Shown here piece by piece: positions 1-64,000 of a stretch of DNA of 64,000 bases. How positions within the stretch are numbered: the stretch's first letter is position 1; each line of letters opens with the position of its first letter. Below the pieces are notes generated by a model, which saw only the letters and a list, made by a program, of their open reading frames with translations, made no database searches and was not told the DNA's origin. Origin of the DNA: Bryobacterales bacterium (GTDB lineage: Bacteria; Acidobacteriota; Terriglobia; Bryobacterales; Bryobacteraceae); contig PMYB01000053.1 of NCBI GenBank assembly GCA_003170915.1, positions 87,921 to 151,920 on the forward strand. The letters are read 5' to 3'. A program made the translations under genes and the position numbers.

Positions 1-154
1 CCAGACCGCAAAGACTGGAAGCAATCGCCATCGCAAAAGCGGCGCTGATGGGCACCCAATGTCCGCCGGCAGTCGGATTGCCCGGCGTCTGCGCGCTTAA
101 CACGGAGCAGGCGAGGAACAGCATCGCCAGCACCAACAGCAACTTCTTCGTCAT
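1..154 (-). CDS. atpE: ATP synthase F0 subunit c, N-terminal part with a signal-like leader (partial at window edge)
   Basis: Reverse-strand translation MTKKLLLVLAMLFLACSVLSAQTPGNPTAGGHWVPISAAFAMAIASSLCGL..., directly downstream of atpB on the same strand. Confidence 0.7.
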   Translation of the reverse strand, partial: MTKKLLLVLAMLFLACSVLSAQTPGNPTAGGHWVPISAAFAMAIASSLCGL

Positions 155-241
155 TCGATTCTCCTTGATGAATCGCCCCAGGTGGTGGTCCCCGGACACC
201 GTGCAGCCGGGTTCACACTGTAAGGCGGCATAAAGCCGGTA

Positions 242-967
242 TTAATGCTCGTGCACCACTGCCCCAGCCACATACACCATGGTCAGCAGCATGAAAATGT
301 AAGCTTGTATCACCCCCACGAAAACGTGCAGCCCCATGAAAATCACCGGTATCGGAAAAACCGTCAAGCCCAGGAAGACCATGGTCACCTTCTCGCCGGC
401 GAACATGTTGGCATAAAGACGAACCGTCAGCGAGAGGGGACGCGCCATGTGGCTGATGACCTCGATCGGCAGCATGAGCGGAGCGAGCCACCAGACGGGT
501 CCGGCAAAGTTGGCCGCGTACTTGAAGCCGTTCGCCTGAATCCCGATCAGGTTGTAATAAATGAAGGTCGTCAGCGCACAGCCGGCCGTCACCGAGGGAT
601 TCTGCGTCGGGGACTCGAAGCACGGAACGATCCCGATCAGGTTGGCGGTCAAAATGAAAAGGAAGATGGTGCCGAAGTACCCCATGTACCGGAGGCCGTC
701 GTGCCCGATTTGATCTTCCGCCTGGCCGTTCACAAATTCGTACAGCAGCTCGAAAGCCTGCTGCAAGTTGCCCGGCCGGTCGGCCGACAGCCGCAACCGG
801 ACAAGGGCGACCACCGCCATAAGGAGCAGGACCACCACGAACTGCATGACGACGAAGTTGGCCCACGGCCGCGGATCGGGATGCGCTCCCACAATTCCCA
901 AAATCGAGTTTCCCAACCCGGCCAGGCGATCGTTGAAGAGTCGGGTGATCCAGAGTTCAGGTTCCAT
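242..967 (-). CDS. atpB: ATP synthase F0 subunit a
   Basis: 241 aa; typical subunit a motifs (SLTVRLYANMFAGEKV, multiple TM). Confidence 0.93.
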   Translation of the reverse strand: MEPELWITRLFNDRLAGLGNSILGIVGAHPDPRPWANFVVMQFVVVLLLMAVVALVRLRLSADRPGNLQQAFELLYEFVNGQAEDQIGHDGLRYMGYFGTIFLFILTANLIGIVPCFESPTQNPSVTAGCALTTFIYYNLIGIQANGFKYAANFAGPVWWLAPLMLPIEVISHMARPLSLTVRLYANMFAGEKVTMVFLGLTVFPIPVIFMGLHVFVGVIQAYIFMLLTMVYVAGAVVHEH

Positions 968-1337
968 ACACCACTTCGAAAAAGATTTCGACGATTACGG
1001 CTGTCACCGACACGAATAATCCCGCGAGAGTGGCTCGCAGGCTGATGGAAGAATACCTCAATATAGCATAGGCGGCGCCGCCCAACAGCAGGTAGCGGAA
1101 GCCCGCCAGCACCGCCAGTCGCGGTCGCGCGCGCTTGCCGCTCAGCCCATCCACGGCGTGTTTCAGCCACCGGAAATTGATCCATGAGATGGCCGCGCCG
1201 AGCGCGAATCCGGCGCCCACCCTCCAGCCGCGCCACGCCAGTGCCGCCATGGTGCCGGCGCCGGCGATCGCCAGCGTCACCCTGAATATGCGCGACGTCA
1301 CCCGTTCGTAGAAATCATCGTCAGGATTGGTTATCAT
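957..1337 (-). CDS. ATP synthase I-like small membrane protein
   Basis: 126 aa, 4 TM-like segments, position upstream of atpB, overlapping starts/stops. Confidence 0.7.
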   Translation of the reverse strand: MITNPDDDFYERVTSRIFRVTLAIAGAGTMAALAWRGWRVGAGFALGAAISWINFRWLKHAVDGLSGKRARPRLAVLAGFRYLLLGGAAYAILRYSSISLRATLAGLFVSVTAVIVEIFFEVVYGT

Positions 1338-1548
1338 CCGTGTCCTTCATGATCTGCCGGATGAACTGCACAAAACCGGCGACGCTTCCCAGAATCAGAA
1401 ACGGAATGAACACCCAGTGGGTGCCGAAAGCCTTGTCGAGCAGGTAGCCGATGGCGTAGCCGGCGAAGGTGGACGCCGGCAGCAGGAATGCCAGCGAAGT
1501 GTATTCCGCCGCCAGCGCCGTGAACGTCTTTTTGCGCCGGGCCACCAT
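1321..1548 (-). CDS. AtpZ/AtpI-family protein
   Basis: MVARRKKTFTALAAEYTSLAFLLPASTFAGYAIGYLLDKAFGTHWVFIPFLILGSVAGFVQFIRQIMKD; ORF could start upstream at 1602. Confidence 0.7.
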   Translation of the reverse strand: MVARRKKTFTALAAEYTSLAFLLPASTFAGYAIGYLLDKAFGTHWVFIPFLILGSVAGFVQFIRQIMKDTDDNQS

Positions 1549-1631
1549 CACAGTGTAGCCGCCCGCGCGCGCCGCCGCCTCTGGCGCCAGGAAACCCATC
1601 ACGCCTCCCAGAAGGCAAGCAGGCGGTAAAG

Positions 1632-1913
1632 ATGGCGCGGTTGAGTTGCCATCGGTTCCGGTCTAACGAGGTGCGGCTTTGGCTGAGCCTGATCGCTTAC
1701 AATCTAGGGAACCTGTGGCGGCGCCTGGTGCTGCCGAAGAGGATCGACCACCGGTCGCTGACGAGCTTGCAGCAGCGGTTAGTGAAGACGGGTGGCCGTT
1801 TGGTCATACACGCCCGGTATTACTGGTTGCTGTTGGCGGAGAGCTACCTGAGGCGGCGGTTGTTCGGGAGCATGGTGTGCCGGATCGCAGCGCCTCCGGT
1901 GTTTACCGGATAG
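1632..1913 (+). pseudogene. IS1380-like transposase C-terminal remnant
   Basis: RFRSNEVRLWLSLIAYNLGNLWRRLVLPKRIDHRSLTSLQQRLVKTGGRLVIHARYYWLLLAESYLRRRLF resembles the C-terminus of IS1380-family DDE transposases; N-terminal catalytic part absent. Confidence 0.8.
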
Positions 1914-2037
1914 GCCGCGGCCCTCCTGGGCCGCTGGATTCGCTCGGGACAAAAAAAATGAGAAAAACGGCTCCAATAAAGGAGCTTGGGTGTACAATCT
2001 TGCCACGTGAGTTTTCACGTCAAAGGAGGGTCCGCGA

Positions 2038-3020
2038 TGAGTACTCGCTGTCTTCGCATCAGCTTCGGTTTGCTTATTGCAGTGTTCGTCGGGCAGAGGC
2101 TTTCTGCCGACACGATTGCATCCACGGTCGTCCGCATTTCTGCAGGTTCTGCGGATAATGATTACAATTTTTGTCCTGGTCCTGGGGTTTGCGAGGTTAG
2201 CGGCGGAGGAGGGTACGGGGGGCCGACCATCCTCCAGTCGCAAGTGAGTGGTGGAGGACAATCCGCCAAGGCAGTCGTGAATCTCACTACCGGCAGCGTG
2301 GGAGTGATGACGAGTGGTGGCTACTTCTCTTCGGCAAGCGCCAACTTCAGCAACGAGTTCTTCTGCACGGCAAGTTCGCCTTGCGCAAGCATTGGTGATG
2401 GCGGGGTTCCTGCACTGCTGAGTTTCTCGCTCACCGGCACCATCACACCGCCCTTTTTGGACGAGAGCCCTTCTCTTAGTGACGGGGGATTCTTAGAAGT
2501 CCAATTCTCATACGATGAGAACGATATTGGAGGAGGGTCTTCGAATTTCTCCTTCGAGACGGGCTATGATGATACTCTCGACGGCCCCCCGACGGCCAGA
2601 GTCTCGGTCAATGGCATTACCCACTACCCTGACCTGACCTACGCAACTCAGCCGGACGGAACCGTCAAAGTCGCGCTGAACTGGACGCAGCCCTTCACTA
2701 TCTGCCCGTACGGCTGCGCGGGTTTCGCTTTATTAAGTTATCAGACCGGTCCTGGCGCGCCCGATGAGAGCCTCTTCGGAACTAGCACCTCGGCAAGAAT
2801 CACGCTGGATGGCTACGGACCACTCGCGGGCGCCAATTTCGTTGACACTTTCAGCACCACCATAACCTCTCTTGACCCGAATTACTCGTTCTTTAGCGAT
2901 ACCGGACCGACGTCTCCCTCAAGCACGCCGGAACCCAGCTCGTGGATTCTATTCTCGATTGCTCTGGGCCTCCTGGTTCTCCGGATCTCCACGCGGCGTG
3001 TCAGGTCTCACGAGCGTTGA
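2038..3020 (+). CDS. Secreted PEP-CTERM sorting-domain protein
   Basis: N-terminal signal peptide; C-terminus TPEPSSWILFSIALGLLVLRISTRR (PEP motif, TM helix, Arg cluster). Confidence 0.85.
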
Positions 3021-3255
3021 CTTCTTGAATATCGCAAGACCACATTCATTCGGCCGTCGGATCGCTCCCGGCCCCGGCCTCCTGCTGCCCCAGGTTCCGC
3101 TGCGCTTCGCGGATGCGATTTTATCGGGTGAATGAGTTCCGCCATTTCCGCCGCCCACCGGCTTTCCAGAGAGAGCACCCGCTATCCCACCAAGGACGTA
3201 CGCGCATGATAGCGTTTTCCTGGTAGAATAGGTGGAAGAAAGGTACCATTCCACC

Positions 3256-3528
3256 ATGGCGCTCAACATCAAGAATCCACAGGTCGTGCAGCTCACGAGC
3301 GAGGTCGCCCGCCTGGCGGGCGAAACGAAGACGGAAGCCATCCGCCAGGCGCTAATCGAGCGCAAGGTCCGCCTCCAGGCGAGGGGCGGACGCTTGAACC
3401 GCAAAGAGAGTTTGCTCCAGTATTTGGAACGTAACGTATGGCCACACATACCCCCCGGCGAGCTGGGAAGGACCCTTACGCGCGAGGAAGAAGACGACAT
3501 TCTGGGATTCGGCCCGGACGGAGTTTAG
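3256..3528 (+). CDS. vapB: VapB-type antitoxin (Rv0623-like)
   Basis: MALNIKNPQVVQLTSEVARLAGETKTEAIRQALIERK; immediately upstream of PIN gene. Confidence 0.85.
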   Translation: MALNIKNPQVVQLTSEVARLAGETKTEAIRQALIERKVRLQARGGRLNRKESLLQYLERNVWPHIPPGELGRTLTREEEDDILGFGPDGV

Positions 3529-3531
3529 GAC

Positions 3532-3918
3532 ATGGTTCTCGACAGCTCAGCGATTGTCGCGATCGAATTGCAGGAGCCTGGGTTTAAGCGCCTGGTCGAC
3601 AGCATCGGCGAAGCCAAAGCTGTGGTGATCGGTGTTCCCACGATGTTTGAAACCGCGCTGGTGCTGTCCAGGCGCCGAGGGCAAGACGCTCGTCCCTGGC
3701 TTAGAGGTTTTCTCCGAAGCGTCGAAGCAGAAGCCGTTCCTTTCACAGAGGAGCACCTGGACGCAGCCGTGGACGCGTTCCTCCGATTCGGACGCGGCCG
3801 TCATCCCGCCAAATTGAACTTCGGCGATTGCATGGCCTATGCAGTAGCCGCCGTGGCCGGCATGCCGCTGCTTTACACGGGCAACGATTTCACGCAGACG
3901 GACATTCCGGCCGCGTAG
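3532..3918 (+). CDS. vapC: VapC-type PIN-domain toxin
   Basis: MVLDSSAIVAIELQEPG...LNFGDCMAYAVAAVAGMPLLYTGNDFTQTDI, PIN motifs. Confidence 0.9.
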   Translation: MVLDSSAIVAIELQEPGFKRLVDSIGEAKAVVIGVPTMFETALVLSRRRGQDARPWLRGFLRSVEAEAVPFTEEHLDAAVDAFLRFGRGRHPAKLNFGDCMAYAVAAVAGMPLLYTGNDFTQTDIPAA

Positions 3919-3921
3919 GCG

Positions 3922-6855
3922 TCATTGGCCGCCTGTCGCCGCTGGCACTGCGGTCCGCTCCCGCTCGATGTAGGGCACGCCCTTCGTCATCCAGTCCGGC
4001 GCCGGGGCGCCCTTCAGATAGTGATCGAAGTATTGTTGCAGGCGAATGGTGTAATCCTTCTGGTCGGCGCGGTTGCGCAGCCCGTGCGGCTGGCCGTTGT
4101 AGTTGAACAGATAGACTTCCTGGCCCAGCCGGCGCAACGCCAAAAAAAACTCCACGCCCTGATACCACGGCACCGCGTCGTCGCCGTCGTTCTGCAGAAT
4201 CATCACCGGCGTGCGCACCCGGTCGGCCCAGAAGATCGGCGAGTTCTCGATGAACCGCGTGGGATATTGCCAGATGGAGCCGCCGATGCGGCTCTGCGTG
4301 CGCTCATATTGGAACTGGCGCGGCAACCCGGTACCCCAGCGGATGCCATCGTAGGCGCTGATCATGTCCGCCACCGGAGCGCCCGCCGCCGCCGCGCGGA
4401 ACCGGTTGGTTTGCGTCACCATGTACGCAATCTGGTAGCCGCCCCAACTGTGGCCCTGTATGCCGATGGCCTTCTCATCCACGAAGCCCCGGTCCACCAC
4501 CGCCTGAATGGCGGGCAATACGCACTTGAGCGCGCTCTGCCCCGGGTAGCCCGTGGTGTACACAATGTCCGGCGTCAGCACCAGGTACCCGTTGCTGACG
4601 TAGTAGCTGATGTTGATGGAGTGCATAGGGCGCGGCTCCACGTAGCGGTTCACGCGGTCCGTGAGCCGCTCATAAATATAGACCATGAGCGGGTACTGCT
4701 TGTGCGGATCGAAGTTCTCGGGCTTGTAGAGCGCGGCCTCCAGCGGCACGCCGTCCGCGTTCTTGAACTCGACCACTTCGGACGTGCCCCACAGCATCTG
4801 CGCCTGTTGCGGATTGGCGTTGCTCACCTTGCGGAGTTCCCGGAAATTGCCATCCGTCGCGATCAGGTCGGGGAATTCCGCGAACGACTGTTCCGTGAGC
4901 AAGAGCACGTCGGCGTCCTTGGCCTTCACCGGCAGCGTGAAATACTTGGGCGCCATGGCGAGCTGTTTCGGTTCGCCGCCATCCATGGCGCCGCGGAAGA
5001 AGCCACTCTCCCAGGTTTTCAAGTTCTCGGCGAACAGCAGCATCGGCCTGGCGGCGTCGATCCAGCGCTCGCGCGGGTCCGTCTCCAGGCGCACGTACCT
5101 GAGCCGCAGGTTCTGCTTGCGCCCGTAGCCGGCCGTGATGTTCCGGGCGCCCGAGCCATCCGGCGAGACGCGCCAGATGTCGAAGCGGTCGTAGAGCAGC
5201 ACCGAGTTGCCGTCCTTCGTCCAGCCCGCCGAGCCATAGGCCGCCGGCGTGCTTGGCGTATCCGTATCCTCGTTCCAGAACTTCACCGGCAAAGCGGCGG
5301 TCAGATTCACCGCCTTTCCATCGGGCACCGAAATCGTGTTCCAGTCCTTGCCATCGAAGGTCAGCAGATACCGGCCCGATGGCGACCAGGTCACCGTGCC
5401 GCGGTGCTTCTTCGCTGCCAGCGTGCGCCTGCCGGTGGTGGCGTCGACCACGTACGCATCGGCGTAGCGCTCGTCGTAGTCGGCCAGGGGGCGATACTCC
5501 CGATCGTCGCTGCCGAGCGCCCATTGCGCGCTTTCCGAAGGCGTCACCTCCGCCATGGCGGCGTCGCCCAGTTGAACCACCCTGCGTTCCGGAATCAGAT
5601 ACGCCGCCATATAGGTGCGGTTGCGGTCGCGTTCCGCGCGGACCTTCTGGACGGGCTGAACGTAATCGTCCTTCCAGGACCACAGGTCCACCACCGCCTT
5701 GTCGTCGGACGAAGTATCCGCGCCGGCGCCTTCCGGCTTGTCGGGGACGGGCGGCGCGCAGCCGAAGAAGACGCGCGTGCCGTCCTTGGAGAAACTGAGG
5801 TTGCCCTTGTCGCTGATGACGAATTCCTTGCGGAAGCCGGGCGTGTCCGAAGATGCCACTTGCTCGGCCGCGCCCGCCTGGCGGTCCCAACGATAGAGCT
5901 TCCATGTGGGTTTGGCGTCATCGCGGTCGCTCAGGAAAGCCAGCTCGGTCTGGTTTTCATCCCAGGTCAGCTTGGCATACTTGCCCTTGCCGCCCAGCAG
6001 CGCGGCCGGTGCATCCGCCGCGCCCGGCCGGGCCACGAAAACTCCGTTCTTGGCGGTATCCCGGGCCGATACGGCATAGACCAACTGTTTTCCGTCATCG
6101 GCGATCGAGAATTCCACCACGTCCGGAAAAGTGCGCTCCGTGGAATCGGCCAGGCTGCGAAGCACCAGGTCCGAGCCGAACTCCGGGCGCGCGCCGCCCC
6201 CGGCCGCTCCCGCTGCGCCACCGCCGCGGCCGCCGCGGCCGCCTTGCTGATCGGCGCCGCCGCCCGCCTTTTTCTGTGGGGACGGGCTGGCGGCGGGCGC
6301 GGTCTCGGGCGCTTCGCGCAGGTACGCCAGATAGCCGGCGGCCTTCTCCGGAAGCTGGAACCGCTTCACGCGCTCGATGCGGGTAGCGTTGCCGGCAGCC
6401 AGATCGACGATGACCATTCCGTCTTTTGGCATCTGTTCCGCCGTCTTCTTCTCCTTCTTGGCCTTGTCGGTATCGGCCTTCGGCGGGAAAGTCGAGAACA
6501 CCAGCGTCCGGCTATCCGGTGAAAACGCGATGGTCACGGCCCGCGCGTCGGCCGGCGGTCCCTCTTCCGGAGTGGCCGCGGGCACTGGCGCCGGGCGCTC
6601 CCCGGCAGGCTCGCGCTGCTCCTTCCCGGTGACCAGGTTGCGAACCACCACCACACCGTCGCCTTCCTGTGGGAACAGACCGTAAGCCAGGAACTTACCG
6701 TCCGGCGATAGCCGCTGGCTCGAAATCGAGCGCCAGCCGCCGTAATCGTTGTGGTTCAAAGGCCGCTTGCCAGTCTGGGCAAACGACAGAGAAAGCAGCA
6801 CTGCCGCGGTCAGCAGCCATGCGGCCGGGCGAAGCGAAAACCGGCGGTGAAACAT
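3922..6855 (-). CDS. Secreted S9 prolyl-oligopeptidase family peptidase
   Basis: Signal peptide from MFHRRFSLRPAAWLL; beta-propeller then GIQGHSWGGYQIAYMVTQ catalytic motif; Gly-rich low-complexity insert. Confidence 0.9.
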   Translation of the reverse strand: MFHRRFSLRPAAWLLTAAVLLSLSFAQTGKRPLNHNDYGGWRSISSQRLSPDGKFLAYGLFPQEGDGVVVVRNLVTGKEQREPAGERPAPVPAATPEEGPPADARAVTIAFSPDSRTLVFSTFPPKADTDKAKKEKKTAEQMPKDGMVIVDLAAGNATRIERVKRFQLPEKAAGYLAYLREAPETAPAASPSPQKKAGGGADQQGGRGGRGGGAAGAAGGGARPEFGSDLVLRSLADSTERTFPDVVEFSIADDGKQLVYAVSARDTAKNGVFVARPGAADAPAALLGGKGKYAKLTWDENQTELAFLSDRDDAKPTWKLYRWDRQAGAAEQVASSDTPGFRKEFVISDKGNLSFSKDGTRVFFGCAPPVPDKPEGAGADTSSDDKAVVDLWSWKDDYVQPVQKVRAERDRNRTYMAAYLIPERRVVQLGDAAMAEVTPSESAQWALGSDDREYRPLADYDERYADAYVVDATTGRRTLAAKKHRGTVTWSPSGRYLLTFDGKDWNTISVPDGKAVNLTAALPVKFWNEDTDTPSTPAAYGSAGWTKDGNSVLLYDRFDIWRVSPDGSGARNITAGYGRKQNLRLRYVRLETDPRERWIDAARPMLLFAENLKTWESGFFRGAMDGGEPKQLAMAPKYFTLPVKAKDADVLLLTEQSFAEFPDLIATDGNFRELRKVSNANPQQAQMLWGTSEVVEFKNADGVPLEAALYKPENFDPHKQYPLMVYIYERLTDRVNRYVEPRPMHSINISYYVSNGYLVLTPDIVYTTGYPGQSALKCVLPAIQAVVDRGFVDEKAIGIQGHSWGGYQIAYMVTQTNRFRAAAAGAPVADMISAYDGIRWGTGLPRQFQYERTQSRIGGSIWQYPTRFIENSPIFWADRVRTPVMILQNDGDDAVPWYQGVEFFLALRRLGQEVYLFNYNGQPHGLRNRADQKDYTIRLQQYFDHYLKGAPAPDWMTKGVPYIERERTAVPAATGGQ

Positions 6856-6942
6856 GATGCCGGTATTGTAGCGACTTGCGCTATCGGGACGCATGCGATC
6901 TTCGCATCCTACGCGCCGCCGGATGAATCGAAGAAGGTGGCT

Positions 6943-7893
6943 ATGGCGTACCTTGTCCCGATCCCGCATCTGGCCCGCACCGAAGCCGAACCGCTGCTCG
7001 CCACCATCGGCAATACGCCGCTCCTGCGCCTCGAAAAGATTCCGCTCGAGTTCCCCGGCATAGAGCTCTTCGCCAAAGCCGAATACTTCAATCCTGGCGG
7101 CTCGGTGAAAGATCGCGCCGCGCTCAACATGGTCCTCGACGGCGAGCGCTCCGGCAAGCTGAACCACAACCGCGTCATCCTCGACGCCACCAGCGGCAAT
7201 ACCGGCATCGCCTACGCCATGATCGGCGCCAACCGCGGCTACAGAGTGAAGCTCATCCTGCCCGCTAACGCCTCCGGCGAGCGCCAGCGCATCCTCAAAG
7301 CCTACGGCGCCGAGATGCTGTTAAGCGACGCCGCCGATGGTTCCGACGGCGCCATCCGCCTCTGCCGCCAGGTCTACATGGCCGACCCCGACCTGTACTT
7401 CTACCCCGATCAGTACAACAATCCGGCCAACTGGAAAGCGCACTTCGAGCACACCGGCCCCGAGATCATCCGCCAGACCGGCGGACGCCTCACTCACTTC
7501 GTGGCGGCCATGGGCACCAGCGGCACCTTCACCGGTATCACCCGCCGCCTGAAGCGCGACCTGTCGGAAGTCAGATGCTACTCGGCACAGCCTTCCAGCG
7601 GCTTCCACGGTCTCGAAGGCCTCAAGCACATGCCCACCGCCATCGTGCCCGGAATCTACGACGAGAGGCTCGCCGACGGCAACCTGTGGATCGAAACCGA
7701 AGACGCCTATCGAATGGTCCGGCGCCTGGCCCGCGAAGAAGGCTTGCTGGTGGGCATTTCCTCCGGCTGCAACGTGCACGCCGCCACCCTTCTGGCGCGC
7801 GAGCTCGCGGCCCGCGGCGAATCCGCTACCATCGTCACGGTGCTCTGCGACAGCGCCGAAAAATACCTGAGCGAACATTTCTGGGACGAATGA
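6943..7893 (+). CDS. cysM: Cysteine synthase family protein (CysM/CysK-like, PLP-dependent)
   Basis: IGNTPLLRLEKI, NPGGSVKDRAA, DATSGNTGIAYA, VAAMGTSGTFTG motifs. Confidence 0.88.
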   Translation: MAYLVPIPHLARTEAEPLLATIGNTPLLRLEKIPLEFPGIELFAKAEYFNPGGSVKDRAALNMVLDGERSGKLNHNRVILDATSGNTGIAYAMIGANRGYRVKLILPANASGERQRILKAYGAEMLLSDAADGSDGAIRLCRQVYMADPDLYFYPDQYNNPANWKAHFEHTGPEIIRQTGGRLTHFVAAMGTSGTFTGITRRLKRDLSEVRCYSAQPSSGFHGLEGLKHMPTAIVPGIYDERLADGNLWIETEDAYRMVRRLAREEGLLVGISSGCNVHAATLLARELAARGESATIVTVLCDSAEKYLSEHFWDE

Positions 7894-8309
7894 TGATCCG
7901 CATCGAATCCGATCCCTGGGCGGCCATGGTCTCGCACGCCCGCCAAACCTACCCCAACGAGTGCTGCGGCGCCATGCTCGGCTCAATGAACGGCCCCGAC
8001 AAGATTGTGCGCGTGGCCTTGCCCCTGGAAAACGCCTTCGATGGCGTCCAGGCCGCGCGCTATGAGCTCCGCCCGCAAGATCTGCTGGCCGCCGACAAGG
8101 CCGCGCGCGAGCGCCACATGGACCTGATCGGCATCTACCACTCGCACCCCGATTGCGGCGCCTATTTCTCCCAAACCGATTTGCGGAATTCGTGCCCGTG
8201 GTATTCGTTCGTGGTGCTCTCCATTCAACAGGGCGAATTCCATCACGCCACAAGCTGGCTGCCCAACCCCGAGCAGACCGAAGCCACCCAAGAGGAGTTG
8301 ACTTACTGA
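7890..8309 (+). CDS. JAMM/Mov34 (M67-like) metallopeptidase, Mec-like
   Basis: JAMM motif YHSHPDCGAYFSQTD; start overlaps the upstream cysM stop. Confidence 0.88.
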   Translation: MMIRIESDPWAAMVSHARQTYPNECCGAMLGSMNGPDKIVRVALPLENAFDGVQAARYELRPQDLLAADKAARERHMDLIGIYHSHPDCGAYFSQTDLRNSCPWYSFVVLSIQQGEFHHATSWLPNPEQTEATQEELTY

Positions 8310-8310
8310 T

Positions 8311-9747
8311 ATGGCCAAAGTTTTGATTCCGACCCCCCTGCGGCAATTCACCGGGAGGCAGGATGCCGTCATCATGGCCGGCGCCACCGTCGGCGAAGTG
8401 CTCAACGCGCTTACCGCCCAGTACCCCGACCTGCGCAAGCAGATCTTCAACGACGAAGGCAGGGTGCGCAGCTTCGTCAACGTCTATCTCAACGACGAGG
8501 ACATTCGCTACCTGAGCAAGGACGCCACCGCCGCCCAGGATGGCGACACCATCTCGCTGGTCCCCTCCATCGCTGGCGGCTCCGCGCTGGCAGGGCCGCC
8601 CGAAGAGATGGCGCTCTCGAAGCACGAAATCCTCCGCTACAGCCGCCACCTGATCATCCCGGAAGTCGGCATCGACGGCCAGCAGAAGCTCAAATCGGCG
8701 AAAGTCCTGCTGGTGGGCGCCGGCGGCCTGGGAGCGCCGCTCGGCCTGTACCTCGCCGCCGCCGGCATCGGCCGCATCGGCATCGTCGATTTCGACGTGG
8801 TGGATTTCACCAACCTACAGCGCCAGGTGATTCACTCCACCCCGGACGTCGGCCGCAAGAAACTCGATTCCGCCGCGGAAAAGATGCACGCCATCAATCC
8901 CCACGTGGACATCGCCAAACACGAAACCGCGCTTACCAGCGAGAACGCGCTCGATATCCTCAAGGACTACGACATCGTCGTCGACGGCACCGACAACTTC
9001 CCCACGCGCTACCTGGTGAACGACGCCTGCGTGCTGCTGGCGAAGCCCAACGTCTACGGCTCCATTTTCCGCTTCGAAGGACAAGCCACGGTCTTCGCCT
9101 GCCAGGGCGGCCCGTGTTACCGCTGCCTCTACCCCGAACCGCCGCCGCCGGGCCTGGTCCCGAGCTGCGCCGAAGGCGGCGTGCTGGGTATCCTGCCCGG
9201 CACCATCGGCCTGATCCAGGCCACCGAAACCGTGAAGCTGATCCTGGGAATTGGCGAGCCGCTGGTGGGCCGCCTGTTGCTCTACGACGCGCTGGGCATG
9301 CGTTTTCGCGAGCTCAAGCTGCGCAAAAACCCCGAGTGCCCGGTGTGCGGCGAGCACCGCACCATCACCCGCCTGATCGACTACCATCAATTCTGCGGCG
9401 TGCCGAAAACTCCGGAGACGAAAGTGACGGAAAGCGAAATCGACGTTACGGAAGTGAAAGCCAGGCTCGACCGCGGCGATCATTTCGTGCTGATCGACGT
9501 GCGCGAGCCGCACGAGTACAAGATCTGTCATATCCCCGCCGCCCGGCTGATCCCGCTGGGCGAAGTTCCCAAGCGGCTGAACGAGCTCGACCCCAACGGC
9601 GACATCGTGATCCACTGCAAGAGCGGCGGGCGCAGCGCCAAAGCCTGTGGCATTCTTCGCCAGGCCGGTTTTGAGCACGTCCGCAACATGAAGGGCGGCA
9701 TCCTGGCGTGGGCCGACAAAGTGGACCCCAGCGTGCCCAAGTACTGA
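8311..9747 (+). CDS. Three-domain fusion: MoaD/ThiS/CysO ubiquitin-like + MoeB-type E1 + rhodanese
   Basis: Residues 1-90 MoaD fold ending SLVPSIAGG; KVLLVGAGGLGAPLGLYLAAAGIG E1 motif with CYRC/CPVC zinc cysteines; C-terminal rhodanese HCKSGGRSA. Confidence 0.93.
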   Translation: MAKVLIPTPLRQFTGRQDAVIMAGATVGEVLNALTAQYPDLRKQIFNDEGRVRSFVNVYLNDEDIRYLSKDATAAQDGDTISLVPSIAGGSALAGPPEEMALSKHEILRYSRHLIIPEVGIDGQQKLKSAKVLLVGAGGLGAPLGLYLAAAGIGRIGIVDFDVVDFTNLQRQVIHSTPDVGRKKLDSAAEKMHAINPHVDIAKHETALTSENALDILKDYDIVVDGTDNFPTRYLVNDACVLLAKPNVYGSIFRFEGQATVFACQGGPCYRCLYPEPPPPGLVPSCAEGGVLGILPGTIGLIQATETVKLILGIGEPLVGRLLLYDALGMRFRELKLRKNPECPVCGEHRTITRLIDYHQFCGVPKTPETKVTESEIDVTEVKARLDRGDHFVLIDVREPHEYKICHIPAARLIPLGEVPKRLNELDPNGDIVIHCKSGGRSAKACGILRQAGFEHVRNMKGGILAWADKVDPSVPKY

Positions 9748-10581
9748 TCAGCGCCGTTTGCGCCCGATAATCACCGCTTCCCCGCAATACCGCCGCAGAA
9801 ATGGCCAGGCCGCCAGCAGCCGCTCGTCCATCCATTCCAGTCCTCGCACCACACCCCGCGCCCATCTCCGCGACAAGCGCCCGCGAAACAACCGTTTCCC
9901 CATCGCCAGCAGGTTGACCGGATAGACCTCGAGCTCTCCCACCAGCGGGCGCAGCGCGTCCAGATCCGAGTCGTTCAGAATGATCCCTTCACCCTGCTCG
10001 GCCGGCTCCCTCGACACGCGCCGCCGCACAATACGCGCCGCGTTGAGCAGCGGATTATTGCCATAGGTTTCCACCAGCACCAGCCGCCCGCCCGGCTTGA
10101 GCACGCGCAGCAGCTCGTCGCGCGCCCGCGGATACTTGAGCGTGTGATGCAGGGCGAAGCTGCCGAAGATCAGGTCGAATTCGCCGTCGCCGAAGCAGGA
10201 AAGGTCGCTGGCATCGCGCGCCACGCCCCGCACGCGGCCCGCCACGCCGCTCGCCGCGGCCCGCCGCAGACCCAGCCGGATGGCTACCGGCGAAAGATCC
10301 AGCAGCGTCACGGCAGCGCCTTCCCCCGCCAGCATGAGGCCCCAATCGCCGGTGCCGCAGCCGTAATCGAGCGCGGTCCGGCCCGTGAGCGGCTCGCTCA
10401 GCAGGTATTCGAGCGCGGCCTGATACACCACCCGGCGCTCGTAGCTCGGGTTGGCGGGATCGGCCAGACCCGCCGCCAGCGTCCTCCGGTTGCACACCAG
10501 GTCCGCATCCGGCAATTCCAGAAACTGCCGGTACTGCTCGTCGTAGAATTCGCGCTCCTGTTCGGCAAGAAGCTGCTGCAC
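9748..10581 (-). CDS. Class I SAM-dependent methyltransferase
   Basis: ALDYGCGTGDWGLMLAGEGAAVTLLDLSPVAI; VLKPGGRLVLVE. Confidence 0.88.
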   Translation of the reverse strand: MQQLLAEQEREFYDEQYRQFLELPDADLVCNRRTLAAGLADPANPSYERRVVYQAALEYLLSEPLTGRTALDYGCGTGDWGLMLAGEGAAVTLLDLSPVAIRLGLRRAAASGVAGRVRGVARDASDLSCFGDGEFDLIFGSFALHHTLKYPRARDELLRVLKPGGRLVLVETYGNNPLLNAARIVRRRVSREPAEQGEGIILNDSDLDALRPLVGELEVYPVNLLAMGKRLFRGRLSRRWARGVVRGLEWMDERLLAAWPFLRRYCGEAVIIGRKRR

Positions 10582-10661
10582 GTGCGTATGCGTTGCACCA
10601 TTATGCTATACGTCCGGCTCCTGCAGCGATCCGCGCAAGAAGCTATGCTGTAAGCTGAGCG

Positions 10662-13600
10662 ATGAATATTACCGAAATCTTTATCCGCCGGCCAGTCATG
10701 ACCACGCTCGTCATGATGGGTATTCTCCTGTTTGGAGTCGCGGGTTACCGCACGCTTCCCGTGAGCGATCTGCCCAACGTGGACTTCCCCACCATCCAGG
10801 TGAATGCCAGCCTTCCCGGCGCCAGCGCCGAGACCATGGCCGCTTCGACCGCTACGCCGCTGGAGCGCCAGTTCACGACGATTCCGGGCCTGGATTCCAT
10901 GACCTCCACCAGCGCACGCGGCAACACCAGCATCACCCTGCAATTCGAGCTGGACCGCAACCTGGATGGCGCTGCGCTCGACGTGCAAGCCGCCATCGTT
11001 ACGGCCCAGGGCCGGCTGCCTACTGGCATGCCCACCCCCCCCACGTTTCGCAAGGTGAACCCGGCGGACATGCCCATCCTGAACTTGACTCTCAGCTCGC
11101 CCACGCTGCCCCTCTCGGCGGTAGACGAATATGGCGAGACCATGATGGCGCAACGCATCTCCATGATTGACGGCGTAGCGCAGGTGTTCGTCTATGGCGC
11201 CCAGAAATTCGCCGTGCGGGTGCAGCTCGATCCCAGCCTCATGGCCTCCCGCAACATCGGCATAGACGACGTCGAGATCGCACTCGGCGCGCATAACGCC
11301 AACTTGCCCACCGGCACTCTCTGGGGACCCAGGCAGGCCTATACCGTTCAAGCCACCGGGCAGCTCGATACCGCCGCCGCCTATCGCCCCCTCATCGTGG
11401 CTTACCGTAATGGCTCTCCAGTTCGCCTGGAGCAGTTGGGGCGGGTGATCGACAGCGTCGAGAACGACAAGGTCGCGGCCTGGTATAACGACACGCGCAC
11501 CATCTACCTGATCGTGCAACGCCAGCCCGGTAGCAATACCGTCCAGGTGGTGGACGCCATCAAGGAGCTGCTGCCCAGCTTCCGCGAGCAGATGCCGCCC
11601 TCGGTGAAGCTGGATATTCTCTATGACCGGTCGCAAGCTGTTCGCGAATCCGTCAACGATGTGAAATTCACCCTGGTTCTGACGATTGCGCTGGTGATCA
11701 TGGTGATCTTTCTGTTCTTGCGGAACGTCTCCGCCACCGCGATCCCCTCCCTCGCGCTGCCCATGTCCATCATCGGCACGTTCGCTGTCATGGCGCTGGC
11801 GGGCTACACGCTCGACAACCTTTCGCTCATGGCGCTGACCCTTTCAGTGGGTTTCGTGGTGGACGACGCCATCGTGATCCTGGAGAACATCGTCCGCCAT
11901 ATGGAGATGGGAAAGCCGCGCATGCAGGCCGCCTTCGAAGGAGGCCGCGAGATCGGCTTCACCATCCTTTCCATGACCCTCTCGCTGGCCGCGGTCTTCA
12001 TCCCCGTGCTGTTCATGAGCGGCATCATGGGCCGGCTGTTCCATGAGTTCGCCGTCGTCATCATGGCCGCCATCATCATCTCCGGTTTCGTCTCGCTCAG
12101 CCTCACTCCCATGCTGTGCAGCCGGTTCCTCAAGCCTCCGGGAGAGCGGCAGAACGCCTTCCAGCGCTCCTCGGAAAAGGTGTTCGACGGGATGCGCGAC
12201 TTCTACGGGTGGACCCTCCGCGGGGTCATCCGCCACCGCTTCCTCACCATGCTGACCGCGGCCGGGACGCTGGCGGCCACCATCTATCTGTATGGGATGG
12301 TTCCCAAGGGCTTCATTCCCAACCAGGACACCGGGCAACTGAGCGGGTCGACCGAGGCGCCCCAGGACATCTCGTTCGATGGCATGGTCGAGCGGCAGAA
12401 GGAGGCGGCTGCCGTGATTCAAGCCGATCCCGATGTCGAGGCGTTCGCCTCGAGCGTCGGCCAGGGCGGCGGTACTTCATCCGGCAACCAGGGGCGCTTC
12501 ACCATACGCTTGAGGCCTCGCAGCGTGCGGCGATCCACGCCCGAGCAGATTATCGAGAGATTGCGGCCCAAACTGAACGCCCTTCCCGGCATTCGAACGT
12601 ATCTTCAGAATCCGCCGCTGGTGCGCATCGGCGGGTTTGTCAGCCGGAGCCTCTACCAGTACACCTTGCAAGGGACCGACCTCGGCGAACTGTACCGTTC
12701 CGCCGACGCGTTCGAGAAACGCGTGCAGACCGTGCCGGGCCTCACCGACGTGAACAGCGACCTCCAGATTTCCAGCCCCCAGATCACCGTGGATATTAAC
12801 CGCGACCGCGCCTCGGCTCTCGGCGTCACCGCAGAGCAAGTCGAGGACGCTCTGTACGACGCGTATGGCGCGCGCGAAATCTCCAACATCTACATGCCCA
12901 CCAACACCTACTACGTGATCATGGAACTGCTGCCGACATACCAGCGCGACCCCAATCGCCTGCCCCTGCTCTACATTCGCTCCAACCAGGGCAAGCTGGT
13001 GGCGCTCGACTCGGTAGCCAGGCTGAAAACGGAAACCAGTGCGCTCACCATCGCGCATCTCGGCCAGTTGCCGGCGGTCACCGTCTCGTTCAACCTGCTG
13101 CCCGGGGTTTCGATCGGCGACGCCGTCGACCGCGTCCAGGAACTGGCGCGCGAAACCCTCCCGGCCTCCATCCGCACCAGTTTTCAAGGAACAGCCGCGG
13201 CATACCAGTCCTCGTTGCGCGGCATGGGAGTGCTGCTGGTCATGGCCATTCTGGTGATCTACATGGTGCTGGGTATCCTGTACGAGAGCTTCATCCACCC
13301 CCTCACCATTCTCTCCGGCCTGCCCTCGGCCGGCCTGGGCGCTCTGGCCACGCTTCTGATATTCCACGACGAGCTCAACATCTACTCGTTCGTCGGCATC
13401 ATTATGCTGATTGGGATCGTCAAGAAGAACGCCATCATGATGATCGACTTCGCGCTGGAAATCCAGCACACCCAGGGCATTCCGCCGCCCGAGGCCATCT
13501 ACGAAGCCTGTCTGGTGCGCTTCCGGCCCATCATGATGACCACCATGGCCGCGCTCATGGGCACGTTCCCCATCGCCCTCGGGTTCGGCGCCGGCGGAGA

Positions 13601-13772
13601 AGCGCGCCGCCCCCTGGGCCTGGCCGTGGTGGGCGGTCTGGTGGTCTCGCAGACGCTGACGCTCTACATCACGCCGGTGTTCTACATTTACATGGAGCGT
13701 TTCCGCAACCTCGGCGGGAAGAAGCGGACCCGCCGGCCCGAAGCGGCCGCCGAGGTGGTTTTGCAGTCGTAG
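10662..13772 (+). CDS. RND efflux transporter permease (AcrB/MdtB/HAE1-like)
   Basis: 1036 aa; MNITEIFIRRPVMTTLVMMGILLFGVAGYRTLPVSDLPNVDFPTIQV; GFVVDDAIVILENI. Confidence 0.93.
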   Translation: MNITEIFIRRPVMTTLVMMGILLFGVAGYRTLPVSDLPNVDFPTIQVNASLPGASAETMAASTATPLERQFTTIPGLDSMTSTSARGNTSITLQFELDRNLDGAALDVQAAIVTAQGRLPTGMPTPPTFRKVNPADMPILNLTLSSPTLPLSAVDEYGETMMAQRISMIDGVAQVFVYGAQKFAVRVQLDPSLMASRNIGIDDVEIALGAHNANLPTGTLWGPRQAYTVQATGQLDTAAAYRPLIVAYRNGSPVRLEQLGRVIDSVENDKVAAWYNDTRTIYLIVQRQPGSNTVQVVDAIKELLPSFREQMPPSVKLDILYDRSQAVRESVNDVKFTLVLTIALVIMVIFLFLRNVSATAIPSLALPMSIIGTFAVMALAGYTLDNLSLMALTLSVGFVVDDAIVILENIVRHMEMGKPRMQAAFEGGREIGFTILSMTLSLAAVFIPVLFMSGIMGRLFHEFAVVIMAAIIISGFVSLSLTPMLCSRFLKPPGERQNAFQRSSEKVFDGMRDFYGWTLRGVIRHRFLTMLTAAGTLAATIYLYGMVPKGFIPNQDTGQLSGSTEAPQDISFDGMVERQKEAAAVIQADPDVEAFASSVGQGGGTSSGNQGRFTIRLRPRSVRRSTPEQIIERLRPKLNALPGIRTYLQNPPLVRIGGFVSRSLYQYTLQGTDLGELYRSADAFEKRVQTVPGLTDVNSDLQISSPQITVDINRDRASALGVTAEQVEDALYDAYGAREISNIYMPTNTYYVIMELLPTYQRDPNRLPLLYIRSNQGKLVALDSVARLKTETSALTIAHLGQLPAVTVSFNLLPGVSIGDAVDRVQELARETLPASIRTSFQGTAAAYQSSLRGMGVLLVMAILVIYMVLGILYESFIHPLTILSGLPSAGLGALATLLIFHDELNIYSFVGIIMLIGIVKKNAIMMIDFALEIQHTQGIPPPEAIYEACLVRFRPIMMTTMAALMGTFPIALGFGAGGEARRPLGLAVVGGLVVSQTLTLYITPVFYIYMERFRNLGGKKRTRRPEAAAEVVLQS

Positions 13773-13811
13773 AATTTGACTTGCCCTCCGCCCCTTCGCT
13801 ATCCTGAACTT

Positions 13812-14006
13812 TTCGCGGTAGAGGCGCGGCGGCCATCAGTAGCCAGGCTGGAATTCCGATAGAGCTTCGGAAGCCTGGGCCGAAAGGGGCCGATCGTTTT
13901 TCCGCCGAAACCGGGGTGGAAAGCTCATTCCTTCCGGTTGGGGAGCCCGGCTAATACCGGCTCACTGTCACCCGTTTCTCCGGCGGGTGGAGCGCTATCG
14001 GGAATG
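13812..14006 (+). promoter_or_regulatory. Lysine riboswitch (L box)
   Basis: Conserved L-box blocks in order: GGTAGAGGCGCG, CAGTAGCC, GGGCCGAAAGGGG, CGCCGAAACCGGGG, CGGCTAATACCGGCTCACTGTCACCCG, GGTGGAGCGCTATC; GGTAG/CTATC pair as P1; upstream of lysine biosynthesis genes. Confidence 0.93.
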
Positions 14007-14070
14007 AAGGCCGCGTGCACTCGGCGCGTTCTTTCCTTCTCTTTCGCTCTCCTCCCCCGGCTGGCGGCTT

Positions 14071-15090
14071 ATGAACGTTTTCGAACTCACGCGCGCGCTG
14101 GTCGATATCGAATCGATCACCAACAACGAGGAGCGGGTCGGCAATTACCTCTACAACTATCTGTCGCCGCTGGCCGCCCGGTTCGACGGCTGCCTCGAGC
14201 GCATCGAGGTCGAGCCGCGCCGCTTCAACGTCTTCGCGCAGTGGGGCCGCGCGCTCACCGTCACGCTTTCCACCCACATAGATACCGTGCCTCCCTTCTT
14301 CGCCTCGCGCGACGATGGCGAGCACATCTGGGGCCGCGCCGCCTGCGACGCCAAGGGCATAATCGCCTGCATGACGAAGGCCGCCGAGGCGCTGCTCGAA
14401 GCCGGCGACCGCAATTTCGGCCTCCTGTTCGTGGTGGGCGAAGAGCGCAACAGCGCCGGCGCTTACCGGGCGGCCCGTACGCCGCGTGGCGGGCGCTTCA
14501 TCGTCAACGGCGAGCCCACCGGGAACCAGATGGCGCTGGGTTCCAAGGGCGCATTGCGCTACGAGGTCGTCGCCACCGGCAAGATGGCGCACTCCGCCTA
14601 CCCCGAGCTGGGCGATTCGGCCATCCACAAACTGATCGACGCGCTGGCCGATATGCGGCGCATCCCGCTGCCGGTGGATCCCGTGCTGGGGCCGAGCACT
14701 CTCAACATCGGCACGCTCTCCGGCGGCCGCGCGCCCAACGTGATCGCCGATGAAGCCCGCGCCGAAATCATGATCCGCCTGGTGGGCGATTCCGCCGAAA
14801 CCAAGGCTGCCCTGGCCCGCGCCGCCCAGGGCTGCGCGGAGTTGCGCGAGATCATCGAAATCCCCGCGCTCCGCCTGAACTCGGTGGATGGCATCCCCAC
14901 CACGGTGGTGGCCTTCACCACCGATATCCCGGCATTCGCCGGCCAGTGGGGCGAGCCGTTCCTGATTGGGCCGGGTTCCATCCACGTGGCGCACACGCTC
15001 GAGGAGCGCGTGGCCAAATCGCAATTGACCGAAGCAGTCGAACTCTACCAACGCATCGTAAGGCACTTATGCAAACGCGAATCGAAGTAG
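14071..15090 (+). CDS. M20 family peptidase, candidate succinyl-diaminopimelate desuccinylase/LysK-like deacylase
   Basis: THIDTVPPF, GRAACDAKGIIACM, VVGEERNSAGA; first gene after lysine riboswitch. Confidence 0.82.
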   Translation: MNVFELTRALVDIESITNNEERVGNYLYNYLSPLAARFDGCLERIEVEPRRFNVFAQWGRALTVTLSTHIDTVPPFFASRDDGEHIWGRAACDAKGIIACMTKAAEALLEAGDRNFGLLFVVGEERNSAGAYRAARTPRGGRFIVNGEPTGNQMALGSKGALRYEVVATGKMAHSAYPELGDSAIHKLIDALADMRRIPLPVDPVLGPSTLNIGTLSGGRAPNVIADEARAEIMIRLVGDSAETKAALARAAQGCAELREIIEIPALRLNSVDGIPTTVVAFTTDIPAFAGQWGEPFLIGPGSIHVAHTLEERVAKSQLTEAVELYQRIVRHLCKRESK

Positions 15091-16118
15091 GCATCCTGGG
15101 CGCAACCGGAATGGTGGGGCAGCATTTCATCAGATTTTTGCAGGGCCACCCCTGGTTCCACCTCAAGTGGCTGGGCGCGAGCGACCGCTCCGCCGGCAAG
15201 AAGTACGCCGACGCCATGACCTGGCACCTCGCCGGCACCACGCCGGACGCCGTCGCCAATCTCACCGTGGAGGATTGCAAGCCCGGCAACGCCCCGCGGC
15301 TGTTGTTCTCGGCCATGGATGCCTCCGTCGCCACGGAAATCGAGCGCGCCTTCGCCGAGGCCGGCCACGTCGTCGTCTCCAACTCCAGGAACCATCGCAT
15401 GGAGCGCGATGTGCCGCTGCTCGTTCCCGAGATCAATCCCGATCACCTGAAGCTCGTGCCGATGCAGCAGCGCTTGCGCGGTTGGAAAGGGCAAATCGTC
15501 ACCAACCCCAACTGCTCCACGGTGGTGCTGACCATGGGCCTCGCGCCGCTCAAACCGTTCGGCATCACGCGCGTGATCGCTACCACCATGCAAGCCATTT
15601 CGGGCGCGGGCTACCCCGGCGTGCCCTCCATGGACATTGTGGGCAACGTGGTCCCCTTCATCGGCGGCGAAGAGGAGAAGATGGAGCAGGAGACGCAGAA
15701 GATCCTGGGCGAATTTTGCGGCGACCACGTCGAGCCGCTGCCCGCCAGGGTGAGCGCCCACTGCAACCGCGTGCCGGTGGTCGACGGCCACACCGTCACC
15801 GTCTCGGTGGAGCTTTCTTTGAAGCCCTCGGAGGCCGATCTGCGCCGCGCCTTCGACACGTTCACCGGCGTTCCGCAGCAGCGCCAGCTTCCCAGCGCAC
15901 CTCTTCGGCCCGTCATTTACATGGAGCAGGCCAACCGCCCGCAGCCGCGCAAGGACGCCGAGCGCGAACGCGGCATGGCGGCCTTCATCGGCCGCCTGCG
16001 CCCCTGCCCGGCGCTGGATTATAAATTCGTCGCCCTGGGCCACAACACCGTTCGCGGCGCCGCCGGCGCGGCCGTGCTGAACGCCGAGCTGATGCACTCG
16101 GAAGGGATGCTCGACTGA
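15069..16118 (+). CDS. asd: Aspartate-semialdehyde dehydrogenase
   Basis: VGILGATGMVGQHFIRFLQGHPWF; TNPNCSTVVL active-site Cys. Confidence 0.93.
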   Translation: MQTRIEVGILGATGMVGQHFIRFLQGHPWFHLKWLGASDRSAGKKYADAMTWHLAGTTPDAVANLTVEDCKPGNAPRLLFSAMDASVATEIERAFAEAGHVVVSNSRNHRMERDVPLLVPEINPDHLKLVPMQQRLRGWKGQIVTNPNCSTVVLTMGLAPLKPFGITRVIATTMQAISGAGYPGVPSMDIVGNVVPFIGGEEEKMEQETQKILGEFCGDHVEPLPARVSAHCNRVPVVDGHTVTVSVELSLKPSEADLRRAFDTFTGVPQQRQLPSAPLRPVIYMEQANRPQPRKDAERERGMAAFIGRLRPCPALDYKFVALGHNTVRGAAGAAVLNAELMHSEGMLD

Positions 16119-17509
16119 TGATCGTCATGAAGTTCGGCGGCACCTCGGTCGAATCGGCCGCCGCCATCGAACGCATCGCCGGGATCGTCAAGGCGCGCGC
16201 GGAACGCCGGCCCGTGGTGGTGGTCTCGGCCATGGGCAAGACCACCAACAAGCTGCTGGCCATTGCCGCCGCCGCGATTGCCGGCCACCGCGAGGAATAC
16301 ATCCGCCAGATCCACGACCTGCGCGATTACCATTCGCGCGAGGCGCGCCCGGTGGTTCCTCTCGACCAGCGCGCCGAGCTCGATCGCACCCTCGATGAGC
16401 ACTTCCAGGAACTCACCGAGCTGGTGAAGGGCCTGGCGGTGCTGGGCGAGCTGACGCCCCGCTCCATCGACGCCATCTCGAGCTACGGCGAGCGGCTCTC
16501 CAGCTTCATCGTGACGCTTTCGTTCCAGCACTTCGGCATGACGGCCGTGCATCTCGATTCGCGCCGCGTCATCGTCACCGACCAGCGCCACACCCAGGCC
16601 GCGCCCGATTTTGCCGAGACCTACGCGCGGCTCGCGGCCACCATCCCTCCCATGGCCCGCGACGCCGTGGTGGTCATGGGCGGATTCATCGGCTCCACCA
16701 AAGACGGCGTCACCACCACGCTGGGCCGCGGCGGCTCCGATTTCACGGCCTCGATTGTAGGCGCGGGCATCGGCGCCGAAGAAATCCAGATCTGGACCGA
16801 CGTGGACGGCATGCTCACCGCCGACCCCACCATCCTGCCCGGCGGCCATCGCGTCAAGACCATTTCCTTCGCCGAAGCCGCCGAGCTGGCTTATTTCGGC
16901 GCCAAGGTGCTGCACCCCGCCACGGTTCTGCCCGCCATCCGCAAGAGCATCCCCGTGCTGATCCTGAATTCGCGGCGGCCCGAAGTGCCCGGCACGCGCA
17001 TCGTTTCCGAGGCCGTCCCGTGCTCCAACGTGGTCAAGTCCATCGCCTGCAAGCGCAAGATCGCGCTGGTGAACATCCATTCCACCCGCATGCTCATGGC
17101 GCACGGCTTCCTGCACCGCATCTTCGAGGTCTTCGACCGCTTCGAAACGCCGGTGGACATGGTGGCCACCTCCGAGGTCAGCGTTTCCCTCACCATCGAC
17201 AATCCCGCGCGCCTCGACGACATCGTGGCCGAGCTCGAGCAGTTCGCCGAGGTCGAGATCGAGAAGGACCAGGTGATTGTCTGCCTGGTGGGCGACAACA
17301 TCCGCCATACCCCGGGAGTGGCCCGGCGCGTCTTCAACGCGCTTGACGGCATCAACATCCGCATGATTTCGCAGGGCGCGTCGCGGCTCAACATCAGCCT
17401 GGTGGTGGCCGAGTCCGACCTGTTCCGCGCGGTCCCGGCGCTGCACCAGGAGTTTTTCGCCGAGCTTGATCCGGACGTGTTCGAACGAAGGGAGGCCGTC
17501 GATGCCTGA
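16118..17509 (+). CDS. lysC: Aspartate kinase
   Basis: MIVMKFGGTSVESAAAIERIAGIV; TLGRGGSDFTASIVGAGI; C-terminal ACT domains. Confidence 0.94.
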   Translation: MIVMKFGGTSVESAAAIERIAGIVKARAERRPVVVVSAMGKTTNKLLAIAAAAIAGHREEYIRQIHDLRDYHSREARPVVPLDQRAELDRTLDEHFQELTELVKGLAVLGELTPRSIDAISSYGERLSSFIVTLSFQHFGMTAVHLDSRRVIVTDQRHTQAAPDFAETYARLAATIPPMARDAVVVMGGFIGSTKDGVTTTLGRGGSDFTASIVGAGIGAEEIQIWTDVDGMLTADPTILPGGHRVKTISFAEAAELAYFGAKVLHPATVLPAIRKSIPVLILNSRRPEVPGTRIVSEAVPCSNVVKSIACKRKIALVNIHSTRMLMAHGFLHRIFEVFDRFETPVDMVATSEVSVSLTIDNPARLDDIVAELEQFAEVEIEKDQVIVCLVGDNIRHTPGVARRVFNALDGINIRMISQGASRLNISLVVAESDLFRAVPALHQEFFAELDPDVFERREAVDA

Positions 17510-18227
17510 ACTGGCAATCGTAGGTTACGGCAAGATGGGCAAGCTGGTCGAGCAGCTCGCCCCCGAGTACGGTTTCGCCGTGGCGCTCAAGCTCGACGAA
17601 TTCAACAACGCCGCGTTTGTTGGTCTCACGCCGGAAAATTTCCGTGGCATCGACGTGGCTATCGATTTTTCGATCCCCTCGGCTGTGCTCGGCAACGTCG
17701 AGCGAATCGCGGCGCTGGGTGTCAACATGGTGATCGGGACCACGGGCTGGCTGGAACACCTCGAAGCCGTCAAGGCCGCCGTGGCCCGGCACGGCATCGG
17801 TCTGGTATGGAGCCCCAATTACTCGGTGGGCGTGAACGCGTTCTTCCGGCTGGTGTCGGAGGCCGCCCGCCTGCTGGCAACCCAGCCGGAATACGGCGCC
17901 TGGGCTTGGGAGATCCACCATTCCACCAAGAAGGATGCGCCGTCGGGTACGCTACTGAAGCTGGTGGACGAAATGAAAGAAGCGGGATACGCGCGCCAGA
18001 TCGACGTCAATTCCAACCGTGCAGGCGCGCACCCCGGCACGCACGAGATCGGCTTCGATTCTTCCGCCGACACCATTACATTGCGGCACACCGCTCGGAG
18101 CCGCGAAGGTTTCGCCCGCGGCGCCCTGAACGCCGCGCGTTGGCTAATAGGTAAAAAAGGTTTTCACGAGTTCAGTGAGATTGTATTCGGAGGTGGTACA
18201 TGTTCACAGGCTGCGGCACCGCGCTAG
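17502..18227 (+). CDS. dapB: 4-hydroxy-tetrahydrodipicolinate reductase
   Basis: ELAIVGYGKMGKLVEQLA; WEIHHSTKKDAPSGT. Confidence 0.92.
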   Translation: MPELAIVGYGKMGKLVEQLAPEYGFAVALKLDEFNNAAFVGLTPENFRGIDVAIDFSIPSAVLGNVERIAALGVNMVIGTTGWLEHLEAVKAAVARHGIGLVWSPNYSVGVNAFFRLVSEAARLLATQPEYGAWAWEIHHSTKKDAPSGTLLKLVDEMKEAGYARQIDVNSNRAGAHPGTHEIGFDSSADTITLRHTARSREGFARGALNAARWLIGKKGFHEFSEIVFGGGTCSQAAAPR

Positions 18228-19096
18228 TAACTCCATTCCGGCGCGATCTTTCGCTCGATGAAGAGACGCTCCGCGCGTTGGTCCGGCGCCAAATCGACGC
18301 CGGTATCGACTTTCTGGTTCCCTGCGGGACCACGGGCGAAAGCCCCACGCTCACCCGCGCCGAGCATCTGCGCGTGGTCGGGATCGCGCTTGAAGAGGCC
18401 CAGGGCAAGGTCCCGGTGCTGGCCGGCGCCGGCGGCTACAACACCAGCGAGGTGATCGAGCTGGCCCGCGAGCTGGAGCGCATGGGCGTGGCGGGCATCC
18501 TCTCGGTGACGCCCTACTACAACAAGCCCACTCAGGAAGGCCTGTACCAGCACTATAAAGGTATCGCCTCCTCCATCCGCCTGCCTATCGTGGTCTACAG
18601 CGTGCAAGGCCGCACCGGAGTGAACGTCGAGCCGGCTACGATGGCGCGCCTGGCCGCCATCGAAAACATCGTGGGCGTGAAGGAGGCTTCCGGCAACATC
18701 GGGCAGATGGCCACCATTCTGAACGAGGTCCCCACAACCTTCACGGTGCTCTCGGGCGACGACGCCCTCACCATCCCCCTGATGGCGCTGGGCGGGCGCG
18801 GCATCATCTCGGTGGCCGCCAACCAGATTCCCGGCGAGATGACGCAGCTCGCGCAGGCTTGCCTGCGCGGCGATTTCGAAGCCGCGCGCCGCGTCCAGGC
18901 CCGCTACCTCCCGCTCATGAACATCAACTTCGTGGAGTCCAACCCCATTCCGGTGAAAGCCGCGATGGGGCTGATGGGGCTGCTCGATCCGGTGTACCGC
19001 CTGCCGATGACGCCGCCCAGCCCCGCCAACCTGGCGCGCATCGCGAAGGTTCTCGAGGCCGCCGGCCTGCCGAGGAGGGCCTCCGATGCAAGCTGA
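18200..19096 (+). CDS. dapA: 4-hydroxy-tetrahydrodipicolinate synthase
   Basis: GCGTALVTPF, PCGTTGESPTLT, VTPYYNKPTQEGLYQHYK. Confidence 0.95.
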   Translation: MFTGCGTALVTPFRRDLSLDEETLRALVRRQIDAGIDFLVPCGTTGESPTLTRAEHLRVVGIALEEAQGKVPVLAGAGGYNTSEVIELARELERMGVAGILSVTPYYNKPTQEGLYQHYKGIASSIRLPIVVYSVQGRTGVNVEPATMARLAAIENIVGVKEASGNIGQMATILNEVPTTFTVLSGDDALTIPLMALGGRGIISVAANQIPGEMTQLAQACLRGDFEAARRVQARYLPLMNINFVESNPIPVKAAMGLMGLLDPVYRLPMTPPSPANLARIAKVLEAAGLPRRASDAS

Positions 19097-19922
19097 AATC
19101 GAGCGCCTCTTCGACCAGAAGCCCTCCGTCTACACGGACGAGGACCTCCGCCTGTTCGCGGAGTTCAAAGCCGCGCTCAACGAAGGCCGCGTGCGCGCGG
19201 CGGAGCCTTGCCCCGAAACCCGCACCGGCTGGCGCGTGAATGCCTGGGTCAAGAAGGGCATCCTGCTGGGCTTCCGCATGGGCGCGGTCATCGACATGTC
19301 GGTCGATTCCGAGCGCCAGCCGTTCTTCGACAAGTCCACCTTTCCGTCACGGCGCTTTACCGTGCAGAGCGACGTGCGCATCGTGCCCGGCGGCTCCAGC
19401 ATCCGCGACGGCTGCTATATCGGCAAGGGCGTCGTCTGCATGCCGCCCATGTTCATCAACGTGGGCGCCTGGGTGGACGACGGAACCATGGTGGATTCGC
19501 ACGCCCTGGTGGGAAGCTGCGCGCAAGTGGGCAAGAACTGCCACATCTCGGCCGCCAGCCAGATCGGCGGCGTGCTCGAGCCGGTGGGCGCCATGCCGGT
19601 GATCGTCGAGGACGACGTCCTGGTGGGCGGCAATTGCGGCATCTACGAAGGCACCGTCGTCAAGCGCCGCGCGGTCGTCGGCACCGGCACGATCCTCAAT
19701 CGCTCGACCCCGGTCTACGACCTGGTTCGCAACACCGTCCACCGCGCCACCGATGACGAGCCGCTCGTCCTCCCCGAAGCGGCCGTGGTAGTAGCCGGTT
19801 CGCGCGCCATCCCCAGCGGCCCGGGGAAAGACTGGGGAATCTCCGTCTACACTCCCGTGATCGTGAAGTACCGGGACGCCAGGACCGACACCAAGATCCA
19901 GCTTGAAGATCTTCTCAGATAG
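19086..19922 (+). CDS. dapD: 2,3,4,5-tetrahydropyridine-2,6-dicarboxylate N-succinyltransferase
   Basis: Hexapeptide-repeat acyltransferase; INVGAWVDDGTMVDSHALVGSCAQVGKNCHISAASQIGGVLEP. Confidence 0.94.
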   Translation: MQAEIERLFDQKPSVYTDEDLRLFAEFKAALNEGRVRAAEPCPETRTGWRVNAWVKKGILLGFRMGAVIDMSVDSERQPFFDKSTFPSRRFTVQSDVRIVPGGSSIRDGCYIGKGVVCMPPMFINVGAWVDDGTMVDSHALVGSCAQVGKNCHISAASQIGGVLEPVGAMPVIVEDDVLVGGNCGIYEGTVVKRRAVVGTGTILNRSTPVYDLVRNTVHRATDDEPLVLPEAAVVVAGSRAIPSGPGKDWGISVYTPVIVKYRDARTDTKIQLEDLLR

Positions 19923-19965
19923 GTCTTGTGTCGCGGATTCTTGTGGCCGACGACGATCGAAGAGC

Positions 19966-20550
19966 TTACTTCAGCTTCCGCGCCTTCTCGAAATCTTCCT
20001 TGAGCCTGGCCGTAATCTTGTCCGCCACGTCCGCACTGGCGCCGTGGAACTTCGCGCCCAGGCTTTCCTCGGTGGTGGACCAGATGACATCCCCGTCTTT
20101 GTTCACCAGGCGCACCGCGGCGATGGCTTCGTGACGCCGCTCGGCCGAATGGTCCGATTCGTTTTCCCCCACGCCGACGCCGGCGGTATCGCCCCGCGAA
20201 GTCCGCGTGCTGCCGCCGGTTCGCACGCCCAAGTTGGCGTGCGCGTTGATGCCGTCCGACGAGGTGTGCACCTCGGTGAACACCAGGTCTTCGGAGGCGC
20301 CGCGCAGCACGGCGTCCGCGCGCTCCTGGTTCTCCGTGAGGATGAAGAGCTTGGCGCCATCCATGCTGCTGATGAGGATGTCGCGCATCTGCGCGGCAGT
20401 TTCGCCTCCCGTGAGCCGGTCCACGTAGACGCGCCGGATAGTCAGCAACTGGCGGAGGCCGGCCGCTTCGATGGCGGCCGGCGAGGGCGGATTGTCGGCG
20501 CCCGCGGCAGCCGCCGCGCCCAGCAGGAGAATCAGCGGCACTTTCATCAT
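19966..20550 (-). CDS. Secreted hypothetical protein
   Basis: 194 aa with signal peptide; start overlaps upstream ORF stop. Confidence 0.6.
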   Translation of the reverse strand: MMKVPLILLLGAAAAAGADNPPSPAAIEAAGLRQLLTIRRVYVDRLTGGETAAQMRDILISSMDGAKLFILTENQERADAVLRGASEDLVFTEVHTSSDGINAHANLGVRTGGSTRTSRGDTAGVGVGENESDHSAERRHEAIAAVRLVNKDGDVIWSTTEESLGAKFHGASADVADKITARLKEDFEKARKLK

Positions 20551-20993
20551 TTGCTACCCTTCCTGGCTTCGTCGTCCTGATAGTCGATGCGGCGGCCGGT
20601 GCGCGCCTCCAGGCTGGCCAGCACCCACCGGATGTCGCCCTTTTCCACCCGAAACACCAACGCCTGCTGCCTGCCTTCGCCGTCCAGGTACTCTATGGTG
20701 ACGAAGTGTTTGCGCGATTTGCTCAGCAACAGCACCGGCGAAATCAGAACCGCGGCGACGTAGCGGCGGCTCACGTTCTGGCCATACTCCAGCCTGTCGA
20801 TCTTCTGGAACGGGATGCGCAGTTCGGTCTGGCCGCAACGGAACGCCAGCGCCTCGGCACTCGTCAGGTCCAGGCGCGCGCTCGATTTGGCGGAGACTCC
20901 GGCCAGCGTCCCGCCCATAAACTGCGCTTTGACACCCGGCTCGCCGGCGGTGAGGGCGACGCCGCCGATCAGCAGTAAGCAGATTCGGATCAT
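20547..20993 (-). CDS. Secreted hypothetical protein
   Basis: 148 aa ORF in apparent operon with the gene at 19966-20550. Confidence 0.6.
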   Translation of the reverse strand: MIRICLLLIGGVALTAGEPGVKAQFMGGTLAGVSAKSSARLDLTSAEALAFRCGQTELRIPFQKIDRLEYGQNVSRRYVAAVLISPVLLLSKSRKHFVTIEYLDGEGRQQALVFRVEKGDIRWVLASLEARTGRRIDYQDDEARKGSK

Positions 20994-21259
20994 CGGTTGT
21001 ACCAGAAATAGTGGCGGCGCAGGGGCGAGGTTCTCAAGAATTATTTGGTGGGGTACGCTTGAGAGGAACTTGCAAAATAAACCCTCGCGGCAGGCATGGG
21101 CGAGTTCCTGGCGCTGTTCGTCGACTGGTCGCTACGTCAGAGCGTTACTGAATCGATGCAGATTGAGATTTGCGCCCAGATTAGCCCACCCAGAGACACA
21201 CCTATTCCTTTCATTCCAGACCGGGATGTCGGGCTGCCATTTCGTCGATTCCGTCGGGA

Positions 21260-21535
21260 CCGTGGATCCCTCCACTATTCATCTTTCAACCGCGAGAAGA
21301 CGCGTTCCACTGCGGTGCGCTCGCGAAAACGGACCGCTGATGGGGTCCATCGCCGGCGGCGGTTCGGAACCGAGTTTCCGGCGAGGGACGATGGGTATGT
21401 GGCTCGAATTCACGCTCTGTTCGCGAATTTGGTCGGCGGCGTAGAACGGCATCGCTGTGCAGTCGGTCCAAGATGGCTCGCGTGGTGGAAACGTTGAACC
21501 CGGCCTTGGCCAGGAACGCTCGCGCCATGCCGGCT
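21260..21535 (-). pseudogene. Degraded IS5/IS1182-like transposase remnant
   Basis: Reverse strand shows AFLAKAGFNVSTTRAILDRLHSDAVLRR in one frame and, in other frames, ISGPFSRAH/RERTAVERVFSRLKDE-type C-terminal motif. Confidence 0.6.
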
Positions 21536-21609
21536 CGATCATGTCCCGGGCGGCCCCTCTAAAGCATGCCCCACCTTGCGCTAAAATCGGTCTTCCAGGT
21601 CTGAACGCT

Positions 21610-23628
21610 ATGAAACTTCGAATCGTCATCGCTTTCTTTTTGCTGCCCTTGCTCGCCATGGCGCAAGGCCAGGCATCGTCGCCGGCGTCGGGCATCGACA
21701 CCGCCGCCATGAACAAGTCCGTCGATCCGTGCGTCGACTTCTACCAGTACGCCTGCGGCAACTGGATTGCCAAGAACCCGCTCCCCTCCGACCGCTCCCG
21801 CTGGGGACGTTTCGGCGAGCTGCAAGACCACAACGAGAATGTGGAGCTCGGCCTCCTCGAAAGCGCCGCCGTGGTGAAGCCCGGCCGCGACGCCATCGAC
21901 CAGAAGATCGGCGACTACTTCGCCAGTTGCATGGACACCGCGACCATTAACAAGAAGGGCATTGCGCCTCTCAAGCCCGAGCTGGACCGCATTCAGGCGA
22001 TGAGCGATGAGCCGGACGTGGTGGCTGAGATCGCCCACCTGCACCATATGGGCGTCGGCGCGCTGTTCGTGTTTGGCGCGTCCCCGGACGCCAAGGATTC
22101 CAATCGCACCATCGCCACACTGGCCCAGGGCGGCCTCTCGCTGCCCGACCGCGAGTACTACCTGAAGACCGACGCCAAGTCCGTCGAGATCCGCCAGCGC
22201 TTCGAGCAACACATGAAGAACATGTTCCAGCTTGCCGGCGACCCCGCCGACACCGCCGCCTCCAAGGCGCGCATGGTCCTCGATATGGAAACCACTCTCG
22301 CCAAAGTGTCCATGGACCGGGTCTCCATGCGCGATCCCGATAAGACCTACCACATCGTCACCAGGCAGCAACTTGCGGCGCTTTCCGCGGGCTTCGACTG
22401 GAACAGTTACCTCAAGGGCGTGGGCGCGCCGGCGTTTGAGACCCTGAACATAGCCGAGCCGGATTTTCTGAAGCAGATCGCCGCCACGTTGCCATCTCAG
22501 CCGTTGACCGCTTTTCAGGCATACTTTTCCTACCACCTGCTGCGCGCCGCCGCTTCCGAGTTGCCGGAAGCGTTTGAGAATGAGAATTTCGATTTCTGGC
22601 AGCGCTACCTATCGGGCGTCAAGGAGCCGCGCCCGCGCGCCAACCGCTGCGCCGCCGTGGTGGATCGCTCGCTCGGCGATTTGCTCGGGCAGAAGTACAT
22701 CGAGAAGGCCTTCGGCGCCGACGCCAAGGCCCAGATCACGCAACTGGTGGAGGCCCTCGACAAGGCCCTCGAGAGCGACATCCAGACGCTTCCGTGGATG
22801 ACCGATGCCACCAAGAAGGCGGCCGTCGTCAAGCTGCACGCCTTCACCAACAATGTCGGCTATCCCAAGAAATGGCGCGACTACAGCAAGGTGAGCATCG
22901 TGCGCGACGATTTCTTTGGCAACGGCCTGCGCACCTCCCAAGCCATGTACGAACAGCGCATCGTCAAGATCGGCCAGCCCACCGACAAGACCGAGTGGTA
23001 CATGACCACCCCCACCGTCAACGCCTTTTACAGTCCGCAGAACAACAGCATCAACTTCCCGGCCGGCATTCTGCAGCCGCCGTTCTTCGATCCCAAGCGC
23101 GATATCGCTATGAACTACGGCGGCATCGGCGCGGTGATCGGCCACGAGATGACCCACGGTTTCGACGACCAGGGCCGCAAGTTCGACGCCGATGGCAACC
23201 TCCGCGACTGGTGGACCGCCCAGGATGGCGCCGAGTTCGAGAAGCGCGCCGCCTGCATCGCCGATGAGCACTCCGGCTTCACCGCCGTGGACGATGTGAA
23301 GCTGAACGGCCGCCTGACGCTGGGCGAAAACACCGCCGATAACGGCGGCGTGCGCGTCGCGCTGATGGCGCTCGAGGACACGCTGAAAGGCAAGCAGGAC
23401 AAGGTCGAGGGCTTCACTCCCGAACAGCGCTTCTATTTGGGATTCGCGCAGGTCTGGTGCGAGAGCATGTCGCCGCAGGAATCGCGCCAGCGGGCCATGA
23501 CCGACCCGCATTCGCCCGGCCGTTTCCGCGTGAACGGCACGGTTCAGAACATGCCCGAATTCCAGAAAGCGTACTCCTGCAAAGCCGGCCAGCCGATGGT
23601 GAGCGCCAACGCCTGCCGGGTGTGGTAA
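21610..23628 (+). CDS. M13 family metallopeptidase (PepO/neprilysin-like), secreted
   Basis: VIGHEMTHGFDDQGRKFD; ENTADNGGV; C-terminal CRVW. Confidence 0.94.
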   Translation: MKLRIVIAFFLLPLLAMAQGQASSPASGIDTAAMNKSVDPCVDFYQYACGNWIAKNPLPSDRSRWGRFGELQDHNENVELGLLESAAVVKPGRDAIDQKIGDYFASCMDTATINKKGIAPLKPELDRIQAMSDEPDVVAEIAHLHHMGVGALFVFGASPDAKDSNRTIATLAQGGLSLPDREYYLKTDAKSVEIRQRFEQHMKNMFQLAGDPADTAASKARMVLDMETTLAKVSMDRVSMRDPDKTYHIVTRQQLAALSAGFDWNSYLKGVGAPAFETLNIAEPDFLKQIAATLPSQPLTAFQAYFSYHLLRAAASELPEAFENENFDFWQRYLSGVKEPRPRANRCAAVVDRSLGDLLGQKYIEKAFGADAKAQITQLVEALDKALESDIQTLPWMTDATKKAAVVKLHAFTNNVGYPKKWRDYSKVSIVRDDFFGNGLRTSQAMYEQRIVKIGQPTDKTEWYMTTPTVNAFYSPQNNSINFPAGILQPPFFDPKRDIAMNYGGIGAVIGHEMTHGFDDQGRKFDADGNLRDWWTAQDGAEFEKRAACIADEHSGFTAVDDVKLNGRLTLGENTADNGGVRVALMALEDTLKGKQDKVEGFTPEQRFYLGFAQVWCESMSPQESRQRAMTDPHSPGRFRVNGTVQNMPEFQKAYSCKAGQPMVSANACRVW

Positions 23629-23638
23629 GCGACTGTGG

Positions 23639-23666
23639 GGCAGGCCATCGTTGTTTGTGGCCTGCC
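23639..23666. repeat. REP-like hairpin GGCAGGCCA-loop-TGGCCTGCC
   Basis: 9-bp perfect inverted repeat; near-identical copy at 47869-47896. Confidence 0.75.
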
Positions 23667-23726
23667 AACCTACAGACAACGCAGACGACGAAAGGCGACC
23701 GTCTGCGCCACGAAGGGGTGGGGCAT

Positions 23727-23915
23727 ATGGGAAAGAAGAACATCGGATCATCCTTTGATAGCTGGCTCCGCGAGGAAGGCATCTATGAGGAAGTCACTGC
23801 GAGCGCCATCAAGCGTGTCCTCGCCCGGCAGCTCGAAGCCGCCATGCAGGAGAAACAGTTTTCCAAGGAAGATCCTTTGCCCGCCCCCCGCAAATCGTCC
23901 ACGCCCGCGAACTGA
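23727..23915 (+). pseudogene. Truncated HigA/XRE-type antitoxin remnant
   Basis: MGKKNIGSSFDSWLREEGIYEEVTASAIKRVLARQLEAAMQEKQFSK matches the N-terminus of XRE antitoxins, but the HTH is missing. Confidence 0.55.
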
Positions 23916-23935
23916 TCGAAAAGGGCGGCTTGCTC

Positions 23936-23956
23936 TGTAGTCGCAATGCGACTACA
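23936..23956. promoter_or_regulatory. Perfect palindrome TGTAGTCGCA-A-TGCGACTACA, candidate RelB operator
   Basis: 10-bp arms with 1-nt spacer, 37 nt upstream of relB/dinJ-like start. Confidence 0.7.
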
Positions 23957-23993
23957 ATGAGGCGTGAAGAACCGGCTTCAAGGGAGGGTCGCC

Positions 23994-24260
23994 ATGAGCA
24001 CTGCCGACACCTACATTCGTGCTCGCATAGATAGCGCCACCAAGGAACGCGCCGCAGAAGCTCTGGCGGCCATGGGATTGTCCATTTCGGATGCGATCCG
24101 CCTGCTGATGTTGCGTATCGTGGATGAGCGTCGTTTGCCCTTCGAGGTCAAGGCGCCAAACGCGACCACCCGCAAGGCGATTGCGGAGCTTGAGGCGGGG
24201 AAAGGAAAGCGCTTCACCAGCACTGCCGCACTGATGGCGGACTTGAATGCGGACGATTGA
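23994..24260 (+). CDS. RelB/DinJ-family antitoxin
   Basis: TYIRARIDSATKERAAEALAAMGLSISDAIRLLMLRIVDERRLPFEVKAPNATT. Confidence 0.9.
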   Translation: MSTADTYIRARIDSATKERAAEALAAMGLSISDAIRLLMLRIVDERRLPFEVKAPNATTRKAIAELEAGKGKRFTSTAALMADLNADD

Positions 24261-24531
24261 ACGGTCATCGGCATTCAAGCGCGACTACAAGCGCGCGAAA
24301 GCGACACCGCGCCACGGCAAAGATGTGGATTCGCTCGTGTCAACCGTGGTTACGCTGCTTCTGTCCGATCGGGTCTTGCCTGAGAATAACCGGGACCACG
24401 CCTTGAGCGATGATTGGGCGGGCTACCGCGAATGCCACATCAAGCCCGACTTGCTACTGATCTACCGCAAGCCAGACGCCGACACTCTACGCCTGGCGCG
24501 GCTTGGCTCACACAGCGAACTATTCGGCTGA
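24247..24531 (+). CDS. YafQ/RelE-family mRNA interferase toxin
   Basis: MRTIERSSAFKRDYKRAKA...DHALSDDWAGYRECHIKPDLLLIYRK...LARLGSHSELFG. Confidence 0.92.
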   Translation: MRTIERSSAFKRDYKRAKATPRHGKDVDSLVSTVVTLLLSDRVLPENNRDHALSDDWAGYRECHIKPDLLLIYRKPDADTLRLARLGSHSELFG

Positions 24532-24565
24532 GCTGCAGCACCGCGCCGCTCTTTACCCGCGCTCA

Positions 24566-24655
24566 TGTCCCTACTTCAGCTTGTTCAGCGGTCGTTGATC
24601 CAGCGGTCATCCCACCACTCGCGCGGATTCACCTGTTCATGTCGATCGGGAGTTT
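24566..24655 (-). repeat. Diverged duplicate of the M23 peptidase gene 3' end
   Basis: ctacttcagcttg...gatccagcggtcatcccaccactcgcgcggattcacctg aligns with 24968-25045; encodes NPREWWDDRWINDR vs NPREWWDEHWIEDR. Confidence 0.8.
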
Positions 24656-24894
24656 CATGCCGCGGGAAGTGGAACTTCGATCTCCTCGACGCGCCAGGCC
24701 GCGTAGGCGAGAGCCTGCCGAATATCCTCTTCTTCAAGGTAGGGATATGCGGCCAGAATCTCAGAGTTCGTGCGGCCCGAAGCAAGCAGCCCGACAATAG
24801 CGCCAACGGTGACGCGCATCCCGCGCACGCAAGGCTTGCCGCCCATCACTTCCGGGTTTCGGGTGATCCGATCAAGGCCCATATCCGATTTCAT
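24655..24894 (-). CDS. DUF433-family protein (VapB-like antitoxin)
   Basis: LDRITRNPEVMGGKPCVRGMRVTVGAIVGLLASGRTNSEILAAYPYLEEEDIRQALAYAAWR. Confidence 0.9.
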   Translation of the reverse strand: MKSDMGLDRITRNPEVMGGKPCVRGMRVTVGAIVGLLASGRTNSEILAAYPYLEEEDIRQALAYAAWRVEEIEVPLPAA

Positions 24895-24969
24895 CCTAGC
24901 GCCGATCTTCCTGCCGCGCGGAGAAGCGTCTCTCGCGGTCGTATATAAAGCTCCGGCTGGCAGACATCC

Positions 24970-26271
24970 CTACTTCAGCTTGCTCAAAATTCGGTCCTCG
25001 ATCCAGTGTTCGTCCCACCACTCGCGCGGGTTCACCTGCACGCCGTCGATCTGCATGCTGAAATGCACGTGGACGCCGCCCGCTAACCCCGTCGAGCCGG
25101 CAATGCCCATGGTTTGCCCTTTCTTGACCATGTCATCTACCTTCACATCGATGCGGCTCAGGTGCCCGTAAATGGATTGCAGCGCATAACCGTGGTCCAC
25201 CACGATGCAGTTTCCGTAGATGCCCAGGTCGGAGGCCCACGCCACGCGTCCGTCGTTGGTGGCATTCACCGGTTCATTCTGCACGTCGGAGAGATCGAAG
25301 CCCAGGTGTACCTGCTGGTCTATCTGCCTGCCGTGGTAGATGTACTTGCGGACGTCCGCGAACATCGACTCTTCCTTGCCCCAGTGAACGAACGGCCCGT
25401 TCCACAAGACCTTCTCTTCGGTCTTGAAACGGAGATCGGCAAGCTGCTGGTTGTTCTGGCGCCGCATCTCGCCGTTGATCTTGAGGAAACGCGAGAGCAG
25501 GTCCGGTCCGGGTGCCAGCGTGCCCGTGGGGTCCACCGAGTTGACCAGCTTTTCCATGAGGGCGTCGTCGATCGGAAAATCGCGCAGGCGAAATTTCTTG
25601 GGGAATAGCTTGAACCAGAAGCGTGCGATGGCTTCCGTGCCCGCCAGGTTTCGCGCGTAGACCACCGGCGTCACGTCGGGCGGCAGGTCCCACGGATAGG
25701 CGAACATGGCAAAGCGCTGGTCCGCGTGCCCCGGCAAAGGGAAGCTGCGAAATGTGTATTTGCCGACCCTCACGCCGGCTTCGCTCCACGAGCCGCTGGG
25801 GGTGAAGGTCACCAGTTCCATGCCGCCCCCGTTGATATAGTGTTGCGCGTTGTCGGCAATCACGCGCGGCGCGGTGAGCACCACGGTGACATCGTAAGAA
25901 GCTGTGTCCGTGCTGCCGCGGAAGTCGTCGGAGACGGCTTCCACCACCAACTGCGCCTTGCCTTCCTTCAGGTTCGGCGCTTTGTTCTTGCCCGCCTCGA
26001 ACGCCATGGTTCGGGCGGGCTCATGCCGCCGCCACCACCAGCGGTGCGCGGGCGCGCTCTGCTCGAAGAGCAGATAGCGCTGGCCATTCTGCTCCGCGTA
26101 CGCGCTGAAGCGGCGCACGCCGTGAGGGTTCGCTATCCGCACCGCGACGGGTGTGCGAATCCCGATGATCTTCACCGGGGCAGCCAGGCTCAAAACCGTG
26201 TGGGTGGACATCACCAGCAGCCCGGCTGTCGCCGCCACCGCCAGCAGGATTACCGCTAGAATCGCTTTCAC
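24970..26271 (-). CDS. M23 family metallopeptidase (LytM-like)
   Basis: HLGFDLSDVQNEPVNATNDGRVAWASDLGIYGNCIVVDHGYALQSIYGHLSRIDV...GGVHVHFSMQIDGVQVNP; GTG start overlapping the preceding gene's stop. Confidence 0.88.
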   Translation of the reverse strand: MKAILAVILLAVAATAGLLVMSTHTVLSLAAPVKIIGIRTPVAVRIANPHGVRRFSAYAEQNGQRYLLFEQSAPAHRWWWRRHEPARTMAFEAGKNKAPNLKEGKAQLVVEAVSDDFRGSTDTASYDVTVVLTAPRVIADNAQHYINGGGMELVTFTPSGSWSEAGVRVGKYTFRSFPLPGHADQRFAMFAYPWDLPPDVTPVVYARNLAGTEAIARFWFKLFPKKFRLRDFPIDDALMEKLVNSVDPTGTLAPGPDLLSRFLKINGEMRRQNNQQLADLRFKTEEKVLWNGPFVHWGKEESMFADVRKYIYHGRQIDQQVHLGFDLSDVQNEPVNATNDGRVAWASDLGIYGNCIVVDHGYALQSIYGHLSRIDVKVDDMVKKGQTMGIAGSTGLAGGVHVHFSMQIDGVQVNPREWWDEHWIEDRILSKLK

Positions 26272-28292
26272 TTTTTGACCCAGGAATCCATCCAGTCTAT
26301 GAAGGTCTTGTACCACAGCATGCTGTTCTGCGGCTTCAAGACCCAGTGGCCTTCATCGGGGAAGACCAGAAGTTTGGAAGGAACTTTCTGCATTTGTAGC
26401 GCGGTGAAGAGCTCCAGGCTCTGGTTGTACGGCACGCGGAAATCCAACTCGCCGCACACCACCAGAGTCGGCGTGTGAAAATCCGTGACGTACTTGTTGG
26501 GCGACCACTTGGCGGTGGTCTCCGGCTTGTCCCACGGCGTGCCGCCGAATTCCCACAACGGGAACCACAGCTCTTCGGTGGCGCCGAACTCGCTCTCCAG
26601 GTCGTACACTCCCGCGTGGGTGATGAGCGCCTTGAACCGCTGCGTATGGCCCAGTATCCAGTCGATCATGTAGCCGCCGTACGATCCGCCGGCAGCCGTC
26701 ATGCGGCTGGCATCGGCATACGGCATGTCGGTCACGATGTGGTCGGCTACCGCCATAATGTCGTCGAACGCGCGGCCGCCCCAGTCGCCGTTGATCTCGT
26801 CGATGAACTTCTGCCCGTAGCCCGTCGAGCCGCGCGGATTGGGCATCACCACCACGTAGCCGGCGGCGGCGAACACCTGCGCGTTCCAGCGATAGGTCCA
26901 ACTGTGGCCCCAGAATCCCTGGGGACCGCCGTGGATCAGCATCAGCACGGGGTACTTGCGGTCCGCCTGGAAGCCGTACGGCTTCACCACGAAACTTTGC
27001 ACGCGCGCGCCCTCCGCGCCATCCACCCAGAACTCCTCCAGCGGCGTGAGTTGGCAGGTGTTGAGGGTCTGGTCGTTGAGATGGGTGAGCGCCACCGGTG
27101 CGCCGCCCGCCGAGGCAGCGCGATAGATCTCCGCCGGCGAGACGCCGCTCTGCTGGGTGTAGACCATGGTCTTGCCGTCGCGCGTCAACTGCATGTCGTC
27201 CAGCTCGTTATCGCCGCTGGCCACCATGCGCGCGGCGCCGCCCGCCACCGGAATCAACTGGATGGCCTGGCGGCCGCGATCGTCGATGGTGAAGAACAAC
27301 CCGGTGGAGTCCGGCGCCCAGGTGAAGCTGTTGACCCAGCGGTCCAGGTTGTCGGTGAGGTTGGTGACGTTGCCGGTGCTGCGCTCCAGCACCAGCAGCC
27401 GCCAGCGGTCGCTCTCATATCCCGCGCGGAACTGCGCCCGCCACGCGATGTATTTGCCGTCCGGCGAATATCGCGGGTTGGTATCCGCGCCGGGAGTGTT
27501 GGTGATTTTGCGCGGCTGGCCGCCCGCAATCGAGACCGCGTACACATCCGAGTTGGTGCTGATGGCGGGCACGGCGTCGGCGTTCATCGAGTAGCAGACT
27601 TCCTGACCGTCCGGCGAAATGTCGTAATCGTCGGACCCGCCCAGCGAGAACGGCGGCACGTCGCGCGCGCCCGGCGTCAGGTCCCGCGGCGCGCCCCCCG
27701 TCGCCCCAACCACCAGCAGGTGGCTGCGCCGCTTGCCCTGCCACGCGGTCCAATGGCGGTAAAGCAGCTCGGTATAGATGCGCGCCTTGACCTTGCTGTT
27801 CTTCTCCGCGTCCAGGTTCTTCTTGTTGCAGACCTCGTCGGCGCCGCACTCCGGGTAGACGTCGCTGGTGAAGAGGAGGTTCTTGCCGTCGGGGGAGAAC
27901 AGCACGCCGCCGGCTTCGGTGGAAAGATTGGTGGCCTGCCGGGCGTCGCCCCCGTCTATATCCATCAGCCAGATCTGCGAAGATCCACCGCGGTCGGAGA
28001 TATACGCGATCCGCTTGGAATCGGGCGACCAGCGCGCGCGCTGGTTGGCTTCGCCGTCATGCGTGAGCTGGCGCGGGGCGCCGCCGGCGAGCGGCGCCAT
28101 CCAGATCTGCGACGGCTTCCTGTTCCCCGCGACGTCCACGGTCTGCACCGTGAACGTCACCCATCTGCCGTCGGGAGAAATCTGCGGATCGCTCATCCGC
28201 TTCAACTCCATCATGGCGGCGAAATCGAAAGGCTTCTTCTGCGCGAAAACGATCGCCGTCGAAGCCAGCGTGAGAATGAGCCAGCGGCGCAT
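26268..28292 (-). CDS. Secreted S9 prolyl-oligopeptidase family peptidase
   Basis: MRRWLILTLASTAIVFAQ signal; WD-like propeller; TAAGGSYGGYMIDWILGHT catalytic Ser. Confidence 0.92.
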   Translation of the reverse strand: MRRWLILTLASTAIVFAQKKPFDFAAMMELKRMSDPQISPDGRWVTFTVQTVDVAGNRKPSQIWMAPLAGGAPRQLTHDGEANQRARWSPDSKRIAYISDRGGSSQIWLMDIDGGDARQATNLSTEAGGVLFSPDGKNLLFTSDVYPECGADEVCNKKNLDAEKNSKVKARIYTELLYRHWTAWQGKRRSHLLVVGATGGAPRDLTPGARDVPPFSLGGSDDYDISPDGQEVCYSMNADAVPAISTNSDVYAVSIAGGQPRKITNTPGADTNPRYSPDGKYIAWRAQFRAGYESDRWRLLVLERSTGNVTNLTDNLDRWVNSFTWAPDSTGLFFTIDDRGRQAIQLIPVAGGAARMVASGDNELDDMQLTRDGKTMVYTQQSGVSPAEIYRAASAGGAPVALTHLNDQTLNTCQLTPLEEFWVDGAEGARVQSFVVKPYGFQADRKYPVLMLIHGGPQGFWGHSWTYRWNAQVFAAAGYVVVMPNPRGSTGYGQKFIDEINGDWGGRAFDDIMAVADHIVTDMPYADASRMTAAGGSYGGYMIDWILGHTQRFKALITHAGVYDLESEFGATEELWFPLWEFGGTPWDKPETTAKWSPNKYVTDFHTPTLVVCGELDFRVPYNQSLELFTALQMQKVPSKLLVFPDEGHWVLKPQNSMLWYKTFIDWMDSWVKK

Positions 28293-28366
28293 ACATGACG
28301 ATTGTAACGCCCCACCCGGGGCAGGGACGATTCCCGGGCCGCGACGGCGCCGCCCTCGGTGCGACG

Positions 28367-28861
28367 CTAGTACTTCGAGCACACCCAAGCTTCAATCGCG
28401 CAATTCTTGCCGCCGGCTTTCTTGCATTCAACCAGAGCCCTTTGCTGCGCATTTTCTTTTAAGTAAGCTGTTCCCCACGTCGCGATATTGCCATCTGCGG
28501 CTACGGCACCGCATTCGTTCTCGAACCAGGCCATCAACTTGCACGCAGTGCCGCGTTTGGAACAACGGTCCGGGGCCTGCTTCTTCGCGCCACTCACGTC
28601 ATTCCAGTCATACGACCAGCCGGCGCCCTTATCCTTCGCGCTATATGCGATTGCGCCCCACCACCTTCGGCCCGAGCACCTTGCCTGGCACTTAGCCCTG
28701 AGTTCCTGGCAGAAATCAGCCTTGTTGCCAAAGTCAGCGCAGATGGGGCCTTCGCAATCGTACAAGCAGTCGCCGCCCACCGCGGAGGTTGGCCGGGAAG
28801 GCTTCATCCCAAGCGCCAAGATGACCAATAGGAGTATCAACGGTTTTGCAGGCTGTTTCAT
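28367..28861 (-). CDS. Secreted Cys-rich protein with DUF4189-like domain
   Basis: WGAIAYSAKDKGAGWSYDW...C..C.W....CGAVAADGNIATWGTAYLKENAQQRALVECKKAGGKNCAIEAWVCSKY. Confidence 0.7.
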   Translation of the reverse strand: MKQPAKPLILLLVILALGMKPSRPTSAVGGDCLYDCEGPICADFGNKADFCQELRAKCQARCSGRRWWGAIAYSAKDKGAGWSYDWNDVSGAKKQAPDRCSKRGTACKLMAWFENECGAVAADGNIATWGTAYLKENAQQRALVECKKAGGKNCAIEAWVCSKY

Positions 28862-28941
28862 AAGTAGTCATCCGGGATTGCCGTTTTGGCCTTCCGACCG
28901 ATCCATTTTAAACCGAACCGCCTCCGCTTGTACCCGGCTTC

Positions 28942-29720
28942 CTAATACAGCCCCACGTTATCGATTTCGAGCCACGCCCCCGACCCCGCCGGCCCCGCCA
29001 CTTCGAACACCAGCGCGCGCCAGTCGCGTAAGTCCCCCAGCGCCGCGCCGCCCGCCCTGCGCCGCAGCGAGGCGAAAGGGATCTTGACTTTTCGCCATCC
29101 CGCCGACGTCGCAAACGGCGAGGCCAACGGATCGCCGCCGCGCGCGCGATGACTTCCCGCGCATCCGCGTCCAGCACCGCCAGCGCGCGCGGAGTCACCC
29201 GCGAAAGCTGGTGAGTTTCATAGACCGCCAGTGTGGGCACATAGGTGGTTCGTTTGGCCTTGAGAATCCCGATCAGTTCCTGGTCTACCGCGGCGTCGCC
29301 GATACCGTGCGCCAGCACGTCCACGCCGGCCCGCGCGGCGATCTTCGCCCCGTCCAAAGTCACCGTATGCGTCAGCACCTTGATGCCGGCGGCGTGCGCA
29401 TCCGCCACAATCGCCGAAAGCGTCTCCAGGTTCATGCTGGTCAGGTTGGGCGCAGTTCCGTAACGCCAGCCGTCGGTGAAGACTTTGATGACGTCCGGCT
29501 TGTAGGCCAGCAACGTTCGCATGGCGGCATGAGCCTGCTCCGCCGTGCTGGTTTCGAGCGTCATGAAATCGCCCCAGCCGCCTTCGGTCCCATGCCCCGC
29601 CGGGGTGCCGACGCGGGCGCGCCCGTCCCGTCAATCACTCGGGCGCCGCGAATGGCCACGACTCCTGGTTGCGCGGCCACCGCCTGCAAGAAAAACAGAA
29701 AGGCGAGAACCCGCTTCATG
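28942..29720 (-). pseudogene. Amidohydrolase with CIA30-like tail, internally deleted and frameshifted
   Basis: [35 protein letters not shown]... then frame change to [37 protein letters not shown]...; C-terminal [14 protein letters not shown]...[10 protein letters not shown] lies in another frame. Confidence 0.75.
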
Positions 29721-29725
29721 AGGCC

Positions 29726-30655
29726 CTACTTCTCGATCCACGGAAGGTACGCCGCGCCGTAGAGTCCCGCTTCGTTGCCGAGCGTGGCCTGGGCGATGCG
29801 CGTCCCGGCCTTGGTGGCGCGGTAGGTGAAGGAGCGCTGCTCGACGGTCCGAAGCATTTGCGGCGCGAAGAATTCCCACGCCGGCAACATGCCGCCGCTC
29901 AGCAGATAGAGCGGGAAGTTGAACGCGTTCACCAGCGTGGCCAGCGCTATGCCCAGCGATTCACCCATCACGCGCCAGATGACGCGCGCTTTTTCGCCGG
30001 CTTCGTCGTCGCGGCTGGCGATATCGCACACATCCTTCGAGGTGAGATTCTCGCCGAGGTGCAGCATGTCCGCCATCGCCACCACCGCGGTAGCCGAAGC
30101 ATGTTTCTCCAGACAGCCCTGGTTGCCGCAGCCGCACGGATTGCCGTTCGGCACGACTGTCATGTGGCCCAGTTCACCGGCCATTCCCACGTAACCGCGC
30201 AACACTCGTCCGCCGGAGATGATGCCGCCGCCGATGCCGGTGCCCAGGGTCAGCAGCACCAGGTCGTCCACCTCGCGTCCCGCCCCCATCCATTTCTCGC
30301 CGAGCGCGGCGGCGTTGGCATCGTTTTCCAGAATCACCGGTGTGCCCAGACGGCGGCCGATCTCGTCGCGAACCGGGAAATTCTCGAGGTACGGCAAATT
30401 ATTCGAGCCGGTGATGAAGCCTTCCTGGATGCGGATGAAACCGGGCACTCCCACGCCGATGCCGGCCAGGCGCGTCGCACCGTGCCTCGCGCGCAACTTC
30501 TGGATCGCCGCAACGATATCCGACAGGACGGCTTCGCGTCCTTCGGTGAAGTTGGTGGCGCCGGAGGTTTTGTCGAGGATCTTGCCCGAGCGGTCGATGG
30601 CTGCCGCGCGTAGATTGGTCCCGCCGAGATCGAGTCCGATGGAATAGGCTGGCAT
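29726..30655 (-). CDS. ROK family sugar kinase (glucokinase-like)
   Basis: YSIGLDLGGTNLRAAAID; ENDANAAALGE; LGTGIGGGI; CGCGNQGCLEKHAS. Confidence 0.92.
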   Translation of the reverse strand: MPAYSIGLDLGGTNLRAAAIDRSGKILDKTSGATNFTEGREAVLSDIVAAIQKLRARHGATRLAGIGVGVPGFIRIQEGFITGSNNLPYLENFPVRDEIGRRLGTPVILENDANAAALGEKWMGAGREVDDLVLLTLGTGIGGGIISGGRVLRGYVGMAGELGHMTVVPNGNPCGCGNQGCLEKHASATAVVAMADMLHLGENLTSKDVCDIASRDDEAGEKARVIWRVMGESLGIALATLVNAFNFPLYLLSGGMLPAWEFFAPQMLRTVEQRSFTYRATKAGTRIAQATLGNEAGLYGAAYLPWIEK

Positions 30656-30693
30656 ATGAAACGGCATCATAGCACGACGGCCCTTTTCCCCAT

Positions 30694-31527
30694 TCACCGC
30701 CCCGCCGGCTGAGCCTCCGAGTACACCAGATCTCGAATTCGCAGATACCATTCCGCACCCAGGGTTTTGCGGGAGGGCAAGCCCTTCCGAAGCTTTTCCA
30801 GCGCCTCGGGTGAACCGGCGAGCGCCATGTCCTGGATGGCGTTTCGGCGAATGATATCGCGCACCGTAAGCGGCTGGACGGGTGTGGGATTGAACGCGCC
30901 GGAAATGTAGTCGTTGAGAACCGCTACGGCGGCGGCGTCCGCGCCCTCCTCGACTCGGGGCAGGGTCGCCGCCCGGCCCGGCTCCCGGCCGCCGGACCGG
31001 TTGGGGACGAGCGCCGGAATGACGCGCACCTCCATGGGCCGGACAATCCAGTAACCCACCTTCAATTGCGCTTCGAGACGGAAGCGGCCGGGGTTGGCCT
31101 CGGGTGGAATCCAGACATCCAGCAGGTACACGCGCGTGTTCTGTCCGGGGATGTCCTCGTCGGGATCGGGCATGGCGCCGAAATCCGGGAGCCGGTGCAA
31201 TTCGGCCAGAGTATCGGGTATCCAGCCACCGCCCGTCTTCACGAAATGCTCCTTGTACAAGGCCACGCGGCAGGCGTTCAACGGGTTGGACACGATGTAA
31301 AGGAGGTAGTTGCTGTTGGGTGGAACCGAGACCACGACATGAAAGGATGCGTAGCCGTTGCGCGCGGCGGCTGGCGAAAGAATCTCGCGAGGATGTTCCG
31401 CCCGGTCGATGGCGACGACGTTCCCAAACGGGTCCACCCGCTGAAACTCGGAATAGATCTCCAGCGATTGCGCGCGCAGCGCAGTGGCGGCGAGCGCGCC
31501 AATCAGGGTCGGAACGCCGATTCGCAT
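30694..31527 (-). CDS. Secreted hypothetical protein
   Basis: Signal peptide MRIGVPTLIGALAATALRAQ, intact 278-aa ORF. Confidence 0.6.
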   Translation of the reverse strand: MRIGVPTLIGALAATALRAQSLEIYSEFQRVDPFGNVVAIDRAEHPREILSPAAARNGYASFHVVVSVPPNSNYLLYIVSNPLNACRVALYKEHFVKTGGGWIPDTLAELHRLPDFGAMPDPDEDIPGQNTRVYLLDVWIPPEANPGRFRLEAQLKVGYWIVRPMEVRVIPALVPNRSGGREPGRAATLPRVEEGADAAAVAVLNDYISGAFNPTPVQPLTVRDIIRRNAIQDMALAGSPEALEKLRKGLPSRKTLGAEWYLRIRDLVYSEAQPAGR

Positions 31528-31628
31528 GGACCGTGCATTTAGCATACCGCGCGCATTAAACCCGGGGACAGACGGAACGTTTTCCGGTTTCCGGCGCGGG
31601 TTAGACTTGATAGGAAAGCGTAAACCTC

Positions 31629-33212
31629 ATGACCCGATCTGCCTGCTGCCTGATTGCCATCTTTGCCGCCTGCTGCTGCGCCCCGGCGGCGCCCAGATTT
31701 GAAGTTTCGTTTCCCGCCTCCGCGCACTCCGAACCGATTACCGGCCGGGTGTTCGTAATCCTTTCCCACAGCGAGACGCAGGAGCCGCGGTTGCAGGCCG
31801 GCGGCTGGCGATCGGCGGGATTGCTCTTCGGCGTGGACGTCGATCAGCTCCGGCCCGGACAGTGGGCGGTGATCGGCGAAAGCACCCTGGGCTATCCGGC
31901 CAACAGCCTCAAGGACGTTGCCACGGGCGACTACTATGCGCAGGCGGCGATCGACGTCTACACCCGGTTCAACCGCGCCGACGGTCATACCATTTGGGCG
32001 CACATGGATCAGTGGGAAGGGCAGCAGTTCAATCGCTCGCCCGGAAACCTGTACAGCCAGACCCAGCGCGTGCACTTCGACCCCTCGCGAGGCGGCGCCA
32101 TCACGCTGGAGCTGACGAAAGTGGTCCCGCCCGTGGAGGCGCCGCCGGACACCCAGTGGGTGAAGCGCGTCAAGATCCAGAGCAACCTGCTGAGCCAGTT
32201 CTGGGGCCACGCCATGTACCTGGGCGCCACCGTGCTGCTGCCCAAGGGATACGACGAACATCCCGCGGAACGATACCCGGTCATCTACAGCCAGGGTCAT
32301 TTCGGCCTGATGGCGCCCTTCGGCTTCAGCGATCGCCAGACCGGGGATTTTGCGCAGCAGTGGATGTCGAATGATTTTCCACGCGCGATCGCCGTGACCT
32401 TCCAACACCCCACGCCGTACTTCGACGACTCCTACGCGGTGAACTCGGCGAACAACGGCCCCTACGGCGACGCGCTCCTTCAGGAGCTCGTCCCGTACCT
32501 CGAGGAACACTTCCGCATGATCCGCGAGCCGCGCGCCCGGACGCTCACGGGCGGGTCCACGGGCGGATGGGAATCGCTGGCGCTGCAGGTGCTCCATCCG
32601 GACTTCTTCAACGGCACGTGGACTTTCTTCCCCGACCCGGTGGACTTCCGCCGCTATCAGCTTGTGAACATCTACGAGGATGACAATGCCTTCCAGGCGC
32701 CGGGGTTCGAATATGCGATTCCGGAGCGGCCCATGATGCGCACCGCGGAAGGACAAGTCACGGTGACCATGCGCGGCATGAGCCAGCTCGAGGAAGTGCT
32801 GGGCAGCAAGGCCCGCTCGTGCCAGCAGCTCGAGGCCTGGGAAGCGGTGTATGGGCCGGTGGGGCCGGATGGGTATCCGCGCCCGCTGTGGGACAAGCGA
32901 ACCGGCAAGATCGACCGTGAAGTGGCCAACTACATGCGCGACCACGGTTATGACCTGGGCGCTTACATGAAAAAGAACTGGGACAGCCTGGGCCCGCGGC
33001 TCAAGGGCAAACTGCACCTATATTGCGGTGACATGGATAACTACTATCTCAACCTGGCGGTCTACTTACTGGAAGACTTCCTAAAGACCACCAATGCGGG
33101 CGCCACTTTCGATTACGGCCGGCCGATGAAGGGCCACGGCTGGCATCCCGACAGCAACGCCGCCCTGGTGAAGACGATGGCGGCCCAAATGCAGAGCGGG
33201 GCAGCGCGGTAG
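31629..33212 (+). CDS. Secreted putative esterase (PF00756-type alpha/beta hydrolase)
   Basis: RYPVIYSQGHFGLMAPFGF...RTLTGGSTGGWESLALQVLHPDFFNG. Confidence 0.8.
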   Translation: MTRSACCLIAIFAACCCAPAAPRFEVSFPASAHSEPITGRVFVILSHSETQEPRLQAGGWRSAGLLFGVDVDQLRPGQWAVIGESTLGYPANSLKDVATGDYYAQAAIDVYTRFNRADGHTIWAHMDQWEGQQFNRSPGNLYSQTQRVHFDPSRGGAITLELTKVVPPVEAPPDTQWVKRVKIQSNLLSQFWGHAMYLGATVLLPKGYDEHPAERYPVIYSQGHFGLMAPFGFSDRQTGDFAQQWMSNDFPRAIAVTFQHPTPYFDDSYAVNSANNGPYGDALLQELVPYLEEHFRMIREPRARTLTGGSTGGWESLALQVLHPDFFNGTWTFFPDPVDFRRYQLVNIYEDDNAFQAPGFEYAIPERPMMRTAEGQVTVTMRGMSQLEEVLGSKARSCQQLEAWEAVYGPVGPDGYPRPLWDKRTGKIDREVANYMRDHGYDLGAYMKKNWDSLGPRLKGKLHLYCGDMDNYYLNLAVYLLEDFLKTTNAGATFDYGRPMKGHGWHPDSNAALVKTMAAQMQSGAAR

Positions 33213-33221
33213 GGTCCGTTT

Positions 33222-34436
33222 CTACGCCAGCAGTTCCTGGGCGCGGATGAGCCGGTCGGCCACCCTGACTCCGTTGGGGCAGCGGACCGAGCACTCCGAG
33301 CAATCGCCGCAACGCAGCGCCCGGACCTCTTTCGGTAGGGCGGAAAAGCTTCTCTGGGCCAGTGGAAAATCGCCGTAGAAGTCCGCGTAGGCCAGGATGC
33401 GAAGCTGGTCCGGGACCGGCATGCCCTTGGGGCACTGGCCACGGCAGCTATAGCACATGCGACAGTAGTAGGGGCGGATCTCCTCACTGCGCGCCGAGAG
33501 CAGCCTCTCATCTTCGGCGGTGAACTTCTCGCTGAGGGCCCTGAGGTTCATCTCCAGCATCTCAATATCCCGAACGCCCGGAATGGTGGTGGCCACCGTG
33601 GGGTTTCGGAGCACCCACTTGAGCGCTGGGAGGGGATTCTTGATGGCCGCCGGCCTCGGGGGCATGCCGCCGCGCGCCTGCGCGCCAACGCCGCCGCCTC
33701 CGGGACCGCGTCCCGGTGCGCGCCCAGCCGTCATGGCCGAAAAATCGGGCAACACGCCGCCGTTCGCGGCCATGACTTTCATGGCCGTCAGGCCGATTCC
33801 CGCCTTGCTCAATTTGGCGATGGCCGCTTCCCTCCCCGTGCCCATGGTGAAGTTGTAGGTGAAGGTGACCGCGTCGATGTTGCCGGCTTTCACAAAGTGG
33901 TCCGCCATGAGGTCGAGGTCGTGGGTGCTGACGCCGAAGAAGCGGATCTTCCCCTGCTTCTTGGCCTCGTTGCCGGCTTCGAGCAACTCGTCCGGAACCT
34001 CCTCGGGCTTGCTCTTGGCATGGAGCAGCCAGATATCGATCCGGTCGGTCGCCAGGTTCTTCAGGCTGTCCTCGAGGTCCGCCATGAAGACTCCCCGGGT
34101 CTTGGCGGGGGTCTTACTGACCACGATCACCTTGTCCCGCGGCACGCCTTTGAGGCCGGTAGTGAGCAGGCGCTCGCTGTTGCCGTTGGAGTAATCGTTC
34201 GCGGTATCGAAGTAGTTGATACCCAGGTCAACGGCCCGGGCGATGACGGAGGGATCGGGCGTGAAACCGACGCCCACCCCGACCGGGCAAACCTTCAGTC
34301 CCGTTTTTCCCAAGGTTCGATATGGAATAGACGATGGCGGCTGAAACGCGGCACCGGGGCGAGATCCCGCGAGCCCGATGGCAGGGAGGGTCAGCCCCAC
34401 TCGGAGAAAGTTTCTGCGTGAAGAATCCGGCTTCAT
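33222..34436 (-). CDS. Tat-exported aldo/keto reductase with C-terminal 4Fe-4S cluster domain
   Basis: SSRRNFLRVGL twin-Arg; AKR core; CRMCYSCRGQCPKG...CGDCSECSVRCPNG. Confidence 0.9.
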   Translation of the reverse strand: MKPDSSRRNFLRVGLTLPAIGLAGSRPGAAFQPPSSIPYRTLGKTGLKVCPVGVGVGFTPDPSVIARAVDLGINYFDTANDYSNGNSERLLTTGLKGVPRDKVIVVSKTPAKTRGVFMADLEDSLKNLATDRIDIWLLHAKSKPEEVPDELLEAGNEAKKQGKIRFFGVSTHDLDLMADHFVKAGNIDAVTFTYNFTMGTGREAAIAKLSKAGIGLTAMKVMAANGGVLPDFSAMTAGRAPGRGPGGGGVGAQARGGMPPRPAAIKNPLPALKWVLRNPTVATTIPGVRDIEMLEMNLRALSEKFTAEDERLLSARSEEIRPYYCRMCYSCRGQCPKGMPVPDQLRILAYADFYGDFPLAQRSFSALPKEVRALRCGDCSECSVRCPNGVRVADRLIRAQELLA

Positions 34437-34493
34437 ACTGCCTCGATAGTAACGCCTTTCGGGACCCAAACGACGAAAACTTTTCCCCGCGGA

Positions 34494-34517
34494 TGGGCAA
34501 GCTAAAAGCATGCCCCA
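34494..34517. repeat. REP-like hairpin ATGGGCAAGC-TAAAA-GCATGCCCCA
   Basis: Imperfect inverted repeat in an intergenic region; half copy ctaaagcatgccccacctt near 21560. Confidence 0.6.
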
Positions 34518-34518
34518 C

Positions 34519-35841
34519 CTAGCCCTGCACCAGCCACCGCCGCCGGTTGGCGTGCATCGCTACGAACAGCGTCGCAAAGCCGGCCAGCAGTCCGAGCGAG
34601 GCTCCCACGCCGATCCATTGCGGCTGGTGGGAGTGGAGCCACAACGTCAGGGTCACGTTGAACAGCGGCGGAATCAGGGCCGCGATCACCGGCGGCCAGG
34701 GACGGTCGAGCGCGAACAGGGAGCGCGAGGTGATCTCGATCAGGCTCCAGCCGACCAGGCTCGGCCCGAGGCCCAGGAAGACCGCGGCCACCAGCTTGGT
34801 GGATTCCGCCGTGAAGTTGCCGCGCTGAAAGATCAGCGCGATGGCCGGCTCGCGGAATGCGATGGCGAAACCGCAGCCGGCCACCACCGCCAGCGCGGCC
34901 AGTGCAATGGTCCGGTCAATCAGGCGGAAGGCCTCGCGCAGGCGGAAAAGGCTCCGCAAGCGCGCGATCTCGGGCAGCAGCGAATTGGAAATGGGGTTTA
35001 CCAGGATGGCCAGAGGCACGCCCACTCCCCGCATGCAGTATTCGAGCGCCGCGGCCATGCCCGGCCCCGTGTGCGTGGCATAGGCGCGCGTGAACGTGAT
35101 GTTGAACCCGAGGCCGGCGGCATACACCGCGAAGAAAGCCGGCTTGGCGAGGATCTCGCGCCAGTGGACTTCGCACCGAGGCGCGCCCGCGGTATCCAGG
35201 CCGGAACGCGCCGCGAAACACACGATGCCCACCTGCGCGCACGCGCCCAATGTGTAGCCGATGGCGAAAGCGTACACGCCCAGGAGCTTCCACAGGCTCA
35301 GCGCGGCGATTATGGTGAAAACGTTCAACGCGGCCTGGTAGAAGGCGGTGGGCGCAAAGCGGCGGTCCGTGAACAGCAGAGCGCAGTGCACCGCGGCCAC
35401 GCCCGCGGCCACGGTGGAAAGCGACAGGATGCGCAGGATGTTGACGGCCGTGCCGAAGTAGTGCGGGTCGAGGCCCGGCGCCAGCGCCTTCATCAGCCAG
35501 GGCGCGGTGAGAACCACGGCCGCCGCAATGGCCGAGAAGACCCAGGCAAAGCAGCGGCTCAGCTTGAGGAACAGCGCCGTGCGCTCGGGGCCGCTGGCAG
35601 CCGTGAGCATGGGCACGAAGGCGAAGACGATGCTGTTGATCAGCACGGAATTCAGCGTGTCCAGAGGGCCCATTGCCACGGCGAGCGAATCGGCCAGGCT
35701 GTGGGTGCCGAGCAGATAGGCGGTCAGCGCCACCCGCACGAACCCCAGAATATTGCCCGTCAGGACGCCGGCGACGATTATCAATCCGCCGCGCACCAGG
35801 GGACTCTCCACCGCACGGGTGAGGACCCGCTCGGCGCTCAA
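34519..35841 (-). CDS. murJ: MurJ-family lipid II flippase
   Basis: Multi-TM MVF/MurJ protein: RGGLIIVAGVLTGNILGFVRVALTAYLLGT; start codon uncertain (a TTG is likely). Confidence 0.85.
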   Translation of the reverse strand: MSAERVLTRAVESPLVRGGLIIVAGVLTGNILGFVRVALTAYLLGTHSLADSLAVAMGPLDTLNSVLINSIVFAFVPMLTAASGPERTALFLKLSRCFAWVFSAIAAAVVLTAPWLMKALAPGLDPHYFGTAVNILRILSLSTVAAGVAAVHCALLFTDRRFAPTAFYQAALNVFTIIAALSLWKLLGVYAFAIGYTLGACAQVGIVCFAARSGLDTAGAPRCEVHWREILAKPAFFAVYAAGLGFNITFTRAYATHTGPGMAAALEYCMRGVGVPLAILVNPISNSLLPEIARLRSLFRLREAFRLIDRTIALAALAVVAGCGFAIAFREPAIALIFQRGNFTAESTKLVAAVFLGLGPSLVGWSLIEITSRSLFALDRPWPPVIAALIPPLFNVTLTLWLHSHQPQWIGVGASLGLLAGFATLFVAMHANRRRWLVQG

Positions 35842-35879
35842 CGCCGGAGATGGTTCGGTGGAACTCAGTCGGAACCTAC

Positions 35880-36401
35880 TCAGGCCGTCGCCGCCGTGGC
35901 GCTCCTTGCGGCCGACAGCGCGGCCTCGTAATTGGGGAAATCGGTCATTTCCTTGACGTATTCCACGTAGCGGATCTGGTTTCGGCCATCCAGGACGAAA
36001 ATGGCGCGGCTTTCGATCCGCAGCTCCTTGATCAAGGTGCCGTAGTGCGACCCGAAGGAGGCGTCCCTGTGATCCGAGAGCATCTTCACTTTGCTGACGT
36101 CGAACGCGCCGCACCAGCGCTTTTGCGCAAACGGCAGGTCCATGCTGACGGTGATGATGTCAACGCCCGGAAGCTTGGCCAGCTCGTCGTTGAATCGCTT
36201 GGTCTGCGCGTCGCAGACGGGTGTGTCGAGCGAAGGGACCACACTGACGATGCGAACGTGGCTGCCGGTGTCCTTCAGGGTGACGGGCTTCAGGCCGTTG
36301 TCCGTCAGAGTGAAATCGGGGGCGGCGTCGCCGGGTTTTAGCTCCGGGCCGATCAATGTGAAGGGGTTACCCTTCAGGGTCATTGCGCCTGGTCTTTCCA
36401 T
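35880..36401 (-). CDS. tpx: Thiol peroxidase (atypical 2-Cys peroxiredoxin)
   Basis: MTLKGNPFTLIGPELKPGDAAPDFTLTDN...VPSLDTPVCDAQTKRFN. Confidence 0.93.
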   Translation of the reverse strand: MERPGAMTLKGNPFTLIGPELKPGDAAPDFTLTDNGLKPVTLKDTGSHVRIVSVVPSLDTPVCDAQTKRFNDELAKLPGVDIITVSMDLPFAQKRWCGAFDVSKVKMLSDHRDASFGSHYGTLIKELRIESRAIFVLDGRNQIRYVEYVKEMTDFPNYEAALSAARSATAATA

Positions 36402-36439
36402 ATCTTTATCTCCTCCAGTAGTGCTCGGTAAATTCAACA

Positions 36440-38593
36440 TTATTGTATCAACTCAGCGAACTTTTCAGATTCCGTTACTGGTAATTGGCAGGTGTAGTTC
36501 CGGCAGACGTAGGCGCTGGCGCGGCCCTCAATCTTTTCCATGAACTCAATCGAGGGAATGGCGGCGGCCAAGGCTCGGCGGGTTTCAGGGGAATCCACCA
36601 GCATCACCACCCGGTTGGGAACGAAGCGGGAATGGAGCGTGCGGAGAAGCGTCAGGGTGCCGGCGTCGCCCCGGTCGCCTACCAGGATGATCTCGCGCGG
36701 CTCTCCGAGCAGCCACTCGCAGGCGGCCAGCATCTGCGGGAGCGTGGCCGGCGCCGCCGCCAGGCGCGATGCGAAGGCGGCCAGCGTCCTTTCCGCCGAT
36801 TCGCGGAAGCCGGAGCGGTTAGTGAACCGCGCCAGCCGCAGCAGATTCATGGCCGCGACCGAATTGCCCGAAGGCTCGGCGCCGTCGTAATCTTCTTTCA
36901 CGCGCATGACCAGGCTGGCATCGTCCGCGGCGGAGGCGAAAAACGCTCCTTGCGCGGGGTCTTCAAACAGCTCCATCTGTTTTTCGGTAAGGCGGATGGC
37001 GAGTTCCAAATCCCGCGGGTCGAACTGGGCCTCGTACAAATCGAGCAGCCCCTGGGCGAAGAAGGCGTAATCGTCCAGAAACGCCGGGATGGCCGCCTCG
37101 CCCTGGCGGTAGCGGCGCAGCAGAGCGCCGGATTGCGGATGGTACACGCGGGCGATGAGAAAGTCCGCAGCGCGTCGCGCGGCGGCGGCGTAGCGCGGCT
37201 CATCGAGCGTGGCGCCGCCGCGCGCGAAGGCCGAAATCATGAGACCGTTCCAGGCGGTGAGGACCTTGTCGTCGAGGTGCGGGCGCACGCGCTTCGAGCG
37301 CGCCTCCAGCAGAATGCGCCCGGCCTCGCGCAGACCCGCGCCAACTTCATCGAGCGGCCGGCCGAACCGCTGCGCCGTTTCCTCCACCGTGTGGGCCTGG
37401 TACAAAATGTTCTTGCCGGTGAATTCGCCGTGCGGGTCGTTCGCCACGTTGCCCCCCGCTTCCACTCCATATCGGTAGCAGAACCAATCGGCGGCGGGCT
37501 GGCCGGCGCGAGCCCGAATCTCTTCCGCGCTCCAACTGTAGAATGCGCCTTCGCTCTTGAGATCGGGGCGCGCCGGGTCCGTCGCGCTATCGGCGTCTTC
37601 CGCCGAAAACAAACCGCCCTCGGGGCCGGTCATGTCGCGCAGCACGTAATCCAAGATACGGCGCGCGGTTTCGGCGTACTGCGGATCGCCGGTGGCTTGG
37701 AACGCCTCCAGGCAGGAGATGGCAAGCTGGGCCTGGTCGTACAGCATCTTCTCGAAGTGCGGGACGAACCAGCGCTCGTCGACGGAGTAGCGATGGAAGC
37801 CGCCGCCGAGTTGGTCGTCGATACCGCCCTTGGCCATTTCGCGGAGCGTGAGCAGCGCCATGTCGAGAGCTTCCGGGTTCTTGGTGCGCGCCCAGTAGCG
37901 CAGCAGGAAGTTGTGGACCGAGGGGCGCGGGAACTTGGGCGCATCGCCGAAGCCGCCCAGGCGCACGTCGAAGGTGCGGCGGAACGCAAAGAAACCGCTG
38001 TCCAGCATGGCGCGATCGATGGCCCCCGGGCGCCCGGCCGCGACCGCCGCATGTTGCCGAAGGTCCTCCACGATATCGCGCGCGGAATCCACGATCTGGC
38101 CGCGATCGGCGGCCCAGGCCGCGGCGATCTGGGTCAGGATGGAAGCGAAGCCCGGATGACCGTAGCGGGCCTCGGGCGGAAAGTAGGTGCCGCCGAAGAA
38201 CGGCTCGAGATCGGGAGTGAGCCAGACCGACATGGGCCATCCGCCGCCGCCGGTGGTGGCCTGCACGAAGGTCATATAGATGCGATCCACGTCCGGCCGC
38301 TCTTCGCGATCCACCTTGATGGGGACGTAGTCGCGATTCAACAGCGCGGCAATGGCTTCGTTCTCGAAAGACTCGCGCTCCATCACATGGCACCAATGGC
38401 ACGTCGAGTAGCCGATGGAAAGGAAGATGGGTTTGTCGTCGCGGCGGGCTGTTTCAAAGGCTTCCGGCCCCCACGGAAACCAGTCCACCGGGTTGTGGGC
38501 GTGCTGCAGCAGGTAAGGACTCTTCTGGCTGGCAAGTCGGTTGGTGTGCATATCCCTCTGAGTGGCCACGGGCCTCCGGGCCGGTGCTTTCAT
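36440..38593 (-). CDS. Thioredoxin-domain/DUF255 YyaL-like protein
   Basis: [33 protein letters not shown]...[16 protein letters not shown]. Confidence 0.93.
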
Positions 38594-38631
38594 GGTACAC
38601 CCCAGCGCGATACAATCTACCAGGAGCCATC

Positions 38632-39987
38632 ATGAACTACTACCAGCAGCACCAGTCCGATTTTCTGGAGGGGCTGAAGACCTTCCTGCGCATTCCGAGC
38701 ATCAGCGCGCTCTCGGAACACAAACCCGATATCCTGCGCGCCGCCGAATTCGCCATGAACGAACTGCGCGCGGCGGGGATGACCACCGCCGAGCTGATCG
38801 AAGGCAAAGGTAATCCGCTGGTCTACGCGGAATGGCTGAATGCGCCGGGCAAGCCCACCATTCTTTTCTACGGCCACTACGACGTGCAGCCGCCCGACCC
38901 GCTCGACGAGTGGAAGTCGCCGCCCTTCGAGCCGGAGGTCCGCGGCAACGACATCTTCGCGCGCGGCGCCTGCGACGACAAGGGCCAGGTCTACATCCAG
39001 ATCAAGGCGGTGGAGGGCCTGCTGAAGTCGACCGGCAAACTGCCCGTCAACGTGAAGTTCCTGCTCGAAGGCGAGGAAGAAACCGGCGGTGAGCACATCG
39101 AGGAGTACGTCAAGACCAGGCCGCCGCGCCTGAAGGCCGATGCGGCGGTGGTGTGCGATACGGAGATGTTCGCGCCCGAGTTCCCCACCATCTGCGTGGG
39201 GCTGCGCGGCCTGGTGTACTACGAACTGCTCGTAGAGGGCGCCAACCACGATCTGCATTCGGGCGTGTACGGTGGCGCGGCGCCCAACCCGATGCAGGCC
39301 ATCGCGGAGATTATCTGCGCGCTCAAGGATCGGAATGGCCACATCCTGATCCCCGGTTTTTACGACCGCGTGGTTCCGCCCAGCCCCAAGGAGCGCGAAG
39401 CCTGGGCGCGGCTGCCGTTCAACGAGAAGGAGTACACCGAAGTGGAAATGGGCGCGCGCGAGCTGGTGGGCGAGCCCGAGGTTCCGCTCTTCGAGCGCGT
39501 GTGGGCGCGGCCCACGGTGGAAGTGCACGGCATCCGCGGCGGTTTCACCGGCGAAGGCGCCAAGACCGTGATTCCGGCCCGCGCGGTGGCCAAGATCAGC
39601 ACGCGCCTGGTGGGCGATCAGCGGGTGGAGGAGGCAGTGGCGCAGACCAAGGCGGCGGTGAAGGCCGCGTGCCCCAAGGGCGTCACGGCCGAACTGAAGG
39701 TGCTGAGTGCGGGCGCGCCGTCGCTGACCAACCCGGACAACCCGTTTATCCATGCGTCGGCCGAAGCCATGAAGCAAATCTTCGGCAAGGAAACGGTGTA
39801 CATCCGCTCGGGCGGGTCGATTCCGATCGTGGGAGTTTTCGACCGCTACCTGGGCGTCCCCAGCGTCATGATGGGGTTCGGGCTGCCGGACGACAACCTG
39901 CACGCGCCCAACGAGAAGTTCCACCTGCCGAACTTCTTCCGCGGCATCGAAGCCATGGCGCGGTACCTGGAGATACTGGGCGCATAA
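38632..39987 (+). CDS. M20 family dipeptidase
   Basis: ILFYGHYDVQPPDPLDEWKSPPFEP; ARGACDDKGQ; LEGEEETGGEHIEEY. Confidence 0.94.
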   Translation: MNYYQQHQSDFLEGLKTFLRIPSISALSEHKPDILRAAEFAMNELRAAGMTTAELIEGKGNPLVYAEWLNAPGKPTILFYGHYDVQPPDPLDEWKSPPFEPEVRGNDIFARGACDDKGQVYIQIKAVEGLLKSTGKLPVNVKFLLEGEEETGGEHIEEYVKTRPPRLKADAAVVCDTEMFAPEFPTICVGLRGLVYYELLVEGANHDLHSGVYGGAAPNPMQAIAEIICALKDRNGHILIPGFYDRVVPPSPKEREAWARLPFNEKEYTEVEMGARELVGEPEVPLFERVWARPTVEVHGIRGGFTGEGAKTVIPARAVAKISTRLVGDQRVEEAVAQTKAAVKAACPKGVTAELKVLSAGAPSLTNPDNPFIHASAEAMKQIFGKETVYIRSGGSIPIVGVFDRYLGVPSVMMGFGLPDDNLHAPNEKFHLPNFFRGIEAMARYLEILGA

Positions 39988-40000
39988 GGAAGGGAAAGCC

Positions 40001-41218
40001 GTGTGGACACGGAGAGATGTTTTGCGATTGGCGCTGGCTCTGCCCGCCGGGGCGTGGCTGAAGAACTACCAGGCGCTGGCCGCCCCGTTGCTTGGCGCGG
40101 TGAAGATCACGTCCGTTAAGGCGCTGCAACTCGATTTCCAGACCGACGGATGCCTGGTCAGGATCGAAACCGACGCTGGGGTCACCGGGTACGGGGAAAC
40201 CGGCGTGGATGCCAAAATGGCTCGCGCGCGCATCCCGCAATTGCGCCTGGTGGGGGGCGACGCACTGGCCATTGAGCGCCATTTCCTCGCCATGACCGGC
40301 GCCATTCATCCGTTCGTGCCCAGCATACCCCTGATCAGCGGGATTGACATTGCGCTGTGGGACATTGCCGGCAAGGTCCTGGGACTGCCGATCTACAGGT
40401 TGATGGGAGGGCCGCAGCGGAATGCCGTGCCGATGTACTCGCACGGCGATTTTCTGAAGGACATGAGCAGCCCGGCTTCCTGCCGCGAGTGGGCCCAAAT
40501 GATCCGCGAGCAGCCCGAAGGATTTACGGCGTACAAGATCGAGCCGACGCAGGCTATCCCCCGCGAGCCCGCGGGCCCGGTGGTGACGACGGCGCAACTG
40601 AAGAAGATCGCGCAGGGGTTCGCGAATGTGCGCGAGGCCGTGGGGGACGACATCGATATCGCCGTTCATTCCCACAACCAGTGGGACACGCCCAGTGCGA
40701 TTGCCATATCGAGAGCCACCGAAGCCATCCACCCGCTGTTCTTCGAAGACCCCTTGAGCAGCGTCGAGTTTTGCGAGGGATGGATGGCCATCAAGCGGGC
40801 CACGCGGACGCCGATTCTGACGGGGGAGAAGCTGGAACTCGTCAAGCAGTTCAAGCCCTTCATGGATAGCCAGGCGGTGGACATCATACATCCCGACATC
40901 TCCTATGCGGGCGGCATCACCGGCTGCCGGAAGATCGCCGACTACGCGGCGCTGAACCGCACGCCGGTGGCGCTGCACAACATCGGATCGCTGGTGCGAA
41001 CGTACGCCTCGGTCCACTTGGCCGCCGGGATTCCCAATTTCTACCGTTCCGAAAACCGTCTGGGCCGGCCTGGGCGCATCTACGAGAAGATGGCCGCCAA
41101 CAAGCCGCCGGTGATTAAGAACTCGCTGTTCCAGCTTCCGGATGGGCCGGGACTGGGGCTTGAGATCGACCCCGGCTACATGCGCGAGCATACGCCCAAA
41201 GGGGAAGACTGGGCGTAG
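40001..41218 (+). CDS. Enolase-superfamily protein (mandelate racemase/muconate lactonizing-like)
   Basis: SGIDIALWDIAGKVLGLPIYRLMGG; HSHNQWDTPSAI; HPDISYAGGITGCRKIA. Confidence 0.92.
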   Translation: MWTRRDVLRLALALPAGAWLKNYQALAAPLLGAVKITSVKALQLDFQTDGCLVRIETDAGVTGYGETGVDAKMARARIPQLRLVGGDALAIERHFLAMTGAIHPFVPSIPLISGIDIALWDIAGKVLGLPIYRLMGGPQRNAVPMYSHGDFLKDMSSPASCREWAQMIREQPEGFTAYKIEPTQAIPREPAGPVVTTAQLKKIAQGFANVREAVGDDIDIAVHSHNQWDTPSAIAISRATEAIHPLFFEDPLSSVEFCEGWMAIKRATRTPILTGEKLELVKQFKPFMDSQAVDIIHPDISYAGGITGCRKIADYAALNRTPVALHNIGSLVRTYASVHLAAGIPNFYRSENRLGRPGRIYEKMAANKPPVIKNSLFQLPDGPGLGLEIDPGYMREHTPKGEDWA

Positions 41219-41452
41219 GATCAAGGCTGTTCACTTAAGGGCTGGCTTCCCGATACACGCCAGATCGCTGTTTCGGGATTCGAGGGGGCAGAGTGCGAGA
41301 TGGGGACGCTTTTGGCAAACGGTACTGCGCGTGGCCTCGGGCGAAGGCGTCTGCCGTTTAGCCGTTCAGCGCCTTGCACAATCAGTGGAATTCTGCTTTA
41401 CTTGCACAGCACAGGAATTCTGCGCTGATGGTGGTCGTTGAGGAGTAATCGA

Positions 41453-42340
41453 GTGGCAAAACAACGGAAACCGTTCCTCCTGTTCAGGCCTCCGGAAGAG
41501 GCTCAATTGCGTTTCTATGGTGCATACGATCCGGAGTTCCTGTATAGAAAAGTGGATATATTGCATGCGATCTACAAGAATCGGGACGAGTTTGGCCGCT
41601 TCATGACGGCAATAGGTGGAACCAATGACGGGCAAGATGAAAACCACTATTTCACGGCTCTCGCGATAGAGATCTATTGCTCGACATTCCAGCAGTTCGA
41701 GTCGCTGTTTGCTCTACTCATGGCAGTTTTCCAGACGTTGCCCCACTGGCTATTCCTGACTCGTTACACCACTGATGAGATGCTTCGGAAAATCGAGGCG
41801 TTCGCGCGTGGGGAGATCGCCGATTTGACCGGTGGGTCCTGTTGCTCGGGCAGGGAATTCATTGCGAAAGCAGTCTACCCGGGAACCGAGATTCACGACA
41901 ACACTGCGTTTGCAAAAACACTGGACGATCTCAGCTGGTTTCTCACCGAAATGGCTAAGAGTTACCTTGCCGGACGCAGTGAGTACAACGCATACAAACA
42001 TGGGTTGCGCGTTCTCGCGGGCGATGGTGTGCAACTTCGGGTCGACGTGGGGCGCGGTAGTGGTGACTACCGCCCTGTGTTTACGATGGGCCATTCGATC
42101 AGCTTCCTCGAAATCGAGAAGCGCACGAACGAGTACGCTGCCGAAGAGATCACCAAAGAAATCAACGAAGAAGGCTCATTTCAAGCCATGCACATTATGT
42201 GCGCGGTCGCCAAGGCCACGCGAAAGATCCGTCTTGCCGTCCTTCGGCGCGAGAAGTGCGTCGAAATCCCAACGTTTGAAATCGACAGGGTTGGGCTTCT
42301 GAAGCTCAAGCCCGTTACGCGGTTCGCTTTCCCTTTTTGA
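41453..42340 (+). CDS. Hypothetical protein, possibly HEPN/Abi-like
   Basis: Intact 296-aa ORF of lower GC; segment LAGRSEYNAYKHGLRVLAG resembles R-N-x-x-K-H motifs of HEPN-like proteins (weak). Confidence 0.5.
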   Translation: MAKQRKPFLLFRPPEEAQLRFYGAYDPEFLYRKVDILHAIYKNRDEFGRFMTAIGGTNDGQDENHYFTALAIEIYCSTFQQFESLFALLMAVFQTLPHWLFLTRYTTDEMLRKIEAFARGEIADLTGGSCCSGREFIAKAVYPGTEIHDNTAFAKTLDDLSWFLTEMAKSYLAGRSEYNAYKHGLRVLAGDGVQLRVDVGRGSGDYRPVFTMGHSISFLEIEKRTNEYAAEEITKEINEEGSFQAMHIMCAVAKATRKIRLAVLRREKCVEIPTFEIDRVGLLKLKPVTRFAFPF

Positions 42341-42501
42341 AAACCAACAGCCTCGTGCCCAGCCAGCGCGATCTTGCGCATTCACCACTCAACGAATCGA
42401 TATGTGGCGTTTCCTCCCATTGAGCCGCCGACTGCAGATCTCGGCGGCGGATCTACGCATGGACTGGATTTCGTGGCGTACTTTCGCTATATGTAAACAC
42501 C

Positions 42502-43794
42502 ATGGCAGGAACGCGGAAGGGTCCTAAGGTTAAACGCCTAGAGCGTATTGCAGAACTGTTTGCCGGGAAGCCGCAACAGGCTCTCGCCGCCGCTGTTGAC
42601 TCGCTGGATAAACTTCGAGGTGATGGTGAAGACTGCGCACTCGGGAGCAACCACAGGCGCATGGTCGAGTTCCTGCATGGTAATGGTTTTCGGCTCGACG
42701 TTGCACTATGCCAAAAGCGGGTTCCGTCCAGCAGAGGCAACTGTTACAGATGTGAAGGCACCGGCAGAGTTGGCGGGCTCGGTTGTCCCGAGTGCAACGG
42801 AACCGGCACGTGGTTTCGCTGCCATGAATGCGGCGGCAGCGGAAGGCGGGGACGCAGTCAGTGCCAGTCCTGCGTGGGTTCCGGATTCAAGGCACGCGCC
42901 TTGTTCGAGGAAGCCGCGCGCGTGATGTTCTCAGTTGCGGGGAAGCAATACATTTGGGACGTATCGTCGGAGCCGCCGTTATCAGTGCCCGTCAATTCCA
43001 GAACCGCGCGGCTCTTGAATCGGAGCGGCAGCCGGGCTGAACTCGCAAGGAGTGAGCGACTCGAAGCTCGCGACTTGGCTGATTGGGTCATGGAACAATT
43101 TCGCTGTGGCGCATTGACCTTAACAGCCGAAGATACACGTGCGCTCGCGGCCAGTACGCAGGCATCCGATCTCTCCAACGCCAGTGAGCCGGAACCCTTT
43201 TTGATTGTGACGAAGGTCGCTGGTGTCGCCCACCTGAACCGCGACGGATCATCGCGGCAACGGAATGTCTCGGATTGCCGCACCGGAGATCGGGTTCATC
43301 TCCAGCGTGAGCCGGATAATTCGTTCGACCGCAACGCAGTGGTGGTATCGCGGTCGAACGGCGGGCAATTGGGTTATCTCCCAGCCACAGTTGCTTCAGA
43401 GATCGCGCCGCAAATGGATCGGGGCATAAGCTTCGAAGGCCGTGTCGAACGTATTTCTTCTTGGGAGGACGGCACAAGGGGCCTCGACCTCGCTATTACA
43501 CGTGCAAATGTTGACTTCTGCGAAGGCAACGCAACTGTCCCGACCAGAGCGGGCTGCGCGGACCATAAAACTGAAACACACGCTCCGCGTCTCCCAGAAA
43601 TACCTACCTGCCTTGTCTGCGGCAAGCCTGCTGCTTTGGAGAGTGGGAATTGTGCGGCCTGCGACTGCCGCGAAGACAACAAACCTGGGAAGCCCCAGGG
43701 GCCTGCCCGCGCAACATTGGGATGTCTTTCATCCGTCCTGGTGATCGGCGCGGGATTGCTTACCTTGCTCTTGACTATCCTCTGGATGGCATAA
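42502..43794 (+). CDS. Protein with DnaJ-type CxxCxGxG zinc region, HIRAN domain, C-terminal zinc ribbon and TM helix
   Basis: CYRCEGTGRVGGLGCPECNGTGTWFRCHECGGSGRRGRSQCQSCVGSG; FLIVTKVAGVAHLN..GDRVHLQREPDNSFDRNAVVVSRSNGGQLGYLPATVASEIAPQMDRG; LSSVLVIGAGLLTLLLTILWMA. Confidence 0.8.
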   Translation: MAGTRKGPKVKRLERIAELFAGKPQQALAAAVDSLDKLRGDGEDCALGSNHRRMVEFLHGNGFRLDVALCQKRVPSSRGNCYRCEGTGRVGGLGCPECNGTGTWFRCHECGGSGRRGRSQCQSCVGSGFKARALFEEAARVMFSVAGKQYIWDVSSEPPLSVPVNSRTARLLNRSGSRAELARSERLEARDLADWVMEQFRCGALTLTAEDTRALAASTQASDLSNASEPEPFLIVTKVAGVAHLNRDGSSRQRNVSDCRTGDRVHLQREPDNSFDRNAVVVSRSNGGQLGYLPATVASEIAPQMDRGISFEGRVERISSWEDGTRGLDLAITRANVDFCEGNATVPTRAGCADHKTETHAPRLPEIPTCLVCGKPAALESGNCAACDCREDNKPGKPQGPARATLGCLSSVLVIGAGLLTLLLTILWMA

Positions 43795-43963
43795 TCGCCA
43801 TCGGGCGCATTCAACGCCATTACTCCTGACGCCGCGGCGCCTACCGAGAGGCTGACGCCGAGCCGTGCGGTCAATCCCAGGAAAGTGGGGTTGTCGGAAA
43901 CTTGCCGCCTGGCCGCCTAACGCCCGAACATCCTTTGTGCCCGCTGCCAGAAAAACGCCTTAC

Positions 43964-44232
43964 CTACGCAAATCGAGGGAGCAGATTGTTGTAGGCCTCG
44001 TGAGTGCCGATCCAGAACCAATGGAAGTCGTTGCCTTCGCGGTACGCGATGGCACGATACGAACGGCCAATGTCCACTGTCCAGACCTCACCCTTTTGCT
44101 TGAGCGCCAGGGAAGGATGAAACGGCTCCGATTGGAACAATGCAAACTTCGCGTCGGCAACACCCGGACATTGGCAGGCAACGACTGATAGGATTTCCAA
44201 AACTCCGGCAAGGCAAAAGATTGGAAACTCAC
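43964..44232 (-). pseudogene. ParE/RelE-family toxin, frameshifted
   Basis: FALPEFWKSYQSLPANV in one frame continues as ADAKFALFQSEPFHPSLALKQKGEVWTVDIGRSYRAIAYREGNDFHWFWIGTHEAYNNLLPRFA in the next frame. Confidence 0.7.
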
Positions 44233-44237
44233 CGGTA

Positions 44238-44450
44238 TTACCGGCCGTTACCTATCCGCACGGATTCGCCCCGGCGGACCTGCGCTTTGACCTGGTTGAG
44301 AAGTTCCATGCCCGCACCATCGGGCGAGAAATCGCGCTCGATTTGGGAATCCCATTGGCGGCGATCTCGCTCGGCAAGCCAGCCCAAGAGGGCTATCTGC
44401 TGCTCACTGGAAAGCGTCTCAATAGCGCGCTGGATCTCCCTGAGGTCCAT
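44238..44450 (-). CDS. Small putative antitoxin paired with the ParE-like gene
   Basis: MDLREIQRAIETLSSEQQIALLGWLAERDRRQWDSQIERDFSPDGAGMELLNQVKAQVRRGE; adjacent, upstream of toxin frame. Confidence 0.65.
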   Translation of the reverse strand: MDLREIQRAIETLSSEQQIALLGWLAERDRRQWDSQIERDFSPDGAGMELLNQVKAQVRRGESVRIGNGR

Positions 44451-44643
44451 ATCCGTATCGTACCTCTTTGCGCGTTGAAAGAACGAATCACGCGTCTGCG
44501 GCCAGGAGCCGGGCACCCAAAGTCCGAGATGGGGGCAACCCGCCAACTTGGATTGGCGAACCGGTGCGGAGGGCCGGATGCCGCCCAGTCCGGCGTCGAG
44601 TTTGCGGTATAGTAGTGAATGTCACTACATTGGGGAGACCACC

Positions 44644-44889
44644 GTGAACAAAGCAGTCTCGGCCGCGGACGCCAATCGCCGGTTCTCGGAACTCCTGCGA
44701 ACCGTGAAGCAGGGTCGCAGCGTCGTCGTGACGAGTCACGGCAAGCCCGTGGCAACAATCTCGCCCGTGGCGAAGGACAATCGGGCAGCGGAGGGCGCGC
44801 GCGCCGCTCTTTTCGCTCGGCTGCGTAGAGAACGAGTGGTGAACGCCGGCCGCTGGACGCGTGACGAACTGTACGACGACGCCCCATGA
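44644..44889 (+). CDS. Phd/YefM-family antitoxin
   Basis: NKAVSAADANRRFSELLRTVKQGRSVVVTSHGKPVATISPV; stop overlaps next start. Confidence 0.9.
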   Translation: MNKAVSAADANRRFSELLRTVKQGRSVVVTSHGKPVATISPVAKDNRAAEGARAALFARLRRERVVNAGRWTRDELYDDAP

Positions 44890-45341
44890 GGATCGCGTTG
44901 GACACAAACGTCCTGGCCTACGCCGAAGGCGCCAACGGAGCGATCATGCGAGACAAGGCGCTGAAGCTGATCGAGCGATTGCCACCGGAAGCCGTCGTGC
45001 TGCCGGTTCAGACGTTGGGCGAACTGTTCAACGTACTGGTTCGAAAAGCCAAGCGGCGCCCAAGTCGTGCGCGCGAAGCCGTGCTGAGCTGGCGCGACGC
45101 GTATGCAGTGGTTGAGACGTCCGCCTCCGTAATCGTCAACGCAACGGATCTAGCGTCCGATCATGGTCTTACGATCTGGGACTCGGTCGTGCTGGCCGCG
45201 TCGGCGGAGGCCGAGTGTCGTTTGCTCCTGTCGGAAGATCTCCAAGAAGGCTTTACGTGGCGTGGAGTCACCGTCACCAACCCGTTTGCGCCCACGCTTC
45301 ATCCCATATTGGCGGCACTGCTCAGGGCGCTCCAGGAGTGA
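44886..45341 (+). CDS. PIN-domain toxin (VapC-like)
   Basis: MRIALDTNVLAYAEGANG...LTIWDSVVLAASAEAECRLLLSEDLQEGFTWRGVTVTNPF. Confidence 0.92.
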   Translation: MRIALDTNVLAYAEGANGAIMRDKALKLIERLPPEAVVLPVQTLGELFNVLVRKAKRRPSRAREAVLSWRDAYAVVETSASVIVNATDLASDHGLTIWDSVVLAASAEAECRLLLSEDLQEGFTWRGVTVTNPFAPTLHPILAALLRALQE

Positions 45342-45419
45342 ACCCGTACGCGTGTGGCACTCAGTGACGGCGAGGTGAGTTCGATCGAAGCCGCGGTGCG
45401 GGCAAACTCCGGCTAGCAG

Positions 45420-45722
45420 TTATCGCCAGTAGCCGCGGCGGAATGTCCAGCCGCGGTGCGTCTGCGACCAAGAGCCTGGCACCCAGACGGCTCGCGGGCG
45501 AGGCGGGTGAACCCAGCGGCCACCCACCCAGGACCAGTTGCCGGCGCGCGATTCCCAGAATCCTTCGGTCCAGACAAAGCCCGGGCCGGGGGCCACACCC
45601 ACCACACCGTATCTGGGCGGCGGAGGCGGGCCGTACCGCGCGACATAGCCGCCATTCACGGCGCAAGCGTTCAGAATCGCTCCCAGCAGCACAGAGGCGA
45701 GGGGCAGTAGCTTCCGTGTCAT
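45420..45722 (-). CDS. YXWGXW-repeat-like lipoprotein
   Basis: MTRKLLPLASVLLGAILNACAV lipobox; GFVWTEGFWESRAGNWSWVGGRWVHPPRPRAVWVPGSWSQTHRGWTFRRGYWR. Confidence 0.8.
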   Translation of the reverse strand: MTRKLLPLASVLLGAILNACAVNGGYVARYGPPPPPRYGVVGVAPGPGFVWTEGFWESRAGNWSWVGGRWVHPPRPRAVWVPGSWSQTHRGWTFRRGYWR

Positions 45723-45805
45723 CTCGTTCTTACCTCCCTGTGCAGTGGAACGCGGAGCGCGGAATGCGCGTTGCGGGTCTGAATTGAAGTTAATGTTATG
45801 GCTTG

Positions 45806-46123
45806 TTAAGGAGTCTTCGCGCTGGCGTTTGGATGGCACTGAACGCAGTTGCCCTTCATCTCGAACGCCCTGCCGCCAGCCTTGTGGCAAGTGCGGCAAC
45901 CGTCGCTCGATTTGAGCGGTTCCTGGGCGGACTGCGGCCATAGCTTCGGGTGGCAGGTCGCGCATTCGCCCTTCTCCCGGTCTATGTGCGTCGCGTGAGT
46001 GAAGATCGCGTCGCCGCCCTTCGACTGGAACACCAGCTTCTCCGGCGGCTTTTTGTCTTGAGCCGTTACCATGACGCCACTAACCAACGTTACGGCGACG
46101 ATCAACGCGGGCACATGGCGCAT
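45806..46123 (-). CDS. Small triheme cytochrome c (c7/class III-like)
   Basis: Signal peptide; three CXXCH motifs (CATCH, CRTCH, CVQCH); FTHATHI axial-His region. Confidence 0.85.
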   Translation of the reverse strand: MRHVPALIVAVTLVSGVMVTAQDKKPPEKLVFQSKGGDAIFTHATHIDREKGECATCHPKLWPQSAQEPLKSSDGCRTCHKAGGRAFEMKGNCVQCHPNASAKTP

Positions 46124-46126
46124 ATT

Positions 46127-46798
46127 CTAAGGTTGGAGCGCCAGTGTGGCCTTTCCCGCCGGACCGTCGTAAATCAGCTCGACCGAATGGATGCCCTTGG
46201 CCCCGCCGCGGTACTGGAAGTAAATCAGTCCCGCCTGGGGAAGGGTCCGGTCGCCTTCCGGAAGCGTGGCCTTTTGAACGCGCTGTGCCATCGCGCGCTG
46301 CACCTCTATGGGGATCTTGACCGGTGGGGGCGGCGCGTTGGAGTCGGCCTGGTCGCCGTTTCCGCCGCTGCTCAAGCCAGTTTTCGACTTCGATTTGGCT
46401 TCCTCGGGCGGCTGCCACTCGGGATCTTTGACGGAACTGAGCACCATCCCGAATGGCCGCGTGGGCAAGGCAGCCTTCTTCCCGTTGATGCGGAGTGAAA
46501 AGTCGTCGGCGGCTATCTTCATGCGCGCGTCGGGCGCGCCGAACAACGCCATTTCAACCACCACAAAGTCTTCCGTGGTGAGGGGTCCCTGCGCCGTGGG
46601 GACCGAGTGTCCCGCGAACTCGGCTGCAATCGTCACCGTGCCGGCCTTAGTCTGGGCCTGGTAGTCGGCTGGAGTGGCTCTAGGCGGCAGGCCTTTGGAT
46701 TCGATTGGCGCGCCTTTGGCGGGGGTGTCCTGCCCTTGTCCATATAGGCAGATGGCGGCGCTCAAGACACCGATGGTTAACGGAGCGGAAAGTCTCAT
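46127..46798 (-). CDS. Secreted hypothetical protein
   Basis: 223 aa, signal peptide, stop adjacent to cytochrome start. Confidence 0.6.
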   Translation of the reverse strand: MRLSAPLTIGVLSAAICLYGQGQDTPAKGAPIESKGLPPRATPADYQAQTKAGTVTIAAEFAGHSVPTAQGPLTTEDFVVVEMALFGAPDARMKIAADDFSLRINGKKAALPTRPFGMVLSSVKDPEWQPPEEAKSKSKTGLSSGGNGDQADSNAPPPPVKIPIEVQRAMAQRVQKATLPEGDRTLPQAGLIYFQYRGGAKGIHSVELIYDGPAGKATLALQP

Positions 46799-46842
46799 TC
46801 CAACTAAGAAGCTAGCATAGTGGAACCGGGCCCGGCGGGCAG

Positions 46843-47787
46843 CTATAACCGCTCGGTGAGGGTGAGGGGCGCTCGCAGGCGGAAGCTGATGCGCGTTTCC
46901 GAGGGGAGCGTGGCGGGCTTTCCACGGGTCAGCATGACATCGCCGGCGCCTGCACCGCCGCCTACGCCGGCGCCGATGGCCGCGCCTTTACCACCGCCAG
47001 CCGCAGCGCCAATTGCCGCGCCAATAACGGCTCCGACTGCCACCTTTTCAACATCTCCGCCGCGGTCTGGCTCGGCGTGCCGTTCGAAGCTGTCGGTCCG
47101 GATGGCCACGTTCTGCCCGTCGGAGGTGTGCAGGCGTGTCAATTCCACGGCGATTTCCGCGACCCCCTTCACCTTGCCGCCGGGGTCGGAGGCCACCACG
47201 CGGCCCTCCACCCGCGCGCCGCGCTCGGCGATCACAAAGCCATCCACCACCAACTCTTTGTCGAGGGTTGCGAGGAAGGCGTCGCCGGGCGCGTTGCGCT
47301 CCGAGGAGAGGCCGTCAACAAGGCGCACCGGCAACAGCATTCCGGCGTTCAGCGTGACCTTGTGCGGTTCGGGCGGAGGCGGAGTCGCGTTCTCCGGTTC
47401 GACGCGTACGGGTGGAACTGGCTGAGCTGGCGGCGCCGGGGCTTCCTTGAAAGGCTCGACGGCGGGAGCGGCCACCGGCGGCGCGACCACCGGGGCCGGT
47501 TCATACTGCGCGACGGCCACGGGTTCGGGGTTGCCCGCCCACCGACGCACAAACGGCGAAGGACGCGCCCGGGCTTTGGGAGCAGCCGGCTCAGGTACGG
47601 ACGCGGGTGCTGGTGCGGGCGCGGGTGCTAACGCGGGCGCTGGTGCTGGCACGGGCGCAGGCGCCTGCGCCATCACGGCAGCGGCAGCGGGAGCCGGAAG
47701 GCGGGCGGGCCTCTGCACCACCTTCATGACCAGGGCGCCGCCAACAGCACCGGCCGCAACCAGAACAACGATTTGCAGCGACTTCAT
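46843..47787 (-). CDS. Membrane-anchored Pro/Ala-rich protein with C-terminal glycine zipper
   Basis: N-terminal TM, (PA)n stretch, GAVIGAAIGAAAGGGKGAAIGAGVGGGAGAG. Confidence 0.75.
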   Translation of the reverse strand: MKSLQIVVLVAAGAVGGALVMKVVQRPARLPAPAAAAVMAQAPAPVPAPAPALAPAPAPAPASVPEPAAPKARARPSPFVRRWAGNPEPVAVAQYEPAPVVAPPVAAPAVEPFKEAPAPPAQPVPPVRVEPENATPPPPEPHKVTLNAGMLLPVRLVDGLSSERNAPGDAFLATLDKELVVDGFVIAERGARVEGRVVASDPGGKVKGVAEIAVELTRLHTSDGQNVAIRTDSFERHAEPDRGGDVEKVAVGAVIGAAIGAAAGGGKGAAIGAGVGGGAGAGDVMLTRGKPATLPSETRISFRLRAPLTLTERL

Positions 47788-47868
47788 CCGTCATTCTCCC
47801 CAAACTAAAGTGACGGCCCGGCGCGCAGTTCCGTTTCCGGCTGGTAACCGTTAAGATTGGTGAAGGTT

Positions 47869-47896
47869 GGCAGGCCACAAGAAACGATGGCCTGCC
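47869..47896. repeat. REP-like hairpin GGCAGGCCA-loop-TGGCCTGCC
   Basis: Second copy of the 23639-23666 element, in inverted orientation. Confidence 0.75.
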
Positions 47897-47904
47897 CTAC
47901 GGCC

Positions 47905-48915
47905 ATGTATCCTTTCCCCGCCTGCTTATCGATGGGACCGGTGAAGATCGCTCCCGCCACGGTGCTGGCCCCCATGGCGGGCGTGACCGACACGGTTTTC
48001 CGGCGGTTCATACGCAATCTGGGCGGGTGCGGGCTGATCGTGACCGAATTCACCAGCTCCCACGGCGTGAGTGCTTCGCTCGGCGCCCGGAAGCCGACCA
48101 GGACGCTGAAGTACCTGGCTTTCGATCCCGAGGAGCACCCCATTTCGGCGCAGCTTTTCGGCGCCGATCCGGCCGTCATGTCGGATGCCGCGCGCGTCTG
48201 CGAGGACCTGGGGTTCGACATCCTCGATATCAACTTCGGCTGCCCGGTCAACAAGGTGGTGAAATGCAACGGCGGATCGGCGTTGCTGCGCGACTTGCCT
48301 CTGGTGGAGCGCCTGCTGCGCGAGGTGCGGAAAGCCGTCGCGATTCCGTTCACCATGAAGTATCGCGCCGGTTGGAACGATGAGGAGCTGGTCGCCGTGC
48401 GGATGGCGAAGCTGGCGGAGGAGTGCGGCTTGCAGGCCGTGGCGCTGCATCCGCGCACGCGGGAGCAGGGCTTTGCGGGAAAGGCCGACTGGCGGCGCAT
48501 TGCGGAGGTGAAGGCGGCGGTCAAAATTCCGGTGATCGGCAACGGCGATGTGTTCACCCCGGAAGACGCCGTCCGCATGGTGCGCGAGACCAACTGCGAC
48601 GCCGTCATGATTGGGCGCGCGGCGTCCGCGAATCCATGGATCTTTCGGCAGATCGCGCAGTATCTGGAGACCGGCGCGTACCACCAGCCCAGCGAGCACG
48701 ACCGCTACGACATCATGCGGCGGTATTACGCCATGCTGATGGAACGCAACGAGAAGGACACGGTGGGTAAGATGAAACAGTTCGCCACCTATTTCACGCA
48801 CGGCGTGCGGCACGGCGCGCAGCTTCGCGCGTCGATACACCGGGCACAGGAGGCGTCCGCCATCGTCGGATTGGTGGACGAGTTCTTCCTGGAAGAGCCG
48901 GCGGCGGCGCTGTGA
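47905..48915 (+). CDS. dusB: tRNA-dihydrouridine synthase (DusB-like)
   Basis: VLAPMAGVTDTVFRR; DINFGCPVNKVVKCNGGSALLRD; start uncertain (47905 or 47932). Confidence 0.92.
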   Translation: MYPFPACLSMGPVKIAPATVLAPMAGVTDTVFRRFIRNLGGCGLIVTEFTSSHGVSASLGARKPTRTLKYLAFDPEEHPISAQLFGADPAVMSDAARVCEDLGFDILDINFGCPVNKVVKCNGGSALLRDLPLVERLLREVRKAVAIPFTMKYRAGWNDEELVAVRMAKLAEECGLQAVALHPRTREQGFAGKADWRRIAEVKAAVKIPVIGNGDVFTPEDAVRMVRETNCDAVMIGRAASANPWIFRQIAQYLETGAYHQPSEHDRYDIMRRYYAMLMERNEKDTVGKMKQFATYFTHGVRHGAQLRASIHRAQEASAIVGLVDEFFLEEPAAAL

Positions 48916-49367
48916 AAAACATTCGGCTCATCACCGATGGCTCGTGCCTGGGAAATCCCGGCCGCGGCGGCTGGGCAGCTATCCTGCGCTACGACCACCT
49001 CAAGAAGGAGATGTGGGGATCGTCGCCGCACACCACCAATAACCGCATGGAGCTGACCGCGGCCATCGAAGGGCTGCGGGCGCTGCGCGAGGATTGCGAG
49101 GTGGAAGTGGTCACCGATTCCGAGTATGTGAAGAACGGGATCACCATCTGGATTCACGCATGGAAGCGCAAGAACTGGATGACTGCCGCCAAGAAGCCGG
49201 TGGTGAACCAGGACCTCTGGCAGGAGCTCGACGAGCTGGCGGCGCGTCACAAGACCACCTGGACCTGGACCAAGGGTCACGCGTCCCACGCGGACAACAA
49301 CCGCTGCGACGACCTGGCTACACGCGCGGCGAAAGAGCAGTCGAGCGGGACGAAACCATCGCCATGA
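48912..49367 (+). CDS. rnhA: Ribonuclease HI
   Basis: LITDGSCLGNPGRGGWAAILRY; NNRMELTAAIEGL; TDSEYVKNGI. Confidence 0.94.
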   Translation: MKNIRLITDGSCLGNPGRGGWAAILRYDHLKKEMWGSSPHTTNNRMELTAAIEGLRALREDCEVEVVTDSEYVKNGITIWIHAWKRKNWMTAAKKPVVNQDLWQELDELAARHKTTWTWTKGHASHADNNRCDDLATRAAKEQSSGTKPSP

Positions 49368-50581
49368 AACGCTCCGGATTTGCCGACTTGCCTCTGCATG
49401 GCGGCCACGTGCCCGCCTGGCTGGCCGAGCGCATGACCAAGCTGGGCACGGCGATCGCGGAGAGCATTCTCTACCACTACGGCCCCTCGGAGCTGCTTAG
49501 CCGGCTCAGCGACCCGTTCTGGTTTCAGGCGCTCGGCTGCGTCATGGGGATGGACTGGCACTCGTCGGGAATCACCACGTCGGTGCTGGGCGCTTTGAAG
49601 CGCGGATTGAACCCACGCGCGGGCGAGTTGGGCATCTATGTGTGCGGTGGACGAGGGCGGCATTCGCGCAACACCCCGGATGAACTGCGCGCAGTGGCCG
49701 ACACCCACAGCCTGGATGGCGAAGCCCTGGTGCGAGCCAGCCGGCTCACGGCGAAGATCGACAACAACGCCATCGCGGACGGCTTTCAGATCTACCTGCA
49801 CACGTTCGTCGTCACGGCGGCGGGAGAGTGGGCCGTAGTCCAACAGGGCATGAACGAGCGAAGCGGGCTGGCGCGCCGCTATCACTGGCATTCGCCGGCG
49901 GTTCGCGATTTCACCTCGCAGCCTCATACCGCGATTGTGGGCGAGCACCAGGGCACCATCATGAACCTGGTGGACACCCAGGCGGAGCCGGCGCAACGGG
50001 CGATGCTGGAGATTGTCCGCGAGCAGCCCGACGCAACTCTGGGAGAGTTGCGAAAACTGGTGGCTCCGGCGCACCACGATGTGCGCGCCGCGGACGTGGA
50101 CCTGAAGCGCCTGGGCGCGGTGCTGGCCACCGCTTACGAGCGGGAGTTCCGGGATTTCGCTTCGCTTCTGCTGCTGGAGAACCTCGGCCCGCGCACGCTT
50201 CAAGCGCTCGCGCTGATTGCCGAAGTGGTTCACGGAACGGCGACGCGGTTCTCGGACCCGGCGCGATTCTCATTCGCGTTGGGAGGCAAGGACCGGCATC
50301 CATTTCCGGTGCCGCTCAAGACCTATGACGAATCCATCTCGGTACTGCGCCGGTCGCTGGACGCGGCCAAGGTGGGCGATACCGAGAAGCTCGGCGGATT
50401 TGCCCGGCTCGACCGCTTCGTGCGGGCGGTGGAGCAAAACTGCGCGACCGAAGTGGATTTCGCGGGGGTTGTGGCGCATGAGAACGCCATTTCACGGGAA
50501 CTGGGCGGGAGAAGTGTGTTCGACGATCGAAAGCCGCGGCGCGGTGGGACGCCGGAGCCGCGGCAGATGACGTTATTTTGA
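49364..50581 (+). CDS. DUF763 family protein
   Basis: MKRSGFADLPLHGGHVPAWLAERMTKLGTAIAESILYHYGPSELLSRLSDPFWFQALGCVMGMDWHSSGITTSVLGALKRGLN. Confidence 0.9.
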   Translation: MKRSGFADLPLHGGHVPAWLAERMTKLGTAIAESILYHYGPSELLSRLSDPFWFQALGCVMGMDWHSSGITTSVLGALKRGLNPRAGELGIYVCGGRGRHSRNTPDELRAVADTHSLDGEALVRASRLTAKIDNNAIADGFQIYLHTFVVTAAGEWAVVQQGMNERSGLARRYHWHSPAVRDFTSQPHTAIVGEHQGTIMNLVDTQAEPAQRAMLEIVREQPDATLGELRKLVAPAHHDVRAADVDLKRLGAVLATAYEREFRDFASLLLLENLGPRTLQALALIAEVVHGTATRFSDPARFSFALGGKDRHPFPVPLKTYDESISVLRRSLDAAKVGDTEKLGGFARLDRFVRAVEQNCATEVDFAGVVAHENAISRELGGRSVFDDRKPRRGGTPEPRQMTLF

Positions 50582-50688
50582 GGTTAGGCGTTAAGATAAG
50601 ACCGGTAGATCGCCGTCTCTGGACCGCCAGCCGTCACAAGTACAGGACGGGGACGGTACGTCCACTTGAACTGATGTAGACTCGGATT

Positions 50689-50916
50689 ATGAAGCCAGCG
50701 CACCGTTTGACCGCGATCATTGAACGTGAGGACGACGGTTTCGTGGCGTTGTGCCCGGAGCTCGATATTGCGAGCGAGGGCGGATCGATTGAAGAAGCGC
50801 GAGTCAACCTGATCGAGGCGCTCACGCTGTTCTTCGAATCAGCCGCGCCTTCCGAAGTCGGCCGCCGCCTTCACGACGAGGTTTTTGTCACCCAGGTTGA
50901 GGTGCCGGTTGGGTAG
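50689..50916 (+). CDS. HicB-family antitoxin
   Basis: LTAIIEREDDGFVALCPELDIASEGGSIEEARVNLIEALTLFFE. Confidence 0.9.
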   Translation: MKPAHRLTAIIEREDDGFVALCPELDIASEGGSIEEARVNLIEALTLFFESAAPSEVGRRLHDEVFVTQVEVPVG

Positions 50917-51136
50917 ACTCCGGGTTCTTTCGGGGTCGGAGGTTTGTCGGATTCTCGAACAGCACGGATTCGTCGCAGTCCGCCAGCAAGGCAGCCATCG
51001 GATCATGCAAAAGAGGATTGAGACAACGACAATCACCGTTCCTGTTCCTCTTCACGATCCGGTCCGACGCGGGACCCTGCGGAGCATCGTTCGGCAATCG
51101 GAGCTCCCGAGATCGTTATTTGAAACCGAAAACTAG
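50909..51136 (+). CDS. HicA-family toxin
   Basis: GRLRVLSGSEVCRILEQHGFVAVRQQGSHRIMQKRIETTTITVPVPLHDPVRRGTLRSIVRQSEL; TTG start overlapping the HicB stop. Confidence 0.9.
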   Translation: MGRLRVLSGSEVCRILEQHGFVAVRQQGSHRIMQKRIETTTITVPVPLHDPVRRGTLRSIVRQSELPRSLFETEN

Positions 51137-51329
51137 GCAGACATTCCCGAGACCAAGTTGCGGTTTGGCGACAAACCAACCGAGTGCTTTCCGTGAGGGG
51201 TGTTCCACGGTAGTACCTGCGCCACTCTTCCGGCTACTCAAGCTCCGCAGTTCGACCCCGTTCCGGCGAGCGCAAGAACCTCGTTGCTGAATGAACTCCC
51301 GCACCGCGCCAAGCCGGCAGAACTGACTA

Positions 51330-51640
51330 CATCTGGTGTGATGCAGTCACGAACACGGTGCAGTCTGACCGCCGTTGAGTCCGGACACATCGTGGCGGGC
51401 ACAAGATCTTTCCGCTCCAGAAAGAAGCGGCATCGCAGTACCACCGTTCGGTTGAATGCCAGGTGGGGCTCGGGGCAGTACCAGCCGATGAACTCCTCGG
51501 TAGCATGTCCGTACGATTTTTAGGAACTCGGCGCCGCCAGCGAGTCCAGAACTGCATTCTTCGACTGCTCAAGGTCGGGCATGCTAGGTACTGTCTTGGG
51601 CTTCGAGAGCTTCGTCGCTTTATGTCGATGTGCCATAAGG
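51330..51640 (-). pseudogene. Degraded phage-type integrase (SAM-like N-terminal domain)
   Basis: DLEQSKNAVLDSLAAPSS(stop)..SYGHATEEFIGWYCPEPHLAFNRTVVLRCRFFLERKDLVPATM...STAVRLHRV across stops/frames. Confidence 0.65.
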
Positions 51641-51812
51641 GCGGCCTCCGCAGCCTTGGGTTCAGTGTGTCGTGGGGACCTGCCGATCAAGATGACACAG
51701 CCCGACTTCCGGACCCTTCGCGGGACCTGGTCACCTGCTGGCGCGATCATACCGCCGCGACGATTCTTGCGGACAGCTTAGCTTACGGATACGCTGTTGC
51801 ATTATTATTGAG

Positions 51813-52898
51813 GTGGAGTTGATCGCACATATGGAAACATCTCAAGGCAAATCTCTCCCGGATCTTCGTTGGGTGCCGCTTGAAGGCACGTGGGAAAAAG
51901 ACGGTGAGGATGCACTGGTTTATGTCGGCGGTGAATATGCCCCCCCAGTTTCACCGGCCACCTCGCCAGCCACGGTCGAGGAATCAAAGGAGCCAAGGCC
52001 AAAACTCGTATGGTTCGGGACAGCTCTCTTTGACCAACATTTCAAAGATGGCCGAATTAGGATGCAGGTCGAGTTTAGTAAAGTCGACCATCGATCCATA
52101 GCCGCGATCATGATTCAGTACGACCCTGGGACCAAGGACATGCTCGTTTTTGGCGTCTCGGGAGGGGGATTGAAATTCGAACCGGGAGTCTCAGGCTACT
52201 TCTTCAAGCTGATGCGATGGGCTTCGCCACGGGACCAGACTCAGAGCCAGCAAGGCGGTTCTGCGCCACCCAAAGTGTGGACTCCGCTTTTTGAAGTGGG
52301 TCTTGGCGTTAATCTTAGGGCCGATCGACCATATGACCTTGAGGTGCTTGTCCGTGGGGCCGTCGTCACCCTTTACGTGGACGGAGTTGAAATTGGAAAA
52401 CACACCCTCGCCATTCCGTCCCTTCCCGGCAACCCCTGGGGCATTTTTTGCGGCAGTCATAGTAAGGTTCATTTCCGCAAAATCTCCTTCAACCAAGCCG
52501 TTCCGAAGGCTTTCGTTGTGATGCAGTTTGAACCGCCGGAGTACGAAGCGCTGTTTCAGGATGTCATCGAGCCTGTTTGCAGATCTGAGGGTCTCAAAGC
52601 ATATCGCGCCGATTCCACTTACCTACCGGGCTTGGTGATCGAGGACATCAAAAGGCAAATTGCCGAATCTCGTGTCGTTATCGCGGAGATCACACCTTCC
52701 AACCCAAACGTCTATTACGAGGTTGGCTACGCGGACGCTCTTAACAAGCCTCTAATTCTAATCGCTGACCGGGAGGAAGGCCTGAAACCCTTTGATGTCC
52801 GGGCATACAGAACTATCTTTTATGAGAACAGCATCGGCGGCAAGAACAGAATAGAGAACGACCTCAGAGCGTATCTAAAAGGCATCATGGACAGATAA
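51813..52898 (+). CDS. ConA-like/DUF1080-type jelly-roll domain fused to nucleoside deoxyribosyltransferase/TIR-like domain
   Basis: N-terminal LVWFGTALFDQHFKDGRIRMQVEF...VTLYVDGVEIGKHTL...WGIFCGSHSKVHFRKISF; C-terminal AFVVMQFEPPEYEALFQDVIEPVCRSEGLKAYRAD...VIAEITPSNPNVYYEVGYADALNKPLILIAD. Confidence 0.78.
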   Translation: MELIAHMETSQGKSLPDLRWVPLEGTWEKDGEDALVYVGGEYAPPVSPATSPATVEESKEPRPKLVWFGTALFDQHFKDGRIRMQVEFSKVDHRSIAAIMIQYDPGTKDMLVFGVSGGGLKFEPGVSGYFFKLMRWASPRDQTQSQQGGSAPPKVWTPLFEVGLGVNLRADRPYDLEVLVRGAVVTLYVDGVEIGKHTLAIPSLPGNPWGIFCGSHSKVHFRKISFNQAVPKAFVVMQFEPPEYEALFQDVIEPVCRSEGLKAYRADSTYLPGLVIEDIKRQIAESRVVIAEITPSNPNVYYEVGYADALNKPLILIADREEGLKPFDVRAYRTIFYENSIGGKNRIENDLRAYLKGIMDR

Positions 52899-53069
52899 CG
52901 CACGGCCCAGTCCGGGTCTGGAAAACTACTCTCCAATCAGAGAGCGTGCGAAAATGCTTGTCGAGAGGTTATTTGAACGCCCTTTGCCTGGTCCTGGGGT
53001 CCCCTCCGGTTACGGTGCCCTCGTCCTCCCGACCGCCGGATACGCTGGTCTCGTCGCGTCAAGAGGTTT

Positions 53070-53552
53070 CTACGCCCGCCGGCCGGGCGTCCGGGCGTGG
53101 CGCGCCAGATAGGTGGTCCACCAGAGCTCCTGGCCGGGGGCGTCGAAGACTTCGGCCCAATCTTTGCGGAACTCCTGGGCCTTGACGGCGGCGCGCTCTT
53201 CCAGGAAGTTCAGGACGCGGGCGCGTTGCGGCGAGGCGGAGCTCATGGATTTGGAGAGCAGCCGGCCGGCGGCGGCGCTGTCGTTCACCTCTCCCAGCGA
53301 CTGTTGAATGCGGTGCAAGGCGGCCAGGCGCGTCTCCAGGCCGGGACCGTAGCACGGACGGAACAACTCGAGCGTGTAGCGCAGGCGCTTGGTGAGAAGC
53401 CGGACCCGGTGCAGCTTGACGGCAGACGGATCGGCGGCGAGCAGCGCGCGGACCCGCGCGAAATAACTGGCGGCGAGATGCGGAAGCTCGCGGCGGGCAT
53501 TGGCGGGGGCGCCGGCTCGCTCATCCCACGCAACTTGATGCAGCTTGCTCAT
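53070..53552 (-). CDS. CHAD-domain protein (C-terminal half type)
   Basis: VKLHRVRLLTKRLRYTLELFRPCYGPGLETRLAALHRIQQSLGEVNDSAAA. Confidence 0.82.
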   Translation of the reverse strand: MSKLHQVAWDERAGAPANARRELPHLAASYFARVRALLAADPSAVKLHRVRLLTKRLRYTLELFRPCYGPGLETRLAALHRIQQSLGEVNDSAAAGRLLSKSMSSASPQRARVLNFLEERAAVKAQEFRKDWAEVFDAPGQELWWTTYLARHARTPGRRA

Positions 53553-53956
53553 GCGCTCAGCTCCAGCCGGCTTCGCCACTTTCGTGAGAAACTCCGGCCC
53601 TTCCAGCGGCGGATTTCAAGGAGAAGCTCACGGCTCGTCTTGCGGCGCTCACCCGCCAGCCGCGTAGCGATGGCGGCGCGCGCGGAAATGCCGGCCTCGG
53701 CCAGCAGTTGGAGAGCGATATCGCGGTCGCGCACCCGGCCGGCAGCTTCCATCAGTTCCGCGAGTTGATGCCTGACCTTCTTCCACGAGTCGCCGGGGAA
53801 GAACGCGGCGAAGACGCGCAGGCAGCGGCTCAAGCGGCGGATGGCGACGCGCAGGTCGTGGATGGAATCGGCGTCGCCGTCGCGGGCGGTGCGGTTCAAT
53901 TGGTAGGCGAGGCGCCGCAGCAGAATCGCAGTTTGCAATCGCGCGTAATCCCGCAT
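53549..53956 (-). CDS. CHAD-domain protein (N-terminal half type)
   Basis: DSIHDLRVAIRRLSRCLRVFAAFFPGDSWKKVRHQLAELMEAAGRVRDRDIALQLL; ATGA overlap with the next gene. Confidence 0.82.
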   Translation of the reverse strand: MRDYARLQTAILLRRLAYQLNRTARDGDADSIHDLRVAIRRLSRCLRVFAAFFPGDSWKKVRHQLAELMEAAGRVRDRDIALQLLAEAGISARAAIATRLAGERRKTSRELLLEIRRWKGRSFSRKWRSRLELSA

Positions 53957-53958
53957 AG

Positions 53959-55491
53959 TCAATCTCGCGCCCTGGTCACGGAAATCGTCCGGTTGTAGAC
54001 TTGCTGGAAAACTTCGCCGGCGCGCTCGGCGCCCCATTGCGCCAGGTCGATATCGCCGCGGGAGCCGATCTGAAGCAGCACTTGGCCGTCGCGCAAGCGG
54101 CATTCCACATCGCGGACGCGCTGCTCGCGGCTGCGATCGAGGTTGTCGGCGATCCGCAGAATGGGGATCATCATCAGCAGCATACGCCTTTCTTCCGCCG
54201 AAAGCGACAGGTACGCCTGGTGCATCGGGTCGGGAAGGGACTTGCGGTGATAGCGGCACAGGCCCGCGATGAGGAGCCGCTCGCGCTCGGTGAAGCCGGC
54301 CATGTCGGAGTTGGCGACCACATAATAGGAATGCTTGTGGTGGCCGGTGTTGCTGACGAAATGTCCCACGTCGTGCAGGTAGGCGGCGGCTTCCAGGAGC
54401 TTGCCGCAGCCGGGCGGCATTTGGTGCAGGGGCTGGAGCGCGGTGAACAGCAGGTTGGAGATATTGGCGACCTTGCGGGCGTGGTCCACGGAGACGCCGT
54501 AGCGCCGGCCCATGTCCACCACCTCGCGGCGCTGATCGCGGCTGAGGCGGGAAAGCTCGGCGCCTACGTTGCGGACAGCCAGGTCGGCGATGATGCCATC
54601 GCGGACGCCGGCGCGGGAGTAGTAGACCGCCGGCAGGTGGAATTCCTGCAGGAACTCGAGTAGGACGGCCACGCCCGGAACGATGATCTCGGCGCGGCGC
54701 GGCCCGATGCCCGTGATTTTGCGCCGGCCGGCGAGATTTCGCTCCGCCAGCTTGAGGTAGAGTTTGCGCACTTGCGCGGCGGGGACGCGCAGGCGGTCGA
54801 TCTGGTCGCGTTTCGAGCGCGGCACGCGGGCCACGGCGCTGGCCACGGCGGAAGCGGTGGCGGAGGTGGCGATGGCGCGGTCCCAGCCCGGGTGGCCGAG
54901 ATGGCGCACGGCGGCATCCAGCTTGGTCTGAATGTACTCGCGCATCTGGTGCAATTGGAGCGGGGCGGGCGGGTCGTCCTTCAGAAAAATCTCGCGCAGC
55001 CGGACGGCCCCCAGCGGTTTGGAGAACGATTCCCGCAGGCGGCCGGCTTCGGCGGCGATGATCTCGGCGCTGCCGCCGCCGATATCGATGATGAGGACGC
55101 GCCGCGCCGGTTGCGGCCAGTTGCTCTCGACGCCGAGGTGAATCAGGCGCGCTTCTTCGCGGCCGGAGATGATCTCGACGGGCGCGCCCACGGCTTCCGA
55201 CGCGCGCGCCAGAAAAGCCTTCTGGTTGCCGGTGTCGCGGATGGCGCTGGTGGCCACCGCGCGGACGCCCACCACGTCCAGCTTGCGGTAGATCCCAGCC
55301 ATGCGAGCGAGCACGGCGCAAGTGGCTTTCAGGGCTTCTTCGCCGACCGAGCCGGTGCGGAAAACGCTCTCACCCAGGCGCGTGACTTCGCGTTCCGAGG
55401 CGAGCACGCGGGCCGGCTGTCCCGGCACGACTTCGGCGGCCTCCATGCGGATGGAGTTGCTGCCGATGTCGATGGCGGCGTAGCGGGGCAT
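53959..55491 (-). CDS. Ppx/GppA family phosphatase with HD domain
   Basis: MPRYAAIDIGSNSIRMEAAE; IDIGGGSAEII; AAYLHDVGHFVSNTGHHKHSYY. Confidence 0.93.
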   Translation of the reverse strand: MPRYAAIDIGSNSIRMEAAEVVPGQPARVLASEREVTRLGESVFRTGSVGEEALKATCAVLARMAGIYRKLDVVGVRAVATSAIRDTGNQKAFLARASEAVGAPVEIISGREEARLIHLGVESNWPQPARRVLIIDIGGGSAEIIAAEAGRLRESFSKPLGAVRLREIFLKDDPPAPLQLHQMREYIQTKLDAAVRHLGHPGWDRAIATSATASAVASAVARVPRSKRDQIDRLRVPAAQVRKLYLKLAERNLAGRRKITGIGPRRAEIIVPGVAVLLEFLQEFHLPAVYYSRAGVRDGIIADLAVRNVGAELSRLSRDQRREVVDMGRRYGVSVDHARKVANISNLLFTALQPLHQMPPGCGKLLEAAAYLHDVGHFVSNTGHHKHSYYVVANSDMAGFTERERLLIAGLCRYHRKSLPDPMHQAYLSLSAEERRMLLMMIPILRIADNLDRSREQRVRDVECRLRDGQVLLQIGSRGDIDLAQWGAERAGEVFQQVYNRTISVTRARD

Positions 55492-55500
55492 GATTCAATG

Positions 55501-57807
55501 CTAAAACATTGTGGAGCCCACGCCGCGGATCTGCCGCACGGCCTCTTCGATCAACTCATCGCGTCCCGCGCGAATGCCTTCGATGGTCGGGGTCACCACG
55601 ATGTTGGGGACGATACCCACCCGCTGGGTCGGCCGTTTATCGGGATAGAACACGCCCAGCCCGCTGATATAGGAACTGTACCCGCCCGGCAGCAGAATCG
55701 TCGATACGTCTCCGTCGGCGCCGGCCGTTGTGCTCCCGATCACGATCGCGCCCGGCGCCGTGCGGAACGCCATGGTCGTGTACTCCGCCTGGCTCTGCGT
55801 CACTTCGTCGACCAGGATCACTACCATCCCGCTGTAGTGCGGCTGCTGCGGAGTCAGGCTCACCTTCGATCCCCACCGGATCGCGCCCGGATTAACTGGG
55901 TCCGTGTTGGTGAACCACGCGAAGTTCGCCGGGGAGGATACAAGAAGCTGCCCCAGAGTGAACGGCACGAAATCCGACGGATAGTTGCGGATATCGATGA
56001 TGAGCCCCTTGGTCCCGTTCGCTGCCTGGATGTAACTGGCCGAATCGGCCGCGCGCACCGAGCTCAACTTCAGATAGGCGATATCGTCCGCCAGCTTCAT
56101 GAACACGTCGCCCGGCAGATCGTGAACGGAGGTACGGCTGAAGTCCAGCGTTGTCGAGTCGACGCGCACGGATTTGACGCGGAATGTCGCCGGCCGGCGC
56201 GAGACCATGGGTATCGGGCCGCGCGGCGCGGCGCTACCGGGGCCGCGGAATACCACCACGTCCGCCGCTCCACACTGACCACGCGTGAGGTAGGTGCCCA
56301 TATCGCGCAACCGTGCCGCCTCGTTGGAATCGGCATAGATCGGCCGCCATTGATCGACCAAGTCGCTCACCGCCACGCCGTCCAACTGGTCGATGACGTC
56401 TCCAGGCATCAGGCCCGATGCCGGACCCGCGCTCGGCGAGTTGTAGCGCAACACCAGCGCCTTCCCCTCGACGAATCGCACGTCCACCGGCAACTGGCAC
56501 GGCCCGATCGGCGGCCGCGACGCGATTGAGCTCCACAGGTTGGCGTGTGTATCGTGAATCCGCGCGATGAACTGCATCAACTGCTGTTGGTAGTCCGTGG
56601 CTCCCGTCGACAGCCCGATTCGCGGGATGAACTCCGCCAGCACGCTGTTCCAGTAGCCGGGCTGGTTGGCCGGATCGTCCGACATGATGTCGCGGTTGGG
56701 ATAGAAGTACTGCACCATGTTCCGGAAGCGGTAGAGAGCCAGCAGCCGGTAGCCGGCATCGGGGTACGGCCATTTCGAGTAGCTGAGCTCGTGATCGAAC
56801 GACGGGTTGCCTTCGTCCACCACCAGCGACATGTAGAACTGCGACGGCCCCGGCGACCGGTTGCGGTAGATGTTCAGCAGCGTCTGGCTGAGATCGTGGC
56901 CCAGCAGCGATTCATCGGAAATCCAATCCAGGTCCGGCGCCAGGTAAAGGCCATTCGGGTCTAGTGTGGCGCAGTTGGCGCATTTCTGCACGGCCTCCAA
57001 TCCGCCGATCCAGCTTGAGATGGCGGAGAGAGCCGAAGCGCTGTCGCCGGCCGCCAGCACCTGCGGCATCACGCGGAACAGATCGTAGTCCCAGTGGTGA
57101 TTGCCCCCGGTCACCGCGGGGTGGTGGTACTTGAGGAACCCCCACGCCTTGGCCAGGGTCGCGAGGTTTTGCACCTGCACATCCGTGAGCGCCGTGAAGC
57201 CGATCTTCGATCCGTTATCGAACTCGTGATCGGTGTCCAGCGGGGTCACTACCCGGTTGCCCGCCTGCGCCACCGGCACGGTGTCCGCCAGTAACTGCAA
57301 GTCGTCGACCCACGCCAGGCCAGTGCCCATGAGGAAGAAGCCGAAAACCAGCTTCGTTCCCTCAGTCAGTTCGGGCACGGAGATCGAATACTGCGTCCAG
57401 TTCTGCGTGCCGCTTACGTTCAGGCCCTGCGTGGTAGCGAACGCCAGGGAGACGGTAGTGTCGCTGTCCTCGCGCAGCCAGATGGCGGCGGCGCCGTTCA
57501 CATTCTCGGTCCGGACCCAGCCGCTCCAGACCACGTTCTTGGCCGCGAAATCCAGCGGAATCGAGAGGGTGATGGTGGTGAAGGCCCCCGCGCTCGATGT
57601 ATCGCGATCGATGCGCAGCGAGTTCTTTCCGCTGTGCGCTACCTGCCCATCGACGACGGCCCCGGCCCCGGCGGACCACCCCGGCGGCGGCGCCCCAGGC
57701 GTGCCGTTTTCAAATCCCAAGTAACTGGCGATGTTAAACCGTGTGATCTGCGCCGCACCCGGCCACGCCAGCGCAAGACCGAGCAATAACAGTCGCTTGC
57801 GTATCAT
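55501..57807 (-). CDS. Secreted S41 family peptidase
   Basis: Signal peptide; PDZ-like PASGLMPGDVIDQLDGVAV; VVILVDEVTQSQAEYTTMAFRTAPGAIVIGSTTAGADGDVS. Confidence 0.88.
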   Translation of the reverse strand: MIRKRLLLLGLALAWPGAAQITRFNIASYLGFENGTPGAPPPGWSAGAGAVVDGQVAHSGKNSLRIDRDTSSAGAFTTITLSIPLDFAAKNVVWSGWVRTENVNGAAAIWLREDSDTTVSLAFATTQGLNVSGTQNWTQYSISVPELTEGTKLVFGFFLMGTGLAWVDDLQLLADTVPVAQAGNRVVTPLDTDHEFDNGSKIGFTALTDVQVQNLATLAKAWGFLKYHHPAVTGGNHHWDYDLFRVMPQVLAAGDSASALSAISSWIGGLEAVQKCANCATLDPNGLYLAPDLDWISDESLLGHDLSQTLLNIYRNRSPGPSQFYMSLVVDEGNPSFDHELSYSKWPYPDAGYRLLALYRFRNMVQYFYPNRDIMSDDPANQPGYWNSVLAEFIPRIGLSTGATDYQQQLMQFIARIHDTHANLWSSIASRPPIGPCQLPVDVRFVEGKALVLRYNSPSAGPASGLMPGDVIDQLDGVAVSDLVDQWRPIYADSNEAARLRDMGTYLTRGQCGAADVVVFRGPGSAAPRGPIPMVSRRPATFRVKSVRVDSTTLDFSRTSVHDLPGDVFMKLADDIAYLKLSSVRAADSASYIQAANGTKGLIIDIRNYPSDFVPFTLGQLLVSSPANFAWFTNTDPVNPGAIRWGSKVSLTPQQPHYSGMVVILVDEVTQSQAEYTTMAFRTAPGAIVIGSTTAGADGDVSTILLPGGYSSYISGLGVFYPDKRPTQRVGIVPNIVVTPTIEGIRAGRDELIEEAVRQIRGVGSTMF

Positions 57808-57920
57808 GCCTAAGGCCTCCGGCCTGCGGAAGACGATCAAACTGAATCGGTACTTCCGCACCTCAAACTCATATTATTTTACGCCGAGCCGCGTCCCGTG
57901 GCGCTACCGGATCGCACGCT

Positions 57921-58095
57921 CCTGCAGGAATTGACTGGCGTTCTCTTTGGTCACCAGGACCGGGGTGATGACAGCCTGTTTGTCCACCGGCTGGCCTTTG
58001 GCGGCTTGGATGGCTTCTTCCACTGCCTTCCGGCCCATCACTTCGGGAAGACCCGCCATGTCGCCACCTTCGGACGCGTCGAAAACGGATCTCGG
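57921..58095 (-). pseudogene. Duplicate 3' fragment of the sugar-binding-protein gene
   Basis: MAGLPEVMGRKAVEEAIQAAKGQPVDKQAVITPVLVTKENASQFLQE, about 93 percent identical by eye at DNA level to 60947-61090. Confidence 0.88.
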
Positions 58096-58149
58096 GAGTC
58101 GCGGCAACATCCCGCAGGCAAGCGACGGCCTCGGACTACAATGGTGGGG

Positions 58150-58464
58150 ATGGAACATTCTCAGGTGGTAGACTCGGCGGAACTCGTCGCCTATCAAGCG
58201 GGTAGTGTGGTCAGCCGGCAGGTACTCGGCAAGCCTACGGGCACCGTCACGCTGTTTGCCTTCGACGCGGGCCAGGGATTGAGCGAACATACCGCGCCGT
58301 TCGACGCGCTCGTTTCGATCCTCGATGGAGTGGCTGAAGTGAGGATCGCCGGCCAGCCCTTTCAGCTTGCGAAGGGAGAGATGATCCTCATGCCCGCCAA
58401 CCAGCCCCATGCGCTCAGCGCCATCGAGCGGTTCAAGATGATGTTGATCATGATTCGGAGTTAG
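58150..58464 (+). CDS. Small cupin-domain protein
   Basis: GQGLSEHTAPFDALVSILDGVAEVRIAGQPFQLAKGEMILMPANQPHAL. Confidence 0.9.
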   Translation: MEHSQVVDSAELVAYQAGSVVSRQVLGKPTGTVTLFAFDAGQGLSEHTAPFDALVSILDGVAEVRIAGQPFQLAKGEMILMPANQPHALSAIERFKMMLIMIRS

Positions 58465-58467
58465 CGG

Positions 58468-58932
58468 ATGAAAACCGCATCGGATCTCCTGCGCCAGGAG
58501 CATCGACAGATTGAAACCCATCTCGACGGCCTTCGCGATGCGTTGGTGAGCCTCCCGGCGCCGCGGGTAGCTGAGGTCCGGCATCATTTCCAGGCCATTC
58601 GAACTCTCGCCGCGCTGCACTTTCGGAAGGAAGAAGAGATCTTCTATCCCAGCGTGCGCGGACTCGATCCGGAGCTTCTGGCGGAGATGGACGAACAACA
58701 CGAAGAATCGCGTCAAGCCGAGCGCGACCTGGAAGCCTTGCTCGCCGGTTTGCCCGAGGCTCCCAGTGAACGCGACCTGACCGAACTGCATCGTCTCGGC
58801 CTGATGCTCGACGACATCGTGCAAACCCACATCCTTGCCGAAGAAGATCGACTCCTGCCGTGGGCCGACCGGACGCTCCGCGTCGAGGAGCAGCACGCGC
58901 TAGCCGTCAGAATGGATCGCCTGCAAAGTTAG
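58468..58932 (+). CDS. Hemerythrin HHE-domain protein
   Basis: LRQEHRQIETHLDGL...LHFRKEEEIFYP...EMDEQHEESRQAE...HILAEEDRLLPWAD. Confidence 0.9.
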   Translation: MKTASDLLRQEHRQIETHLDGLRDALVSLPAPRVAEVRHHFQAIRTLAALHFRKEEEIFYPSVRGLDPELLAEMDEQHEESRQAERDLEALLAGLPEAPSERDLTELHRLGLMLDDIVQTHILAEEDRLLPWADRTLRVEEQHALAVRMDRLQS

Positions 58933-58942
58933 CGAACGCCGC

Positions 58943-60271
58943 ATGGAATGGTCTACGCAGATCGAGAAGCTGAAAGGCCGGCCGCCGGAGACTCCCGATG
59001 TGACGGCGGCGAGAGAGAATAGTCTGTCCCGCTTGCTGATCGTGTACATCACGACAGGACTGGTGTTCCTGCTAGTTCCCGGCACCTTCCTGGGAGTATG
59101 GAATCTGTTCGCGATCAGCAACCAACGAGCGCCGGGATCGGTTTCCGACGCCTGGGTGCAGGCACACGGCCACGCCCAAATCTTCGGTTGGATCGGCACG
59201 TTCATCCTGGGCATCGGTTTCCATTCCATCCCCAAGTTGCGCCGGCTGAACCGCTTGGCGTTGTGGGCACCCTGGAGCTCCTGGGCGTTGTGGACTTCTG
59301 GCGTGGCGCTTCGCTGGCTGACCGGCGTCTACCAATGGCAGTGGCGGACTATGCTGCCGGTTTCGGCAGGGCTCGAGCTGTCCGCCTTCCTGATTTTCTT
59401 CCGCATCGTTTCCGCCCACCGGCCCCAAGACTCCGGAAAGACGGAGTCCGGCAAACTGGAAGAATGGGTCTTCGCCGTGATCGCGGGTTGTGTCGGCCTC
59501 TTGCTCACGATGGTCGTCAACCTCGGCGCTACGCTATTCCTGGCCTTTCGCGGCGCGTCGCCCGATCTGCCTTCCGATTTCAATCAGCGCTTTCTCGTGC
59601 TTCAAACCTGGGGATTCCTGGTCCCGTTTGTCTGGGGCTTCAGCGCCAGATGGCTGCCGGTGTTTTTGGGATTGCCGCCGGTGCGTGGGCGCCTGCTGCT
59701 GGCGGCGGTGACCGTTAACTCCGCTGGCGTCATCGTAGCCTTGGCAGGTTGGCCGATTGCGGCAGTGCTGTTATTGCTCGGAGGAACGATCGCGGCCACG
59801 GGCGCACTCCGGCTTTTTGAGCGGCCGCGGCGTGCCGCCAAGACCAAGGGCGTACACACGAGCTTTCCTGTTTTCGTCCGCCTGGCCTACGTATGGCTGG
59901 CAGTTGCAACTGCCCTGGGGATTTGGGCCGCGCTGGCTGCGAATGCCCGTGGCATCTCGGGCGCCTCGCGCCACGCGCTGACGGTCGGCTTCCTGGCCAC
60001 GATGGTTTTCTCGGTGGGCCAGCGTGTCCTGCCGGCCTTCGGCGGAATGCGACTGCTGTTCAGCACCAAGCTAATGTTCCTGGCGTCGCTGCTGCTCACC
60101 ATTGGATGTTTGCTTCGCGTCAGTTCCGAAGTCCTGGCGTATCGGGATATCGTCCGCGCCGCGTGGACGTGGCTGCCGGTTTCGGCAGTATGCGAGATGA
60201 CCGCGGTCACACTTTTTGCAGTGAACTTGATGGTGACATTCGCGCGCCCCCGCCAAGTCGAACCGGTATAG
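58943..60271 (+). CDS. NnrS-like/heme-copper-type polytopic membrane protein
   Basis: About 12 TM; WVQAHGHAQIFGWIGTFILGIGFHSIPKLRR; LTVGFLATMVFSVGQRVLPAFGG. Confidence 0.75.
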   Translation: MEWSTQIEKLKGRPPETPDVTAARENSLSRLLIVYITTGLVFLLVPGTFLGVWNLFAISNQRAPGSVSDAWVQAHGHAQIFGWIGTFILGIGFHSIPKLRRLNRLALWAPWSSWALWTSGVALRWLTGVYQWQWRTMLPVSAGLELSAFLIFFRIVSAHRPQDSGKTESGKLEEWVFAVIAGCVGLLLTMVVNLGATLFLAFRGASPDLPSDFNQRFLVLQTWGFLVPFVWGFSARWLPVFLGLPPVRGRLLLAAVTVNSAGVIVALAGWPIAAVLLLLGGTIAATGALRLFERPRRAAKTKGVHTSFPVFVRLAYVWLAVATALGIWAALAANARGISGASRHALTVGFLATMVFSVGQRVLPAFGGMRLLFSTKLMFLASLLLTIGCLLRVSSEVLAYRDIVRAAWTWLPVSAVCEMTAVTLFAVNLMVTFARPRQVEPV

Positions 60272-60315
60272 AACGAGAGGATGACTATGCCTGTTGCGAT
60301 TGCTTGGGAAGAAGC

Positions 60316-60897
60316 ATGCCAAAGGAAGATCCGGCGCCGCTGGTAATGACGATTGGCCATTCCACGCACACGCTCGGGGAATTCATCCGCCTGCTCCAGG
60401 CACACGGGGCAACCTGGGTAGTGGATGTGCGCACGGTGCCGCGTTCCCGGCATAATCCGCAGTTCAACAAGGCTTGCTTGCCCCGATCGTTGCGGAAAGC
60501 CGGCTCGGAATATGTTCACGCGCCGGGGCTCGGCGGTCTGCGTCATGCGATTCGCGACTCGGCCAACGTGGGCTGGCGAAACGCCTCCTTTCGAGGTTAC
60601 GCCGATTACATGCAAACGCCCGAGTTTGCGCGGAGCCTCGAAGAATTGATCCGCTTGGCGAGCCAAGGCCAAATCGTCTTGATGTGCGCTGAAGCGGTGC
60701 CGTGGCGCTGTCATCGTTCGCTGATCGCAGATGCCTTGCTGGTTCGTGGAATTCGCACCGAGGACATCATGAGTGCAACTCGCCGTCAGGTTCATACTCT
60801 CACGCCCTTTGCCAAAGTTCGGGGCACCGCGATCACCTATCCGGCCGACACAACGGTACGCGCTCGCGAATCCGATTCACCACGAGGCGCTGTTTAA
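60316..60897 (+). CDS. DUF488 family protein
   Basis: TIGHSTHTLGEFIRLLQAHGATWVVDVRTVPRSRHNPQFN...LMCAEAVPWRCHRSLIADAL. Confidence 0.92.
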   Translation: MPKEDPAPLVMTIGHSTHTLGEFIRLLQAHGATWVVDVRTVPRSRHNPQFNKACLPRSLRKAGSEYVHAPGLGGLRHAIRDSANVGWRNASFRGYADYMQTPEFARSLEELIRLASQGQIVLMCAEAVPWRCHRSLIADALLVRGIRTEDIMSATRRQVHTLTPFAKVRGTAITYPADTTVRARESDSPRGAV

Positions 60898-60943
60898 CCG
60901 ACAAACCCACCGGCGGCAAAGGGGGTGCCCCCTGGGCCCGGCG

Positions 60944-61876
60944 CTACTGCAGGAACTGACTGGCGTTCTCTTTGGTCACCAGCACCGGGGTGATGATGGC
61001 TTGTTTGTCCACCGGCTGGCCTTTGGCGGCTTTGATGGCTTCTTCCACCGCCTTCCGGCCCATCACTTCGGGAAGACCGGCCATGTCGCCCGACAGGCGG
61101 CCCGCTACAACCGCGCGGACGGCCTCTCGGGTGGCGTCGAAACCGACTATCTGCACTTTCCCGGTGAGGTTGTGCGCGGCGATGGCCTCCACTGCGCCGA
61201 GCGCCATCTGGTCATTGGTGGCGAAGACGGCTTTCAAATCCGGGTACGCGGTCAGCAGGTTCTCCATCACCGTCATGCCGAGCGCACGCTCGCTATTGGC
61301 GGGCTGCACGGCGACGCACTCGATTCCCGGCGCGCCCGCAATCGCCTCGCGAAAGCCGGCCAGGCGCTCCTCGTGCGTGGCAATGCCCAGGATTCCGCGA
61401 ATCACCGCAACCTTGCCCTTGCCACCCAGTAGCTTGACGATATACTCCCCGGCGATTCGACCTCCCACGCGGTTGTCGGCGCCGATGTAGCTCAGCTTGG
61501 CGGGCCAGTTCACGTCGGTGTCGACGATCAGGACCGGAATGCCCGCGGCCTTCGCCTTGTCGAGCACCGGCAGGATCTCGGAGACTCCGGCGGGCGCCAC
61601 CGCCAGCGCGGAGACGCCTCGTGTGATCTGGTCTTCGAGGATCCCGACCTGCTGATCGATGTTGACCTCGCGCTCGGGCGCCAGCACCACCAGCTTTACG
61701 CCCGGAGCGGCGCGCGCGGCCTCCTCGGCGCCGGACTTCACGCGCTGCCACCACTCGCTGTCGAGCGCTTTGGTGACGAGCGCGATCTCGATAGTCTTGC
61801 CTTTTCCGGCGCGGCCACAGGACGACGCTGTGACAAACGCGACGGCGATCAGGAGTAAGCAGGTTGTTCGATTCAT
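60944..61876 (-). CDS. Sugar ABC transporter substrate-binding protein (RbsB/periplasmic-binding type)
   Basis: Signal/lipobox MNRTTCLLLIAVAFVTASSCGRAGK; SEWWQRVKSGAEEAA; VFATNDQMALGAVEAI. Confidence 0.92.
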   Translation of the reverse strand: MNRTTCLLLIAVAFVTASSCGRAGKGKTIEIALVTKALDSEWWQRVKSGAEEAARAAPGVKLVVLAPEREVNIDQQVGILEDQITRGVSALAVAPAGVSEILPVLDKAKAAGIPVLIVDTDVNWPAKLSYIGADNRVGGRIAGEYIVKLLGGKGKVAVIRGILGIATHEERLAGFREAIAGAPGIECVAVQPANSERALGMTVMENLLTAYPDLKAVFATNDQMALGAVEAIAAHNLTGKVQIVGFDATREAVRAVVAGRLSGDMAGLPEVMGRKAVEEAIKAAKGQPVDKQAIITPVLVTKENASQFLQ

Positions 61877-63417
61877 GGAAGATAGTTGCGGGCTGTTTCG
61901 GTGAAAGATTGGACCTGGTCGGTTTCCCACTGGCTGCTGCGTTCGAGTTCGCGCGCGCACAGGTGAGCCACCGCGGGAGCCATCTCGATGGCGGCCCTGG
62001 CGTTCAGGAACAAAGCTCGTGTGCGGCGCGCCAGAACATCTTCCAGGGTGCGCGCCATTTCGTGACGCACCGCCCAGACGACCTCCGCGCCGGTGTAGGG
62101 GAGCGCGGGGTGGAGTGGTTCGGCCAGCCCCAACGACTGCACGCCCGGGGCGTCGGAGCCGTAGACGCTCAAGTGGCCGAACTTGTCGGAACCGGGATGG
62201 AAGCCGTGCACGTTGAGATGGCGGGTGACGCACGGCTTCTCGGGCAGGCGCGCCAGAGTGGCCGCCTGGTTGACGCAATCTTCCGCCATGTGGCGATAGG
62301 TGGTCCACTTGCCGCCGCAGATGGTCACTAACCCGCTGTTTTCGATGCGGATGGTGTGATCGCGCGAAAGGGCCGCGGTATTGCCGGAATCGCCCGAGCG
62401 CACCAGCGGGCGAATCCCCGCGAAGACACTGAGAACATCGCCGCGGACCGGCTTCTTGGCGAGATAAAGCGACGCGGTACTGAGGATGAATTCAATCTCC
62501 TGCTCCAAGGCGACGGGTTCGAGCGTGGCCGCTGGAATGGGAGTGTCGGTGGTGCCGACCAGCGTATGGCCATGCCAGGGTATGGCGAACATCACCCGCC
62601 CATCGCTGGTGTGGGGGACCATGATGGCGCTGTCGCCAGACAGGAACGAAGCATCGAACACCAGATGAATTCCCTGGCTGGGAGCAATCATCGGCTGGAC
62701 CGAGGGATCGGCCTTGCGGCGCAGGTCGTCGCAAAAGGGGCCGGTGGCATTGACGACCACCTTCCCCTGGGCGTGAAATTCCTCGCCGGTTTCCATATCG
62801 CGGACTACAACGCCGTCGACGAAGCCCTCGCCATCCCTGGTCACGTCGGTGACCGGCGCGTAATTCAGCAGGACCGCGCCCTGCTCGTAAGCGGTCGCCA
62901 CCAAGTTGATGAGCAAGCGGGAGTCGTCGAACTGGCCATCGAAGTAGATGACTCCGCCGCGGAGCCCTTCGGTGTTGAGAGTAGGCAGCCGCTCGAGGGT
63001 CTCTTCCTTGGAGAGGATGCGCGAGGCCCCGAAGCCGTACTTCCCGGCGAGCAGATTGTAGAGCTTGAGACCGATGCCGTAGAACGGAGCTTCCCACCAG
63101 TCGTAGTTGGGAACCACGAAGCCCAGGTTGCGAACCAGGTGGGGCGCGTTTTGAAGGAGCAGGCCGCGCTCCTTGAGGGCTTCCATGACGAGCGAGACGT
63201 TGCCTTGTTCCAGGTAACGCACGCCGCCATGCACCAACTTGGTGCTGCGGCTGGAGGTGCCTTTGCCGAAATCGCTCTGCTCGAGCAGGAGCACGTCGTA
63301 ACCGCGGGTGGCGCCATCAATGGCCACACCGGCGCCGGTGGCGCCTCCACCAACGACAATCATGTCCCACGGCCCCGCGTGCGCGCGGAGGCGCTGGTAC
63401 ATCTCGGATCTGGTCAT
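61873..63417 (-). CDS. glpD: Glycerol-3-phosphate dehydrogenase (FAD-dependent)
   Basis: DMIVVGGGATGAGVAIDGATRGYDVLLLEQSDFGKGTSSRSTKLVHGGVRYLEQG. Confidence 0.94.
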   Translation of the reverse strand: MTRSEMYQRLRAHAGPWDMIVVGGGATGAGVAIDGATRGYDVLLLEQSDFGKGTSSRSTKLVHGGVRYLEQGNVSLVMEALKERGLLLQNAPHLVRNLGFVVPNYDWWEAPFYGIGLKLYNLLAGKYGFGASRILSKEETLERLPTLNTEGLRGGVIYFDGQFDDSRLLINLVATAYEQGAVLLNYAPVTDVTRDGEGFVDGVVVRDMETGEEFHAQGKVVVNATGPFCDDLRRKADPSVQPMIAPSQGIHLVFDASFLSGDSAIMVPHTSDGRVMFAIPWHGHTLVGTTDTPIPAATLEPVALEQEIEFILSTASLYLAKKPVRGDVLSVFAGIRPLVRSGDSGNTAALSRDHTIRIENSGLVTICGGKWTTYRHMAEDCVNQAATLARLPEKPCVTRHLNVHGFHPGSDKFGHLSVYGSDAPGVQSLGLAEPLHPALPYTGAEVVWAVRHEMARTLEDVLARRTRALFLNARAAIEMAPAVAHLCARELERSSQWETDQVQSFTETARNYLP

Positions 63418-63428
63418 AGATTCAGAGT

Positions 63429-63455
63429 GCCGGGGTGCCCTCTGGGCCCCCCGGC
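63429..63455. terminator. GC-rich hairpin between glpD and the TonB-receptor gene
   Basis: GCCGGGG-tgccctctggg-CCCCCCGGC inverted repeat; no U-tract. Confidence 0.4.
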
Positions 63456-63464
63456 GAGCTGTTG

Positions 63465-64000
63465 TCAGAAAATCAGCTTCAGAGCGAACTGTATCTGCCG
63501 CGACGGATACGTGGAGCGAACGGTCCCGAAAGCCGCACTGGTGGTTTGGGTGTTCGGTATGCCGAAATTCGTGTGATTGAGGATGTTAAAGAACTCCGAT
63601 CGGAATTGCAACTGGGCCTTTTCGAGGATACGGAAGTTCTTGTCGGCCGAAAAGTCCCACTGATCGAAGTTGGGAGCGCGGAACGAATTTCGGCCGACAT
63701 TGCCGTACGGCGCGCTGGCGGGCGGCGTGCTGAACGTGTACCCGGCGAAGTAAGTGTTCAGCATGGCGGAGCGGCTCTGACTGACGGCGCTGCCGGTTAC
63801 ATTGGGGCGCAGGAACGGCTGGCCGCGATAATCGTTGGAAAGGGAGCTGACAATGTTGGCCCCAGTGGGGCCGTAGGTCACGTCGAGCGGCTGGCCGGTG
63901 TGAGCCGTGTTGATGCTGTTGATTTCCCACCCGCCCACAAACGCATCGGCTATGGGATTCATGCTGGAGCCGAATTGGCGGCCCTTGCCGAAGGGAAGCT
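63465..64000 (-). CDS. TonB-dependent/Oar-like outer-membrane receptor, C-terminus (partial)
   Basis: GWEINSINTAHTGQPLDVTYGPTGAN...NVGRNSFRAPNFDQWDFSADKNFRILEKAQLQFRSEFFNILNHTNFGIPNTQ...RQIQFALKLIF. Confidence 0.88.
   Translation of the reverse strand, partial: LPFGKGRQFGSSMNPIADAFVGGWEINSINTAHTGQPLDVTYGPTGANIVSSLSNDYRGQPFLRPNVTGSAVSQSRSAMLNTYFAGYTFSTPPASAPYGNVGRNSFRAPNFDQWDFSADKNFRILEKAQLQFRSEFFNILNHTNFGIPNTQTTSAAFGTVRSTYPSRQIQFALKLIF

Follow-up and report, generated by a model that had tools for sequence, protein, structure and literature searches.

A two-domain protein joining a lectin-fold sandwich to a TIR/NDT-like domain: a candidate single-gene NADase of bacterial immunity

A gene in the window (the whole 64,000-nucleotide stretch of Bryobacterales DNA analysed here) encodes a protein in which a ConA-type beta-sandwich precedes a domain that belongs, by its fold and its catalytic Glu, to the TIR/NDT-like superfamily. 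We give about even credence to the reading that the gene works on its own and encodes a sensor-gated TIR-like NADase that would act by abortive infection. The N-terminal lectin-fold sandwich would recognise a phage- or stress-derived ligand, or would lose an inhibitory partner, and recognition would lead to assembly of the C-terminal TIR/NDT-like domains. In the assembled form Glu297 would cleave the nicotinamide-ribosyl bond of NAD+, and loss of NAD+ would starve the infected cell, which is abortive infection. What the computations show is the pair of folds, the conservation of the Glu, the presence of Phe where NDT has Tyr, the mobility of the gene and its siting, in some cases, within prophages or restriction operons. 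We infer that NAD+ is the substrate, that a ligand and oligomerisation activate the protein and that it acts against phages. An immune role is a plausible reading, supported indirectly, and the most economical one.

The gene and its neighbourhood in the window

The open reading frame at 51813-52898 on the + strand is present, and the features in and around it are as follows.

50689-50916, + strand: probable HicB antitoxin (basis: its position and the appearance of its sequence only)
50885-51136, + strand: HicA toxin (PF07927, E 1.8e-17)
51388-51600, − strand: remnant of the N-terminus of a tyrosine recombinase (integrase), interrupted by a stop
51831-52898, + strand: coding sequence of the two-domain protein, 355 aa from the ATG (361 aa if from the GTG at 51813)
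51864-52496, + strand: ConA/CBM66-like beta-sandwich, putative sensor (residues about 12-222; AlphaFold2, Foldseek and Laminin_G_3)
52500-52895, + strand: TIR/NDT-like domain, putative effector (residues 224-355)
52512-52514, + strand: Phe228 codon; the residue lies in strand A, where NDT and DNPH1 have their Tyr
52719-52721, + strand: codon for Glu297, the putative catalytic residue (E303 if counted from the GTG), in the motif NPNVYYEVG

Translation probably starts at the ATG at 51831 in preference to the GTG at 51813. The sequence GAGGTGGAG upstream of this ATG is a probable ribosome-binding sequence, and the GTG falls within it. The stop-free frame extends for 400 codons, against a maximum of 321 and a mean of 176 in 300 first-order Markov resamplings of the surrounding 2.4 kb, and homologues match the protein over its full length. 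In a hydropathy scan the highest value over 19 residues was 1.3, and neither a signal peptide nor a membrane segment is obvious; the protein is therefore presumed to be cytosolic.

The earlier note had placed the gene beside a dead integrase and HicBA. The integrase part stands: when the interrupted peptide was used in tblastn it gave 54% identity (E 2e-19) to an annotated integrase from a Granulicella plasmid. For HicBA, HicA is secure. For the HicB candidate Pfam offered nothing significant (PHD_like alone, at E 0.093), and it had no match for the short ORFs that separate hicA from the two-domain gene. A functional link between the two-domain gene and HicBA was considered and dropped, as the homologues do not keep the same neighbours. 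The gene is GC-poor (GC3 0.57, compared with 0.63 for HicA and 0.76-0.86 for the flanking chromosomal genes), and the CHAD-Ppx pair beside it is conserved in relatives where no two-domain gene adjoins it. Its nearest relative, with 61% identity, is from Methylocapsa acidiphila (Alphaproteobacteria), and a quick tree pairs these two, rather than the window copy and those of its own family, with an SH-aLRT of 100. Because of its composition, the broken tyrosine integrase beside it and its alphaproteobacterial nearest relative, the window copy is judged to be horizontally acquired. A DUF763 gene further upstream (window 49181-50578, E 1e-130) is sporadic, occurring in two of 41 relative genomes including this one, and the variable stretch may therefore start ahead of hicBA.

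Domain structure and active site

AlphaFold2, supplied with 37 aligned sequences, modelled the full-length protein as two domains (pLDDT 87.9, pTM 0.86). The best solved Foldseek match of the N-terminal domain is the carbohydrate-binding module CBM66 (4azz; TM 0.79 normalised to the target), followed by many other ConA-type lectins and glucanases, and the domain is a two-sheet ConA-type beta-sandwich; Pfam Laminin_G_3 matches it weakly (E 0.0025). The ConA-type sandwich proposed earlier is thus borne out by both model and structure search, but its DUF1080 label is not, as CBM66-type sandwiches score higher and no DUF1080 match was found with Pfam. The likeness to CBM66 is one of fold only, at an identity of about 10%, and the window sandwich differs in being joined to an enzyme domain, in a protein that is presumably cytosolic. 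In the full-length proteins mean pairwise identity is 24% for the N-terminal half and 53% for the C-terminal half; such faster divergence would be expected of a sensor, and equally of any relaxed domain.

The C-terminal domain modelled alone is an alpha/beta domain (pLDDT 90.4) of the TIR/NDT type, for which Foldseek placed human and rat DNPH1/Rcl first (TM about 0.75) and also returned NDT (TM 0.59-0.65) and the MyD88 TIR filament (TM 0.70). Searches of the single window sequence against Pfam and NCBIfam gave sub-threshold matches or nothing for the two-domain protein: Nuc_deoxyrib_tr (PF05014) reached E 0.0014 and 19.2 bits, below the curated cut-off of 28.8, and neither PF10137 nor PF13271 (DUF4062) was found with Pfam. 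The PADLOC model ‘Effector, TIR’ (PDLC00733) matches the window protein at 5e-12 and all 37 family members searched. When the profile of 79 members was compared with PDB sequences it gave Rcl at E 1.3e-6 and Cap12 at E 0.055, and in profile-profile comparisons, where the partners were family alignments built from genomes that belong to the bacterial family of the window, the probabilities were 95.6 for NDT over 70 columns and 94.7 for the Cap12/Pycsar TIR over 118 of 133 columns, with far lower values for TIR_2 (64) and DUF4062 (23). The description of the C-terminus as NDT/TIR-like in the earlier note therefore agrees with structure search, PADLOC and profile comparison alike, although the protein fails the specific tests for membership of NDT, Cap12 or DUF4062.

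The earlier note had also recommended a check for the conserved catalytic Glu, and E297 is invariant in all 79 aligned domains, together with N291, N293, G299, P320, F321 and D322. The residue in strand A is Phe in 77 of the 79 and Ser in the other two, never Tyr, whereas the same site is Tyr in NDT (6/6) and Phe in TIR_2 (20/20), Cap12 (16/16) and DUF4062 (15/16); it should be noted that this register was read from the sequences (PKAFVVMQF against PKAYIASAL and VPEVFIVHG) rather than from superposed coordinates. In NDT and DNPH1 the Tyr is hydrogen-bonded to the Glu and 2′-deoxy substrates are preferred, while NADase TIRs usually have Phe or Ala (PMC11204291). The active-site Tyr bonded to Glu that marks NDT is thus absent from the family, as far as the sequence register tells. 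As in the TIRs that cleave NAD, Phe rather than Tyr stands at this position, and NAD+ cleavage is therefore favoured over deoxyribosyl transfer as the probable chemistry.

Two other chemistries have to be weighed here. The domain could be a nucleotide or deoxynucleotide N-glycosidase of the NDT/DNPH1 type that starves phage replication or cleans the nucleotide pool. It is to DNPH1/Rcl and NDT that the top structural and PDB-sequence matches point, and NDT has the highest profile-profile value. Among solved structures those nearest to the domain belong to nucleotide N-glycosidases and not to NADases, which does weaken our main reading. However, the replacement of the Tyr beside the Glu, the absence from the family of the GSIRGG-type loop of DNPH1-like NDT sequences and the shorter span of the NDT alignment relative to that with Cap12 all count against such an enzyme, which we consider unlikely. 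Less probable still is a signal-producing TIR-like enzyme whose cyclic or base-exchanged ADP-ribose messenger activates a separate effector. Thoeris enzymes of the TIR family do this, including ThsB, which carries out base exchange with NDT-like sites (PMC11204291), but the homologues have no conserved adjacent partner gene and the system looks like a single gene. Our preference for a sensor-gated NADase is supported by the two-domain model, the DNPH1/NDT/TIR folds, the Cap12 profile, the PADLOC TIR match, E297 and the strand A Phe.

Distribution and genomic context of the family

Full-length members occur patchily in at least 11 phyla and on phage contigs, named carriers being Methylocapsa acidiphila B2, Massilimicrobiota timonensis An13, Hanstruepera ponticola MM-14 and Vibrio penaeicida TUMSAT-NU1. 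Within the bacterial family of the window, 200 genomes yielded no more than a handful. One such genome (L016, G087:C36) carries a full-length copy with a disrupted frame, consistent with gene turnover. The C-terminal domain itself is common: at E 1e-6 or better, 56 of the 200 genomes have a match, which mostly spans that domain only. Among 45 relatives of this domain the partner domains are DUF4062 (four), TIR (two), Mrr (one) and the MTES_1575 nuclease (one), all typical of conflict systems, and the fusion of the same domain to TIR, DUF4062 and restriction-nuclease domains supports the immune reading. In plasmid and phage records no full-length member was found at 80% coverage or above, only relatives of the C-terminal domain, and E. 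coli genomes gave no DNA match to a phage-borne member.

Three of these relatives are worth recording separately. ORF45 of Staphylococcus phage SAP-26 (L195:3923-4582) and a gene of Streptococcus phage Javan129 that lies between repressor and antirepressor in the lysogeny region (L194:4043-4822) are single genes that lack annotation and encode the same TIR/NDT-like domain; both are good candidates for small prophage defence genes. On a Sphingorhabdus plasmid (L283:2768-6546) a gene with this domain follows a dcm–vsr–type II endonuclease operon at a distance of 12 bp.

In Massilimicrobiota (L053:8686-14090) a full-length homologue has hsdS and hsdR of a type I restriction system as its immediate neighbours, and in Gemmiger (L062:7967-15112) a full-length homologue and two uncharacterised ORFs lie between the same two genes; both hosts are gut Bacillota, and the two copies are distant from each other in the family. 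On phage contigs the homologue follows a late tail gene (L114 and L117) or precedes the baseplate spike gene (L119 and L121). Accessory prophage loci are reservoirs of anti-phage genes, although the P2 hotspot is elsewhere, between gpA and gpQ (PMC9122126). The immune reading gains from these prophage tail-region sites, from the two copies between hsdS and hsdR and from horizontal transfer; transfer across phyla, the low GC3 and the fast-diverging N-terminal half likewise count for our main reading.

Other aspects of the context weaken the defence reading. Most chromosomal homologues have housekeeping neighbours, and PADLOC gave no clear excess among the matches listed for near (132 proteins) over far (142) neighbours, two restriction operons aside. 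In an acidobacterial clade (L048:9387-12690, L049:126-2862 and L004:1141-3627) an OsmC-like gene lies 10-12 bp downstream, together with an amino-acid permease, and in L048 an MsrA-like gene, recognised by motif, ends immediately upstream; these neighbours hint at an oxidative-stress context. On this evidence, and with a sandwich nearest in fold to the sugar-binding CBM66, the protein might instead be a stress- or carbohydrate-responsive regulator or a scavenging enzyme whose sandwich binds a sugar or metabolite and which has no anti-phage role. We regard this as improbable, to the same degree as the messenger-producing enzyme, since patchiness, cross-phylum transfer, the prophage and restriction-operon sites and the fast-evolving N-terminus fit conflict genes better.

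Comparison with known systems

Besides CBM66, four known groups are closest to the window protein. The Cap12/Pycsar TIRs (PF10137), including TIR-STING (7un8), share with the window family the fold, the NVxxELG catalytic motif and the strand A Phe, but this is kinship at the level of profiles only, given the marginal PDB sequence match and the failure of PF10137 to match. A lectin-fold domain is present here, and neither a STING domain nor a cyclase gene was found beside the window gene (no cyclase-like Pfam match among the window ORFs tested). With NDT and DNPH1 the protein shares the fold and the position of the catalytic Glu, and PF05014 was detected in all eight members of the first alignment (A1), weakly in general and at best at 1.7e-7; it differs in its Phe for Tyr, its sub-cut-off Pfam score and its fusion to a sensor-like domain.

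Swarozyc, a TIR-like NADase of the DUF4062 family (PMC13174449), is analogous in design, uniting a TIR-like NADase domain (putative in the window protein) with an auxiliary sensing domain in one protein, and has a similarly wide and patchy distribution. The auxiliary domain, however, is C-terminal in Swarozyc and N-terminal in the window protein, and kinship to DUF4062 is slight, as the low profile probability and missing Pfam match indicate. Since TIR-like proteins of the DUF4062 family have been shown to act as NADases against phages (PMC13174449), this analogy in design supports the same reading for the window protein. Finally, it is the C-terminal part of the PADLOC model PDLC00733 that matches the family, while about 240 N-terminal positions of the model are unmatched.

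No defence protein combining a LamG/ConA domain with a TIR was found in the literature searched, and a lectin-fold sensor is part of no defence system described there. A bolder proposal, which we hold only tentatively and with clearly less conviction than our main reading, is that of an undescribed, phylum-spanning family of one-protein immune systems in which a cytosolic lectin-fold domain would directly recognise a phage structural protein or glycan and switch on a TIR-like NADase whose clade is separate from those of TIR_2, DUF4062 and Cap12. Immunity in bacteria, plants and animals alike draws on NADases of the TIR family, and new pairings of sensor and effector show what bacteria detect; here the effector is recognisable and the putative sensor is a fast-diverging lectin-fold domain.
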